NCBI RefSeq assembly: GCF_001746755.1
Contig: NZ_MCGG01000006.1
Location: forward strand, 1-46,634
Direction: 5' to 3'
DNA: 46,634 nucleotides
From: Magnetovibrio blakemorei
Lineage (GTDB): Bacteria; Pseudomonadota; Alphaproteobacteria; Rhodospirillales; Magnetovibrionaceae
The translations under genes were made by a program, and so were the position numbers. The notes below the pieces were generated by a model. It was not told the DNA's origin, did no database searches, and saw only the letters and a list, made by a program, of their open reading frames with translations. Below, one piece after another: positions 1 through 46,634 of the stretch; the stretch's first letter is position 1, and each line of letters starts with the position of its first letter.

Positions 1-139
1 TGACAATGTTCTTCGTGGTCGTTATTCCGGCCGTGACATGACTGCGTTTTTCGCCCGCCATGGCCGTATCGATGAGGCGGAGATTAACTTTTTCATCCAG
101 CTGTTTATGCGGCTTTCGCCGATGGCCGACAAACGCTGA
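1..139 (+). CDS. C-terminal end of an unknown protein (partial)
   Basis: An open frame enters from the left edge (codons start at base 2) and stops at TGA 137-139, giving the last 45 residues of a protein. The fragment is basic and moderately hydrophobic near its end (visible piece INFFIQLFMRLSP) and carries no motif that I recognise. The rest of the gene lies outside the window. Codon choice resembles the neighbours, and no competing frame fits better. Function cannot be assigned from this fragment. Confidence 0.55.
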   Translation, partial: DNVLRGRYSGRDMTAFFARHGRIDEAEINFFIQLFMRLSPMADKR

Positions 140-294
140 TCTCTTGTCCACAAATTTATGCAGGGGTGTCGACCAGGCCTATGAAGCGGAAGCGGCATGT
201 GCCCGGCGACTTTGGCGTTAAAAGAAAACCTGACCTGAAGGGGTAATGCATCTAAAGTGCATATCCAAACCTCTCCCCAAGAAGGCAAGGGCAT

Positions 295-786
295 ATGGAA
301 AACAATCTTAGCCGCCGCCGGGACATTCTTGGTCTCGTTGCATTCATCATCGGGTGCCTCGTGGTCTCGGGCATCGGTGGAATCATCACAGCCACAAGTG
401 TTGGTTCTTGGTATCTGTCGCTTGAAAAGCCCCCTTTCAATCCGCCCAATTGGGTGTTCGCACCGGTGTGGACCACCATTTATGTCTTCATGGCGGTTGC
501 GGGTTGGCGTGTTTGGCGGAGGAACCATGTTACACGGCATCGGGCGCTCATGGTGTTTGGGGTTCAGCTTGGCTTAAACCTGACTTGGTCTTTTTTATTT
601 TTCGGACTTCAACGCATTGATCTGGCTATGATTGAAATTTTCGTACTTCTCATTGCCATTGTCACCTCGACGGTGCTTTTTTGGAGAATAGATCGATTAG
701 CGGGTACTCTTTTTGTGCCCTACGTTCTGTGGGTCTCTTTCGCTACGCTGCTCAATGGATCTCTTTGGGTTTTGAACATCACCTGA
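295..786 (+). CDS. tspO: TspO/MBR family tryptophan-rich sensory protein
   Basis: A 163-residue integral membrane protein with five predicted helices. It carries the family signature at residues 45-74: KPPFNPPNW, then FAPVWTTIY and a VW pair. A Trp/Asn-rich helix follows at about 88-104, and the last helix (about 142-160) contains LLNGSLW. The length is normal for TspO. In alphaproteobacteria TspO binds tetrapyrroles and has been linked to oxygen- and stress-dependent regulation; the role here is inferred from family only. The ATG at 295 follows a purine-rich stretch (aaggcaagggc). It converges with a bacteriohemerythrin gene 73 bp downstream, so two proteins tied to haem or oxygen biology are neighbours. 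Confidence 0.93.
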   Translation: MENNLSRRRDILGLVAFIIGCLVVSGIGGIITATSVGSWYLSLEKPPFNPPNWVFAPVWTTIYVFMAVAGWRVWRRNHVTRHRALMVFGVQLGLNLTWSFLFFGLQRIDLAMIEIFVLLIAIVTSTVLFWRIDRLAGTLFVPYVLWVSFATLLNGSLWVLNIT

Positions 787-794
787 CCACTGAA

Positions 795-815
795 CCTCTC
801 GATAACGTCGAGAGG
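795..815. terminator. Hairpin between convergent tspO and hemerythrin genes
   Basis: CCTCTCGA (795-802) and TCGAGAGG (808-815) form a perfect 8-bp stem with a 5-nt loop in the gap between two convergent genes. There is no clear U-run on either side, so an intrinsic terminator acting both ways is only a possibility. Confidence 0.35.
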
Positions 816-859
816 AAGGACTGGTCTGTCCTGCAAAGTGATGGAAGAGCGGTTCGGCG

Positions 860-1261
860 TTATTGTGTTCTCCCGCCCGTCAAATATGGTTTGAGTTTCA
901 TGTCTTCTTTGACAACATGATCAATGAGCCACGATCTCAGGAAGCTGGAGAGTTCTTCTATATTGATCTTCTCATGGTTCTCAATCTGCTTGTGTTTGGC
1001 TTCGACGGCTTGAAGCAGCGCCTTGTGTGCCTCTCGATGAGAATTCCGGTGGGGATAGTGGACAGCTTGTTGGATTTTTTCTTCGCGTTCAAAATGTTCG
1101 TGGGCATACTTTTCCAGCGCCGTAAAGGCGAGGCCCAGAACTTTCAAATTGTTTTCTGATACGGCCTTTTCATAGGCATTGATCAATTTGACAAGGTGTT
1201 TGTGGTCCTCATCAATCGCTTCATTACCGACAGAAAGTTTGTCGTTCCATTCAATTGTCAT
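860..1261 (-). CDS. Bacteriohemerythrin
   Basis: A 133-residue single-domain hemerythrin, a non-haem di-iron O2-binding four-helix bundle, probably cytoplasmic. The iron ligands are visible in order: H20 (in IDEDHKHL), H56 and E60 (HEHFEREE), H75 and H79 (HREAH), and H115 and D120 (LIDHVVKED), so the full seven-ligand set is present. I chose the ATG at 1261 because GGGGGA lies 6 bp upstream and the protein then begins MTIEWND, the usual hemerythrin N-terminus. The frame stays open to an ATG at 1330, but that start has no ribosome site and would add 23 unlikely residues. It is divergent from the sensor kinase at 1400. Likely roles are O2 storage, delivery or sensing. Confidence 0.93.
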   Translation of the reverse strand: MTIEWNDKLSVGNEAIDEDHKHLVKLINAYEKAVSENNLKVLGLAFTALEKYAHEHFEREEKIQQAVHYPHRNSHREAHKALLQAVEAKHKQIENHEKINIEELSSFLRSWLIDHVVKEDMKLKPYLTGGRTQ

Positions 1262-1399
1262 TTTGTGTCCCCCAAGTTTGTTTGAACTCAATACCTTGAG
1301 CAATTCATGGCCGTCCATTTGTGTGCGCATTTATTTTATGGACGTTTGTTTTACTCAGGTCCAATATTAATATGACAAAACGATTTAAAAGAGAATTAT

Positions 1400-3637
1400 A
1401 TGCCGGTTGCTCAATTTTTTCGCCAGTGGCTGTTGTTGGTTGGTGCTTTACTGATATTGGGAGGCACCGTTGGGTGGAAGTTGTTTTCAGAGTACGCTTT
1501 CATTGGTGAACAGCAGCAAGAACGGTTGATCACCCAGACTCAAGTCATTGATAAAAATCTTGAACTCCAGCTGACAGCGACCAACCATGCGATTGACTCG
1601 ATTCGCCGCGATTTGCCGACTCTAAAGGCAGAGCAGGATGACCTCATACAGCTCAATCATCGCCTTGAGTTTATGCGGGGCTCCATGCCCACCACGCGGG
1701 CTATTACCATTTTCGATGCGGATGGCACCCTGATTGCCAGAAGCCCGCACGGGTTCGTTGGTCAAAACTTTAAGACCCGGGGATATTTTCAGGTCGCGCG
1801 CCAGGGCGGTGCCCCAGAACAACTTTACATCGCCCCTCCTTTTCTCGCCAAAACAGGGGAGTATGTTCTGAATGTGTCGAAAGTCTTGCTTGATGAAAGC
1901 GGAAAATTTGCTGGCGTCATCTTGGTCAGCTTGGGGCCGGAGTATTTCAAAACCTTGTTGACGTCCGTACTCTACGCGTCAGACATGCGTTCAACGCTGG
2001 TTCACGGTGATGGTAAAATAATTTTTAGCGCTCCTGAACGAGAGGGTGTCAGCGGTCAGGATATCAATACGGACCCCGGTCCCTTTTTTGCGCAACACGT
2101 GCAGAGCGGGCAAGAAACCAATATCTCAGAAAGTTATGGGCCTTTCTCTAGAGATGGTCACTTGACGGTTTGGCACACGATCCAGCCCGCAACGGTGCCC
2201 ATGGACAAGTCACTGGTGATCGGTGTTCGTCGTGACGTTTCAATCCTTTTTGCACCTTGGCACAGAGATGTGATGGTCAACGGTGGATTGTTCTTCCTGC
2301 TGGTTTTTGTCAGCAGCTTGGGGTTGCTTTTTTCTCAAGGTCGGCAAAGAGCTTACAACCAACTTGTCGTCCTCCGGGAGGCGGAGCGCAGCAAAGCGGA
2401 AGCACAGCTGATCAAGGCCAAGGCCGAAGTCGAAGAGGTCAATATCGAACTTAAGTTTCTCAGTGAAGACCTTGAACAGCAGGTCAAAATGCGCACAGCT
2501 GAACTGGTCGAAACGTTAAAGGCGAGAAGTCAGTTAAGTCAATGCGTTGAGCAAAGCCCCAGTATGTTGTTCATCACCAATACCGAGGGCAACATCGAAT
2601 ACGCCAATGCAAAATTCTACGAAGTGACAGGGTATACCCCGCAAGAAATCATCGGACAGACCCCCCGTATTCTTAAATCTGGACGTACCCCGCCCTCTGT
2701 ATATCAAGATTTATGGTCTACCATCCAATTGGGGAGCATCTGGCAGGGCGAACTCGAAGACCGGCGCAAAAATGGGCAGAGTTTTTGGGCCGATGTCACG
2801 ATTACGCCGATACGTTCCGAAGACGGTACCATTACTCATTATTCCTCTTCGCACATCGATATTACTGAACGAAAAGAAGCTGAATTGAAGATGCGCGAAG
2901 CCCGTGATCAGGCAGTGGTCGCTTATCGTGCAAAATCGGACCTTATGGCCAATATGAGCCATGAACTGCGTACACCTCTCAATGCGATCATTGGCTTTTC
3001 CTCAACAATTTTGGAAGGCGTATTCGGTCCCATTGGTCATGAAAAATATCGCGAATACCTGGGTGACATCCACCAGTCTGGCGAACATCTGCTTGGTCTC
3101 ATCAATGATATCCTCGACGTTTCTGCTATGGAAGCAGGGGCTGTTGAATTGTACGAAGAAAATGTCACGCTATCTGACGTCGTTGATACCTCGGTTCGCA
3201 TCATAGGGCCTCGGGCGAGTACGGGGCAGGTATCTGTCATTTCTACAGTATCGTCAGAACTCCCACAGATTTATGTAGATGAGCGTCGATTGAAACAAAT
3301 CTTGCTGAACCTGCTGAGCAATGCCGTCAAGTTCACCCACAGTGGCGGGGAAGTTTCGGTGAGTGCCGACTTGAGTGGCGACGGCTCACTCTCTTTTACG
3401 GTTACCGACAACGGAATAGGTATGGATGTGCAAGAAACCGAAAAAGCGATGAGTCCGTTCGGTCAGGTTGATAGTGGCCTGAACCGCAAGCACGAAGGCA
3501 CAGGACTAGGGCTTCCCCTGACGGTTGGTTTGGTGGAACTGCATGGGGGAACGCTTCAGCTTAAGAGTGCCAAAGGTTCAGGCACAGAGGTCGCAATTAC
3601 GATTCCCAAAGAACGGGTTATTCAGAACCCTCACTAA
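1400..3637 (+). CDS. Membrane sensor histidine kinase (Cache-PAS-HisKA-HATPase)
   Basis: A 745-residue orphan sensor kinase. The N-terminus has a membrane helix (about 8-26), then a roughly 250-residue periplasmic region resembling a double Cache ligand-binding domain, a second helix (about 290-310), and a coiled coil. A PAS domain (about 380-495) ends in the typical DITERKEAE. HisKA contains the phospho-acceptor H521 in [15 protein letters not shown], and the HATPase domain has N-box NLLSNAVKF, DNGIGM and GTGLGLP. The HisKA region ([19 protein letters not shown]) looks like the PleC/DivJ/PdhS group of alphaproteobacteria. There is no receiver domain and no adjacent response regulator, so its partner is encoded elsewhere. 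The ATG at 1400 follows aaaagagaa. Confidence 0.9.
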   Translation: MPVAQFFRQWLLLVGALLILGGTVGWKLFSEYAFIGEQQQERLITQTQVIDKNLELQLTATNHAIDSIRRDLPTLKAEQDDLIQLNHRLEFMRGSMPTTRAITIFDADGTLIARSPHGFVGQNFKTRGYFQVARQGGAPEQLYIAPPFLAKTGEYVLNVSKVLLDESGKFAGVILVSLGPEYFKTLLTSVLYASDMRSTLVHGDGKIIFSAPEREGVSGQDINTDPGPFFAQHVQSGQETNISESYGPFSRDGHLTVWHTIQPATVPMDKSLVIGVRRDVSILFAPWHRDVMVNGGLFFLLVFVSSLGLLFSQGRQRAYNQLVVLREAERSKAEAQLIKAKAEVEEVNIELKFLSEDLEQQVKMRTAELVETLKARSQLSQCVEQSPSMLFITNTEGNIEYANAKFYEVTGYTPQEIIGQTPRILKSGRTPPSVYQDLWSTIQLGSIWQGELEDRRKNGQSFWADVTITPIRSEDGTITHYSSSHIDITERKEAELKMREARDQAVVAYRAKSDLMANMSHELRTPLNAIIGFSSTILEGVFGPIGHEKYREYLGDIHQSGEHLLGLINDILDVSAMEAGAVELYEENVTLSDVVDTSVRIIGPRASTGQVSVISTVSSELPQIYVDERRLKQILLNLLSNAVKFTHSGGEVSVSADLSGDGSLSFTVTDNGIGMDVQETEKAMSPFGQVDSGLNRKHEGTGLGLPLTVGLVELHGGTLQLKSAKGSGTEVAITIPKERVIQNPH

Positions 3638-3729
3638 AGGACAAAGGCCGGCAACGTTTATATCCGCTTTAGACCGTAGACTTGAACAAAACTATCGACG
3701 TTCGCAGGCCTTAACGCTATGCATGCGCC

Positions 3730-4863
3730 ATGAATGCAGACAAAAATCTTGAAATATTTCTCGTCACCGCGCCGGGCTTAGAATTGCTTTTGCGCGAAGA
3801 GGCGGTGGAGAAGGGGTTTCGCAAGCCCAAGGTTGCCGTGGGCGGCGTGACGGTCCAAGGCGATTGGGCGGCGGCCTTTCGCGCCAACTTAGATCTGCGC
3901 GGAGCCAGTAAGGTTCTGGTCCGCATCGCGAGCTTTAAGGTGACGCATTTGGCCCAGTTGGACAAACATTTGCGCGCGTTTGCCTGGGGCGAAATGTTGC
4001 GCCCGGATGTATCGGTGAGGGTTGAAGCTGCGTGTAAAAGCTCGCGCATCTATCATTCGGGTGCGGTGGTCGAGCGTCTGTCGAACGCCATCAAAGATCA
4101 ATTGGGGGTGGAGGTTTCTCCTGACGGGGCGGTTTGCATCAAGGCGCGTATTCTCAACGACATCTGCACCATCAGCGTGGACACGTCGGGCGAACTGCTG
4201 CACAGGCGCAGTCACAAAGAAGCCGTCAGCAAAGCGCCCATGCGCGAAAACTTAGCCGCGCTCATGTTGCGCCAATGCGGCTATGGGGGAAAAGAGCCGG
4301 TCGTTGATCCCATGTGCGGATCGGGTACTTTCGTCATCGAAGCCGCGGAAATTGCTGCTGCCCTGTATCCCGGACGCTCACGTTCGTTTGCCTTTGAGCA
4401 ACTGGTCCCTTTTGACGCCGAAAAATGGCAAGCGTTGTGTACGCGCGGAAACAATAAGACGGTCACGGCGCGGTTTTATGGCAGCGATCATGATGCCGGA
4501 GCAATCCGTATGAGCCGCGCAAACGCGGAACGCGCGGGGGTTACGCATTTGTGTGAATTTGTTCAGCGTCCCATCAGCGAGTTGGTGCCGCCGGATGGCC
4601 CACCTGGTTTGGTCATCGTGAACCCGCCGTACGGAACACGGATTGGTGAGATGAAACAGCTGAACGCCCTGTATCGTTCTCTGGGCCAAGTGCTGAAAGA
4701 ACACTTCGCCGGTTGGCGTGTCGGTTTGATCACCAACACGCCATCGCTGGCCAAAAATACAGGCCTGCCGTTTGCCCATGAAAGCGATCAGATCGACCAC
4801 GGCGGTCTGCGGGTTAAGGTGTATTCGACGGATCCTTTGCCGCGTTTTCTGCCGGGGCGTTGA
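3730..4863 (+). CDS. THUMP-domain class I RNA methyltransferase (RlmL-like)
   Basis: A 377-residue protein with an N-terminal THUMP-type RNA-binding region (about 50-160) and a Rossmann-fold methyltransferase (UPF0020 family). The SAM-binding motif is DPMCGSGTF (193-201), and the catalytic NPPY motif (298-301) marks an amino-N methyltransferase acting on a base exocyclic nitrogen. It corresponds to the N-terminal half of E. coli RlmL/YcbY (23S rRNA m2G2445); the RlmK half is absent. The target base here is inferred. The ATG at 3730 lacks a clear Shine-Dalgarno sequence. Its last 50 bp overlap, tail to tail, the end of the RND permease gene read from the other strand. Confidence 0.87.
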
Positions 4864-7800
4864 GACTGTCCGTTCGTCTCTGAATCAAGATATACAGCAT
4901 TGGCACAAAGAAGATCGCCAAGAAGGTTGCGGTGAGCATGCCGCCAATCACCGCGATGCCGATGGCGTTTTGCGCCGCCGACCCGGCGCCGTGGGCAATT
5001 GCCAGCGGTGTGACGCCCAGCATAAAGGCCAACGAGGTCATGAGGATGGGACGGAACCGCCGTTTGGCGGCCAGAAGCACGGCCTCCATAAGTCCCGCAC
5101 CTTCGTCGTGTAGAGATTTGGCAAACTCGACAATCAAAATGGCGTTTTTGGCCGATAGTCCGATGGTGGTGAGCAACGCCACTTGGAAATAAATGTCGTT
5201 GTTCAAACCGCTCAACGTTGAAGCCGTTACGGCCCCGATCACGCCCACCGGCACCGCCAAGATGACGGCGAACGGCACCGTCCAGCTTTCGTACAAAGCC
5301 GCCAAGCTGAGGAAGACCACCAGCACGGACAGAGCATAGAGGGCAAGCGATTGCCCCCCGGTCGCCTTTTCTTCATAGGAAATGCCGGACCAGCCAAAGT
5401 CGAAACTGGGAGACAGGCTTCTGACCATGGATTCCATTTCCGCCATGGCTTCGCCAGAGCTTACACCGGGCGCTGCCGCACCTTGAATGTTCACGGAAGC
5501 AGCCCCGTTGAAGCGTTCCAGTTTGGGCGAGCCATAGGACCACTCGGCGGAAGTAAAGCTGCCGAAGGGCACCATTTTTCCGTCTTTGTTGCGCACGTAC
5601 CAATGGTCCACATCAACCGGATTCATGCGATAGGGCGCGTCCGCTTGTAAAAAGACCTTCTTGATGCGCCCATCGTCCAAGAAGTCGTTGACGTACGATG
5701 AGCCCCAGGCCGTTTGCAGGGTTTGATTGATGTCGGCGATGGACAGCCCCATGGTGCTGGCTTTTTCATGATCGATGTTGATTTGGTATTGCGGCTCGTC
5801 AGACAGTCCGTTGGGACGCACGCCAACCAGTTTGGGATTTTTGGCGGCCATCCCCAGCAATTCACCGCGCGCCTTCATCAGGGCCTCATGGCCCAAATTC
5901 GCCCGGTCAATCAGTTGGAAATCAAAACCCGATGCATTGCCCAGCTCTCGAATGGGCGGGGGGAAGAAGGCAAACACCAGCGCGTCCTTGATGCGCGCAA
6001 ATGCGCCCGATGCTCGTCCGACAATGGAGAATACGGTTTGATCGGCGCGGGTGCGTTGAGACCAGTCCTTCAAGGCGACAAAGCCCAGCGCAGCATTCTG
6101 GCTGCTGCCAGCAAAACTGAATCCCACCACGGTAAAGAGATGCTCAACGTTTTCCTTCTCGTTTTCCAAGAAGTAATCCTCGACCTGTTTGACGCTTTCC
6201 AAAGTGCGTTCCGCCGTAGATCCCGGAGGAGCGCTGACCATCAAAAACATGTTGCCCTGATCTTCGTTGGGCAAAAAGGATGTGGGCAAACGCATGAACA
6301 AGAAGATCAATCCACCAATCAGCAGACCATAAATCAAGACGAAGCGAAGCGTTCGCTTTGCGATATAACCGACGCCGTTTTGATAGCCGTCTCGGGTCGC
6401 ATTGAAGTTGCGGTTGAACCATTGAAAAAACCGCCCGACATCATCCGTTTGACCTTTTTTAACGGGCTTCAATATGGTTGCACACAGTGAAGGGGTGAGG
6501 ATGAACGCGACCAACACCGACAGCGACATGGCCGCCACGATGGTCACGGAAAACTGACGATAGATTGCACCCGATGCGCCACCGAAAAAGGCCATTGGCA
6601 CAAAAACGGCCGACAGCACCAAGGCGATGCCGACCAGCGCACCGGAGATTTGGTCCATGGATAAGCGCGAAGCCTCTTTCGGCGACAGCCCATCTTCATG
6701 CATGACGCGCTCGACGTTTTCGACCACGACAATGGCATCATCAACCAACAACCCGATGGCCAAAACCATGGCGAACATGGTCAAGGTGTTGATGGAATAG
6801 TCAAAGGCGAAGAGGACGGCGAAGGTGCCCAAAACCACCACCGGCACGGTGATCGCGGGGATCAACGTGGCGCGGATGTTTTGCAGAAAAAGATACATCA
6901 CAAGAAAGACCAAAACGGCGGCCTCAATCAGCGTATAGACCACCGATTCAATGGAAAGCTTCACGAACGGGGTGGTGTCGTAAGGATAAATGACGTCAAC
7001 GCCAGAGGGCAAAAATGGTTTAAGCTCTTCAACTTTGGCCTTCACCCGTTCCGCCGTATCCAGGGCGTTCGCGCCCGATGCCATGCTGACGGCGATACCG
7101 GCCGCAGGATGGCGCTTATAGCGCGCAATGCGGTTGTAGCTTTGGGACCCCAACTCCACACGCGAAACGTCTTTTAAGCGCACCTGGGAGCCGTCGGTGT
7201 TGACGCGCAAAATGATGTCTTCGAAATCTTTGACGGTGCGCAGGCGCGACTGTGCCGTGATGGTCGAATTCAGCTGCTGTCCGTCGATGGCGGGTAATCC
7301 GCCGATTTGACCCGCGGACACATCGGCGTTTTGGGCCTGAATGGCTTGGCGCACATCGGTTGTCGTTAAGTTGAAGCTGTACAATTCATAGGGGTTGAGC
7401 CAGATGCGCATGGCGTGTTGTTCGCCAAACACCCGCACGTTGCCAACCCCGGCAATACGCGCGATGGGATCTTGAATTTTTGACGACAAAAAATCGCCCA
7501 ATTCGCGCTGGCTGACGCTGTCGTCTTTGGAATAGAACCCAACCACCAGCAAGAAGCTGTCATTGGCCTTGGTGACGGTGACGCCCTGGTTTTGCACGTC
7601 TTGCGGCAACAGGGGCAGAGCCGCCTGAATTTTGTTTTGCACTTGAACCTGGGCGGTATCAGGGTCGGCATCGGGTTCAAAGGTCACCGTGATTTGCACG
7701 TTGCCGGACGACGCACTGTATGAAGAGAAATAGCGCAGATGATCGATCCCCGTCAGCTTTTGTTCGATGATCTGGGTGACGCTGTTTTCCAGCGTTTCAG

Positions 7801-7960
7801 CCGAAGCCCCTGGATAAGAGGTCTGAATGGAAACCGACGGCGGGGCGATGTTAGGGAATTGCTCGATGGGCAATTCGATAATGGACAGCGCCCCGGCCAG
7901 CATGATGACGATGGCGATGACCCAGGCGAAAATTGGCCTATCGATAAAAAAGCGGGGCAT
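4814..7960 (-). CDS. RND efflux transporter permease (HAE1/AcrB family)
   Basis: A 1048-residue inner-membrane proton-driven multidrug exporter, full length for the AcrB/MexB family. The start [14 protein letters not shown] is typical. The first helix is followed by a large periplasmic porter domain, and TM4 carries the proton-relay pair D407-D408 ([13 protein letters not shown]). A second porter repeat and TM7-12 follow, ending in a polar tail. The ATG at 7960 is 6 bp after the stop of the adaptor gene, so the two are co-transcribed. No TolC-like outer-membrane gene lies nearby, so the pump presumably uses one encoded elsewhere. The stop (4814-4816) lies inside the convergent methyltransferase gene. 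Substrates cannot be read from the sequence. Confidence 0.95.
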
Positions 7961-7966
7961 GTTCGG

Positions 7967-9142
7967 TTACTCCGCTTTGTCGGTTTTAGGGGAGGATGGC
8001 GATGACGCCATGACCGGTTTGACGGTCGCGCCGGGGCGGGTTTTCTGAAACCCTTTGGTCATGATCATGGTGCCGTCCTCAAGGCCGTTTTGGACCAGCC
8101 AGCCATTGTTCGTGGCCTGCTGGGCTTCAATCGGTTGGGCTTGAACCTTGCCGTCGGCGTCGATCACCCACACCGACAAATTGCCATCGGAACCGCGTTG
8201 GGCGGCGGCTTGCGGCACAACTATGGCTTGGACGGGCTGTAAGTGGATGCGGGCGCGAATGAACATGCCGGGCAGCAATGTCCGGTCTGGGTTGGGAAAC
8301 AGCGCGCGCAACAAGACGGTGCCGGTGGTTTGGTCCACGGTGACTTCTGAAAACTGAAGCTCACCTTCTTGGGTGTAAGCAGGCTGGCCTTCTTCGTTAT
8401 CAAGACTGACCTTCAGCTTTTGCGCATTGTCAAACTGTGGGCGCAAACGGATCAAATCCCGGCTGGGCATGATCAGGTCCACGTATATGGGATCAAGTTG
8501 TGTAATGGTCGCCAATGCCGTCGTTTGATTGGCCGTAACCAAAGCGCCCGCCGTTATGGATGACTTGCCAATGCGTCCCGAAATGGGGGCGTTCACTTGG
8601 GTGTAATTCAGGCTGACCTCAGCTGCCGACACAGCCGCTTGGGCGACGGCGACATCTGCAACGGCTTGATCACGCGCCGCAACGACATCTTCATAGGCTT
8701 GTTGGCTGATGGTTTTCGACTTGACCAGCGAGGTGTAGCGCACCGCTTTGGCTTCAGCCAGTTTGGCATTGGTTTTAGCCCGGTTGAGGTCGGCAATCGT
8801 GCGATCAAAATCGGCTTTATAGGGGGCTGGGTCAATTTGATAGAGAAGCTGACCTTGGGTGACCGTGGCCCCTTCTTCAAACAGTCTTTCCGTGATGATG
8901 CCGCTCGCCTGGGGGCGAATGTCTGCAACTTTATAGGCCGTCGTGCGGCTGGGCAGCTCCTTGTAGAGCGGAACCTCTTCCCTGTGCAGCGTCACGGCTT
9001 CAACTTCCGTCGCAGCCGATGCGCTTGCCTCTGGTGCAGCGTCTGAACGAAATGCGTCGTAGGCCCAATAGGCAATCGCCGCGATGCTGATGAGCAGTGC
9101 AGCCTTGAGAAGATATTTCTGGGAAGCCTGTTGGGTCTGCAT
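7967..9142 (-). CDS. RND efflux periplasmic adaptor (AcrA/MexA family)
   Basis: A 391-residue membrane-fusion protein that links the permease to an outer-membrane channel. It has an N-terminal membrane anchor (ALLISIAAIAYWAYDAF) with no lipobox. A lipoyl/barrel-sandwich half (GIITERLFEEGATVTQG) is followed by an alpha-helical hairpin rich in Ala/Lys (about 100-165), the second barrel half (APISGRIGKSSITAG), and beta-barrel and membrane-proximal domains. I chose the ATG at 9142, which follows GAGGA at about 12 bp. An in-frame ATG at 9160 without a ribosome site would add six residues. It is first in the two-gene operon, and its promoter region holds the 15-bp tandem repeat at 9183-9227. Confidence 0.92.
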   Translation of the reverse strand: MQTQQASQKYLLKAALLISIAAIAYWAYDAFRSDAAPEASASAATEVEAVTLHREEVPLYKELPSRTTAYKVADIRPQASGIITERLFEEGATVTQGQLLYQIDPAPYKADFDRTIADLNRAKTNAKLAEAKAVRYTSLVKSKTISQQAYEDVVAARDQAVADVAVAQAAVSAAEVSLNYTQVNAPISGRIGKSSITAGALVTANQTTALATITQLDPIYVDLIMPSRDLIRLRPQFDNAQKLKVSLDNEEGQPAYTQEGELQFSEVTVDQTTGTVLLRALFPNPDRTLLPGMFIRARIHLQPVQAIVVPQAAAQRGSDGNLSVWVIDADGKVQAQPIEAQQATNNGWLVQNGLEDGTMIMTKGFQKTRPGATVKPVMASSPSSPKTDKAE

Positions 9143-9182
9143 GACTGGATACGTCCTCATCTGACGGTGAAAGCTGTCGTTC

Positions 9183-9227
9183 TATATATCTTACCGATAT
9201 ATATCTCGTCGATATATATATCTTAGG
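9183..9227. repeat. Three tandem 15-bp repeats, probable operator of the RND operon
   Basis: Three head-to-tail copies of a 15-bp unit: TATATATCTTACCGA (9183-9197), TATATATCTCGTCGA (9198-9212) and TATATATATCTTAGG (9213-9227). They embed two perfect palindromes, GATATATATC (9196-9205) and GATATATATATC (9211-9222), spaced 15 bp apart. The array sits 41-85 bp upstream of the adaptor start, where the leftward promoter must lie; a TTGAGA hexamer on the minus strand (9236-9231) could be its -35. Phased palindromes in a promoter suggest cooperative binding of a dimeric repressor such as a TetR-, MarR- or PadR-type protein. No such gene is in the window, so the regulator is unknown. Confidence 0.65.
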
Positions 9228-9506
9228 ATGTCTCAACTTGTTTAGAAAAATGACGCTGGTGCAGCAATTTTTCAATGGTCAGAATTGAAGGGATTTTGAA
9301 CCTGGGGCGTTTGTATGTCCATTTTCAAAATATAATCCATTGATATTAGATGTATTTTGCTTCTTTAGACCACGCGTGCACATAATTTAATCACCATTGA
9401 CTTATGTGCTTAAAAATTATGCTTAAATTAACAGCGTGCCACGTTCGCCCGGATTCATCTCCCAAAAAAACTTAATGCGGGTGGCTTCGGGGGTGCGTTT
9501 CGGAGC

Positions 9507-9544
9507 AAAAACGAAGAACCCCCGCAGATTCTCATCTGCGGGGG
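9507..9544 (-). terminator. Intrinsic terminator of the predicted sRNA
   Basis: CCCCCGCAGAT (9519-9529) and ATCTGCGGGGG (9534-9544) form a perfect 11-bp, GC-rich stem with a 4-nt loop. On the minus strand it is followed by TTCTTCGTTTTT ending near 9507. On the plus strand no U-run follows, so it terminates leftward transcription. No protein gene lies upstream of it on that strand. Confidence 0.8.
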
Positions 9545-9602
9545 CGAGGGCTGTTTGGTGCAACAACGCCTCTCAGAAGAGAGATTAAATCTCACACTCT
9601 GT
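9507..9602 (-). ncRNA. Predicted ~96-nt small RNA upstream of urtA
   Basis: The minus strand carries a complete transcription unit without an ORF. A promoter with TTGACC and CATACT separated by 17 bp (9637-9609) predicts a start near 9602, and an intrinsic terminator ends it near 9507. The RNA begins with two competing small hairpins (GAGAT/ATCTC and CTCTC/GAGAG) and then an apparently open stretch. That stretch contains GUUGUUGCACC (9567-9557), an 11-nt perfect complement of bases 9833-9843 at the predicted 5' end of the urtA mRNA. The flanking GAGAG (9574-9570) also matches CUCUC (9848-9852). I do not recognise a named RNA family. The unit is inferred from sequence alone. Confidence 0.55.
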
Positions 9603-9608
9603 GGCTCA

Positions 9609-9637
9609 AGTATGGCCTCCGCACCGTGTCAGGTCAA
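9609..9637 (-). promoter_or_regulatory. Sigma-70-type promoter of the predicted sRNA
   Basis: On the minus strand, TTGACC (9637-9632) is separated by exactly 17 bp from CATACT (9614-9609). This is a good match to the -35/-10 consensus (TTGACA/TATAAT), with a predicted start near 9602. Confidence 0.5.
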
Positions 9638-9805
9638 TTGATCTAGTGCGTTGAAATAAAGAATAAAAATACCATTGTGCTCAAACGGCGGGCAGTTGAG
9701 ACGGGAGATGGGGTGAACAAAATATCCGCCTTACCCTGAGTGAGAGAACGTCAACTGTCTGAAATCCAACACGAAAAAGTCTCTAAAGTCAGGTTTATGA
9801 CAATC

Positions 9806-9821
9806 TGGCCCGGTTCTTGCC
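9806..9821 (+). promoter_or_regulatory. Sigma-54 (RpoN) promoter of the urt-ure operon
   Basis: TGGCCC, five bases and TTGCC match the RpoN consensus TGGCAC-N5-TTGCW. The invariant GG (9807-9808) and GC (9819-9820) have the required 12-bp register. Transcription should begin near 9832, giving a leader of about 42 nt with a strong GAGGAGGAG ribosome site (9858-9866). RpoN promoters need an enhancer-binding activator, and NtrC is the expected one for urea genes, but no complete NtrC site was found by eye. Confidence 0.8.
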
Positions 9822-9873
9822 TTTGAGAGGGCGGTGCAACAACACAACTCTCATTATGAGGAGGAGCTTTCGA

Positions 9874-11157
9874 ATGAAAAAAACCATGAAAATCCTGGCA
9901 GGTGCGGGCGCGATTGCCGCTTCGGTATTGACCGCCACCGCCGCACAGGCTGCCGACACCATCAAGGTTGGTGTTCTGCATTCCCTGTCTGGGACCATGG
10001 CCATTTCCGAGACCACGTTGAAGGACACGGTCTTGATGATGATCGATGAACAAAACAAGAAGGGCGGCCTGTTGGGCAAGAAGCTCGAAGCTGTGGTCGT
10101 TGATCCGGCATCGAACTGGCCGCTGTTTGCTGAAAAAACCCGTGAGCTGATCGAAAAAAACAACGTTGACGTGATCTTCGGTTGCTGGACTTCGGTTTCG
10201 CGCAAATCGGTTCTGCCGGTCATCGAAGAGCTGAATGGCATGCTGTTCTACCCGGTTCAATATGAAGGCGAAGAAAGTTCGCGAAACGTGTTCTACACGG
10301 GCGCTGCGCCGAACCAACAAGCCATTCCGGCTGTGGATTATTTGCTCAGCAAAGATGGTGGCGAAGCCAAGCGCATCGTGTTGCTGGGTACCGACTACGT
10401 TTACCCGCGCACGACCAACAAAATCCTGCGCTCTTACCTGCATTCCAAAGGCATCATGGATGCCGACATTATGGAGAACTACACACCGTTCGGTCACTCT
10501 GACTGGCAGACCATTGTCGCGGACGTAAAGAAATTTGCATCTGCTGGCAAAAAGACCGCCGTTGTGTCCACCATCAACGGTGACGCCAACGTGCCGTTCT
10601 ACAAAGAACTCGGCAACCAAGGCATCAAAGCGGAAGACATCCCTGTGGTGGCCTTCTCGGTCGGTGAAGAAGAACTCGCCGGTCTGGACACCAAACCGTT
10701 GGTCGGCCACTTGGCGGCTTGGAACTACTTCATGAGCGTTGATGCACCGGCGAACGCCAGCTTCATCAAAACCTGGAAGACGTTTATCAAAGACGACAAG
10801 CGCGTCACCAACGATCCGATGGAAGCCACCTATATCGGCTTCAAAATGTGGACCCAAGCCGTTGAACAGGCAGGTTCCACCGACGTGGACGCTGTGCGTC
10901 AAGCCATGTACGGCCAGACGGTTAAAAACCTGACCGGCGGTACGGCTGTCATGAACACCAACCATCACCTGTCCAAGCCGGTTCTCATCGGCGAAATCCA
11001 GGACGATGGTCAGTTCGATATCGTTTGGAAAACGGATGGTGAAGTGGTCGGCGACGCATGGTCCGACTTCTTGCCCGAAAGTGCCAAATTGACCGCCGAT
11101 TGGACCTTCCCTTGGGTCTGCGGCAACTGCGAAAAGCCTCTTTACGCAGCTCAGTAA
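9874..11157 (+). CDS. urtA: Urea ABC transporter, periplasmic urea-binding protein
   Basis: A 427-residue substrate-binding protein of the Leu/amide (HAAT) type. It captures urea in the periplasm and hands it to UrtBC. The signal peptide (MKKTMKILAGAG to AQA) is cleaved before ADTIKVGVLHSLSG, the usual UrtA N-terminus. The C-terminus WVCGNCEKPLYAAQ is characteristic of UrtA. I chose the ATG at 9874 because the strong GAGGAGGAG site ends 7 bp upstream and the signal peptide starts there; the frame is open further upstream. It is first in a 12-gene operon behind a sigma-54 promoter. Its mRNA 5' end is complementary to the predicted upstream sRNA. Confidence 0.96.
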   Translation: MKKTMKILAGAGAIAASVLTATAAQAADTIKVGVLHSLSGTMAISETTLKDTVLMMIDEQNKKGGLLGKKLEAVVVDPASNWPLFAEKTRELIEKNNVDVIFGCWTSVSRKSVLPVIEELNGMLFYPVQYEGEESSRNVFYTGAAPNQQAIPAVDYLLSKDGGEAKRIVLLGTDYVYPRTTNKILRSYLHSKGIMDADIMENYTPFGHSDWQTIVADVKKFASAGKKTAVVSTINGDANVPFYKELGNQGIKAEDIPVVAFSVGEEELAGLDTKPLVGHLAAWNYFMSVDAPANASFIKTWKTFIKDDKRVTNDPMEATYIGFKMWTQAVEQAGSTDVDAVRQAMYGQTVKNLTGGTAVMNTNHHLSKPVLIGEIQDDGQFDIVWKTDGEVVGDAWSDFLPESAKLTADWTFPWVCGNCEKPLYAAQ

Positions 11158-11188
11158 ATTGAAGATCTCTCTGTCTTAAGACCTTGTG

Positions 11189-11260
11189 CCGGGGCGGGCT
11201 CGCCTGTCAAAACTGACTGCTGTCAAAACTGACTGTCGATCTTGCCCCGGTTCCCTTTTT
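11189..11260 (+). promoter_or_regulatory. urtA-urtB intergenic repeat and terminator-like structure
   Basis: The gap holds two perfect tandem copies of the 16-mer CTGTCAAAACTGACTG (11204-11219 and 11220-11235). They sit inside a long-loop inverted repeat, CCGGGGC (11189-11195) with GCCCCGG (11244-11250), which is followed at once by TTCCCTTTTT (11251-11260). This resembles a leaky terminator. That would fit the usual need for more binding protein (UrtA) than membrane components, but the 48-nt loop makes the structure uncertain. Confidence 0.45.
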
Positions 11261-11306
11261 GAACATGACAATTTGTTATTCAATATTCGGGCGATGTGGG
11301 GAACAG

Positions 11307-12941
11307 ATGCTTTCGAAGACATTGGCAATGCGTTGGTTGGTGGTGCTGTCCGTTTTCATCGGGTTGGGTTTTGGGTCTTCAACCCCCGCCCATGCAGATG
11401 AATTTTCAGACGCGGTGCAAGCGCTGAACGCCGACAACAACACGGACAAAGCTGCTGCTATTGAAGCGCTCAGCGCCACAGGTGATGAGCGCGCCGCCAC
11501 CGTGTTGTCAGCCCTGTTGAACGGCACACTTTTTTATCGTCAATCAGACGGTCTTGTGGTGTTGTCCAAGGAGTCAGGCAACGTCACCATTCTCATTGAT
11601 CCTTCGACGATGAATGAGGTGGCGGATGTGAGCGGTTCTGAAGCCAAAAAAATTCGCATCAACAACAAACTGCGCGGCCAGCTCAAAGGTGTGCTCGGCG
11701 CGTTGACGTTGTTGAGCAAAGATGCCGATAAACGTCAAAACGCGGCGGACGAAGTGTTTAAAGCCAACGATCCGTCCATGTTGCCGGTGTTGCAAAAAGC
11801 CATTGCCCGTGAATCTGATCCAGACGTCAAGGGGCGCATGCTGCGCGCTCAAGCAGCCATTATTTTAGAATACAGCGAAGACACGGCGGCGCGCCTCAAA
11901 GCGGCACAAACGCTGGGTGAATTCACCGATCCCGATATTTCTGCGTTGTTGGGCAAAATAGCCAATACGTCTACAGACCCAGAGGTTAAAAAACTCGCCA
12001 AGGACATGCAAGACAGCGTTGAAGGCCGTCTCGCCGCGTGGTCCTTCTTAGGCAATCTGTTTCAAGGCGTGTCGTTGGGGTCCGTGCTGCTGCTGGCCGC
12101 CGTGGGGCTGGCCATTACGTTCGGCGTGATGGGCGTGATCAATATGGCGCACGGCGAAATGGTGATGTTGGGCGCGTACACCACGTTCATGGTGCAAGAT
12201 GTCATTCGCACCCATTTTCCGGCCGCCTTTGACTGGTCCCTGGCCATCGCCGTTCCAGCCGCATTTTTGGTCACGGGTGCGGTTGGCATCTTGGTCGAGC
12301 GGGGCATCATTCGCTGGCTCTATGGCCGTCCCTTGGAAACGCTGTTGGCGACCTGGGGGCTGAGTTTGATGTTGCAGCAATTGATCCGCACCCTGTTCGG
12401 TCCCACCAACCAAGAAGTCGGCAACCCCAGTTGGATGTCCGGTGCGATTGAGACCTCAACGGGCTTGGTGCTGACCTACAACCGCATTTGGATCATCGTG
12501 TTTTCTTTGGCGGTGTTAGGCATGTTGGCGTTGGTCACGCGCAAGACCATGTTCGGCCTGCAAATGCGCGCGGTGACGCAAAACCGCGCCATGGCCAATT
12601 CCATGGGCATTCGTTCGGGCTGGGTCGATGCGTTGACCTTCGCTTTGGGTTCCGGCATTGCCGGTATGGCGGGCGTGGCGCTCAGCCAAATCGACAACGT
12701 TTCGCCCAACTTGGGCCAAACCTATATCATCGACAGTTTTATGGTGGTGGTGTTCGGCGGCGTCGGCAACTTGTGGGGCACCCTGGTGGGCGCGTTCTCG
12801 CTGGGCATCGTCAACAAGTTCTTGGAACCTTATGCAGGCGCCGTGCTGGGCAAAATCTTTGTCTTGGTGGGGATCATCTTGTTCATTCAAAAACGTCCAC
12901 GGGGGCTGTTCGCCCTCAAAGGCCGCTCGGTGGAGGGTTAA
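11307..12941 (+). CDS. urtB: Urea ABC transporter permease UrtB
   Basis: A 544-residue permease forming half of the urea channel. After a signal-like N-terminus (MLSKTLAMRWLVVL to AHA) comes a helical periplasmic region of about 230 residues with repeated Ala/Leu-rich helices (about 30-255). The LivH-type membrane domain follows, with GVMGVINMAHGEMVMLGAY as its hallmark. This N-terminal extension is usual for proteobacterial UrtB and absent from LivH. The start at ATG 11307 has GGGGAA 4 bp upstream. In-frame alternatives at 11265 (ATG) and 11259 (TTG) lack ribosome sites and would precede the signal peptide with an odd sequence. Confidence 0.94.
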   Translation: MLSKTLAMRWLVVLSVFIGLGFGSSTPAHADEFSDAVQALNADNNTDKAAAIEALSATGDERAATVLSALLNGTLFYRQSDGLVVLSKESGNVTILIDPSTMNEVADVSGSEAKKIRINNKLRGQLKGVLGALTLLSKDADKRQNAADEVFKANDPSMLPVLQKAIARESDPDVKGRMLRAQAAIILEYSEDTAARLKAAQTLGEFTDPDISALLGKIANTSTDPEVKKLAKDMQDSVEGRLAAWSFLGNLFQGVSLGSVLLLAAVGLAITFGVMGVINMAHGEMVMLGAYTTFMVQDVIRTHFPAAFDWSLAIAVPAAFLVTGAVGILVERGIIRWLYGRPLETLLATWGLSLMLQQLIRTLFGPTNQEVGNPSWMSGAIETSTGLVLTYNRIWIIVFSLAVLGMLALVTRKTMFGLQMRAVTQNRAMANSMGIRSGWVDALTFALGSGIAGMAGVALSQIDNVSPNLGQTYIIDSFMVVVFGGVGNLWGTLVGAFSLGIVNKFLEPYAGAVLGKIFVLVGIILFIQKRPRGLFALKGRSVEG

Positions 12942-12944
12942 GAA

Positions 12945-14108
12945 ATGACACATCAACCTCTGTTGCTGCGGATTGTCAAAGAACCTATGGCGGTGTCTTT
13001 GTTAAGTGTGCTCATCCTGGCGGCCTTTTTGGTGCCGATGCTGAACTTGATGCTTCCCTCAGACAGCGCCTTTCATGTGCCGAGCTATGTGGTGACGTTG
13101 TTGGGCAAGTACCTGACCTATGCCCTGTTGGCGCTGAGCGTTGATTTGGTGTGGGGTTACTGTGGTATTTTGAGCCTCGGCCACGGTGCGTTTTTTGCGC
13201 TCGGCGGCTACGCCATGGGCATGTACATGATGCGCCAAATCGGTGATCGCGGCGTTTACGGCAATGCCGAGCTGCCCGATTTTATGGTGTTTCTCAATTG
13301 GCAGGAACTGCCTTGGTATTGGTATGGCTTTGACAGCTTTGGCTTTGCCATGTTGATGGTGGTGTTGGTGCCGGGGTTGCTGGCGTTTGTGTTTGGCTGG
13401 TTTGCGTTTCGCTCTCGGGTGACGGGGGTGTATCTGTCCATTATCACCCAGGCCATGACTTATGCTTTGTTGTTGGCATTTTTCCGCAACGACATGGGTT
13501 TTGGCGGCAACAACGGTCTGACGGACTTTAAAGATATTTTGGGCTTTGGTCTGCAAACGGATGGCATGCGCGCAACGCTGTTTTTCTTGTCTGCCATGGC
13601 GGTGGTGACGGGCTATTTGGTCTGTCGCTTTATAGTCGACTCACGCCTCGGCCGGGTCATTGTCGCCATTCGCGACGCTGAAAGCCGGACCCGCTTTTTG
13701 GGCTACCGGGTTGAATATTACAAGCTGTTCGTGTTCACCGTATCGGCCGTCTTGGCGGGGATTGCCGGTGCGCTTTATGTGCCCCAGGTCGGCATCATCA
13801 ACCCGTCTGAATTTTCACCGGCCAACTCCATCGAAATCGTGATTTGGGTGGCCTTGGGGGGGCGTGGATCGTTGACCGGGCCGATCATCGGGGCGTTGGT
13901 GGTCAACTACGCCAAAAGCTATTTCACGGGCGCGCTGCCGGAAGTGTGGCTGTTCATGTTGGGCGGCCTGTTTATCTTTTCCACGCTGTTTTTGCCCAAA
14001 GGCCTCGTTGGCACCAAAGCCATTTCCGACGCGTTTGAAGAACAACGTTTGCGCTTGGCCAAGTTCTTAAGACCCTACGACTACGCAGAGGGGGGAGAAG
14101 GACGATGA
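12945..14108 (+). CDS. urtC: Urea ABC transporter permease UrtC
   Basis: A 387-residue LivM-type permease, the second half of the urea channel in the inner membrane. Typical segments are visible: LVWGYCGILSLGHGAFFALG near residue 70, GVYLSIITQAMTYAL in the middle, and ALGGRGSLTGPIIGA near the C-terminus. The ATG at 12945 comes 3 bp after the urtB stop, and its own stop overlaps the urtD start by 4 bp (ATGA). This indicates translational coupling in the operon. Confidence 0.95.
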   Translation: MTHQPLLLRIVKEPMAVSLLSVLILAAFLVPMLNLMLPSDSAFHVPSYVVTLLGKYLTYALLALSVDLVWGYCGILSLGHGAFFALGGYAMGMYMMRQIGDRGVYGNAELPDFMVFLNWQELPWYWYGFDSFGFAMLMVVLVPGLLAFVFGWFAFRSRVTGVYLSIITQAMTYALLLAFFRNDMGFGGNNGLTDFKDILGFGLQTDGMRATLFFLSAMAVVTGYLVCRFIVDSRLGRVIVAIRDAESRTRFLGYRVEYYKLFVFTVSAVLAGIAGALYVPQVGIINPSEFSPANSIEIVIWVALGGRGSLTGPIIGALVVNYAKSYFTGALPEVWLFMLGGLFIFSTLFLPKGLVGTKAISDAFEEQRLRLAKFLRPYDYAEGGEGR

Positions 14109-14860
14109 ACAAACCCCATGCCAGCAACACCATTTTGTATCTCGACGGTGTATCGGTCAGCTTTGATGGCTTTAAGGCGCTCAACGACTTAAGCCTCTAT
14201 GTCGAAGAGGGCGAATTGCGCGCCATCATCGGTCCCAACGGCGCGGGCAAAACCACCATGATGGATGTCATCACCGGAAAAACCCGCCCCGACAAAGGTG
14301 ATGTTATTTTTAACGGTGGCGTCGATTTGACCCAACTGGACGAAGCCGCCATCGCCAATTTAGGCATTGGGCGCAAGTTTCAAAAACCGACTGTGTTTGA
14401 AAACCACACAGTATTTGACAATCTGGAACTGGCGCTCAAAGGCCATCGCCGTCCCCAAAGCAGCTTGTTCTTTCGTTTGAGTGGGGAACAGCAATACCGC
14501 ATCAACGAGGTGCTGGGTATCATCGCGCTCACCGACGTACATATGATGCAGGCGGGTTCACTTTCGCACGGTCAAAAGCAATGGTTGGAAATCGGTATGC
14601 TGTTGATGCAAGACCCGGATCTGTTGTTGGTTGATGAGCCGGTCGCCGGCATGACCGATGCGGAAACCGAAGCGACCGCGGTGTTGCTCAAAGATATTGC
14701 AAAAACCCGTTCGGTGGTGGTGGTCGAACACGACATGGTTTTCGTCAAGTCGCTTGATTGTCGCGTCAATGTGTTGCACGAAGGTTCTGTGCTGGCCGAA
14801 GGCAGCTTGGACGTGGTGCAACAAAACGAACAAGTCATCGAAGTGTACTTAGGTCGATGA
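14105..14860 (+). CDS. urtD: Urea ABC transporter ATP-binding protein UrtD
   Basis: A 251-residue LivG-type ATPase that powers urea import from the cytoplasmic face together with UrtE. Walker A is GPNGAGKTT (43-51), the ABC signature is SLSHGQKQWLEIG, Walker B is LLLVDEPVAGM, and the H-loop follows in VVEHDM. The signature reads SHGQ where many ABC ATPases have SGGQ, which is normal for UrtD. It overlaps urtC by 4 bp and is followed by urtE after 16 bp. Confidence 0.95.
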   Translation: MNKPHASNTILYLDGVSVSFDGFKALNDLSLYVEEGELRAIIGPNGAGKTTMMDVITGKTRPDKGDVIFNGGVDLTQLDEAAIANLGIGRKFQKPTVFENHTVFDNLELALKGHRRPQSSLFFRLSGEQQYRINEVLGIIALTDVHMMQAGSLSHGQKQWLEIGMLLMQDPDLLLVDEPVAGMTDAETEATAVLLKDIAKTRSVVVVEHDMVFVKSLDCRVNVLHEGSVLAEGSLDVVQQNEQVIEVYLGR

Positions 14861-14876
14861 AGGGGAAGGGTTCGCC

Positions 14877-15572
14877 ATGTTAAATGTACAAGACATCGAT
14901 CTTCACTATGGCGCGTCGCAGGCGTTGCGCGGTGTGGACTTAAGCGCCGCCACCGGCCAAGTCACCTGCGTGATGGGTCGCAATGGCGTCGGTAAGACGT
15001 CTTTGATGCGCGCCATTGTCGGTCAACAAGGCACCAGTGCTGGCAAGGTGATGTGGGAAGACGACGACATCACCAAGCTGAGCCCCCATGAACGTGCCCG
15101 GCGCGGCATTGCGTTTGTCCCTCAGGGCCGGGAAATTTTTCCGTTGATGAGCGTCGAAGAAAACTTGCGCACCGGATTTGCCGCAGTTCCGCGCAGCCTG
15201 CGTCATGTGCAAGACGAAATCTTCGATCTGTTTCCGGTGTTGAAAGATATGCTGCACCGTCGCGGCGGTGATTTGTCGGGCGGTCAGCAACAGCAACTGG
15301 CCATCGCCCGTGCGCTGGTCACGCGCCCGCGTTTGTTGGTTCTGGATGAACCGACCGAAGGCATTCAGCCGTCCATCATCAAAGACATCGAACGTGTGAT
15401 CCGTTTGCTGGCGTCTCGCGGTGACATGGGGGTCTTGCTGGTGGAACAATACTTTGAATTCGCCCGCGATCTGGCCGACACGTTTTGTGTGATGGACCGT
15501 GGTGAAGTGGTTCTGGCGGGCACAAAAGCGGAAATGGTGGAGGAAGATGTACGCCGTCACCTCACCGTCTAA
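14877..15572 (+). CDS. urtE: Urea ABC transporter ATP-binding protein UrtE
   Basis: A 231-residue LivF-type ATPase, partner of UrtD. Walker A is GRNGVGKTS (residues 34-42), the signature is LSGGQQQQLAIARAL, Walker B is LLVLDEPTEGIQPS, and VEQYFEFA is the switch region of this subfamily. A GAAGGG ribosome site precedes the ATG. The 3' end overlaps the proposed ureD start by 26 bp, joining the transport and urease halves of the operon. Confidence 0.95.
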   Translation: MLNVQDIDLHYGASQALRGVDLSAATGQVTCVMGRNGVGKTSLMRAIVGQQGTSAGKVMWEDDDITKLSPHERARRGIAFVPQGREIFPLMSVEENLRTGFAAVPRSLRHVQDEIFDLFPVLKDMLHRRGGDLSGGQQQQLAIARALVTRPRLLVLDEPTEGIQPSIIKDIERVIRLLASRGDMGVLLVEQYFEFARDLADTFCVMDRGEVVLAGTKAEMVEEDVRRHLTV

Positions 15573-16452
15573 GGCTCCCATCGAGGACAAAGTTCAAAGC
15601 GATACGTCGCCGTGTCCAGGCATGCACGGGCGTGTCGAAATGTCTTTTCAGGTGAGCGAACGGGGCCCGGGTCTTAAAAAGACGTGTCTTAAAGACCTGT
15701 ATCAAACCTCTCCGTTTCGGGTGCTGTTCCCAACCTTGCCCAAGGCTGAGCTAACCAGTGCCGTTTTGGTCACCACCTCGGGTGGATTGGTCGGTGGCGA
15801 TCGTTTGGATGTCAGTGTTGAAATCGAAGCTGGTGCGCGCGTTCAAGTGATGGGCCAAGCGGCGGAAAAGGTTTATCGGTCCAACGGACCCGATACGCAT
15901 TTTAACGTGGATTTGAGTGTTGAGGCGGACGCTTATCTGGAATGGTTGCCCCAAGAAACCATTGTTTTTGACCAAGCCCGCCTGCGCCGCACGACGATGG
16001 TCGATGTCGTGGAGGGCGGTGAATTTTCCGGGGCCGAGATGTTGGTGTTTGGTCGCGTCGCCATGGGCGAAACGGTCTTGAGCGGGTTGATCCGCGACAT
16101 TTGGGATGTGCGCAAAGACGGCAAACGGGTGTGGGCGGATGCGCTGCATTTGGACGGCGATATTGACGCAAAGGTGTCTCATCCGGCAGGATTTGACGGG
16201 GCTAAGGCGGTGGCGACGTTTGTTCATGTTTCGCCGCGTGCAGGGGAACGTTTAGAGATTGCCCGCACGTTGTTGGGCGAAGACCGTGAAGGTCTGCGAA
16301 CGGGCGCGACCATGGTAAACTCCATTTTGGTGGTGCGCTGGTTGGCCGATGACGCGCAGAAGATGCGCGGGGCCTTTGCTGATTTTTGGGCCGCGTTTCG
16401 CGCCCACACACAGAATTTACCGGGCACCATGCCCCGGCTTTGGCATGTCTAA
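15547..16452 (+). CDS. ureD: Urease accessory protein UreD
   Basis: A 301-residue urease maturation factor (UreD/UreH). With UreF and UreG it binds the urease apoprotein and delivers Ni and CO2 to the active site. Family segments are visible: TTSGGLVGGDRLDVSVE, EKVYRS, YLEWLPQETIVFD and FGRVAMGE. I chose the ATG at 15547 for the GGAGGAAG site directly upstream. It lies inside the end of urtE, which suggests coupling. An ATG at 15622 (MHGRVEMSF) is a shorter alternative that keeps the whole conserved domain. A C-terminal run typical of the family (GTMPRLWHV) ends the protein. Confidence 0.9.
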   Translation: MYAVTSPSKAPIEDKVQSDTSPCPGMHGRVEMSFQVSERGPGLKKTCLKDLYQTSPFRVLFPTLPKAELTSAVLVTTSGGLVGGDRLDVSVEIEAGARVQVMGQAAEKVYRSNGPDTHFNVDLSVEADAYLEWLPQETIVFDQARLRRTTMVDVVEGGEFSGAEMLVFGRVAMGETVLSGLIRDIWDVRKDGKRVWADALHLDGDIDAKVSHPAGFDGAKAVATFVHVSPRAGERLEIARTLLGEDREGLRTGATMVNSILVVRWLADDAQKMRGAFADFWAAFRAHTQNLPGTMPRLWHV

Positions 16453-16468
16453 GAGGGAGACCTAAGCG

Positions 16469-16771
16469 GTGAAACTGACACCCCGGGAAAAAGATAAACT
16501 GCTGGTCGCCATGGCGGCCAACGTGGCGCGCCGTCGTTTGGAACGGGGCGTGAAGTTGAACCATCCCGAAGCCATTGCGCTGATCACGGATTTTGTCGTC
16601 GAAGGTGCCCGCGATGGCACCTCCGTCGCCCAGCTGATGCAAGACGGCGCCAAGGTCTTGCGGCGCGACCAAGTGATGGATGGTATCGCGGAAATGATCC
16701 TCGACATTCAAGTCGAAGCGACCTTTCCCGACGGCACCAAGCTCGTCACCGTCCATGAACCCATTCGTTGA
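16469..16771 (+). CDS. ureA: Urease gamma subunit
   Basis: A 100-residue structural subunit, full length for bacterial UreA. The start [17 protein letters not shown] and the segment [14 protein letters not shown] are highly conserved. It starts with GTG (16469), 16 bp after the ureD stop and behind GGGAG at 16454. It assembles with UreB and UreC as the cytoplasmic (alpha-beta-gamma)3 enzyme. The next gene, ureB, follows after 11 bp. Confidence 0.95.
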
Positions 16772-16782
16772 AGGAAGCCGTT

Positions 16783-17106
16783 ATGATCCCCGGAGAAATC
16801 ATCACCGCGTCGGATGACATCGTTTTGAACGCGGGCCTTGAAACCTTAACCATCAGCGTCGCCAACACCGGCGACCGCCCGGTGCAAGTGGGCAGTCATT
16901 ATCATTTTTACGAAGTCAACGAAGCCCTGGACTTTGACCGGGAAGCAGCGCGGGGTTTTCGCCTCGACATTCCGGCGGGCACGGCGGTGCGCTTTGAACC
17001 CGGTCAAACCCGCGACGTTCAATTGGTGGCCTTGGCCGGCAACCGTATTGCCATTGGGTTCAACGCTAAAGTTGACGGCCCAATAGATGACAAGTTGGAG
17101 GTCTAA
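16783..17106 (+). CDS. ureB: Urease beta subunit
   Basis: A 107-residue structural subunit. It begins MIPGEII and contains [11 protein letters not shown] and the C-terminal GFNAKVDG region typical of UreB. I chose the ATG at 16783 for its GAAGGAAG site and because all UreB proteins start at MIPGE. The frame is also open from a TTG at 16768, which would place the start inside the ribosome site. ureC begins 3 bp after the stop. Confidence 0.95.
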
Positions 17107-17109
17107 GAG

Positions 17110-18819
<1,710 letters not shown>

Positions 18820-18828
18820 GACCTGCAT

Positions 18829-19341
18829 ATGCGCCGCGCCACCCATGTTATCCGCAAATCAGATTGGGCCTCGAGTGAGGCGCTGGGCACCGTGACGCTC
18901 AGCTTTGAAGACCGTTTTCGTCGTCGGGTGCGCCTGATGGATGACGCGGGTGAACCGTTCCTTTTGGACTTGGTCCAGGCACAACGGTTTGAAGACGGCG
19001 ACGGTTTGGTCCTGGATGGCGGGGGCATCCTCTTGGTGAAGGCCGCCTTGGAAGATGTGTTGGATGTGTCGGGGTTAGACACCCAACACAGCGCCCGCTT
19101 GGCGTGGCACATCGGCAATCGACACACCCCAGTGGAGGTCTTGCCCAGCGGTCAATTGCGCATTCAATACGACCATGTCTTGATGCATATGCTGGAAGGC
19201 TTAGGGGGGGCAATGCAACGCCTGAACGCGCCGTTTGTCCCGGAACCGGGAGCCTATGACACACCCGCAAAAACGCCAGCAGAGGGAGAGGCCCATGATC
19301 ACACCCATCATCACAGCCACGCCCATACCCCTCACGGATAA
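18829..19341 (+). CDS. ureE: Urease accessory protein UreE (nickel metallochaperone)
   Basis: A 170-residue UreE with an N-terminal peptide-binding domain, a central metal-binding domain (WHIGNRHTPVEV, then YDHVLMHMLEGLG) and a His-rich C-terminal tail ([15 protein letters not shown]). The tail can hold several Ni ions, as in Klebsiella UreE. It passes Ni to the UreG dimer. The gene starts 9 bp after ureC, and its last 47 bp overlap the start of ureF. Confidence 0.93.
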   Translation: MRRATHVIRKSDWASSEALGTVTLSFEDRFRRRVRLMDDAGEPFLLDLVQAQRFEDGDGLVLDGGGILLVKAALEDVLDVSGLDTQHSARLAWHIGNRHTPVEVLPSGQLRIQYDHVLMHMLEGLGGAMQRLNAPFVPEPGAYDTPAKTPAEGEAHDHTHHHSHAHTPHG

Positions 19342-20020
19342 CGGTCTGCTGCGTCTGATGACGTGGTTGTCGCCGTCCTTTCCGGTCGGTGCATACGCCT
19401 ATAGCCATGGTGCGGAAGCGGCTGTGGAGATGGGCCGGGTCAAGGACTGGCAGACGGCTGCGGCGTGGGTTGGCTTTGTTTTGGAATTTGGTTCTGGGCG
19501 GGTGGACGCAGACCTCTTTGTCGCCGCATATCTGGCGGCAGACGAAAACAATGCGCAGAAATTTGTCCACGTTGCAGGCTCTGCCGACGCCCTCAAAGGC
19601 ACGGCGGAACTGGGCTTGGAATCGCGTTCTCAGGGCCAAGCCTTTGTGGATGCGGTTGAGGGGGCTTGGCCGGATAAAAAGTTTTCCAAGTTCGTCCAAG
19701 CCCTCACCGATGCCGAGGTTTTGCCATCGTATGCGGTTGTCGTTGCCGCTGCGGCCGCATTTGCCCAAGTCGGTCTGCAAGCGGCGCTGGGGGCGTATCT
19801 GCACGGTTTTGGTGCCAATATGGCCAGCGCCATTGTGCGCTTGATTCCGTTGGGCCAAACGGACGGGCAAAAAATTATTGCGGCGTTGGAACCTGTCGTA
19901 CAGCGCGCGATGGGGCACGCGTTGGAGCGTGACCCAAATGACTTGGGCAGTGCCGCGCTGAGTGTGGACTGGTTGTCCATGAAACACGAAACCCAGTATT
20001 CGAGGTTGTTCAGATCATGA
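19295..20020 (+). CDS. ureF: Urease accessory protein UreF
   Basis: A 241-residue all-helical protein that forms the UreD-UreF-UreG maturation complex. The hallmark [16 protein letters not shown] lies near the N-terminus, followed by Ala-rich helices. I chose the ATG at 19295 behind GAGGGAGAGG. The frame is open upstream, but those residues would come from the ureE His-tail region in another frame. The stop overlaps the ureG start as ATGA. Confidence 0.93.
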
Positions 20021-20676
20021 CGCAAAATTCGCCAAGCAATCCCCCAAGCAACCCCCTGCGTGTGGGCATCGGGGGTCCGGTGGGGTCGGGTAAGACCGCG
20101 CTGTTGAAATCCTTGTGTCAGCGCATGCGCGATGTCTATGACATCGCCGCCATCACCAACGACATCTACACCCGCGAAGATGCAGAGTTTTTGACCCGCG
20201 AAGGGGCGTTGGATGCCGAGCGCATTGCCGGGGTGGAAACTGGCGGTTGTCCGCACACCGCGATCCGCGAAGATGCCTCCATGAATTTGGCGGCGGTGCG
20301 CGATATGACGCTGAAATTCAAGGGCCTGGAAGTTGTATTTGTGGAATCGGGCGGCGACAATCTGTCGGCGACGTTCTCCCCGGAGCTGGCGGATATTACG
20401 GTCTATGTGATTGACGTGTGCGCGGGTGATAAAATTCCCAGAAAGGGCGGTCCAGGTATCACCCGGTCCGATTTGCTGGTGATCAACAAAATTGAATTAG
20501 CTCCCTTGGTCGGGGCGGATTTGGGGGTGATGGATCGCGATGCCAAAAAAATGCGTGGGGAGCGCCCGTTTGTCTTTGCCAACGTGCAAAAAGGCGATGG
20601 TGTGACCGAAATTTTGGACTTCATCATCTCGGCAGGTGGGCTTGAATGCCGTGCAATTAAACACCAAATTGCCTGA
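20017..20676 (+). CDS. ureG: Urease accessory GTPase UreG
   Basis: A 219-residue SIMIBI-class GTPase that couples GTP hydrolysis to nickel insertion. The P-loop GGPVGSGKT is at residues 19-27, and the nickel-binding C78-P-H80 lies in [13 protein letters not shown]. The [18 protein letters not shown] region (about 109-126) and the NKIE guanine-specificity segment follow. It is the last gene of the urt-ure operon. No clear intrinsic terminator is visible before the next gene, 146 bp away. Confidence 0.97.
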
Positions 20677-20822
20677 TATGGTTGTTTTTGTTGCTCGCGC
20701 CCAAGCTTTATATTACCATATTTTAATGTACTAAACATTGAGGGCGGAGATGGTCTGCGCCCCGATTTGGACCGACTGCCGGACACCTTGGAGCGTTGCC
20801 GGCGCGGGAGGGAGTTTTAGAC

Positions 20823-21152
20823 ATGAACAAGATTTCAATTGTACTCGCGTCGGCACTGGTCGTTGTTTTTACGCTGGTGGCCATGCCCACAACGTCCGAG
20901 GCTTGGTCCTGGCCTTGGAATTGGGGTGATGACAACTGGGGCGGCGGCCCATGGAATAATGGCCCTTGGGGCGGATATGGTTATCCCTATGGCGGCGGCT
21001 ATCCCGGTGGCTATTATCCCAATGGTGGCTATGGTTACCCCTATGGCGGCTACGGGTATCCGGCTTATGGTTATGGATATGCACCCTATGGTGCGCCATA
21101 TGCGGCCCAACCCCAGCCCCAGGCCCAGCCTCAGGCACAGCCGACAAGATAG
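20823..21152 (+). CDS. Secreted Gly/Tyr/Pro-rich protein, sulfur-globule-protein-like
   Basis: A 109-residue protein with a clear signal peptide (MNKISIVLASALVVVF to SEA). The mature part is almost wholly Gly, Tyr, Pro, Trp, Asn and Ala. It starts with WSWPWNWGDDNWGG, continues with repeats of GGYGYPYGG and YGYAPYG types, and ends in a Pro/Gln/Ala tail. Composition and architecture resemble sulfur globule envelope proteins of sulfur-oxidising bacteria, but low-complexity likeness is weak evidence and other structural envelope proteins are possible. I chose the ATG at 20823, with GGAGGGAG 8 bp upstream. It has its own intergenic region and a strong terminator. Confidence 0.75.
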   Translation: MNKISIVLASALVVVFTLVAMPTTSEAWSWPWNWGDDNWGGGPWNNGPWGGYGYPYGGGYPGGYYPNGGYGYPYGGYGYPAYGYGYAPYGAPYAAQPQPQAQPQAQPTR

Positions 21153-21175
21153 ACTGTTGGCATCAATTTTTGTGC

Positions 21176-21203
21176 AAAACCCCGCTCATTGAAGCGGGGT
21201 TTT
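21176..21203. terminator. Intrinsic terminator after the Gly/Tyr-rich gene
   Basis: AAAACCCCGCT (21176-21186) pairs perfectly with AGCGGGGTTTT (21193-21203) around a 6-nt loop, followed by CTT. It lies 24 bp after the stop codon at 21152 and would also work from the other strand. Confidence 0.88.
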
Positions 21204-21346
21204 CTTATGCCAGCACAACATAAAATCGTGTGTTGGTGTCGGACGGTAATATGTTAGAGAAGATGGATGAAAATACCATATGTCTACAGTGGGTGATAAG
21301 TGCCCATGCGGGTTGCGCAAAGGGGAAACTGTGTTATTCTGAGCGC

Positions 21347-21446
21347 TCATTGTCGCACCTAAATAATAGTCTATTAGCAGAAGCTTGGGCCACAACCGGT
21401 GTGCAGTATTGGGGATGTAAACGAGGCGTTGACGCCTCGTTTCTTA
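21347..21446 (+). ncRNA. Possible ~100-nt small RNA
   Basis: TTGCGC (21313-21318) and TATTCT (21335-21340), 16 bp apart, could start an RNA near 21347 that ends at the hairpin 21419-21442 followed by CTT. There is no ORF inside. The promoter match is only fair, and the hairpin could instead be a second terminator or an attenuator for the kinase gene. It is offered as a weak candidate. Confidence 0.25.
21419..21445 (+). terminator. Intrinsic-terminator-like hairpin ahead of the sensor kinase
   Basis: AAACGAGGCG (21419-21428) and CGCCTCGTTT (21433-21442) form a perfect 10-bp stem with a 4-nt loop, followed by CTT. It lies 48 bp before the kinase ATG, leaving little room for a separate kinase promoter downstream of it. 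Confidence 0.6.
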
Positions 21447-21490
21447 AATGGGGGGAGCCGATTTTTTTATCGGCTATATCGACTTAAGCA

Positions 21491-23812
21491 ATGTATCGCT
21501 TAGTCCGTAATTTTTCACTCGCCAGCGCTTTGTCCATCGCGATTGTGAGCGCGGTGCTCGGGCTCGTCTTGCACGGCAAGATGACGGATGAGATGGTCGT
21601 CGACACAGAGAGGCGTAATGCCTCTTTGTCGCGTTCGTTCGTCAACACACTGGGTATGAGCCTGCAGGCTTTTCTGGATCATGCAAAAAGTTGGCCCGTG
21701 GATAAACTTGCCGATAGCGAACAATTTGCCAAATTTGACAGCTATTTCCGCAATGCTACGGCCGGTTTAAACATTCTTATGGTTAAGGTTTATGAGCTTG
21801 ACGGGACGACGGTGTATTCCACCAATCACGCCCAGGTGGGGGAAAGGAAAGACCTCGATCTCGGCTTTCAAACAGCAAAGTCAGGTCATATTGTCAGCAA
21901 GTTGTTGTTTCGCTCCCAATTCAATACCTTCGACGGCCTGGTGGCCGATCGCGACTTGGTGTCGAGTTATGTTCCCGTGCGTATTGATGGTGAAATCATT
22001 GCGGTGTTGGACGTTTATTCCGATGTGACTCCAACGGTGTTGCGGATCAGGCAGGCCAGTCTGGAATTGGTGGCGCTTTTGGTCGCTTTGTTCGGTGGCT
22101 TGTTTTTGATTTTGTATTTTTTTGCCCGTCACGCCGAGGGGATAATCAAAAAGCAATATGACGAAAAACAGCACGAAATTGAAGAACGTCGTCAAGCCGA
22201 AGCGGCTTTGATGGCCAGTGAAAATCGCTTGCAGGATTTTTTGGATGCGGCTTCAGAATGGCTTTGGGAAAGTGATGTGGACCATAAGTTGGTTTTTCTC
22301 AGCCGCCGCTTTGAAGACGTTCTGGATTTGAAGATTGAAGATTACTTGGGTAAATCACGAATCAATTACAGTGATGAAACCATAGAAACAAATACGCTAA
22401 AGTGGCAGCGTCACGTCGAAGATTTGGAAGCTCATCGGTCCTTTCGTGATTTTGTCTATGCCCTGAATGGGCGGGATAAGAAGGTCTTTATACGGATCAA
22501 CGGGATGCCTGTTTTTGATGCCAACGGAACCTTTAAGGGCTACCGTGGCACAGGCACCAATGTCACCGAACACATTTTGTTGGAACAAGAACGCCAACGT
22601 TCCGAACAACAGTCCGCATTGGCGTTTCGGGCCAGTCCGGCACTTGTTGCCGTGTCGGGCCTCAAAAGCGGTATCCATCATGACGTAAACGAAAAATGGT
22701 TGACGACGCTTGGTTTCAAACGAGAAGAAGTGATCGGCAAAAGTGCTGTCGAGCTTGGGGTGTGGGCCGAACCAAGTGACCGCCAACGTCTGATCGGTGA
22801 AATTACGGATCATGGCCGTATTGATTCTTTCGAAGCGAAATTGAAATTAAAATCCGGGGAAATCAGAGACTTTTTGATCAATGGGGAAGTGATTGCTTTT
22901 GACGGTGAAGATCGTTTGATGCTGGTCGCCCAAGATATCACCGCGCGCAAATATGAAGAGCTGATGCTGCAAGCTTCGCACGACATTTTGGAAAACCGCG
23001 TCCGCGAACGCACCCAGGCCTTGTATGAAGCAAAGGAAGGTGCGGAGATGGCAAGCCGCGCCAAATCCGAATTTTTAGCCAATATGTCTCATGAATTGCG
23101 CACGCCTTTGAACGCAATCATTGGCTTTTCGGACATCATTCAATTGCAAATGTTTGGCGCGGTCGGAGAGTCTCTGTATGTGGATTACGCCGGACACATC
23201 AAAGATTCCGGCGAACATTTGCTGACCCTGATTAACGACATCTTGGACGTATCGGCCATTGAAGCGGGTAAGTTTGAACTGCGCGAGGAAGAGGTCAATA
23301 TCGACGAATGTGTGCAGTCCTGTTTGCGTCTGGTCAATGAGCGGGCGGGGCAAAAAAGTTTGACCATAAAGCGCGATATCGATGCCAACTTGCCCCACAT
23401 GTTTGGTGACGAGCGGCGCGTGAAACAGATCGTCATCAACCTGCTCTCCAACTCCGTGAAGTTTACGCCTCGGGGTGGGGATATTTTGATCCGGGCTCAT
23501 GTGGATGGCCGGGGGGGCCTGATTTTGTCCGTTAAGGACAACGGCATTGGGATTGCCAAAGAAGATATCCCCAAGGTCCTCAGCCCCTTTGGTCAGGTCG
23601 ACAGCTCGTTGGCGCGTGAATACGAAGGGACGGGTTTGGGGCTGCACTTGGTGCGCCAATTTGTCGAATTGCACGGCGGCAAGTTGGTTATTGTCAGCGA
23701 AGTCGGTAAAGGCACGGAAGTGAGCGCTCATTTCCCGCCCGGTCGCATGACCTATGAGAGCGCTCCCTTTTCCCCTCATGACCGTAGTAAAACGCGCAAC
23801 GGTATTGCGTAA
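21491..23812 (+). CDS. Membrane sensor histidine kinase (sensor-PAS-PAS-HisKA-HATPase)
   Basis: A 773-residue orphan kinase. TM1 (about 11-30) is followed by a periplasmic sensor of about 150 residues and TM2 (about 188-212). A coiled coil and two PAS domains come next (about 243-360, ending [14 protein letters not shown], and about 375-490, ending [12 protein letters not shown]). HisKA carries H534 in [15 protein letters not shown]. The HATPase domain has [21 protein letters not shown] and GTGLGLHL. The catalytic half is closely similar to the kinase at 1400-3637, so both belong to the PleC/PdhS-like group. There is no receiver domain. The ATG at 21491 has only a weak ribosome site and follows a T-loop hairpin. 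Confidence 0.88.
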
Positions 23813-23965
23813 GTCCAGCTTCTCCCATTGGAGGGCATAAGGGGTGGTAATTGTGCTCAGGGGTGGGTATATTCGCTAAAGCTTAAGTATGGCGGATCCG
23901 GTGTTGGCGCAAAGCCACGGTGGTAAGGCCTAGACGTCACTGTGAATTGTTATAAGGAGCCGGAC

Positions 23966-24352
23966 ATGGCCACCATCGCGTTGACCGCCGACAATCTCGA
24001 AGCCACAATCGAGAATAATGATATTGTTTTGATCGATTTTTGGGCTGACTGGTGCGGCCCCTGTAAAATGTTTGGTCCGATTTTCGAAGCCGCATCCGAA
24101 GTCCACCCCGACGTTACGTTCGCCAAATGCGACACAGAGTCCGAACAGGTCGTCGCGGCGCAATTTGGCATCCAGTCCATCCCCACCGTTGCTGCGTTTC
24201 GCGAGCAGATCTTGGTCTTCTCCCAACCCGGTGCGTTACCCGAAGACGCTTTGGCCCAACTGTTGACCCAGCTCAAAGCGTTGGATATGGACGATGTGCG
24301 CAAAAAGATCGCCGAAGCGCAGGCCCAGGCCGAACTTCACGGCGACGACTGA
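23966..24352 (+). CDS. Thioredoxin family protein
   Basis: A 128-residue cytoplasmic thioredoxin-fold protein with the classical active site WCGPC (29-33, redox pair C30/C33) and the cis-proline P73 in SIPTVAAF. It is about 20 residues longer than standard TrxA. The extra C-terminal helix is charged and Ala/Gln-rich (KKIAEAQAQAELHGDD). Substrate is unknown; general disulfide reduction is the default inference. The ATG at 23966 follows AAGGAG at a good distance. It converges with the lipoprotein gene at 24379. Confidence 0.92.
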   Translation: MATIALTADNLEATIENNDIVLIDFWADWCGPCKMFGPIFEAASEVHPDVTFAKCDTESEQVVAAQFGIQSIPTVAAFREQILVFSQPGALPEDALAQLLTQLKALDMDDVRKKIAEAQAQAELHGDD

Positions 24353-24378
24353 GCCACAGTTTTCCGTTTATCATAAAG

Positions 24379-25524
24379 CTATAGATGATCTAGGCGCGTG
24401 ACCTGAACGCGGCGATTGACTTCGCCATCGGGATGATCCCAGTCCAAGAGTTGACTTTCGCCAAAGCCCACGGCCTCAAGGCGTGCTGGGTCAATGGCAA
24501 ATGTCGTGACCAAATAGTTTGATACCGCTTGGGCGCGTTGGCTCGACAATTTCAAGTTATAGTCATCTAAGCCCACCGCATCGGTATGTCCGGCAATTTG
24601 AAAACGGTAGTTGTTCAATTCACCATAGGTCAGCGCTTCACCCAACGTGTTCAAAGTGTCCATGGTTTCGGGCTTCAAGGTGGCACTGTCGAATTCAAAA
24701 TAGACTTTGATGTTGACCGATGGCGGCGGAGCATCTGGCGTGATGGCGGCCAATGTTTCGACCATGGCGGAAGGTGGGATTTGGGGCGTTTGAGGGCCAG
24801 AGGTGCACGAGCCTTGTTGGTCTGTAGCGGTGAGACCCGCCGCTAAAATGAGGCTGTCGCCTTGTTTGAGATAATCGGTTGAACACGTTGCACACAAATC
24901 ACGCGCTCGGGTAAAGAGCCTTAAATTTCGGTTGATAAGGTCCGTGTGCTGACCAAAGTGAAGCGCATCTTTTAGGGTCAGAACGGCTTGATCCAGGCGT
25001 CCCGATAGTCCTTGGGAAACCCCCAAGTTGTTCAAAATGCCGGCATCGTTCGGGCAAAGTTCCAAGGCTTTTCGGTAAGCGATCTCAGCATCGCCGTAGC
25101 GGTTCATAGTGTCGTTGGCGATGCCGATGGCCGAATACAAGCGCCAGTCGCCGGTTGTGCCTTGGGTGGCGCGTTCCAATTGTGCCAGCCCTTGCAAGCT
25201 GTTGCCTTGGAGCAAGGACAACTTGCCCCGTTCTGCCCAAAATTTGGTATCGTTGGCGAAAGCAGTGGGGGGTGTGTCGAGCACCTGGGCGGCGTCTTCA
25301 ATACGCCCCGCCCAGCGTAAGGTGCGCGCCAAATTCAAGCGGGCTTCACGATCATTGGGCTTGTCACGAAGCCGCTTTTCAGCATCCTCGATGGCCTCAT
25401 GGAAGGCCGTGCTGTATTCTGGTGATGTCTGCGCCAGGGGCTTTGGCGTTTCAGACGTGATGCACGCGCTGAGCCAGAAGGTTGCGGACAATACCAAAAT
25501 ACGGCGCGGGATGCTCATGTTCAT
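24379..25524 (-). CDS. TPR-OmpA family lipoprotein
   Basis: A 381-residue outer-membrane lipoprotein. The signal peptide ends in the lipobox LSAC. Tetratricopeptide-like repeats follow (about 40-215, for example NLARTLRWAGRIEDAAQVL and NNLGVSQGLSGRLDQAV). An OmpA/MotB peptidoglycan-binding domain comes at the C-terminus (YFEFDSATLKPET, AGHTDAVG, LSSQRAQAVSNYL, VGFGESQ, NRRVQVTRL). It probably tethers a protein complex to peptidoglycan. I place the start at the ATG 25524 behind GGAAACGG; ATG 25518 is equally possible. The open frame continues upstream to 25686 but without a ribosome site. Confidence 0.85.
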   Translation of the reverse strand: MNMSIPRRILVLSATFWLSACITSETPKPLAQTSPEYSTAFHEAIEDAEKRLRDKPNDREARLNLARTLRWAGRIEDAAQVLDTPPTAFANDTKFWAERGKLSLLQGNSLQGLAQLERATQGTTGDWRLYSAIGIANDTMNRYGDAEIAYRKALELCPNDAGILNNLGVSQGLSGRLDQAVLTLKDALHFGQHTDLINRNLRLFTRARDLCATCSTDYLKQGDSLILAAGLTATDQQGSCTSGPQTPQIPPSAMVETLAAITPDAPPPSVNIKVYFEFDSATLKPETMDTLNTLGEALTYGELNNYRFQIAGHTDAVGLDDYNLKLSSQRAQAVSNYLVTTFAIDPARLEAVGFGESQLLDWDHPDGEVNRRVQVTRLDHL

Positions 25525-25686
25525 TTCCGTTTCCAATTGTTTTGGGGTAACAAGCGGTATAGCCGCACCCGGGCGTATGCAACAGTGATGGGCGTCACAA
25601 AAAAAGTTGAATATCCCTACACATTGGTGGGTGTTACACGCTTTTCCCTGTGTCAGAATGCGTGCCTGGAAACAGGAGCCACTCAC

Positions 25687-26922
25687 ATGAGCATTTCACC
25701 GTCAATCCGCATTGAAGATCCCACCGCTCAAAAGCCAGAAGTCCCTTCCGGGTTTGCCTTGTTTAATTACGGCTTTCGCCCGTTTTTTTTCTTGGCCGGG
25801 CTGTTTGCGGTGGTGAGCGTTTTGGTGTGGGTTGGGCTTTATGCGGGCCATGTTGAATTGAATTTGGTTGCGTCGCCGGCTTTGTGGCATGGCCATGAAA
25901 TGGTGTTTGGCTACACCACCGCCGCGATTGCCGGATTTTTTCTCACAGTGGTACCCAATTGGACCAAGGTGAAGGCGCGCAAGGGAAACATTTTGATTGT
26001 GCTGAGCGCGTTGTGGCTGTTGGGTCGGGTGGCATTTTGGGCGCAGGGCTATATCCCTTATGCGCTGGTGTTTGTCGCAGATATGTTATTTTTGCTCACG
26101 TTCACCGCTCAGGTTATTTCGCCCCTGATTGATCCCCAACATCGTCGCCAATTTATGTTCGTGCCTATCCTTGTTGCGATGATTGCGGCCAATGCCATGA
26201 CCCATTTGGGCATACTGGGTTTTGAGGCCTTTGGTTTGGATTGGGGTACCCACGGCATTACTTTGGGCTTGGACACCGTCATCGTGCTGATCGTCATTAT
26301 GGGGGGGCGGGTCACGCCAAGTTTTACGTCCAGCTATTTGGGCCACGGCAATCCGGCCATTAAAGTTCACCAACGTCCCAAATTGGATCGCTTCGTTTTG
26401 GGGGCGACGTGGGCGTTGCTGGTGGTCGATCAGGTGATGCCCGCCAGTCCCGTTGCGGGCGTGGTGGCGTTGGTGGCGGCGGTATTGCATGGTGCGCGCC
26501 TGTCGGGCTGGCAAGGGTTGCGCACACTGTCCAATCCGATTTTATGGGTGTTGCACTTAGGCTATTTGTGGCTGGTGGTGGGCTTGGTATTGCGCGGGCT
26601 CAGCGATTTTGGTCTGGTCGTGGCGGTGGATGCCGTACATGCGCTGACCATCGGTGCCATCGGTACCATTACGTTGGGGGTGATGACGCGCGCCGCGTTG
26701 GGCCATACGGGGCGCGCTGTGAAAGCGGCTCCATCCATTGTGGGGGCGTACGTGCTGGTCTCTGTCGCGGCGCTCAGTCGTTTGGCGGTGATCGTCTGGC
26801 CTGACCTTACGGCGGTCTTGGTGATGGTTTCCGGGGCCGCGTGGAGCGCCGCGTTCATCATTTTTGTCGGTGTCTATCTGCCGATCCTTTTGCGCCCCCG
26901 TATTGACGGGCGACCGGGTTAG
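25687..26922 (+). CDS. nnrS: NnrS family membrane protein
   Basis: A 411-residue inner-membrane protein with about 12 helices. The family motif WHGHEMVFGY is near residue 65, a GGRVTPSFT segment lies in the middle, and TLGVMTRAALGHTGR lies toward the end. NnrS proteins bind haem and copper and protect against nitric oxide and nitrosative stress in denitrifiers and others. No NO reductase or NorR/NnrR gene is adjacent. The ATG at 25687 follows GGAG. The open frame extends 50 codons upstream into the divergent promoter region and is not coding there. Confidence 0.9.
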   Translation: MSISPSIRIEDPTAQKPEVPSGFALFNYGFRPFFFLAGLFAVVSVLVWVGLYAGHVELNLVASPALWHGHEMVFGYTTAAIAGFFLTVVPNWTKVKARKGNILIVLSALWLLGRVAFWAQGYIPYALVFVADMLFLLTFTAQVISPLIDPQHRRQFMFVPILVAMIAANAMTHLGILGFEAFGLDWGTHGITLGLDTVIVLIVIMGGRVTPSFTSSYLGHGNPAIKVHQRPKLDRFVLGATWALLVVDQVMPASPVAGVVALVAAVLHGARLSGWQGLRTLSNPILWVLHLGYLWLVVGLVLRGLSDFGLVVAVDAVHALTIGAIGTITLGVMTRAALGHTGRAVKAAPSIVGAYVLVSVAALSRLAVIVWPDLTAVLVMVSGAAWSAAFIIFVGVYLPILLRPRIDGRPG

Positions 26923-26941
26923 CGGCGAAGATTGATGCACG

Positions 26942-27211
26942 ATGAGCTTTTTACCCAACGACAGGCCACAAACGTGGTTCGATGAATTTCTGAGCGAAGT
27001 GGCGAGCGACCATCGTCAACTGTTGGCGTGCCGTGAAGCACGTCAAGGGCGCAGCGATTGGTCGTTCGAACACGCCGTCAAGCGCACCCAGAGCTTTTAT
27101 GACGAGCGTTTTAACGGCTATCATAAAGTCGGCTCAATTACGGGCGCGCAATTGGATAGATTGCTGGTGCTGGTTGAGGCTTTGGGGCGCGATGATTTCC
27201 CGGAAGTCTGA
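26942..27211 (+). CDS. Hypothetical 89-residue protein
   Basis: A small acidic/basic soluble protein (MSFLPNDRPQTWFDEF to GRDDFPEV) that starts 19 bp after the nnrS stop on the same strand, so it is probably co-transcribed with it. It has no signal peptide, no membrane segment, no Cys, and no motif that I recognise. Codon choice looks native. No overlapping frame is better. Function unknown. Confidence 0.55.
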   Translation: MSFLPNDRPQTWFDEFLSEVASDHRQLLACREARQGRSDWSFEHAVKRTQSFYDERFNGYHKVGSITGAQLDRLLVLVEALGRDDFPEV

Positions 27212-27242
27212 AGCGCACTTTCTGCTGGCGCCCAGGGCAATT

Positions 27243-27283
27243 TTGCCCGCTCCGACATGTTCAATCTGTTTTTAAGCGGGCAA
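27243..27283 (-). terminator. Weak long-loop hairpin after the receiver gene
   Basis: TTGCCCGCT (27243-27251) and AGCGGGCAA (27275-27283) form a 9-bp inverted repeat with a 23-nt loop that overlaps the stop of the minus-strand receiver gene. There is no proper U-run, so termination is uncertain. Confidence 0.3.
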
Positions 27284-27637
27284 TAGGGTTTTGACCGTGT
27301 TGAGAAAGACTTCAATATCAACCGGCTTGGAGATGTAGGCGTTGCAGCCCAGGCTGTACATGTCATCACGCAAGTCCGAAGTGCCCATGGCCGACAAGGC
27401 AATCACAGGGGTTTTTGCCGTTTGTGTCATTTTGCGCAAAGATTTTAAGACAACGGTGCCGTCCATGATGGGCATTTTGATGTCGAGGATGATCAGGTCT
27501 GGGTTTGCCGCTTGTGCTTGCTTAAGCCCTTCTTGACCGTCATGAGCCTCCAAGGCTTTATGTCCGCCATGTTTGATATACACCGACAACAGGGCGCAAA
27601 TATCAAGATCGTCATCGATGATAAGGATAGTGCTCAT
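27272..27637 (-). CDS. Single-domain response regulator (DivK-like receiver)
   Basis: A 121-residue stand-alone REC domain with no output domain. The acidic pocket is D8-D10, the phospho-acceptor is D52 (LDIKMPIMDG), the switch residue is S82 and the conserved lysine is K104. The C-terminal segment GCNAYISKPVD followed by FLNTVKTLLP closely resembles DivK of alphaproteobacteria, which is controlled by PleC/DivJ-type kinases. Two kinases of that general type lie in this window, so a functional link is possible but unproven. It converges with the small gene at 26942 and is divergent from 27717. Confidence 0.9.
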   Translation of the reverse strand: MSTILIIDDDLDICALLSVYIKHGGHKALEAHDGQEGLKQAQAANPDLIILDIKMPIMDGTVVLKSLRKMTQTAKTPVIALSAMGTSDLRDDMYSLGCNAYISKPVDIEVFLNTVKTLLPA

Positions 27638-27716
27638 GGTTGGCTCGTATATTTGTTAAAAAGTCTGTATATCGTATCCGTAATTTTAGACCAAATGATC
27701 CAAAGGAAAAGTAAAT

Positions 27717-28148
27717 ATGGCCTCATTGAACGCCAACACCACAGGGCTGGGCGCTTTGTTGCGCGGGGAAATGAGCTTAAAACGTGCATTTTGGCTGTGG
27801 GGGGGCGTCGGGTGCGTCGGTCAGCTGGTGGCGATTTCAACTGTTATGTTGGCCCTGTCCGATGCCGTTGACGACTTTGTCGGGTGGGCGATTCTCGCCT
27901 GGATTGGGTTTCTTTATTTTTATTTCATCGTTGTGCTGGTGGGCATTTGGCGGGTTTCCGGGCGGATTTTGGCCAGCCATAAACAGGCCGAACTTCAGGG
28001 CGAACAACAGGGCGAACATCTGGTGGATAGCGCCCCGCGTGAGCAAAAGTCAGCTGCCCGTGCCGCACGCGTGATGGTTCTTCTGGGCGCTTTGACGATG
28101 GTGGCGGTAACCGTTCAAGTCTTGTTTATAGGCGGATCGCCTCATTAA
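27717..28148 (+). CDS. Small membrane protein of unknown function
   Basis: A 143-residue protein with three predicted membrane helices (about 25-47, 55-80, 118-138). A cytoplasmic Gln/Glu/Lys-rich linker (KQAELQGEQQGEHLVDSAPREQK) separates the last two. The segment WLWGGVGCVGQL near residue 26 marks the first helix. No family is recognised. AAGGAAAAG precedes the ATG at 27717. The gene is probably a single-gene unit, 67 bp before the DUF3126 gene. Confidence 0.65.
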   Translation: MASLNANTTGLGALLRGEMSLKRAFWLWGGVGCVGQLVAISTVMLALSDAVDDFVGWAILAWIGFLYFYFIVVLVGIWRVSGRILASHKQAELQGEQQGEHLVDSAPREQKSAARAARVMVLLGALTMVAVTVQVLFIGGSPH

Positions 28149-28215
28149 TTATGACGTCGGACGTGCGGCTGTGCTAAAAGTTGTGACCCTAATTTAAAGA
28201 GTTGATGAGAACCCT

Positions 28216-28440
28216 ATGAGAACCACAGAAATTGCCCGCGTGCAGGCCTACCTGCGCCAAGCCTTCAGCAACAACCGCATCACCGTGCCGCCCGTCATGA
28301 AAGCGGATGCGCCGATTGAGGTTTATATCGGTGATGAATTTATCGGCGTTTTGCACCGTGACGAAGATGAGGGCGAAGTGTCGTACTCCTTGGTCATGAC
28401 CATTTTGGATATGGACCTGCCGCCGCTGCCTGAACTTTAG
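28216..28440 (+). CDS. DUF3126 family protein
   Basis: A 74-residue cytoplasmic protein matching the small alphaproteobacterial DUF3126 family. It has ARVQAYLRQAF at the start, EVYIGDEFIGVLHRDEDEGE in the middle and an acidic C-terminal MTILDMDLPP. Function is unknown. The gene sits directly upstream of arfB on the same strand. Its presence supports assignment of the window to the Alphaproteobacteria. Confidence 0.88.
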   Translation: MRTTEIARVQAYLRQAFSNNRITVPPVMKADAPIEVYIGDEFIGVLHRDEDEGEVSYSLVMTILDMDLPPLPEL

Positions 28441-28473
28441 GGCGAAGTGGCCGTCGGGCCGTGAGTGATTCGC

Positions 28474-28899
28474 ATGATCCGCGTCACCAACACCATTGTT
28501 CTGTCTGACGACGAAATTGAAGAGCGCTTCGTGCGCGCTCCCGGTCCGGGCGGTCAAAACGTCAACAAGCTCGAAACGGCGGTTCAGCTGCGCTTTGATG
28601 CGGCGCGCTCTGATGCGATCAGTGCCGGTGTTTTTGTCCGCCTCAAAGGTTTGGCGGGGCGGCGTATGACCCAGGACGGTGTGGTGGTGATCGCGGCCAG
28701 ACGCTTTCGCACCCGGGAACGCAATCGTGCCGATGCCTTGGAACGGTTGGTGGCGCTCATTCGTGAAGCGGCTACGCCGCCTCGGCCTCGCCATGCAACG
28801 CGTCCAACGCTGGCATCTAAACATCGCCGCCTTGAAGGCAAGCAAAAGCGCGCAAGCGTGAAAAAGGCGCGTGGCCGGGTTCGCGATATCGATGCCTGA
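28474..28899 (+). CDS. arfB: Alternative ribosome-rescue factor (ArfB/YaeJ family peptidyl-tRNA hydrolase)
   Basis: A 141-residue codon-independent release-factor-like protein that hydrolyses peptidyl-tRNA on stalled ribosomes. The catalytic GGQ lies in APGPGGQNVNK, near residue 28. The basic C-terminal tail (SKHRRLEGKQKRASVKKARGR) is the part that in ArfB enters the empty mRNA channel. I prefer the ATG at 28474, because MIRVTNTIVLSDDEI aligns with E. coli ArfB. A GTG at 28465 would add three residues. A 14-bp tandem repeat begins at its stop codon. Confidence 0.9.
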   Translation: MIRVTNTIVLSDDEIEERFVRAPGPGGQNVNKLETAVQLRFDAARSDAISAGVFVRLKGLAGRRMTQDGVVVIAARRFRTRERNRADALERLVALIREAATPPRPRHATRPTLASKHRRLEGKQKRASVKKARGRVRDIDA

Positions 28900-28938
28900 G
28901 CGCGGAGAACTGAGCGCGGAGAACTGAGCATGGAGAAC
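28897..28938. repeat. Three tandem 14-bp repeats at the arfB stop
   Basis: The unit TGAGCGCGGAGAAC occurs at 28897-28910 and 28911-28924 and, with two changes, as TGAGCATGGAGAAC at 28925-28938. The first TGA is the arfB stop codon. The array fills the gap between convergent arfB and the DUF6489 gene. It is probably a slippage product with no known role. Confidence 0.85.
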
Positions 28939-28946
28939 TGGGCGCG

Positions 28947-29294
28947 TCAGTCCTTGGTTTTTTTGGATTTCGTTTTTTGCCCTGTCGCCATGTTGGTGGC
29001 AGCCGTCATGTTGTCGCTGGCAGCGGCCATGGAATCCCAAAACATTTTTTGAAATTGATCCAGCCCCGGCATGGCGTTTGGCATTGCGCTAGCCATTGCA
29101 CCGGGCACAGAACCCGTCATCGCGTTGGGGAGCCACATTTTCATCAGGCTTTCCATGTCCATGGACGACATTCCGGCTTCCATGCGCTTTTGCATTTCGG
29201 CCATCATCGCTTCTTGAAGTGGCTTCACGTCAGGCAGACCAAAAAAAGCACGGGCTTCTTCGGGGGGGCATTCAACGTTGATGGTGACCTTCAT
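28947..29294 (-). CDS. DUF6489 family protein
   Basis: A 115-residue protein with the N-terminal MKVTINVECPPEEARAFFGL typical of the alphaproteobacterial DUF6489 family. A Met-rich amphipathic middle follows (about 28-90, with many Met/Ala/Pro) and then a Lys/Thr-rich C-terminal tail. The Met/Ala-rich helix and basic tail recall phasin-like surface proteins, but this is only a compositional likeness. AAGGAG lies 8 bp before the ATG at 29294. Function unknown. Confidence 0.82.
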   Translation of the reverse strand: MKVTINVECPPEEARAFFGLPDVKPLQEAMMAEMQKRMEAGMSSMDMESLMKMWLPNAMTGSVPGAMASAMPNAMPGLDQFQKMFWDSMAAASDNMTAATNMATGQKTKSKKTKD

Positions 29295-29504
29295 GGCGTT
29301 CTCCTTGCGGTATCAGGGCGGTTGTCAGGGCCGTTGTTCGGGCCCGTATCAGCAAACGTCTCCGTAGGGTATTAAAGTAGGCGCGTGCACGGAAATACGC
29401 AATCAACGGATTTGCGAGGGATGTTTTTTGCTGGTCGTTAACCTTGTCATTTAGGGTGTCCCCGGCGTAAGCTACAAAATCCCAAACAGTTAGGCCCTTG
29501 TCTG

Positions 29505-30314
29505 ATGGCTCTCTTTTCTAAAGTTGTTTTTGTGTCTTTCGCCGTAACTCTGTTCGTGTGTGGATTGGGGGGCATCGCCACCGCTGCGGACATGGTGTCT
29601 TACCGTGCCGTGTATGACATTCGTTTGGATTCGGCAAAAAACGGTGCCAACATTTCAGGTGTTACCGGGCAACTGGCTTATGGGACGAAAGACACCTGTA
29701 CGTCTTGGTTGGTTAACCAATCGGGCACCATGTATTTTGAAACATCATCCGGCGACGTTATTCCGCAACCCCTTGGATTTTCTTCTTGGGAGTCCAGCGA
29801 CGGTACGCAATTTCGCTTCACCAGTTTAGGCGAAGGCGGCGACAACGCAATCTTGGGCGGGGCGAAAAAAGGAAAAGACGGCGGGGCAGGCGAAGCGCAG
29901 TTTTCAAAACCCGAAGCGGCAACGTTTCCCCTTCCCGCAGGCACCTTGTTCCCCGCCGAACACACGGCGTTTATCCTGCAACAAGCCTTGGCGGGAAAGA
30001 CTCAGTTTGAAAATACGGTGTTCGAAGGCGTTGAAGTCGAAGGCGCAAAGTTGTTGGTGACGTTCGTCAACCCGCTTTCTGAACGTGCCCGTAAATTGGC
30101 GGCAGGGTTTAAAATTGAGGCCATGACCAATCCCGGATGGAACTTTCGTTTGGCGTATTTTGATCCCGCCAGCCGCACCGGAGAGCCCATCTTAGAGATT
30201 GAGGCCGATTACCTGGATAATGGTATTCCGGTGCGCTGGATCGTGGATTATGGCGATTTTATCGTAGAGATGAGCATGTCGAAAATCGAGATACTCCCCA
30301 AGCCGGGTTGTTGA
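29505..30314 (+). CDS. EipB family cell-envelope integrity protein (DUF1849)
   Basis: A 269-residue secreted periplasmic protein. A signal peptide ends at about residue 28 (ATAADM). The mature protein starts SYRAVYDIRLDSAKNG, typical of the EipB family, which forms a beta-spiral in the periplasm of alphaproteobacteria and is needed for envelope integrity in Brucella. The paired cysteines are present: C65 (KDTCTSW) and the terminal C269 (PKPGC). These correspond to the stabilising disulfide reported for Brucella EipB. The neighbouring convergent gene encodes a DsbA-like oxidoreductase, a suggestive but unproven link. Confidence 0.88.
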   Translation: MALFSKVVFVSFAVTLFVCGLGGIATAADMVSYRAVYDIRLDSAKNGANISGVTGQLAYGTKDTCTSWLVNQSGTMYFETSSGDVIPQPLGFSSWESSDGTQFRFTSLGEGGDNAILGGAKKGKDGGAGEAQFSKPEAATFPLPAGTLFPAEHTAFILQQALAGKTQFENTVFEGVEVEGAKLLVTFVNPLSERARKLAAGFKIEAMTNPGWNFRLAYFDPASRTGEPILEIEADYLDNGIPVRWIVDYGDFIVEMSMSKIEILPKPGC

Positions 30315-30337
30315 CCAAGCAAATTTTTTGAAGAGCT

Positions 30338-31084
30338 CTATTTTTTGCGGGCAGCCGCGACCAATTGTTTCATGACATCAAGACCAATCGCGCCGGGCAC
30401 GATGGTTTCCCCAACGATAAACGCAGGCGTTCCGGTCACATCCAGTGTCTGAGCCTGATTGTGCGTGGCGGCGAAGGTTTTTCCGATTTCGGGATCGTCC
30501 ATTTGTCCGCTCAACGCGGCCACATCAACACCAGATGCTTTTGCCAGTTCCAGAACCTTGTCCATGCCAAGTGCGCCTTTGTTGCGCATCATGGCCGCGT
30601 GAAAAGCCTTGTACTTGTCGGGCTGGTGCAGCCAAACCGCCATCGCCGCGCGCGATGCGTTGACGCTATCCTCACCGAGGATGGGGAATTCTTTGAGCAC
30701 AACGCGAATATGACCGTCTTCTTTGATCAAAGTTTGCACATCGTCAAAGACCTTTTTGCAAAAGCCGCACCGGTAATCGAAGAATTCGACCATCGTGACG
30801 TCGCCTTGCGCATTGCCCATAACCGGGTCCGAGGGGTTGGAGGTCAATTCCGTCGCCATCGCGGCCATTGCCGCGCGTTGGTGTTCAGCACCGGCGACTT
30901 CGTTCCGGCGCTTCAATTCGTTGATCGCCTCGACAATGACTTCGGGGTTCTTCAACAGGTATTCACGCACCACTTGCTGCACTTCGGTTTTCTGCGCAGC
31001 GCTCAACGTGTCTGCGTGAACGGCTGCATTCGGCCAGCTGAACATCAAAGCGGCGACAGCAATAAAGATCTTTGTGGACGACAT
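30338..31084 (-). CDS. DsbA family thiol-disulfide oxidoreductase
   Basis: A 248-residue periplasmic protein with a signal peptide (MSSTKIFIAVAALMF to VHA). A helical N-terminal segment follows, and then a DsbA/Com1-type thioredoxin fold. The active site is C106-G-F-C109 in YRCGFCKK, and the cis-proline is P220 in VTGTPAFIVG. It probably oxidises or isomerises disulfides in exported proteins. The ATG at 31084 has GGGAG upstream; the frame is open to 31135 but that region is not signal-like. It ends 23 bp from the convergent eipB-like gene. Confidence 0.9.
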   Translation of the reverse strand: MSSTKIFIAVAALMFSWPNAAVHADTLSAAQKTEVQQVVREYLLKNPEVIVEAINELKRRNEVAGAEHQRAAMAAMATELTSNPSDPVMGNAQGDVTMVEFFDYRCGFCKKVFDDVQTLIKEDGHIRVVLKEFPILGEDSVNASRAAMAVWLHQPDKYKAFHAAMMRNKGALGMDKVLELAKASGVDVAALSGQMDDPEIGKTFAATHNQAQTLDVTGTPAFIVGETIVPGAIGLDVMKQLVAAARKK

Positions 31085-31156
31085 GATAACTCCCGGTTTT
31101 GGTTTTGCCCCGTTATGAGGCTGGTGTTGAAACATTGGTATAGACGGATTGTGGCG

Positions 31157-31873
31157 TCAACGTGTCAATGAAATTCCTGATATTCGACCACGTACGACGG
31201 TCTGGGTCGGTGCGGCGGCAAGACCGACAAAGGTGATGCGCACATGTCGGAAGTCGTCCAAGGGCCATGCCTTGGCGTAAAGATCGGACAGATCAACGGT
31301 CTCAAACCACCACTTGCGGGTATTTTCCCGACCACCGCGGAGTGTGTAGACGGGAACTTCGAGTGGTCGATCCGGGGGCGGTAAGCTTAAGGCGCCGCGT
31401 TTGAGCGCAGTGTCGCCCCACACCAAGGCCAAGGCGCGGTCATGGGGGGGGATGTTGTTTCCTTGTCCCCCCGTTTGAGTGTCTGCAGGGGCACCGCCAT
31501 AAAAACCAACCACCAAGCGGACCGGGTGAATGCCGGCACCGTGATTGCTGAGATTCCACGACCAACTGAGAAACGGCGTCGCCAGCATCATGGCGTTCAC
31601 TTGGCGCACCGCGATCACGCGGTGTGGGCCGCTTTTGATTTCCAAGGCCTGGACACCATCTTGGGTGACCGTGGTGATGGACGGGATGGCGTCATCTTCG
31701 CCACCGGATATGATCCAATCGGCGGGCGGGGCATCTAAATTGAACCTTTGCCCCGGCGCCATGATGGTCAAATGACCTTCCGGACCGGGCTGACTGGGAA
31801 CGACGGTTCTCGGTGTTTGGGCGCAGGCGGTAAGGCTCAAGGCAAGCCCGCATAAGGCGGCTAAATTGCGCAT
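31157..31873 (-). CDS. Lipoprotein with DUF3047-like domain
   Basis: A 238-residue predicted lipoprotein. The signal MRNLAALCGLALSLTAC ends in the lipobox LTAC. The body contains FLSWSWNLS, RALALVWGD and YTLRGGRENT followed by KWWFETVDLSDLY, which together resemble the DUF3047 family. Function is unknown. I chose the ATG at 31873 because it gives a proper lipoprotein signal; a GTG at 31897 would add eight residues. It lies between the M48 protease and the DsbA-like gene on the same strand, with small gaps, so the three may be co-expressed. Confidence 0.75.
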   Translation of the reverse strand: MRNLAALCGLALSLTACAQTPRTVVPSQPGPEGHLTIMAPGQRFNLDAPPADWIISGGEDDAIPSITTVTQDGVQALEIKSGPHRVIAVRQVNAMMLATPFLSWSWNLSNHGAGIHPVRLVVGFYGGAPADTQTGGQGNNIPPHDRALALVWGDTALKRGALSLPPPDRPLEVPVYTLRGGRENTRKWWFETVDLSDLYAKAWPLDDFRHVRITFVGLAAAPTQTVVRGRISGISLTR

Positions 31874-31908
31874 GATTGGAAGTTCCACGATTTTCACAGG
31901 GCCTTACT

Positions 31909-33306
31909 TTACTTTACTTTTTTGCGTGCTTGGGCGGTTTTGATGGCCTCAAGAATATCTTGGGCGTGAAGATGGGCGGGTGAGCCGACCTTTAACAGGG
32001 ACACAGCGCGTCCGGCATGAAATTCGGCGCTGGAAAGCTGTCCAGTACGCAATTCCGATTCCGCCAACGCCATTGAACTCATGGCGACGTCGCCTTTGCG
32101 TCCATAGGCGATGCCCAATTGCTGCCACGAAAAGGCATTGCCCGCACCTTGGCGGTGGGCGATGGTGTAGTGCTCAATGGATTTGTCCAGCATCTCATCG
32201 GAGCCGATTTCCAATTCGACGCGCGCCAACTCCATCAAGATGAGCGGCTCTTTGGGGGCAAGTTCGTAGGACTGGGTATAAGCTTCAAAGGCTTCGCGCG
32301 CACGTGCATGCTCAAATAGCATTTGGCCTTTGAGCTCCCATAAATATGGATTTGTCGGCTTTTCTTTGATCAGCTCGTCCAACAGCGGCAAGGCGCTTTT
32401 GATGTCTGGCTTGCGATAGTATGCGATCACCCGGGCATACCGTGCCGGGAAGCTTTGGTCCGATTCTGGGTACGTGCGCATGGTGGAGATGAATGGATTG
32501 ATGAACGCGTACAGCTTCGCCACCATAATGGCATGGGCCATGACGTCTTCGCTCGATGGGGGGGTGTCGGAATACGGAGAGGTCTTGATGAAGGCCCGCA
32601 AAGTGTCGACGCGTTCGCGGCTCAAAGGGTGGGTTTGTGCATACGGATCTTGAAGGCGCGAGCTGAGAACTTCTTGATCGCCCAACTGGCTGAGAAACCC
32701 TTCCAAGCCCTTAGCGGATCGATGGGTGGCATCCAACAGACGCATGGCGGCTTGGTCGGCGGCCGATTCCTGGGTCTGGGAATATTTCAAAAATACCCGC
32801 TGGCCCGCGCTTTGACTGCCCAAAATAACCGCCTGACCGACGTCTGAGCGGCCACTGCCAATCGCTGCTGCAGCTCCAAGCAAGGTGCCGAGCAATTGCA
32901 CCATGGAGGCATCTTCAACGGCTGAGCGGGTGCGGCTCAGATGGCCGCCTTCAATGTGTCCGGTTTCGTGGGCGATCACGCCGATCAGGGCATTGGGGTC
33001 TTTGCTCTCGAGCAACAATCCGGTGTGGATAAAGATATTTTGACCGCCCGCCACAAAGGCGTTGAGGGTGCTGTCTTGAATCAGGCGAATTTGCACGTCT
33101 TCGGGATTCAAGCCCGCCTCGACGAACAGTGGTGCAGAGAACGCGTGGATGATACCTTCAATTTCAGCATCGCGAATAATGCTCCGTCCCCCTTGCGCAA
33201 AGGCGGGCGCATTGGGCATCATACTGATCAAAATCGTGACCAAACCCAGCCGTGCCGTTCGGCGGATCTGAATAGAGGATATCGAAGTGAGCAACCGCTT
33301 CAGCAT
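31909..33306 (-). CDS. M48 family metalloprotease with TPR domain (BepA-like)
   Basis: A 465-residue exported zinc protease. After a signal peptide with twin Arg (MLKRLLTSIS to AFA) comes a gluzincin domain. The zinc-binding HETGH (113-117) lies in GVIAHETGHIEGGH, and the third ligand is probably the Glu in QTQESAADQAA. The C-terminal half (about 270-450) is TPR repeats. The architecture is that of BepA/YfgC, which controls outer-membrane protein assembly quality in E. coli. I start at ATG 33306; ATG 33318 is possible. The start region abuts or overlaps that of the divergent GGT-like gene, so any promoters there are very compact. Confidence 0.9.
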   Translation of the reverse strand: MLKRLLTSISSIQIRRTARLGLVTILISMMPNAPAFAQGGRSIIRDAEIEGIIHAFSAPLFVEAGLNPEDVQIRLIQDSTLNAFVAGGQNIFIHTGLLLESKDPNALIGVIAHETGHIEGGHLSRTRSAVEDASMVQLLGTLLGAAAAIGSGRSDVGQAVILGSQSAGQRVFLKYSQTQESAADQAAMRLLDATHRSAKGLEGFLSQLGDQEVLSSRLQDPYAQTHPLSRERVDTLRAFIKTSPYSDTPPSSEDVMAHAIMVAKLYAFINPFISTMRTYPESDQSFPARYARVIAYYRKPDIKSALPLLDELIKEKPTNPYLWELKGQMLFEHARAREAFEAYTQSYELAPKEPLILMELARVELEIGSDEMLDKSIEHYTIAHRQGAGNAFSWQQLGIAYGRKGDVAMSSMALAESELRTGQLSSAEFHAGRAVSLLKVGSPAHLHAQDILEAIKTAQARKKVK

Positions 33307-33346
33307 TGATAAAGCCATTTATAAAGTTACGCAGGGTGCGTGTGTT

Positions 33347-34996
33347 GTGCAGACTAAGGCCCCCAAGCAGAACCGTCAATTGACCGCGCGTGCTGTCTTG
33401 ATCGCGACGACGCTGGCGGTGTCGGCCTGTGGCACCAGTGAGCCCGCCCTGCCGAAAGGCTCAATTGGCTTTATAGGGGGTTTTTTGGGCGGAGTTGTGG
33501 CAGATGAGCCACGGGCTGCCTTAATTGGTCGCGATGTGCTGTCGAGTGGCGGCACGGCGGCGGATGCGGTGTCGGCGATGTATTTCACCATGGCTGTGAC
33601 TTTGCCATCGCGGGCTGGTTTGGGTGGCGGCGGTATGTGCGTGGCTTTTGATCAAAAATCCGGCAAGACGGAAGTTCTCGATTTTGTGTCCGATGCGCCG
33701 ACGTCCATTTCTCCAACAGCCGATCGGCCTAGCGCCATTCCCGGCAATCCCCGTGGTTTTTTTGCCCTGCAAGCCCGTTATGGTAAGCTGTTGTGGCGTC
33801 AAGTGATTGCTCCGGCTGAACAATTGGCGCGCTTTGGCCATCCGGCATCACGCGCCTTTGCGCAGGATTTGGCGGATATCGGCCCTGCCATACTGGGTGA
33901 TCCGGGGGCGCGGACCGTGTTCGCGGCGAAGTCGGGCATCGATGTGGCGCGCGAAGGCGACAGCCTTGTGCAGCTGGAGTTGGCCTCAACTCTTGGGTTG
34001 CTGCGCGCACGCGGTGTAGGACCGTTTTACACGGGACCTTTTGCCTCCAATTTCGTTGAAGGCGTTCAGAAAGCCGGGGGCTCGTTGACGGTTGAGGAAC
34101 TGCGCCGTTTCACCCCTCAATGGCGCGATTCGGTACGGGTTGAGGTGGACAATTCCGTTGCTCATTTTGCGCCGCCGCCCGCCAGTGCCTCAACCCAGAC
34201 CGCGGTGATGTTGGCGATGATCAACGAAAACGGTCGATTTGAAGACGTGGATGAAGGCGAGCGCGCGCATTTGATGGCCGAAACGGGGCTGTTGGCCTTT
34301 GCGGACCGGGAAACGTGGATGAACGCTCAAGGTCAGGGGCCAAAGGATGCCAGCGGCTTGGTTGATGCCAATCGCATTGAAACGCTTGCCCAGGGCTTAG
34401 GCGTACAAACCAAAAGCGACCCCATGAAATTTGCCCCGCGCCCGCAAAACCGTCATGAAAGCCCAAACACGACCACATTTATGGCCGCTGATCCCGGCGG
34501 CAACGCGGTGGCGTGCGCGGTGAGCATGAACGCCAGCTTTGGCACCGGGCGAATTGTTGCGGGTTCGGGTGTTTTGCTGGCCGCGGCACCCGGCATAGGA
34601 GGACGGGGGCCGATTGGTTTGGCCCCGATGCTGATGGTAAACGAAAATTCCAAAGAATTTCGCATCGCCGCCGGAGCCAATGGCGGCGTGGCTGCTCCTT
34701 CGGCGTTGGTCAATGTTCTGGCCCGCATCACGCGGATGGATCAATCGGCGAAAGACGCCGTCGGTGCGCCCAGGGTGCATCATGGCGGTGATCCGGATGT
34801 CACGTATTATGAACCGGGCTTGAGTGCTGAGGCGCTTGCGCACCTCTCGCAAAGTGGTCACCGCACCGCCGCGACGCCGGTTTTGGGGACTGTGAATGTG
34901 CTGTATTGCCCAGGTGGCCTTCCCACCAAACCGGCGACGTGCCAGATGGTCGCAGACCCGCGTGGCTTGGGGCTGGCTGCTGGTTCAATGCAGTAG
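33347..34996 (+). CDS. Gamma-glutamyltransferase-family lipoprotein with altered substrate site
   Basis: A 549-residue Ntn-hydrolase of the GGT family behind a lipoprotein signal (VLIATTLAVSAC). The fold markers are present: SSGGTAADAV, GLGGGGMCVAF and the self-cleavage site N374-T375-T376-T377-F. The residues that hold the gamma-glutamyl group in E. coli GGT appear lost. Arg114 is replaced by Val in LDFVSDAP, the Ser-Ser before AP is replaced by IG in PIGLAPM, and the lid Asp region is absent. Autoprocessing may survive, but glutathione hydrolysis is doubtful. The start is uncertain: GTG 33347, or GTG 33287, which overlaps the divergent protease gene. The next gene follows after 23 bp. Confidence 0.8.
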   Translation: MQTKAPKQNRQLTARAVLIATTLAVSACGTSEPALPKGSIGFIGGFLGGVVADEPRAALIGRDVLSSGGTAADAVSAMYFTMAVTLPSRAGLGGGGMCVAFDQKSGKTEVLDFVSDAPTSISPTADRPSAIPGNPRGFFALQARYGKLLWRQVIAPAEQLARFGHPASRAFAQDLADIGPAILGDPGARTVFAAKSGIDVAREGDSLVQLELASTLGLLRARGVGPFYTGPFASNFVEGVQKAGGSLTVEELRRFTPQWRDSVRVEVDNSVAHFAPPPASASTQTAVMLAMINENGRFEDVDEGERAHLMAETGLLAFADRETWMNAQGQGPKDASGLVDANRIETLAQGLGVQTKSDPMKFAPRPQNRHESPNTTTFMAADPGGNAVACAVSMNASFGTGRIVAGSGVLLAAAPGIGGRGPIGLAPMLMVNENSKEFRIAAGANGGVAAPSALVNVLARITRMDQSAKDAVGAPRVHHGGDPDVTYYEPGLSAEALAHLSQSGHRTAATPVLGTVNVLYCPGGLPTKPATCQMVADPRGLGLAAGSMQ

Positions 34997-35019
34997 CTGC
35001 AGCGGAACGGGAACAAGCC

Positions 35020-36174
35020 ATGACGCTCAAAGTCTCCAAACGTGGTGCTATTTCGCCCTTTATTGTGATGGACGTGATGCGCGCCGCCAATGCACGCCAA
35101 GTCGCCGGGCATGATGTGTTGCATATGGAGGTGGGCCAACCGTCCACATCCGCCCCCGCCCAAGTTCTCGCCCGTGCGCGGGAAGCCTTGGACCAAGAGC
35201 TGTTGGGTTACACCGATGCGTTTGGTGTGCCGGCTCTGAAAACGCGCATTGTGGCGCATTACCAAAAGGCTTATGGGGTGAGCTTGGACCCGGCCCGCAT
35301 TGCGGTGACCACCGGCTCGTCGGGTGGTTTTCTTTTGGCGTTTTTGTCGGCATTCGATGCGGGTGATCGGGTGGCGCTGGTGAGCCCCGGTTATCCGGCG
35401 TACCGCAACATATTGACGGCGTTGGATATCGAGGTGGTGGACATTCTCACCGGGCCGGAAACGGACTACCAGCCGACACCTGCCCTGTTGGATCAAATCG
35501 AAGGTCGGTTGGATGGCCTGATTATCGCCTCGCCATCTAACCCCACCGGAACCATGATTGATCGCGACGGTTTGGCTGCTTTGGCAGTGTACTGCCGCGC
35601 GCGCGGTGTGCGGGTGGTGTCGGATGAAATTTATCACGGCATTACCTTTGAAGAACCCGCGCACACCTTTGGCGAATTTGAAACAGAGTGTTTTATCGTC
35701 AACAGTTTTTCAAAATACTACTCCATGACCGGGTGGCGGTTGGGATGGTTGGTGTTTCCCGAAAGTTTGTCCAGATCTGTCGAATGTCTGGCGCAGAACC
35801 TGTTCATTTCTGCGCCGACTTTGTCACAAATTGCCGCCGTCGCCGCGTTTGATTGTCAAGACGAACTGGACGCCAATGTCGTGCGCTACAAAGCCAACCG
35901 CGATGTGTTGCTGGCAGAGCTGCCCAAAGCGGGTTTTGATCGCTTAAGCCATGCCCAAGGGGCTTTTTATGTATATGCCGACGTTGCGCATTTAACCGAT
36001 GACAGCCAGGTTTTTTGTCAGAAAATTCTGGCTGAAACCGGCGTTGCGGTGACGCCCGGCGTAGACTTTGATCCCCAGCGTGGTCATTCAGCCATTCGCT
36101 TTTCCTTCGCCGGGTCGACCGCCGACATGATCGAAGCGGCCCGGCGCTTGAAGGTCTTTCACCAATCTGTTTAG
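35020..36174 (+). CDS. Class I/II pyridoxal-phosphate aminotransferase
   Basis: A 384-residue fold-type I aminotransferase of the aspartate aminotransferase family. The PLP lysine is K232 in NSFSKYYSMTGWRLGW. Also visible are SPSNPTGTMI (the Asn that contacts PLP), SDEIYHGI (the Asp and Tyr that contact the cofactor), and the C-terminal AIRFSFAG with the substrate-carboxylate Arg. Substrate specificity is not evident. The ATG at 35020 follows GGAACGGGAA; the frame is open upstream into the GGT-like gene but is not coding there. It ends before a strong bidirectional terminator. Confidence 0.9.
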   Translation: MTLKVSKRGAISPFIVMDVMRAANARQVAGHDVLHMEVGQPSTSAPAQVLARAREALDQELLGYTDAFGVPALKTRIVAHYQKAYGVSLDPARIAVTTGSSGGFLLAFLSAFDAGDRVALVSPGYPAYRNILTALDIEVVDILTGPETDYQPTPALLDQIEGRLDGLIIASPSNPTGTMIDRDGLAALAVYCRARGVRVVSDEIYHGITFEEPAHTFGEFETECFIVNSFSKYYSMTGWRLGWLVFPESLSRSVECLAQNLFISAPTLSQIAAVAAFDCQDELDANVVRYKANRDVLLAELPKAGFDRLSHAQGAFYVYADVAHLTDDSQVFCQKILAETGVAVTPGVDFDPQRGHSAIRFSFAGSTADMIEAARRLKVFHQSV

Positions 36175-36188
36175 GATTGAGCACAAAC

Positions 36189-36220
36189 AAAAAGGCGCGG
36201 ACCGAAGTCCGCGCCTTTTT
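36189..36220. terminator. Bidirectional intrinsic terminator between the aminotransferase gene and rne
   Basis: AAAAAGGCGCGGAC (36189-36202) and GTCCGCGCCTTTTT (36207-36220) form a perfect 14-bp stem around the tetraloop CGAA, with U-runs on both strands. It serves the aminotransferase gene (plus) and rne (minus), which converge here. Confidence 0.93.
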
Positions 36221-36242
36221 TTATGGATAGACGGCGTTTCGC

Positions 36243-38930
36243 TTAGCCGCCGAGATTCCACCAGCCCTTACGCTTTGGCTTTTCAGGGGTTTCACCCACG
36301 ATCACCGTATTGATGGCCGGGTGTGAAGCCGGGGCCGCTTCAGGAGCCGGGGTCGGCTCAGGGGCAGCCAGTGCCGGGGTCGGCTCAGGGGCAGCGAGTG
36401 CCGGGATCGGTTCAGGAGCAGCGAGTGCCGGAGCGGCTTTTGGCGTCGGCGCAGCTTGAGCTTCCTTAGAGGCTTTTACAGCGACTTCAGCATCGTCCGG
36501 CTTTTTGCGGGCCCGGCTGCGGCGCGGTTTCGGCTTCACGTCATCTGCGCTTTCTTCAGTCGTTTCAGCACTGGCGGCGACGGCGACATCTGCGTCTTCA
36601 CCGTCAGTTGCTTCCACCTTGCGGCGCGGGCGGCGACGACGTTTGGGCTTTTCGTCGTCATCGGCTTGTGACGTTGTGGCCTCTGTGGCTTCTGCTGAAT
36701 CGGCAGCGTCTGCGTCCAAACCGTCTGTAGTGGCTTCAGCGCTGGCGTCGCTTTCGATGGGCTTGCGGCGACGGCGCGAACGACGGCGCTTGGGCTTTTC
36801 AACGCCATCTGCACTTTCTTCAATCCCTTCGCCCAGATTGGCCTCGCCCAGATTGGCTTCGCCATCTGCGGACACGGCTTCAGTCACAACGGCTTCTTCG
36901 CCATCCGTGTTTTCGGCTGGAGCTTCTTCACCAACGGCTTCGGCGTTGGCTTCAACGACCCCATCAATGGATTTCCGACGACGACGACCACCCCGGCGGG
37001 ACCGACGGCGACGCTTGCTTTTGCCGTCTTCGCCAACTTCGCCCTGGGTATTTGTTGCGGTGGGGGCCGCACTTTTTTCTGCGGCTTCGACGATCTCTTC
37101 TTCTTCATCGTCGAGATCCGCATCCCCTGCATCCGCGGCGTCATAAGGCAATTCCATGCCCTCGTCGTCACGTTTGCGGCCACGGCGGCGACGGCGGCGT
37201 TTGCGGCTGGCTTCGTCGGCGGGGTCAGGTCGGGTATTGGCGACCATTTCGGAAATGGTTTCGCCTTCGACGTTTTTCGTGCGTTCCAAACGCAAGTCGG
37301 GCGGGATCAGGGAATCGTCATTGGTCAGCAAGACTTGCATGCCATGCTTGGCTTCCAACTCGTTCAGCCCGTCGCGTTTGTGGTTCAAGATGTACAAGGC
37401 CACCGAGGTCGGCACGTGTACGGTCAGCTCTGCGGCGCGACGGTTTCCACCTTCTTCATCAATGGCGCGCAGCACCACCAAGGCGGTGCTTTCGGTGGAG
37501 CGGCGAATGCCGGTGCCACCGCAGTGGGGGCAGGGTTCCGACGACGTTTCAATCAGGCTGGGGCGCAAACGTTGACGCGACATTTCCAGCAAACCAAAGG
37601 GGCTGATGCGGCCCACCTGGATGCGGGCGCGGTCATGTTTGAGCGCTTCTTTCATGCGCCGTTCAACTTGGCTGTTGTTGCGGTTCACATCCATATCGAT
37701 GAAATCGATCACCACCAAGCCAGCCAAATCGCGCAAGCGCAGCTGACGGGCCACTTCGTCGGCGGCTTCCAAGTTGGTCTTAACAGCTGTTTCTTCGATG
37801 TTGCGTTCTTTGGTCGAGCGACCCGAGTTGACGTCGATGGACACCAACGCTTCGGTCGGGTTGATCACCAAATAACCGCCTGAGGGCAGGTGCACGATCG
37901 GGTTGTGGATGGCGTCGAGTTGGTTTTCGACCCCAGCACTGCGAAACAGCGGAATGCCGGTTTCTTTATACTGTTTGACCTTGCGCGCGTGGCTGGGGAT
38001 CAACAGTTTCATGAATTCTTTGGCGGCCTTATAGGCTTCATCGCCTTCGACCTGGATTTCTTCGATGTCGCGCGAATACAAATCGCGGATCGAACGGCGC
38101 ACGATGTCGCCTTCTTCATGGACAACGGACGGGGCGGTGGATTTTAAGGTCAAATCCCGCACGTTGGTCCACAAACGAACCAAGTATTCGAAATCGCGTT
38201 TGATTTCGGCTTTGGTCCGTCCGATCCCGGCGGTGCGGAGAATAACCGCCATGCCGTGGGGAACTTCAAGACTTCCCAAAATTTCTTTCAGCGCTTTGCG
38301 GTCAACGGAATTGGTGATTTTACGTGAAATGCCGCCACCGCGCGCGGTGTTGGGCATCAGCACACAATAGCGTCCCGCCAGCGACATATAGGTGGTCAGT
38401 GCCGCACCCTTGTTGCCGCGTTCTTCTTTGACGACCTGAATCAGCAAAACCTGACGGCGCTTGATCACTTCTTGAATTTTGTATTGGCGGACGTTGGGGC
38501 TGCGGCGTTGATGCGTTTCTTCGACTTCATCGCGTTCGTCGCCACCGACCGTTTCAACCGTTTCACCGTTTTCGCCTTCACTGTGGCTGTCGGGGTGATG
38601 GGCATCTGCCGCCGCGTCCGATTCAGACGCATCGTGTTCGTCGATGTCGTGAGGGACGTCGTCGTGTACTTCCCGATCTGAGACGGGGATTTGATAATAG
38701 TCGGGGTGAATTTCGCTAAAGGCCAGGAAACCGTGACGGTTTCCACCGTAATCGACAAAAGCCGCTTGGAGCGATGGCTCCACACGAACGACTTTGGCCA
38801 AGTAGATGTTGCCTTTTAACTGCTTGCGAGAAGAGACTTCGACATCGAAATTTTCAAGCTGGTTGCCGTCTACGATTGCAACCCGGGTCTCTTCCGGGTG
38901 GGTCGCATCGATTAGCATGCGTATGGTCAT
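36243..38930 (-). CDS. rne: Ribonuclease E (Rne/Rng family)
   Basis: An 895-residue endoribonuclease, the core of the RNA degradosome, acting in mRNA decay and rRNA/tRNA processing. The N-terminal half is catalytic. It has an S1 domain (about 35-125, interrupted by an acidic His/Asp-rich insert at about 88-140), the 5'-sensor and DNase-like parts with SIDVNSGRSTKE and VVIDFIDMD (metal-binding Asp), and the Zn-link CPHCGGTG. The C-terminal half is unstructured, alternating acidic stretches with Arg-rich blocks (RRRSRRGGRRRRKS and others). It ends in Ala/Pro repeats and the conserved tail KPKRKGWWNLGG. The ATG at 38930 follows GGAG. The long upstream region suggests leader-based autoregulation. 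Confidence 0.95.
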   Translation of the reverse strand: MTIRMLIDATHPEETRVAIVDGNQLENFDVEVSSRKQLKGNIYLAKVVRVEPSLQAAFVDYGGNRHGFLAFSEIHPDYYQIPVSDREVHDDVPHDIDEHDASESDAAADAHHPDSHSEGENGETVETVGGDERDEVEETHQRRSPNVRQYKIQEVIKRRQVLLIQVVKEERGNKGAALTTYMSLAGRYCVLMPNTARGGGISRKITNSVDRKALKEILGSLEVPHGMAVILRTAGIGRTKAEIKRDFEYLVRLWTNVRDLTLKSTAPSVVHEEGDIVRRSIRDLYSRDIEEIQVEGDEAYKAAKEFMKLLIPSHARKVKQYKETGIPLFRSAGVENQLDAIHNPIVHLPSGGYLVINPTEALVSIDVNSGRSTKERNIEETAVKTNLEAADEVARQLRLRDLAGLVVIDFIDMDVNRNNSQVERRMKEALKHDRARIQVGRISPFGLLEMSRQRLRPSLIETSSEPCPHCGGTGIRRSTESTALVVLRAIDEEGGNRRAAELTVHVPTSVALYILNHKRDGLNELEAKHGMQVLLTNDDSLIPPDLRLERTKNVEGETISEMVANTRPDPADEASRKRRRRRRGRKRDDEGMELPYDAADAGDADLDDEEEEIVEAAEKSAAPTATNTQGEVGEDGKSKRRRRSRRGGRRRRKSIDGVVEANAEAVGEEAPAENTDGEEAVVTEAVSADGEANLGEANLGEGIEESADGVEKPKRRRSRRRRKPIESDASAEATTDGLDADAADSAEATEATTSQADDDEKPKRRRRPRRKVEATDGEDADVAVAASAETTEESADDVKPKPRRSRARKKPDDAEVAVKASKEAQAAPTPKAAPALAAPEPIPALAAPEPTPALAAPEPTPAPEAAPASHPAINTVIVGETPEKPKRKGWWNLGG
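36355..36435. repeat. Three 27-bp in-frame repeats in the rne tail
   Basis: Three tandem 27-bp units (36355-36381, 36382-36408, 36409-36435) encode the nine-residue repeat ALAAPEP(T/I)P in the RNase E C-terminus. The first two differ at few positions and the third is more diverged. Such Pro/Ala linkers commonly vary in copy number between strains. Confidence 0.85.
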
Positions 38931-39454
38931 TGAAATTGAAACTCCAGTGGCGCCTAAAATCGCACGGACCTAAGTCGGTGCGATGCTGAGGGGCACTATT
39001 TTGATTGCTGCCAGGCGCGCATGCAAACACGCCAACCGTTTCAGAAACGGTCGGGGGATGTGTCAATGCGGCTTGCGCGCTGCTGGCAAGCATAGGGTTG
39101 AAACCTTCACTCAATCGCAAGCGCGGTCTGCGGGGTATTCCTGAAACCAGGGGTTCTCAGACAAAATGCCTCAAGACCCTCTGGCGGAACCTCATGGCGG
39201 CGCAAAAGTGTAGACTATCGCCGCCTTCCGCTTTCCGCGCTGGCGGAAAACTCTCTAAAACCTCATATCAACAGGTAAGCTACCCATATAATATTGGTCC
39301 CGGTTAAGATAACGGTAGGAAATTGATTAGACAATCATCTAATTGATTTATCTTTTTGCCTTAGAATATCCATTCAGATGTATTTTTGGCACAGATTTAA
39401 GACGAGCGCAGTCGCGCTGAGACTGCGGGCTCAACACAGGAACCGGTTGCGTTG
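38931..39454. other. Divergent rne-amiC intergenic region, probable long rne leader
   Basis: These 524 bp carry no credible gene. An AT-rich patch near 39283-39300 (with TATTAT on the minus strand) could be the rne promoter, giving a leader of about 350 nt. An inverted repeat ACCGTTTC/GAAACGGT (39035-39051) would form a hairpin in that leader. A second inverted repeat, ATTAGA/TCTAAT (about 39325-39343), lies on the amiC side. In enterobacteria rne is autoregulated through a structured leader of similar length; the same logic here is inference only. Confidence 0.5.
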
Positions 39455-40822
39455 ATGACACTTCTTGCACCAAAAAACGGCTTAAAACGGCGCTTTTTGC
39501 CCTGGCTGACGTCAGGTGTGGCGTCGACGTTGGTGCTGTTCGCGGTGGGGCTGGGGGCGACATTTGGATCCGTTTCGGTGGCCGAAGGGGCGTCGGCACA
39601 AAACCAAATTCAACGCGAAGCGGAAATTTCTGACGTGCGAATTGGTCAACATGGCCAGCGCACCCGCGTTGTTTTGGATGTGGATCGGGAATTAAAGTTC
39701 GAAATATTCACTTTGCCGGACCCGTATCGGGTGGTGGTGAATCTGCCCGAAGTGCTGTGGAAACTGGATGATGCGGCGGTGCCGGAAAACAAGGGACTTT
39801 TGAGCCGCATGCGCTATGGGCTCTTCGCGCCGGGCACGTCGCGTATGGTTTTGGACGTGAAAGGCCCCGTAAACGTGGCCAACAGCTTCATGCTGAAACC
39901 TGTTAATGGGGGGCGCTGGCGGTTTGTTATGGATTTGGCTCCGACTTCGGAGACCGAATTTCTCGAAGCCCTGGCCCAGCAGCGCGCCAAAGCCCGCCAA
40001 AGCCTTGACGAATTGGTTGCCAAAGTCACCCCCGACAGCCCACCCGTGCTGGCGACGCCGACACTGTCTAAAGATCAGCGCGCAACCTCTGTCGCCGTTA
40101 TCGCGCCGCGCAGACCCAGTGTTTCCGGCAAGCGCATCATCGCCATTGACGCGGGCCACGGCGGCGTTGACCCCGGAACCATCGGTGTGGGCAAAACCTA
40201 TGAAAAGAATGTCACCTTGGCGATGGCGCGCGATTTGCGCACCGCGTTGGAAGCCACCGGACGTTACAAGGTCGTGCTGACGCGTGACCGGGATATTTTC
40301 TTGCGTTTGCGAGACCGTGTTCAGGTGGCGCGCGATGCCAATGCGGATCTGTTTATTTCGATCCATGCGGATTCCGTGCCCAATCGCAAAACCCGCGGCT
40401 TGTCGATATACACGTTATCGGAACGCGCCTCGGATAAAGAAGCCGCGAAGCTGGCGGCCAAGGAAAACAAATCCGATTTGATCGCCGGTATTGATTTGTC
40501 TTCGGAAAGCAAAGACGTCACCAACATCTTGTTGGACTTGGCGCAGCGCGAAACCATGAATCAATCCGCGCGTCTGGCGCAAGAACTGGTAGGGGAACTG
40601 CGCCGCCAAGTGATGCTGTTGCCCAATTCACACCGATTTGCAGGATTTGCGGTGTTGAAAGCGCCCGATATGCCCTCGGTCTTGGTTGAGGCTGGCTTTT
40701 TGTCCAATCGTCAAGATGAGCGCAATCTGCTCAACAGTGGCTATCGTCAAAGTATGGCGGGTGCCATGGTGAAAGGTATCGATCAGCACTTCATTGGCAC
40801 CGAAGAAGCGCGGATACACTGA
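39455..40822 (+). CDS. amiC: N-acetylmuramoyl-L-alanine amidase (AmiC type)
   Basis: A 455-residue periplasmic cell-wall amidase that cuts the bond between MurNAc and the stem peptide during septum splitting. It has an N-terminal membrane/signal segment (about 17-45), an AMIN domain (about 55-150, with RTRVVLDVDRELKFEIF) for cell-wall targeting, and a linker. The Amidase_3 zinc domain follows, with ligands H235 (DAGHGGVDPG), E250 (YEKNVTLAMA) and H304 (SIHADSV) and catalytic E412 (VEAGFLSN). I use the ATG at 39455 behind AGGAA; a TTG directly before it adds one residue. It precedes mrcA in the common alphaproteobacterial rne-amiC-PBP1A order. Confidence 0.93.
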   Translation: MTLLAPKNGLKRRFLPWLTSGVASTLVLFAVGLGATFGSVSVAEGASAQNQIQREAEISDVRIGQHGQRTRVVLDVDRELKFEIFTLPDPYRVVVNLPEVLWKLDDAAVPENKGLLSRMRYGLFAPGTSRMVLDVKGPVNVANSFMLKPVNGGRWRFVMDLAPTSETEFLEALAQQRAKARQSLDELVAKVTPDSPPVLATPTLSKDQRATSVAVIAPRRPSVSGKRIIAIDAGHGGVDPGTIGVGKTYEKNVTLAMARDLRTALEATGRYKVVLTRDRDIFLRLRDRVQVARDANADLFISIHADSVPNRKTRGLSIYTLSERASDKEAAKLAAKENKSDLIAGIDLSSESKDVTNILLDLAQRETMNQSARLAQELVGELRRQVMLLPNSHRFAGFAVLKAPDMPSVLVEAGFLSNRQDERNLLNSGYRQSMAGAMVKGIDQHFIGTEEARIH

Positions 40823-40959
40823 TTTTCCCCCACTTAAGGCTTTCACCTTTCTTCCAAACCCGTCATGGTCGTCACACGAGGACCATATTTTTTGCGTATT
40901 GATGAGAGTTTGCAGATTGACGAATATAGATCCACTCGTTTTTTTATAAGTCTGAGACG

Positions 40960-43476
40960 ATGAAGAGCTTTATTAAAATCCTCCTGGTATTGTTCGGTTT
41001 GGTCCTGTTCGGCGGTTTTGCTGCGGCCGGGGCGGGCGTGTATGTGTTTTGGCATTTCGGTAAAGGTCTGCCCGATTACGCGCAACTGGCGCACTACGAA
41101 CCTCCTGTGATGACGCGTGTGCATGCTGGCGATGGTCGGTTGTTGGCCGAATACGCCACGGAAAAGCGTGTGTTTGTGCCCATTCGCGCCATGCCTCTGC
41201 GCATCATTCATGCGGTTTTGGCGGCGGAAGATAAGCACTTTTATACCCACCCAGGTATCGATCTCATCGGTCTGACGCGTGCGGTGTTGACCAATATAAA
41301 GAACTACGGTTCGGGACGGCGCCCGGTGGGGGCATCGACCATCACCCAACAGGTGGCCAAGAACTTTCTGCTCACCAACGAAGTTTCGTATAAACGTAAA
41401 ATCAAAGAAGCCATTTTGGCCTTTCGCATCGAACGCGCGTTTACCAAGGACCGTATTTTAGAGCTGTATTTGAACGAGGTTTATCTCGGCTCGGGCTCCT
41501 ATGGGATTGCGGCGGCGGCGTTGAATTATTTCAACAAGTCGCTCAACGAGCTGACAATCGCCGAATCCGCCTATTTGGCTGCGTTGCTGAAAGCGCCTAG
41601 CAATTATCACCCGGTGCGTAAAAAAGTCGCTGCCTTGGAACGTCGCGATTGGGTCATCGGACGCATGGCGGAAGACGGCTACATCACAACGACTGAGGCA
41701 CGGATGGCCCAGGCCGACGATCTGGTGGTGGAAAACCGCGCTGATGCCGAATTCGTTACCGCCAACTATTTTGCCGAAGAAGTGCGCCGCGATCTGTATG
41801 ACCGTTATGGCGAACAGATGCTCTACGCCGGCGGCTTAAGCGTTCATGCAACGCTGGACCCGCAATTGCAGGGTATCGCGGAACGGACCCTGCGCGAAGG
41901 CCTGATCGATTACGACCGCCGCCACGGCTGGCGCGGGCCAATTGCGCATTTCGACACAACAGAGCCCCTTTCTTATGCCCAACAGCTGGACGCCCTAACG
42001 CCGCCTAAGGGATTGGGGACCTGGAGGCTTGCCGTTGTCACCGCCCTTGACGAGCAAAGCGCCACCATCCTCGTGCAAAGTCTTCCAGAGGACCAAAGTC
42101 GCCCTGAGGGCGCGAGCGCGCCTGCGGCTCCTCTGCAAGCCACGATCCCCATGCGGGAAATGAAGTGGGCGCGCAAATGGCTGAAGGGTGAGTACCTTGA
42201 CGCCGTGGTGCACAAGCCCGCTGACGTATTGGCCATTGGTGACGTGGTTGGCGTTGAATTGGTGCTCAGCTACGTTCAGGCCAAAAGCAAAGGCAAAGAC
42301 GAACAAACCATCGAATATCCGGCAGAGACGTATGGACTGCGTCAAATCCCTGAAATTCAAGGTTCGATTGTTGCGCTCGACCCGCATTCAGGGCGCGTTT
42401 TGGCGATGTCGGGCGGGTATGATTATAATGCCAGCGAGTTTAATCGCGCCACCCAGGCCAAGCGCCAACCGGGGTCTGCGTTTAAACCGTTTGTGTATTT
42501 GGCAGCCCTTGATTCCGGCTTTACGCCATCGACGCTTATCTTGGATGCGCCGTTTGTGATTGACCAGGGCCCCGGTCTGCCCAAATGGCGGCCTGCAAAC
42601 TATACCAACAAATTCTATGGTCCTTCGACCATGCGCCTGGGCATTGAAAAATCGCGCAACTTGATGACGGTGCGTTTGGCGCAAAGTGTCGGCATGGAAA
42701 AAATTTCTGAATACGCCGCACGCTTCGGTATCATTAAGGACTTGCCCGAACAGTTATCCATGGCGCTGGGGGCGGGGGAAACCACGTTGCTGGATCTGAC
42801 GGCGGCTTATGCCATGTTGGTGAACGGCGGCAAGCAAATCCGCCCGACCTTCATCGATCGCATTCAAGACCGCAATGGTCACACGGTGTATCGACACGAC
42901 AAGCGCCCCTGCGTTCAATGCGAGGCCGTGGCCTGGACCGGGCAAGAGGTGCCAAACGTGCCCGATCAACGTGAACAATTGACCGATCCCACCAGTGCCT
43001 ATCAAATTGTTTCCATGCTTGAAGGGGTCGTGCAGCGCGGTACCGGCACGCGGGTCAAGGCCGTGGGCAAGCCCTTGGGCGGTAAAACCGGCACCACCAA
43101 CGATTCTCGGGATGCTTGGTTTATCGGCTTTTCTCCTGATTTGACGGTGGGTGTCTTTACAGGTTTTGACGAGCCTAGATCGTTAGGCCCACGCGAACAA
43201 GGCGCCTCGGTCGCATCGCCGATTTTTCGCGATTTCATGAAAGAGGCTCTTGAAGGCCACCCTCCGGTGCCGTTCCGTATCCCACCCGGTATCCACTTGG
43301 TGCGCGTTAATGCCGTTACGGGTCTGCCAGCCCACAGCGGTGATCGGGATGTTATCTTGGAAGCTTTCAAACCCGGCACCGTGCCCACCAGCAATTCCCT
43401 GGTTTTGGAGGGAGATGGCGACAGTGAAGAAGGCGATGGCGCGATGCCAGCAGCGGGAACGGGCGGTTTGTACTGA
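40960..43476 (+). CDS. mrcA: Penicillin-binding protein 1A (bifunctional peptidoglycan synthase)
   Basis: An 838-residue class A PBP anchored by one N-terminal helix (about 5-30). The glycosyltransferase (GT51) domain carries catalytic E90 in AAEDKHFYTHPGID, plus GASTITQQVAKN. An OB-like insert follows (about 345-465). The transpeptidase domain has S506-x-x-K509 (GSAFKPF), SRN (in EKSRNLMTVRLAQ) and KTGTT starting at K709. It polymerises and cross-links peptidoglycan in the periplasm. It lies 137 bp after amiC. The ATG at 40960 has only a weak ribosome site (GAGAC). Confidence 0.95.
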   Translation: MKSFIKILLVLFGLVLFGGFAAAGAGVYVFWHFGKGLPDYAQLAHYEPPVMTRVHAGDGRLLAEYATEKRVFVPIRAMPLRIIHAVLAAEDKHFYTHPGIDLIGLTRAVLTNIKNYGSGRRPVGASTITQQVAKNFLLTNEVSYKRKIKEAILAFRIERAFTKDRILELYLNEVYLGSGSYGIAAAALNYFNKSLNELTIAESAYLAALLKAPSNYHPVRKKVAALERRDWVIGRMAEDGYITTTEARMAQADDLVVENRADAEFVTANYFAEEVRRDLYDRYGEQMLYAGGLSVHATLDPQLQGIAERTLREGLIDYDRRHGWRGPIAHFDTTEPLSYAQQLDALTPPKGLGTWRLAVVTALDEQSATILVQSLPEDQSRPEGASAPAAPLQATIPMREMKWARKWLKGEYLDAVVHKPADVLAIGDVVGVELVLSYVQAKSKGKDEQTIEYPAETYGLRQIPEIQGSIVALDPHSGRVLAMSGGYDYNASEFNRATQAKRQPGSAFKPFVYLAALDSGFTPSTLILDAPFVIDQGPGLPKWRPANYTNKFYGPSTMRLGIEKSRNLMTVRLAQSVGMEKISEYAARFGIIKDLPEQLSMALGAGETTLLDLTAAYAMLVNGGKQIRPTFIDRIQDRNGHTVYRHDKRPCVQCEAVAWTGQEVPNVPDQREQLTDPTSAYQIVSMLEGVVQRGTGTRVKAVGKPLGGKTGTTNDSRDAWFIGFSPDLTVGVFTGFDEPRSLGPREQGASVASPIFRDFMKEALEGHPPVPFRIPPGIHLVRVNAVTGLPAHSGDRDVILEAFKPGTVPTSNSLVLEGDGDSEEGDGAMPAAGTGGLY

Positions 43477-43520
43477 GCGGAACCGTTGCGGAACGGACAC
43501 GGGACATTCGGGTCATTTTA

Positions 43521-43558
43521 CCAAAAAAGACGCCGGCGAGGGAAACCCTCTCCGGCGT
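43521..43558 (-). terminator. Leftward intrinsic terminator without an upstream gene
   Basis: ACGCCGG plus GAGGG (43530-43542) pair with CCCTC plus CCGGCGT (43546-43558) around an AAA loop with one mismatch. On the minus strand this is followed by TCTTTTTT (43529-43522). No U-run follows on the plus strand. No protein gene lies upstream on the minus strand, so it either ends a short RNA or is a relic. Confidence 0.75.
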
Positions 43559-43640
43559 AAGATAGTGACCCCTAACTCTCCAAATTGGAGAGCGCATGGA
43601 TGCGCGAATGGGATACGCATCACATGAACACACATCTACA
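43521..43640 (-). ncRNA. Possible structured small RNA ending at the 43521 terminator
   Basis: Upstream of the leftward terminator the minus strand folds into two further hairpins, one from GATGCG/CGCATC and one from CTCTCCAA/TTGGAGAG. TAGAAT (about 43653-43648) could be a -10 box, but no good -35 is visible, so the 5' end near 43640 is a guess. There is no ORF and no recognised family. Confidence 0.28.
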
Positions 43641-43833
43641 TTCTACTTATCGGACAAATGTGGTACATTCCACGGAAAGATGAAGGGGGTAATCTGTTTG
43701 AGTTATTCCTGCCCGTCTTATTTTTGTGTTTCAAACAAGGTTCTTTTTAGAAACGGTCAATTTAGATAGTGAACGATTTTGCGGTGATGGATAAACCTCA
43801 CACCTGCGGTGCAAATCATTTAGAGGAACAGGC

Positions 43834-44469
43834 ATGAAAATTCTTTTGGTCGATGATCATAAGTTGGTGCGCGCAGGGCTTGTGTTGGTGCTGAAGCAGA
43901 TGCAAGACGGTATTGAACTGTTAGAAGCGGGTTCGGGACGCGAGGCCATTGAACTGGCCCTGGCGACCCCTGACCTCGATCTGGTTCTGATGGATTTGGA
44001 TCTGCCGGAAGGCAGCGGATTGGATGCGCTGACGGCCATTCATGCGAAGAATAAGGACATGGCAGTGGTGATTTTGTCCGCCATGGAAGATCAAGCCATG
44101 GTCTCGCGCGCCATGGCGTTGGGTGCCCGGGGCTTTATCCCCAAGTCGGCCAGCGGTGAAGTGATGATCAACTCCCTGCGCTTGGTGCTATCGGGCGGGA
44201 TTTGCCTGCCGCCGGGGTATGGAGACGGCGCGCGTGGGGATCGGGCAGAGTTGCCCAATTTGACCCAACGTCAACTCGAAGTCTTGCGTTTGATGGCGCA
44301 AGGCAGTTCGAATAAAGAAATTGCCCGTGATTTGGGGATCTCTGAAAATACCGTTCGGGTTCATATTTCAGCCATCATCAGCGCGCTCGATGCCACCAAT
44401 CGGACCGAAGCGGCCTATTCCGCCATGCGCTTGGGGTTGATTCCTCGGGTCATGATGAGCATGGCTTAA
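43834..44469 (+). CDS. NarL/FixJ family response regulator
   Basis: A 211-residue DNA-binding regulator. The receiver domain (about 1-118) has D7-D8, phospho-acceptor D54 (VLMDLDLPEGSG), S82 and K104 (FIPKSAS). The LuxR-type HTH (about 141-200) reads LTQRQLEVLRLMAQG, SNKEIARDLGISENTVRVH. A GAGGAA ribosome site precedes the ATG. It faces the hybrid kinase gene at 44496, which is cut by an insertion sequence. These two were probably a signalling pair, so the regulator may now lack its kinase. Confidence 0.92.
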   Translation: MKILLVDDHKLVRAGLVLVLKQMQDGIELLEAGSGREAIELALATPDLDLVLMDLDLPEGSGLDALTAIHAKNKDMAVVILSAMEDQAMVSRAMALGARGFIPKSASGEVMINSLRLVLSGGICLPPGYGDGARGDRAELPNLTQRQLEVLRLMAQGSSNKEIARDLGISENTVRVHISAIISALDATNRTEAAYSAMRLGLIPRVMMSMA

Positions 44470-44495
44470 TTCCAGCCCCAGCCCCAGCCCAGCCT

Positions 44496-45357
44496 TCACG
44501 GATAGGACTTGGGCTCGGTTGACAGGGTTTGGCGCACCATGGCCATCAATTTTTCGGGTTGAACCGGCTTGTGAAGGATCGGCAGACCGCTTCGTTTGGC
44601 TTCCCTCAACCGCTCAGGTGCGGTGTCGCCGGTGATGATGAAGGCGGGAATGGGGGTGGCGAGGGTTTTGCGGATCATTTCAATGGCATCGCGCCCCGTC
44701 AGTTCGGCATCCAAACGATAATCGGCGATGATCAGATCGGGTATTTTGGCAGCGCCAATGAAAGCACCGCGAAGGGTGTTGGTCTGGGCCGTGTGAAAGG
44801 TCTGGGTGGTGTAGCCCGCACTTTCCAAAAGAGATTTCAATCCCAGCAGAACCTGTTCGTCATCTTCAATAATAACGATGTGTTCATTGCCGCGATTGAG
44901 CGTGATGGGCTGAAGGGTTTCACGAGTTTCAAGCTCCTTGGCAGAGCGGGGAACCTCAATCCAAAACATGGATCCATGGCCCAGCTTTGAATCGCAACCC
45001 ATTGTGCAGTTCAGCAAATTGGACATGCGCCGGACAATGGAAAGCCCCAGACCTAAGCCTTGAGAGCGCTGACGTGCTTCGTTGTTGACTTGATAAAAGT
45101 CTTGAAAAATCAAATCGCGTTTTTCGCGGGCGATGCCGAGACCGGTGTCATACACTTCGATGCGAAGTTTATCGTCACGGTGACGACAGCCGATCAGGAC
45201 CTTTCCGCGATCGGTGTACTTGATGGCGTTATCAACCAGATTGCGGATAATGGTTTCCAAGAGGGAAGGGTCGCTATGCACCCAGGTGGTGCAGTTGACC
45301 GCGCGCAGTTCTAAGTCGTTGGCCCAAGCCACCGCCGTCAGTTCGCTTTTGATCCGG
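44496..45357 (-). pseudogene. Hybrid sensor histidine kinase, 5' part removed by IS insertion
   Basis: This is the C-terminal remnant of a hybrid kinase. The frame is open through the IS junction (last native codons read RIKSELTAVAWAND), so the coding sequence was longer. What remains is most of the HATPase domain (RNLVDNAIKYTDRG, DTGLGIAREK, GLGLGLSIVRRM) and a C-terminal receiver (IEDDEQ, phospho-Asp in LIIADYRLDAE, K in LHKPVQ). The sensor and HisKA parts with the phospho-His are missing on this side. A GTG at 45332 could start a 278-residue fragment, but without HisKA it cannot autophosphorylate. The 5' part should lie beyond the IS, outside the window. Confidence 0.85.
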
Positions 45358-46634
45358 GGGCACCTCGAATAATGCCCTGTTGAGCCAAAGTTAGGCCATT
45401 TTAGGCCTGCCGGGAAGATGTTTGACGATAATTCCCAGGGTTTTCACTACCTCGCGGGGCAATTGTTCTGTGACCCTTCCGCCTCAGGCGGGGTCACCCC
45501 TGAATCCTTAAGGAGATGCGGTCGCCAGACGCTCCAACTGAACCAAACGGCGCATGTTGTAGCTCAGGTTTTTGAGGCCTATCCGCGCCTTAGCGCGAAC
45601 CAGTCCAATGCTGCGCACCAGCGTTCCGCCCATATCGTTGCTTTGTGCGCCAAAGATGTGTTCCACGCGCACCCGAACTTTTGAGCGGGTATTGTTACCT
45701 TGCTCCTCCCGCTTGGTCAGTGGCTTATTGCGGCGGCCCTTGCGATGGATACGGCTCGTCAGACCCTTACCCGCCAGCATATCTTCAATTTTTGCCGAGC
45801 GATAAGCGCTGTCTGCCCATACGTCGGACGCGGTGTTGTTCGCGTCGAGAATGACCTCAACGACTTGGCTGTCATGCACCGAAGCATCCGTCACATGGTA
45901 ACGACGCACCAGCTTGTACCGACGGTCCACATTGATGTGGTTCTTGTACCCATAATGGCTTTTGCCATGTTTTTTGGTCCACCGCGCCTCCACATCTTTC
46001 TGGCAGCGTTTGGCGGGTTTGCTGGCCCAATCTTCTGGTATCTCTCCAGCTTTGATCGTTGTATTTTCATCCCGGCTGTTGTGCTGGGTCGGAACGGAGA
46101 CGATGGAGGCGTCAATGATTTGACCGCCCATCGCCAGATAGCCATGGTTCTTCAAATAGTCATCAAAGTCTGCGAACAAGGTCTCGATCACGCCGACCTC
46201 GGCAAGTTGATCTCGGTACAGCCACACCGTCTTGGCGTCAGGGACCTTGCCCTCAAGACCTAAGCCTAAAAACCGCATGAACGAGAGACGGTCGCGGATT
46301 TGGTATTCGACCTGATCGTCGGACAAATTGTAAAGCGAACACAGCACGATTGCCTTAAACATCATCACCGCATCCAAGGGTTTGCGACCTGCAGATGATT
46401 TGCGGGCCTCGGGTGGCTTGCGCCATGCAGCTTCAAGGCGTGGACGGAAATTCTCCCACGGAACCACGGCGTCGATTTTGACAAGGGGGTCGTTCTTGGC
46501 ATCCAATCCAGCATACCGATTAGCAATGTCAAAAAATCCCAGTTGGCTCATGCTCATCATCCTTAACCCCGAAAATCACGCTGAAAAGATTCTAACAGAC
46601 CTTGTCAGATGAGGGGGTATTTATAGAGGTGCCC
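45358..46634. mobile_element. IS5-family insertion sequence (about 1.28 kb)
   Basis: A complete element bounded by terminal inverted repeats. The left end GGGCACCTCGAATAATGCCC (45358-45377) and the reverse complement of the right end, GGGCACCTCTATAAATACCC (46634-46615), share 16 of 20 positions, including the first nine. One transposase gene lies inside on the minus strand. A hairpin (GTGACC and CCGCC with GGCGG and GGTCAC, 45470-45497) lies just after the transposase stop. The right end coincides with the last base of the window, so the target duplication cannot be checked. It interrupts the hybrid kinase gene. Confidence 0.9.
45508..46560 (-). CDS. IS5 family transposase
   Basis: A 350-residue DDE transposase. 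The N-terminal DUF772-type region (about 55-130) contains AGRKPLDAVMMFKAIVLCSLYNLS. The catalytic core follows: first Asp in GGQIIDASIVSVPTQ, second Asp in VWADSAYRS, and Glu in RVRVEHIFGAQ, the usual Y/R-R-E block. The length is normal and there is no frameshift, so it may be active. ATGs at 46560, 46557 and 46551 are all possible; AAGG lies best for 46551. It is the only gene of the element. Confidence 0.94.
   Translation of the reverse strand: MMSMSQLGFFDIANRYAGLDAKNDPLVKIDAVVPWENFRPRLEAAWRKPPEARKSSAGRKPLDAVMMFKAIVLCSLYNLSDDQVEYQIRDRLSFMRFLGLGLEGKVPDAKTVWLYRDQLAEVGVIETLFADFDDYLKNHGYLAMGGQIIDASIVSVPTQHNSRDENTTIKAGEIPEDWASKPAKRCQKDVEARWTKKHGKSHYGYKNHINVDRRYKLVRRYHVTDASVHDSQVVEVILDANNTASDVWADSAYRSAKIEDMLAGKGLTSRIHRKGRRNKPLTKREEQGNNTRSKVRVRVEHIFGAQSNDMGGTLVRSIGLVRAKARIGLKNLSYNMRRLVQLERLATASP

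Follow-up and report, generated by a model that had tools for sequence, protein, structure and literature searches.

Does the region ahead of the urea-import gene urtA in Magnetovibrio blakemorei encode a small RNA (sRNA) that pairs with the urtA message, and what would such pairing do? The window analysed here, i.e. the whole stretch of 46,634 nucleotides from contig NZ_MCGG01000006.1, had been inspected earlier from its letters alone; this sequence-only reading proposed a minus-strand sRNA complementary to the 5' end of the urtA mRNA. Our answer, which we consider probable, is that a dedicated base-pairing sRNA lies beside the urea-import operon, pairs with the urtA leader and represses its translation. 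The basis of this answer is the anatomy of the gene together with complementarity, conservation, co-variation and duplex predictions; from these we infer an RNA that is transcribed, acts as a repressor and is responsive to nitrogen. The features concerned are listed below (numbers with G, L, f and g are our handles for genomes, loci, families and genera).

9609-9637, minus strand: sigma-70 type promoter of the sRNA, TTGACC-17-CATACT (pattern)
9507-9602, minus strand: predicted sRNA of about 96 nt with three stem-loops (sequence, fold, covariance-model matches in relatives)
9574-9601, minus strand: stem-loop 1 of the sRNA (fold)
9546-9572, minus strand: stem-loop 2 of the sRNA, whose 5' arm and loop hold the antisense seed (fold)
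9557-9567, minus strand: antisense seed GUUGUUGCACC in stem-loop 2 (sequence; co-varies in relatives)
9518-9545, minus strand: intrinsic terminator stem-loop of 12 pairs, with a U-rich tail to 9507 (sequence)
9806-9821, plus strand: sigma-54 (-24/-12) type promoter of urtA, TGGCCCG-N4-TTGCC (pattern match)
9833-9843, plus strand: urtA leader segment GGTGCAACAAC, at or adjoining the predicted 5' end (sequence; co-variation)
9848-9853, plus strand: second leader block CTCTCA, sRNA-paired in the predicted duplex (duplex prediction)
9858-9866, plus strand: urtA ribosome-binding site GAGGAGGAG (sequence)
9874-11157, plus strand: urtA, urea ABC transporter substrate-binding protein, 427 aa (TIGR03407, 586.8 bits)

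The sRNA gene is located between divergent efflux genes and urtA, and its promoter has the 17-bp spacing reported by the sequence-only reading. The fold predicted for the 96-nt RNA has a free energy of -47.1 kcal/mol (z = -6.5). The RNA had been described as free of open reading frames, which is correct in that its longest complete start-to-stop frame is a single codon, but one frame is open throughout. Similarly, the terminator ending near 9507 was found as a stem at 9545-9518 followed by a U-run, but with 12 pairs instead of 11 and with the U-run interrupted (UUCUUCGUUUUU). The 3' part of stem-loop 1 carries CUCUUC (9581-9576), able to pair with the urtA ribosome site, and the start of GAGAG (9574-9570). 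The arrangement of stem-loop 2 with its seed recurs in most relatives folded. By loose patterns, a TTGA element stands 5' of the seed in all 44 pairs of sRNA and leader, the one in SI072/L063 being probably not the promoter, and a terminator is seen in 36 of the 44.

On the other side, the box ahead of urtA fits the sigma-54 consensus TGGCACG-N4-TTGCW (PMC4999443, in excerpt). The operon continues on the same strand with urtB, urtC, urtD, urtE and the urease alpha gene. By the usual -12 rule, the urtA transcript presumably starts near 9832, as had been predicted, so the sRNA pairing would begin at the very 5' end of the message. Both complementary stretches were confirmed in coordinates and sequence: the seed (9567-9557) is an exact complement of 9833-9843, and GAGAG is complementary to CUCUC (9848-9852).

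Could such a match arise by chance? Taken by itself, an 11-nt match is weak evidence, modest at best. A longest direct repeat of at least 11 between leader and upstream zone was found in 17 of 126 urtA upstream regions (129 entered, three dropped as too short) against 1 of 126 in the inverted-strand control; five regions (L046, L049, L058, L147 and L157) had been picked beforehand because earlier searches pointed to them, and L033 and L069, both among the 17, are apparently one contig. All 17 repeats are seed-type sequences of the sRNA-urtA system. Within the M. blakemorei genome, GGTGCAACAACNNNNCTC occurs without mismatch only at the sRNA seed and the urtA leader. For a single genome, chance is a possible explanation. 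Because the complementarity is conserved in relatives, it is far more than chance.

How widely is the arrangement distributed? UrtA searches of 120 relatives supplied loci of which the 30 best, including that of M. blakemorei, were read; both elements were present in 18, the leader only in three and neither in nine. A covariance model of stem-loop 2 (R1, 13 training rows) matched 18 of the 317 genomes of the order at E <= 0.05. In the genomes newly found at E <= 0.01 (G313, G136 and G422), all copies were beside urtA; G313 has two urtA loci (L147 and L161), each adjoined by its own sRNA, with the second copy cut by the contig end. In G023, G056 and G071 a second match falls on the urtA leader itself, in opposite orientation, as does the match in G302, and the matches in G171 and G211 (E 0.04 and 0.02) resemble chance matches. 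The G016 copy was missed by R1 and found by eye. A class-wide R1 scan of 385 genomes yielded M. blakemorei and G422 (beside urtA, outside the order), an undercount owing to stricter filters and to the failure of R1 to match the g33 form (G045 unmatched).

A second model, R2, was built on seven rows and matched 25 of the 29 genomes of genus g33. In 24 of them the match reached E <= 4.2e-4 and was beside urtA, 17 of these being new genomes outside the training rows. The weak match in G284 (E 0.009) also adjoins urtA, and G285 and G293 carry the element though R2 missed both. The 38 R2 matches overall include 13 weak ones (E 0.002-0.009) outside the inspected set. Furthermore, a UrtA scan of genome contigs, in which 80 loci mostly from other groups were kept, revealed the shared seed in four: L063 (Rhodospirillaceae MAG SI072_bin164), L068 (Rhodospirillales bacterium BBD 1991-14), L069 (HKST-UBA117, apparently the same contig as G023, of 8616 bases and with the same repeat) and L072 (Alphaproteobacteria MAG IP29b_bin.128).

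Altogether 49 sRNA-leader pairs were found. The pair is present in 43 of the 116 UrtA-bearing genomes of the order (27 of the 29 g33 genomes and 16 others), where the 116 are those of the 317 genomes with UrtA at E <= 1e-150. The genomes without the pair, apart from G316 with its partial UrtA, were covered by a repeat search, some also by eye, so that short or shifted copies could have been missed. G094, whose UrtA match is short (161 residues), also has the pair.

A similar leader but no clear neighbouring sRNA was seen at urtA in at least 14 of the 116 genomes (G027, G036, G039, G043, G048, G059, G061, G074, G104, G161, G287, G291, G302 and G315). G048 and G287 have degenerate stretches where the sRNA would be, and a displaced sRNA, sought in five leader-only genomes with exact GGTGCAACAA and R1, was not found; relaxing the pattern in seven genomes gave too little specificity to be of use. 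Since genomes lacking the sRNA keep the leader, the leader is not kept solely for the sRNA. The AAC repeats of the leader would fit an (ARN)n Hfq motif, which might explain this retention. G003, which belongs to the genus of M. blakemorei, has urtA with neither sRNA nor leader element.

Several observations on individual loci should be recorded separately. G305 has two urtA copies (L059 and L296) with the sRNA at only one, and the leader at the other, GGTGCAACGAACAAC, could apparently form a duplex with this sRNA if one base were bulged out. Leaders in family f27 (L236, L238, L245 and L265), such as GTGCAACAACAACCCCAAGGGGAG, have no visible sRNA; in them the ribosome site could be masked in cis by the C-rich stretch. 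In G004, of the same genus as M. blakemorei, a guanidine-I riboswitch (RF00442, 85.9 bits; L016:3359-3468) lies on the other strand about 580-690 bases upstream of urtA and hints at a guanidine-related gene there.

Do the two segments change together? They were compared as plus-strand segments, in which identity means Watson-Crick pairing. The pair sets differ among analyses: the alignment sought 40 (38 tabulated, two hand-added), the tree held 40, the partner swap 19 chosen pairs, folding, seed statistics and control region 44, and the transition count 49; later additions to the 44-pair set are G422, G135, G284, G285 and G293. The 44 pairs contain 21 distinct seed pairs. Seed position 8 is C/C in 12 of these, T/T in seven, G/G in one and A/A in one, and is never mixed; position 10 is A/A in 17, C/C in two, T/T in one and of G-U type in one. 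Over 13 seed positions, cognate identity was 87.5% as compared with 74.5% (sd 1.8) after shuffling of partners, a value as high being reached in 0 of 5000 shuffles. Three of the 21 seed pairs (L063, L068 and L072) were found through shared repeats, so a match at the seed follows from how they were chosen; that choice has no bearing on their stems or their ribosome-site matches.

In a quick urtA tree of 40 pairs, g33 (family f29) groups with f1 and f30 (one long-branch row) stands apart; G094 (161 UrtA residues matched) is a misfit row. On this tree the change from C to T at position 8 has at least two origins, each in both partners, one of which rests on the long-branch G046, and tree-based independent-pair tests gave 2 and 1-2 independent changes, too few for significance. 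Within g33, leader CTCAG goes with sRNA CTCA and leader CGCAG with sRNA CGCA in 23 of the 24 pairs then known, G298 being the exception. Later g33 pairs set other sRNA sequences against CGCAG leaders (CGCG in G284, CCGG in G285 and TCGG in G293), and the switch is not cleanly matched there. Seed mismatches also occur in G305, G313a and G016. Hence the independent drift that would have spoken against the sRNA is mostly absent among the 49 pairs, most changed seeds having changed in both partners, with the exceptions just given; position 8 is never mismatched in the 21 seed pairs.

The differences between partners are strand-specific. In a set of 40 distinct pairs of 27 nt, partners agree at 876 aligned positions and differ at 111. 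Transitions account for 67 of the differences; a G-U pair survives in 52 of them, and the other 15 would disrupt pairing (p = 6e-6, a nominal value because the rows are related). Leader-T/sRNA-C differences number 33 versus 2, a class that G+C richness of the sRNA could inflate, and leader-G/sRNA-A differences 19 versus 13, which runs against the G+C bias.

Concerted change would also be expected if the direct repeat were two DNA operators of a looping transcription factor and the minus-strand hairpin merely a terminator, as two sites of one factor would co-change too. The two sites do share an intergenic region, at a distance of 245-335 bp from each other, and GGTGCA resembles an NtrC half-site. 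Such operators, however, would not be expected to display the strand-specific G-U bias; moreover, in many pairs the similarity continues in the direction of the ribosome site or enters it, different spacings are tolerated in the two copies, and the seed-to-seed distance varies. We regard this explanation as quite unlikely. Still less credible, indeed extremely improbable, is a non-functional likeness maintained by recent duplication or gene conversion: although the copies form direct repeats, separated mostly by some 250-285 bp, their flanks are unlike, sequence change has left the promoter element, terminator and stem-loop 2 in place, and the G-U bias is again strand-specific. The sequences differ between families while the pairing is kept, and it is this comparative evidence that is decisive for the base-pairing sRNA; the joint change of sRNA and leader suggests an RNA brake devoted to urea uptake.

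Might urtA be only one target of a broad regulator, or the urtA leader a sponge for the sRNA? The sigma-54-plus-seed pattern matched 18 of the 317 genomes of the order, and in 15 of the 18 it was at urtA; a perfect match in the M. blakemorei genome occurs only at the two known places, and the changes in the sRNA seed track those in the urtA leader. All of these argue against that possibility, and we judge it very improbable.

Two-strand folding was used to predict the duplex of the base-pairing sRNA with its leader. For the 44 pairs, the mean binding gain was -19 kcal/mol, and the first ten leader bases were paired to the sRNA with a mean probability of 0.96. The corresponding value for the ribosome site was 0.79, exceeding 0.5 in 38 of 44 pairs. 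Complementarity to the translation initiation region is conserved, being weak at the ribosome site in six of 44, M. blakemorei included, where the GGAG part is sRNA-paired with a probability of only 0.35. Duplex prediction had been suggested by the sequence-only reading: in 21 cognate duplexes, each tested against 300 shuffled leaders (single-letter shuffles, as also for the control region below), z ranged from -3.4 to -10.3, and shuffled leaders as low as the cognate numbered 0 of 300 in 19 duplexes, one in G016 and two in G298. Together with the seed co-variation, these predictions support the proposed pairing across the initial ~20 nt of the urtA message. Partner-swap energies failed as a test of cognate pairing, with the own leader best for 8 of 19 sRNAs and the own sRNA best for 6 of 19 leaders, f20-type leaders pairing well with most sRNAs. 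As the swap was not decisive, we rely on seed co-variation and the G-U bias.

What would the pairing do? The sequence-only reading had considered activation as well as blocking or destabilisation of the message. Because the predicted pairing covers the ribosome site, we favour translational repression as the general mechanism; the complementarity is an observation, and from it we infer the direction. The sRNA would be transcribed divergently from the urea-import operon, ending before the operon, and its stem-loop 2 seed would pair with the opening ~11 nt of the urtA message. Pairing would then spread through stem-loop 1 across the ribosome-binding site and block translation start, so that urea import could be damped post-transcriptionally even with the sigma-54 promoter on. 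Over the 44 pairs, the predicted probability that the ribosome site is unpaired averages 0.32 for the leader alone and 0.13 with the sRNA; the site becomes less accessible in only 29 and no less accessible in 15 (rounded values).

The same pairing could also activate urtA, if a duplex at the 5' end protected the mRNA or freed a ribosome site hidden by a CUC-GAG hairpin. The leader seed indeed starts 1-2 nt from the predicted sigma-54 start in all 38 tabulated pairs, and the M. blakemorei ribosome site is mostly paired by a leader hairpin even without the sRNA (0.13 unpaired alone, 0.09 with it). Against activation, the ribosome site is itself predicted to be sRNA-paired in 38 of 44 pairs, and the leaders of f20 lack a strong hairpin over the site (0.38-0.73 unpaired alone). 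Activation is therefore unlikely in our view, and repression is retained.

How might the two promoters be regulated? Between them, 17-bp TG..(A/T core)..CA palindromes of the TGATTAAAAAATAATCA type were found in 36 of 44 loci, compared with 0.7 expected from shuffling; these loci include L029, L157 and L165-L188. Six loci have two palindromes, 28-29 bp apart in five, and in genus g33 the palindrome abuts the sRNA -35 box, about 140-170 bp upstream of the urtA start. In size and ends it resembles the NtrC site TGC-N11-GCA, a putative copy of which is reported in the NfeR1 promoter (PMC10746234, in excerpt). Tentatively, the divergent promoters may share palindromes as activator sites, with one bound nitrogen regulator switching urtA and the sRNA together, though we would not put this at even chances. 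No 17-bp palindrome was found in the M. blakemorei sRNA-urtA region, so the shared switch is hypothetical. If it exists, transcriptional and translational control of urea import would form a compact reciprocal switch, within which a diverging RNA-RNA helix could be traced through natural compensatory changes across a bacterial order. A separate AT-rich palindromic stretch with TATATATC repeats (9180-9225), ahead of the divergent efflux operon, is possibly the operator of a local regulator.

If our reading is true, it adds an RNA regulator dedicated to alphaproteobacterial urea uptake, found from sequence alone. The natural seed variants GGTGCAACAAC, GGTGCAATAA, GCAACAATAA, CTGCAACAACAA, GGTGCAAGACAACC, GTGCAACATCA and GGTGCAAAAC constitute a ready set of compensatory mutants, and they allow study of the co-evolution of an sRNA with its main target, usually hidden in sRNAs with many targets.

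Is the sRNA already known? Rfam 15 placed no family on it at the gathering threshold in M. blakemorei or eight relatives, and at E <= 1 it gave only chance-level matches (10 bits against 84 and 15.4 against 72.2), one of these queries having cut the last few terminator bases. Elsewhere in the window, the Rfam 5' ureB sRNA model matches 17266-17551 on the minus strand, opposite the urease alpha gene (116.4 bits). This match may reflect coding conservation only, or an antisense RNA; Helicobacter has an antisense 5' ureB sRNA. Among the matches listed in a literature search on sRNAs in urea and nitrogen control, which covered few subscription papers, none describes the present sRNA by title or abstract opening.

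AbcR1 and AbcR2 are broad trans-regulators that are not known to lie adjacent to their targets. These sRNAs of Brucella and rhizobia resemble the present one in being alphaproteobacterial and acting on ABC transporter transcripts (PMC5461406, in excerpt), and they regulate metabolism (PMC8844928, in excerpt). The cyanobacterial NsiR4 is likewise linked to nitrogen and represses translation through the gifA 5' UTR (PMC9170634), a review in which neither urea nor urt occurs. NsiR4 differs from the sRNA here in phylum and target.

The layout is toxin-antitoxin-like, with a divergent neighbour RNA, yet it stands beside a metabolic operon. ShoB/OhsC and DinQ/AgrB share the divergent layout of IstR-1/tisB. 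All are type I pairs, and the Escherichia coli antitoxin IstR-1 is the closest in layout, its gene being divergent from its target and its RNA partially complementary (21 nt) to the tisB 5' UTR (PMC4147584, in excerpt), as the sRNA is to the urtA leader. A type I toxin-antitoxin system of this kind was rejected as an assignment, UrtA (427 aa, TIGR03407) not being a small hydrophobic toxin; the target here is a nutrient-transporter operon. Moreover, IstR-1 binds a standby site far from the ribosome site, whereas the pairing predicted here extends from the mRNA 5' end to the ribosome site. Closest in function is NfeR1 of Sinorhizobium meliloti (alpha-r14 family), a three-hairpin alphaproteobacterial sRNA of nitrogen control that pairs with the translation initiation region of ntrB (PMC10746234, in excerpt), much as proposed here for urtA. 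NfeR1, however, is a trans-RNA with three CCUCCUCCC motifs, whereas the present sRNA adjoins its target and carries one leader-matching seed.
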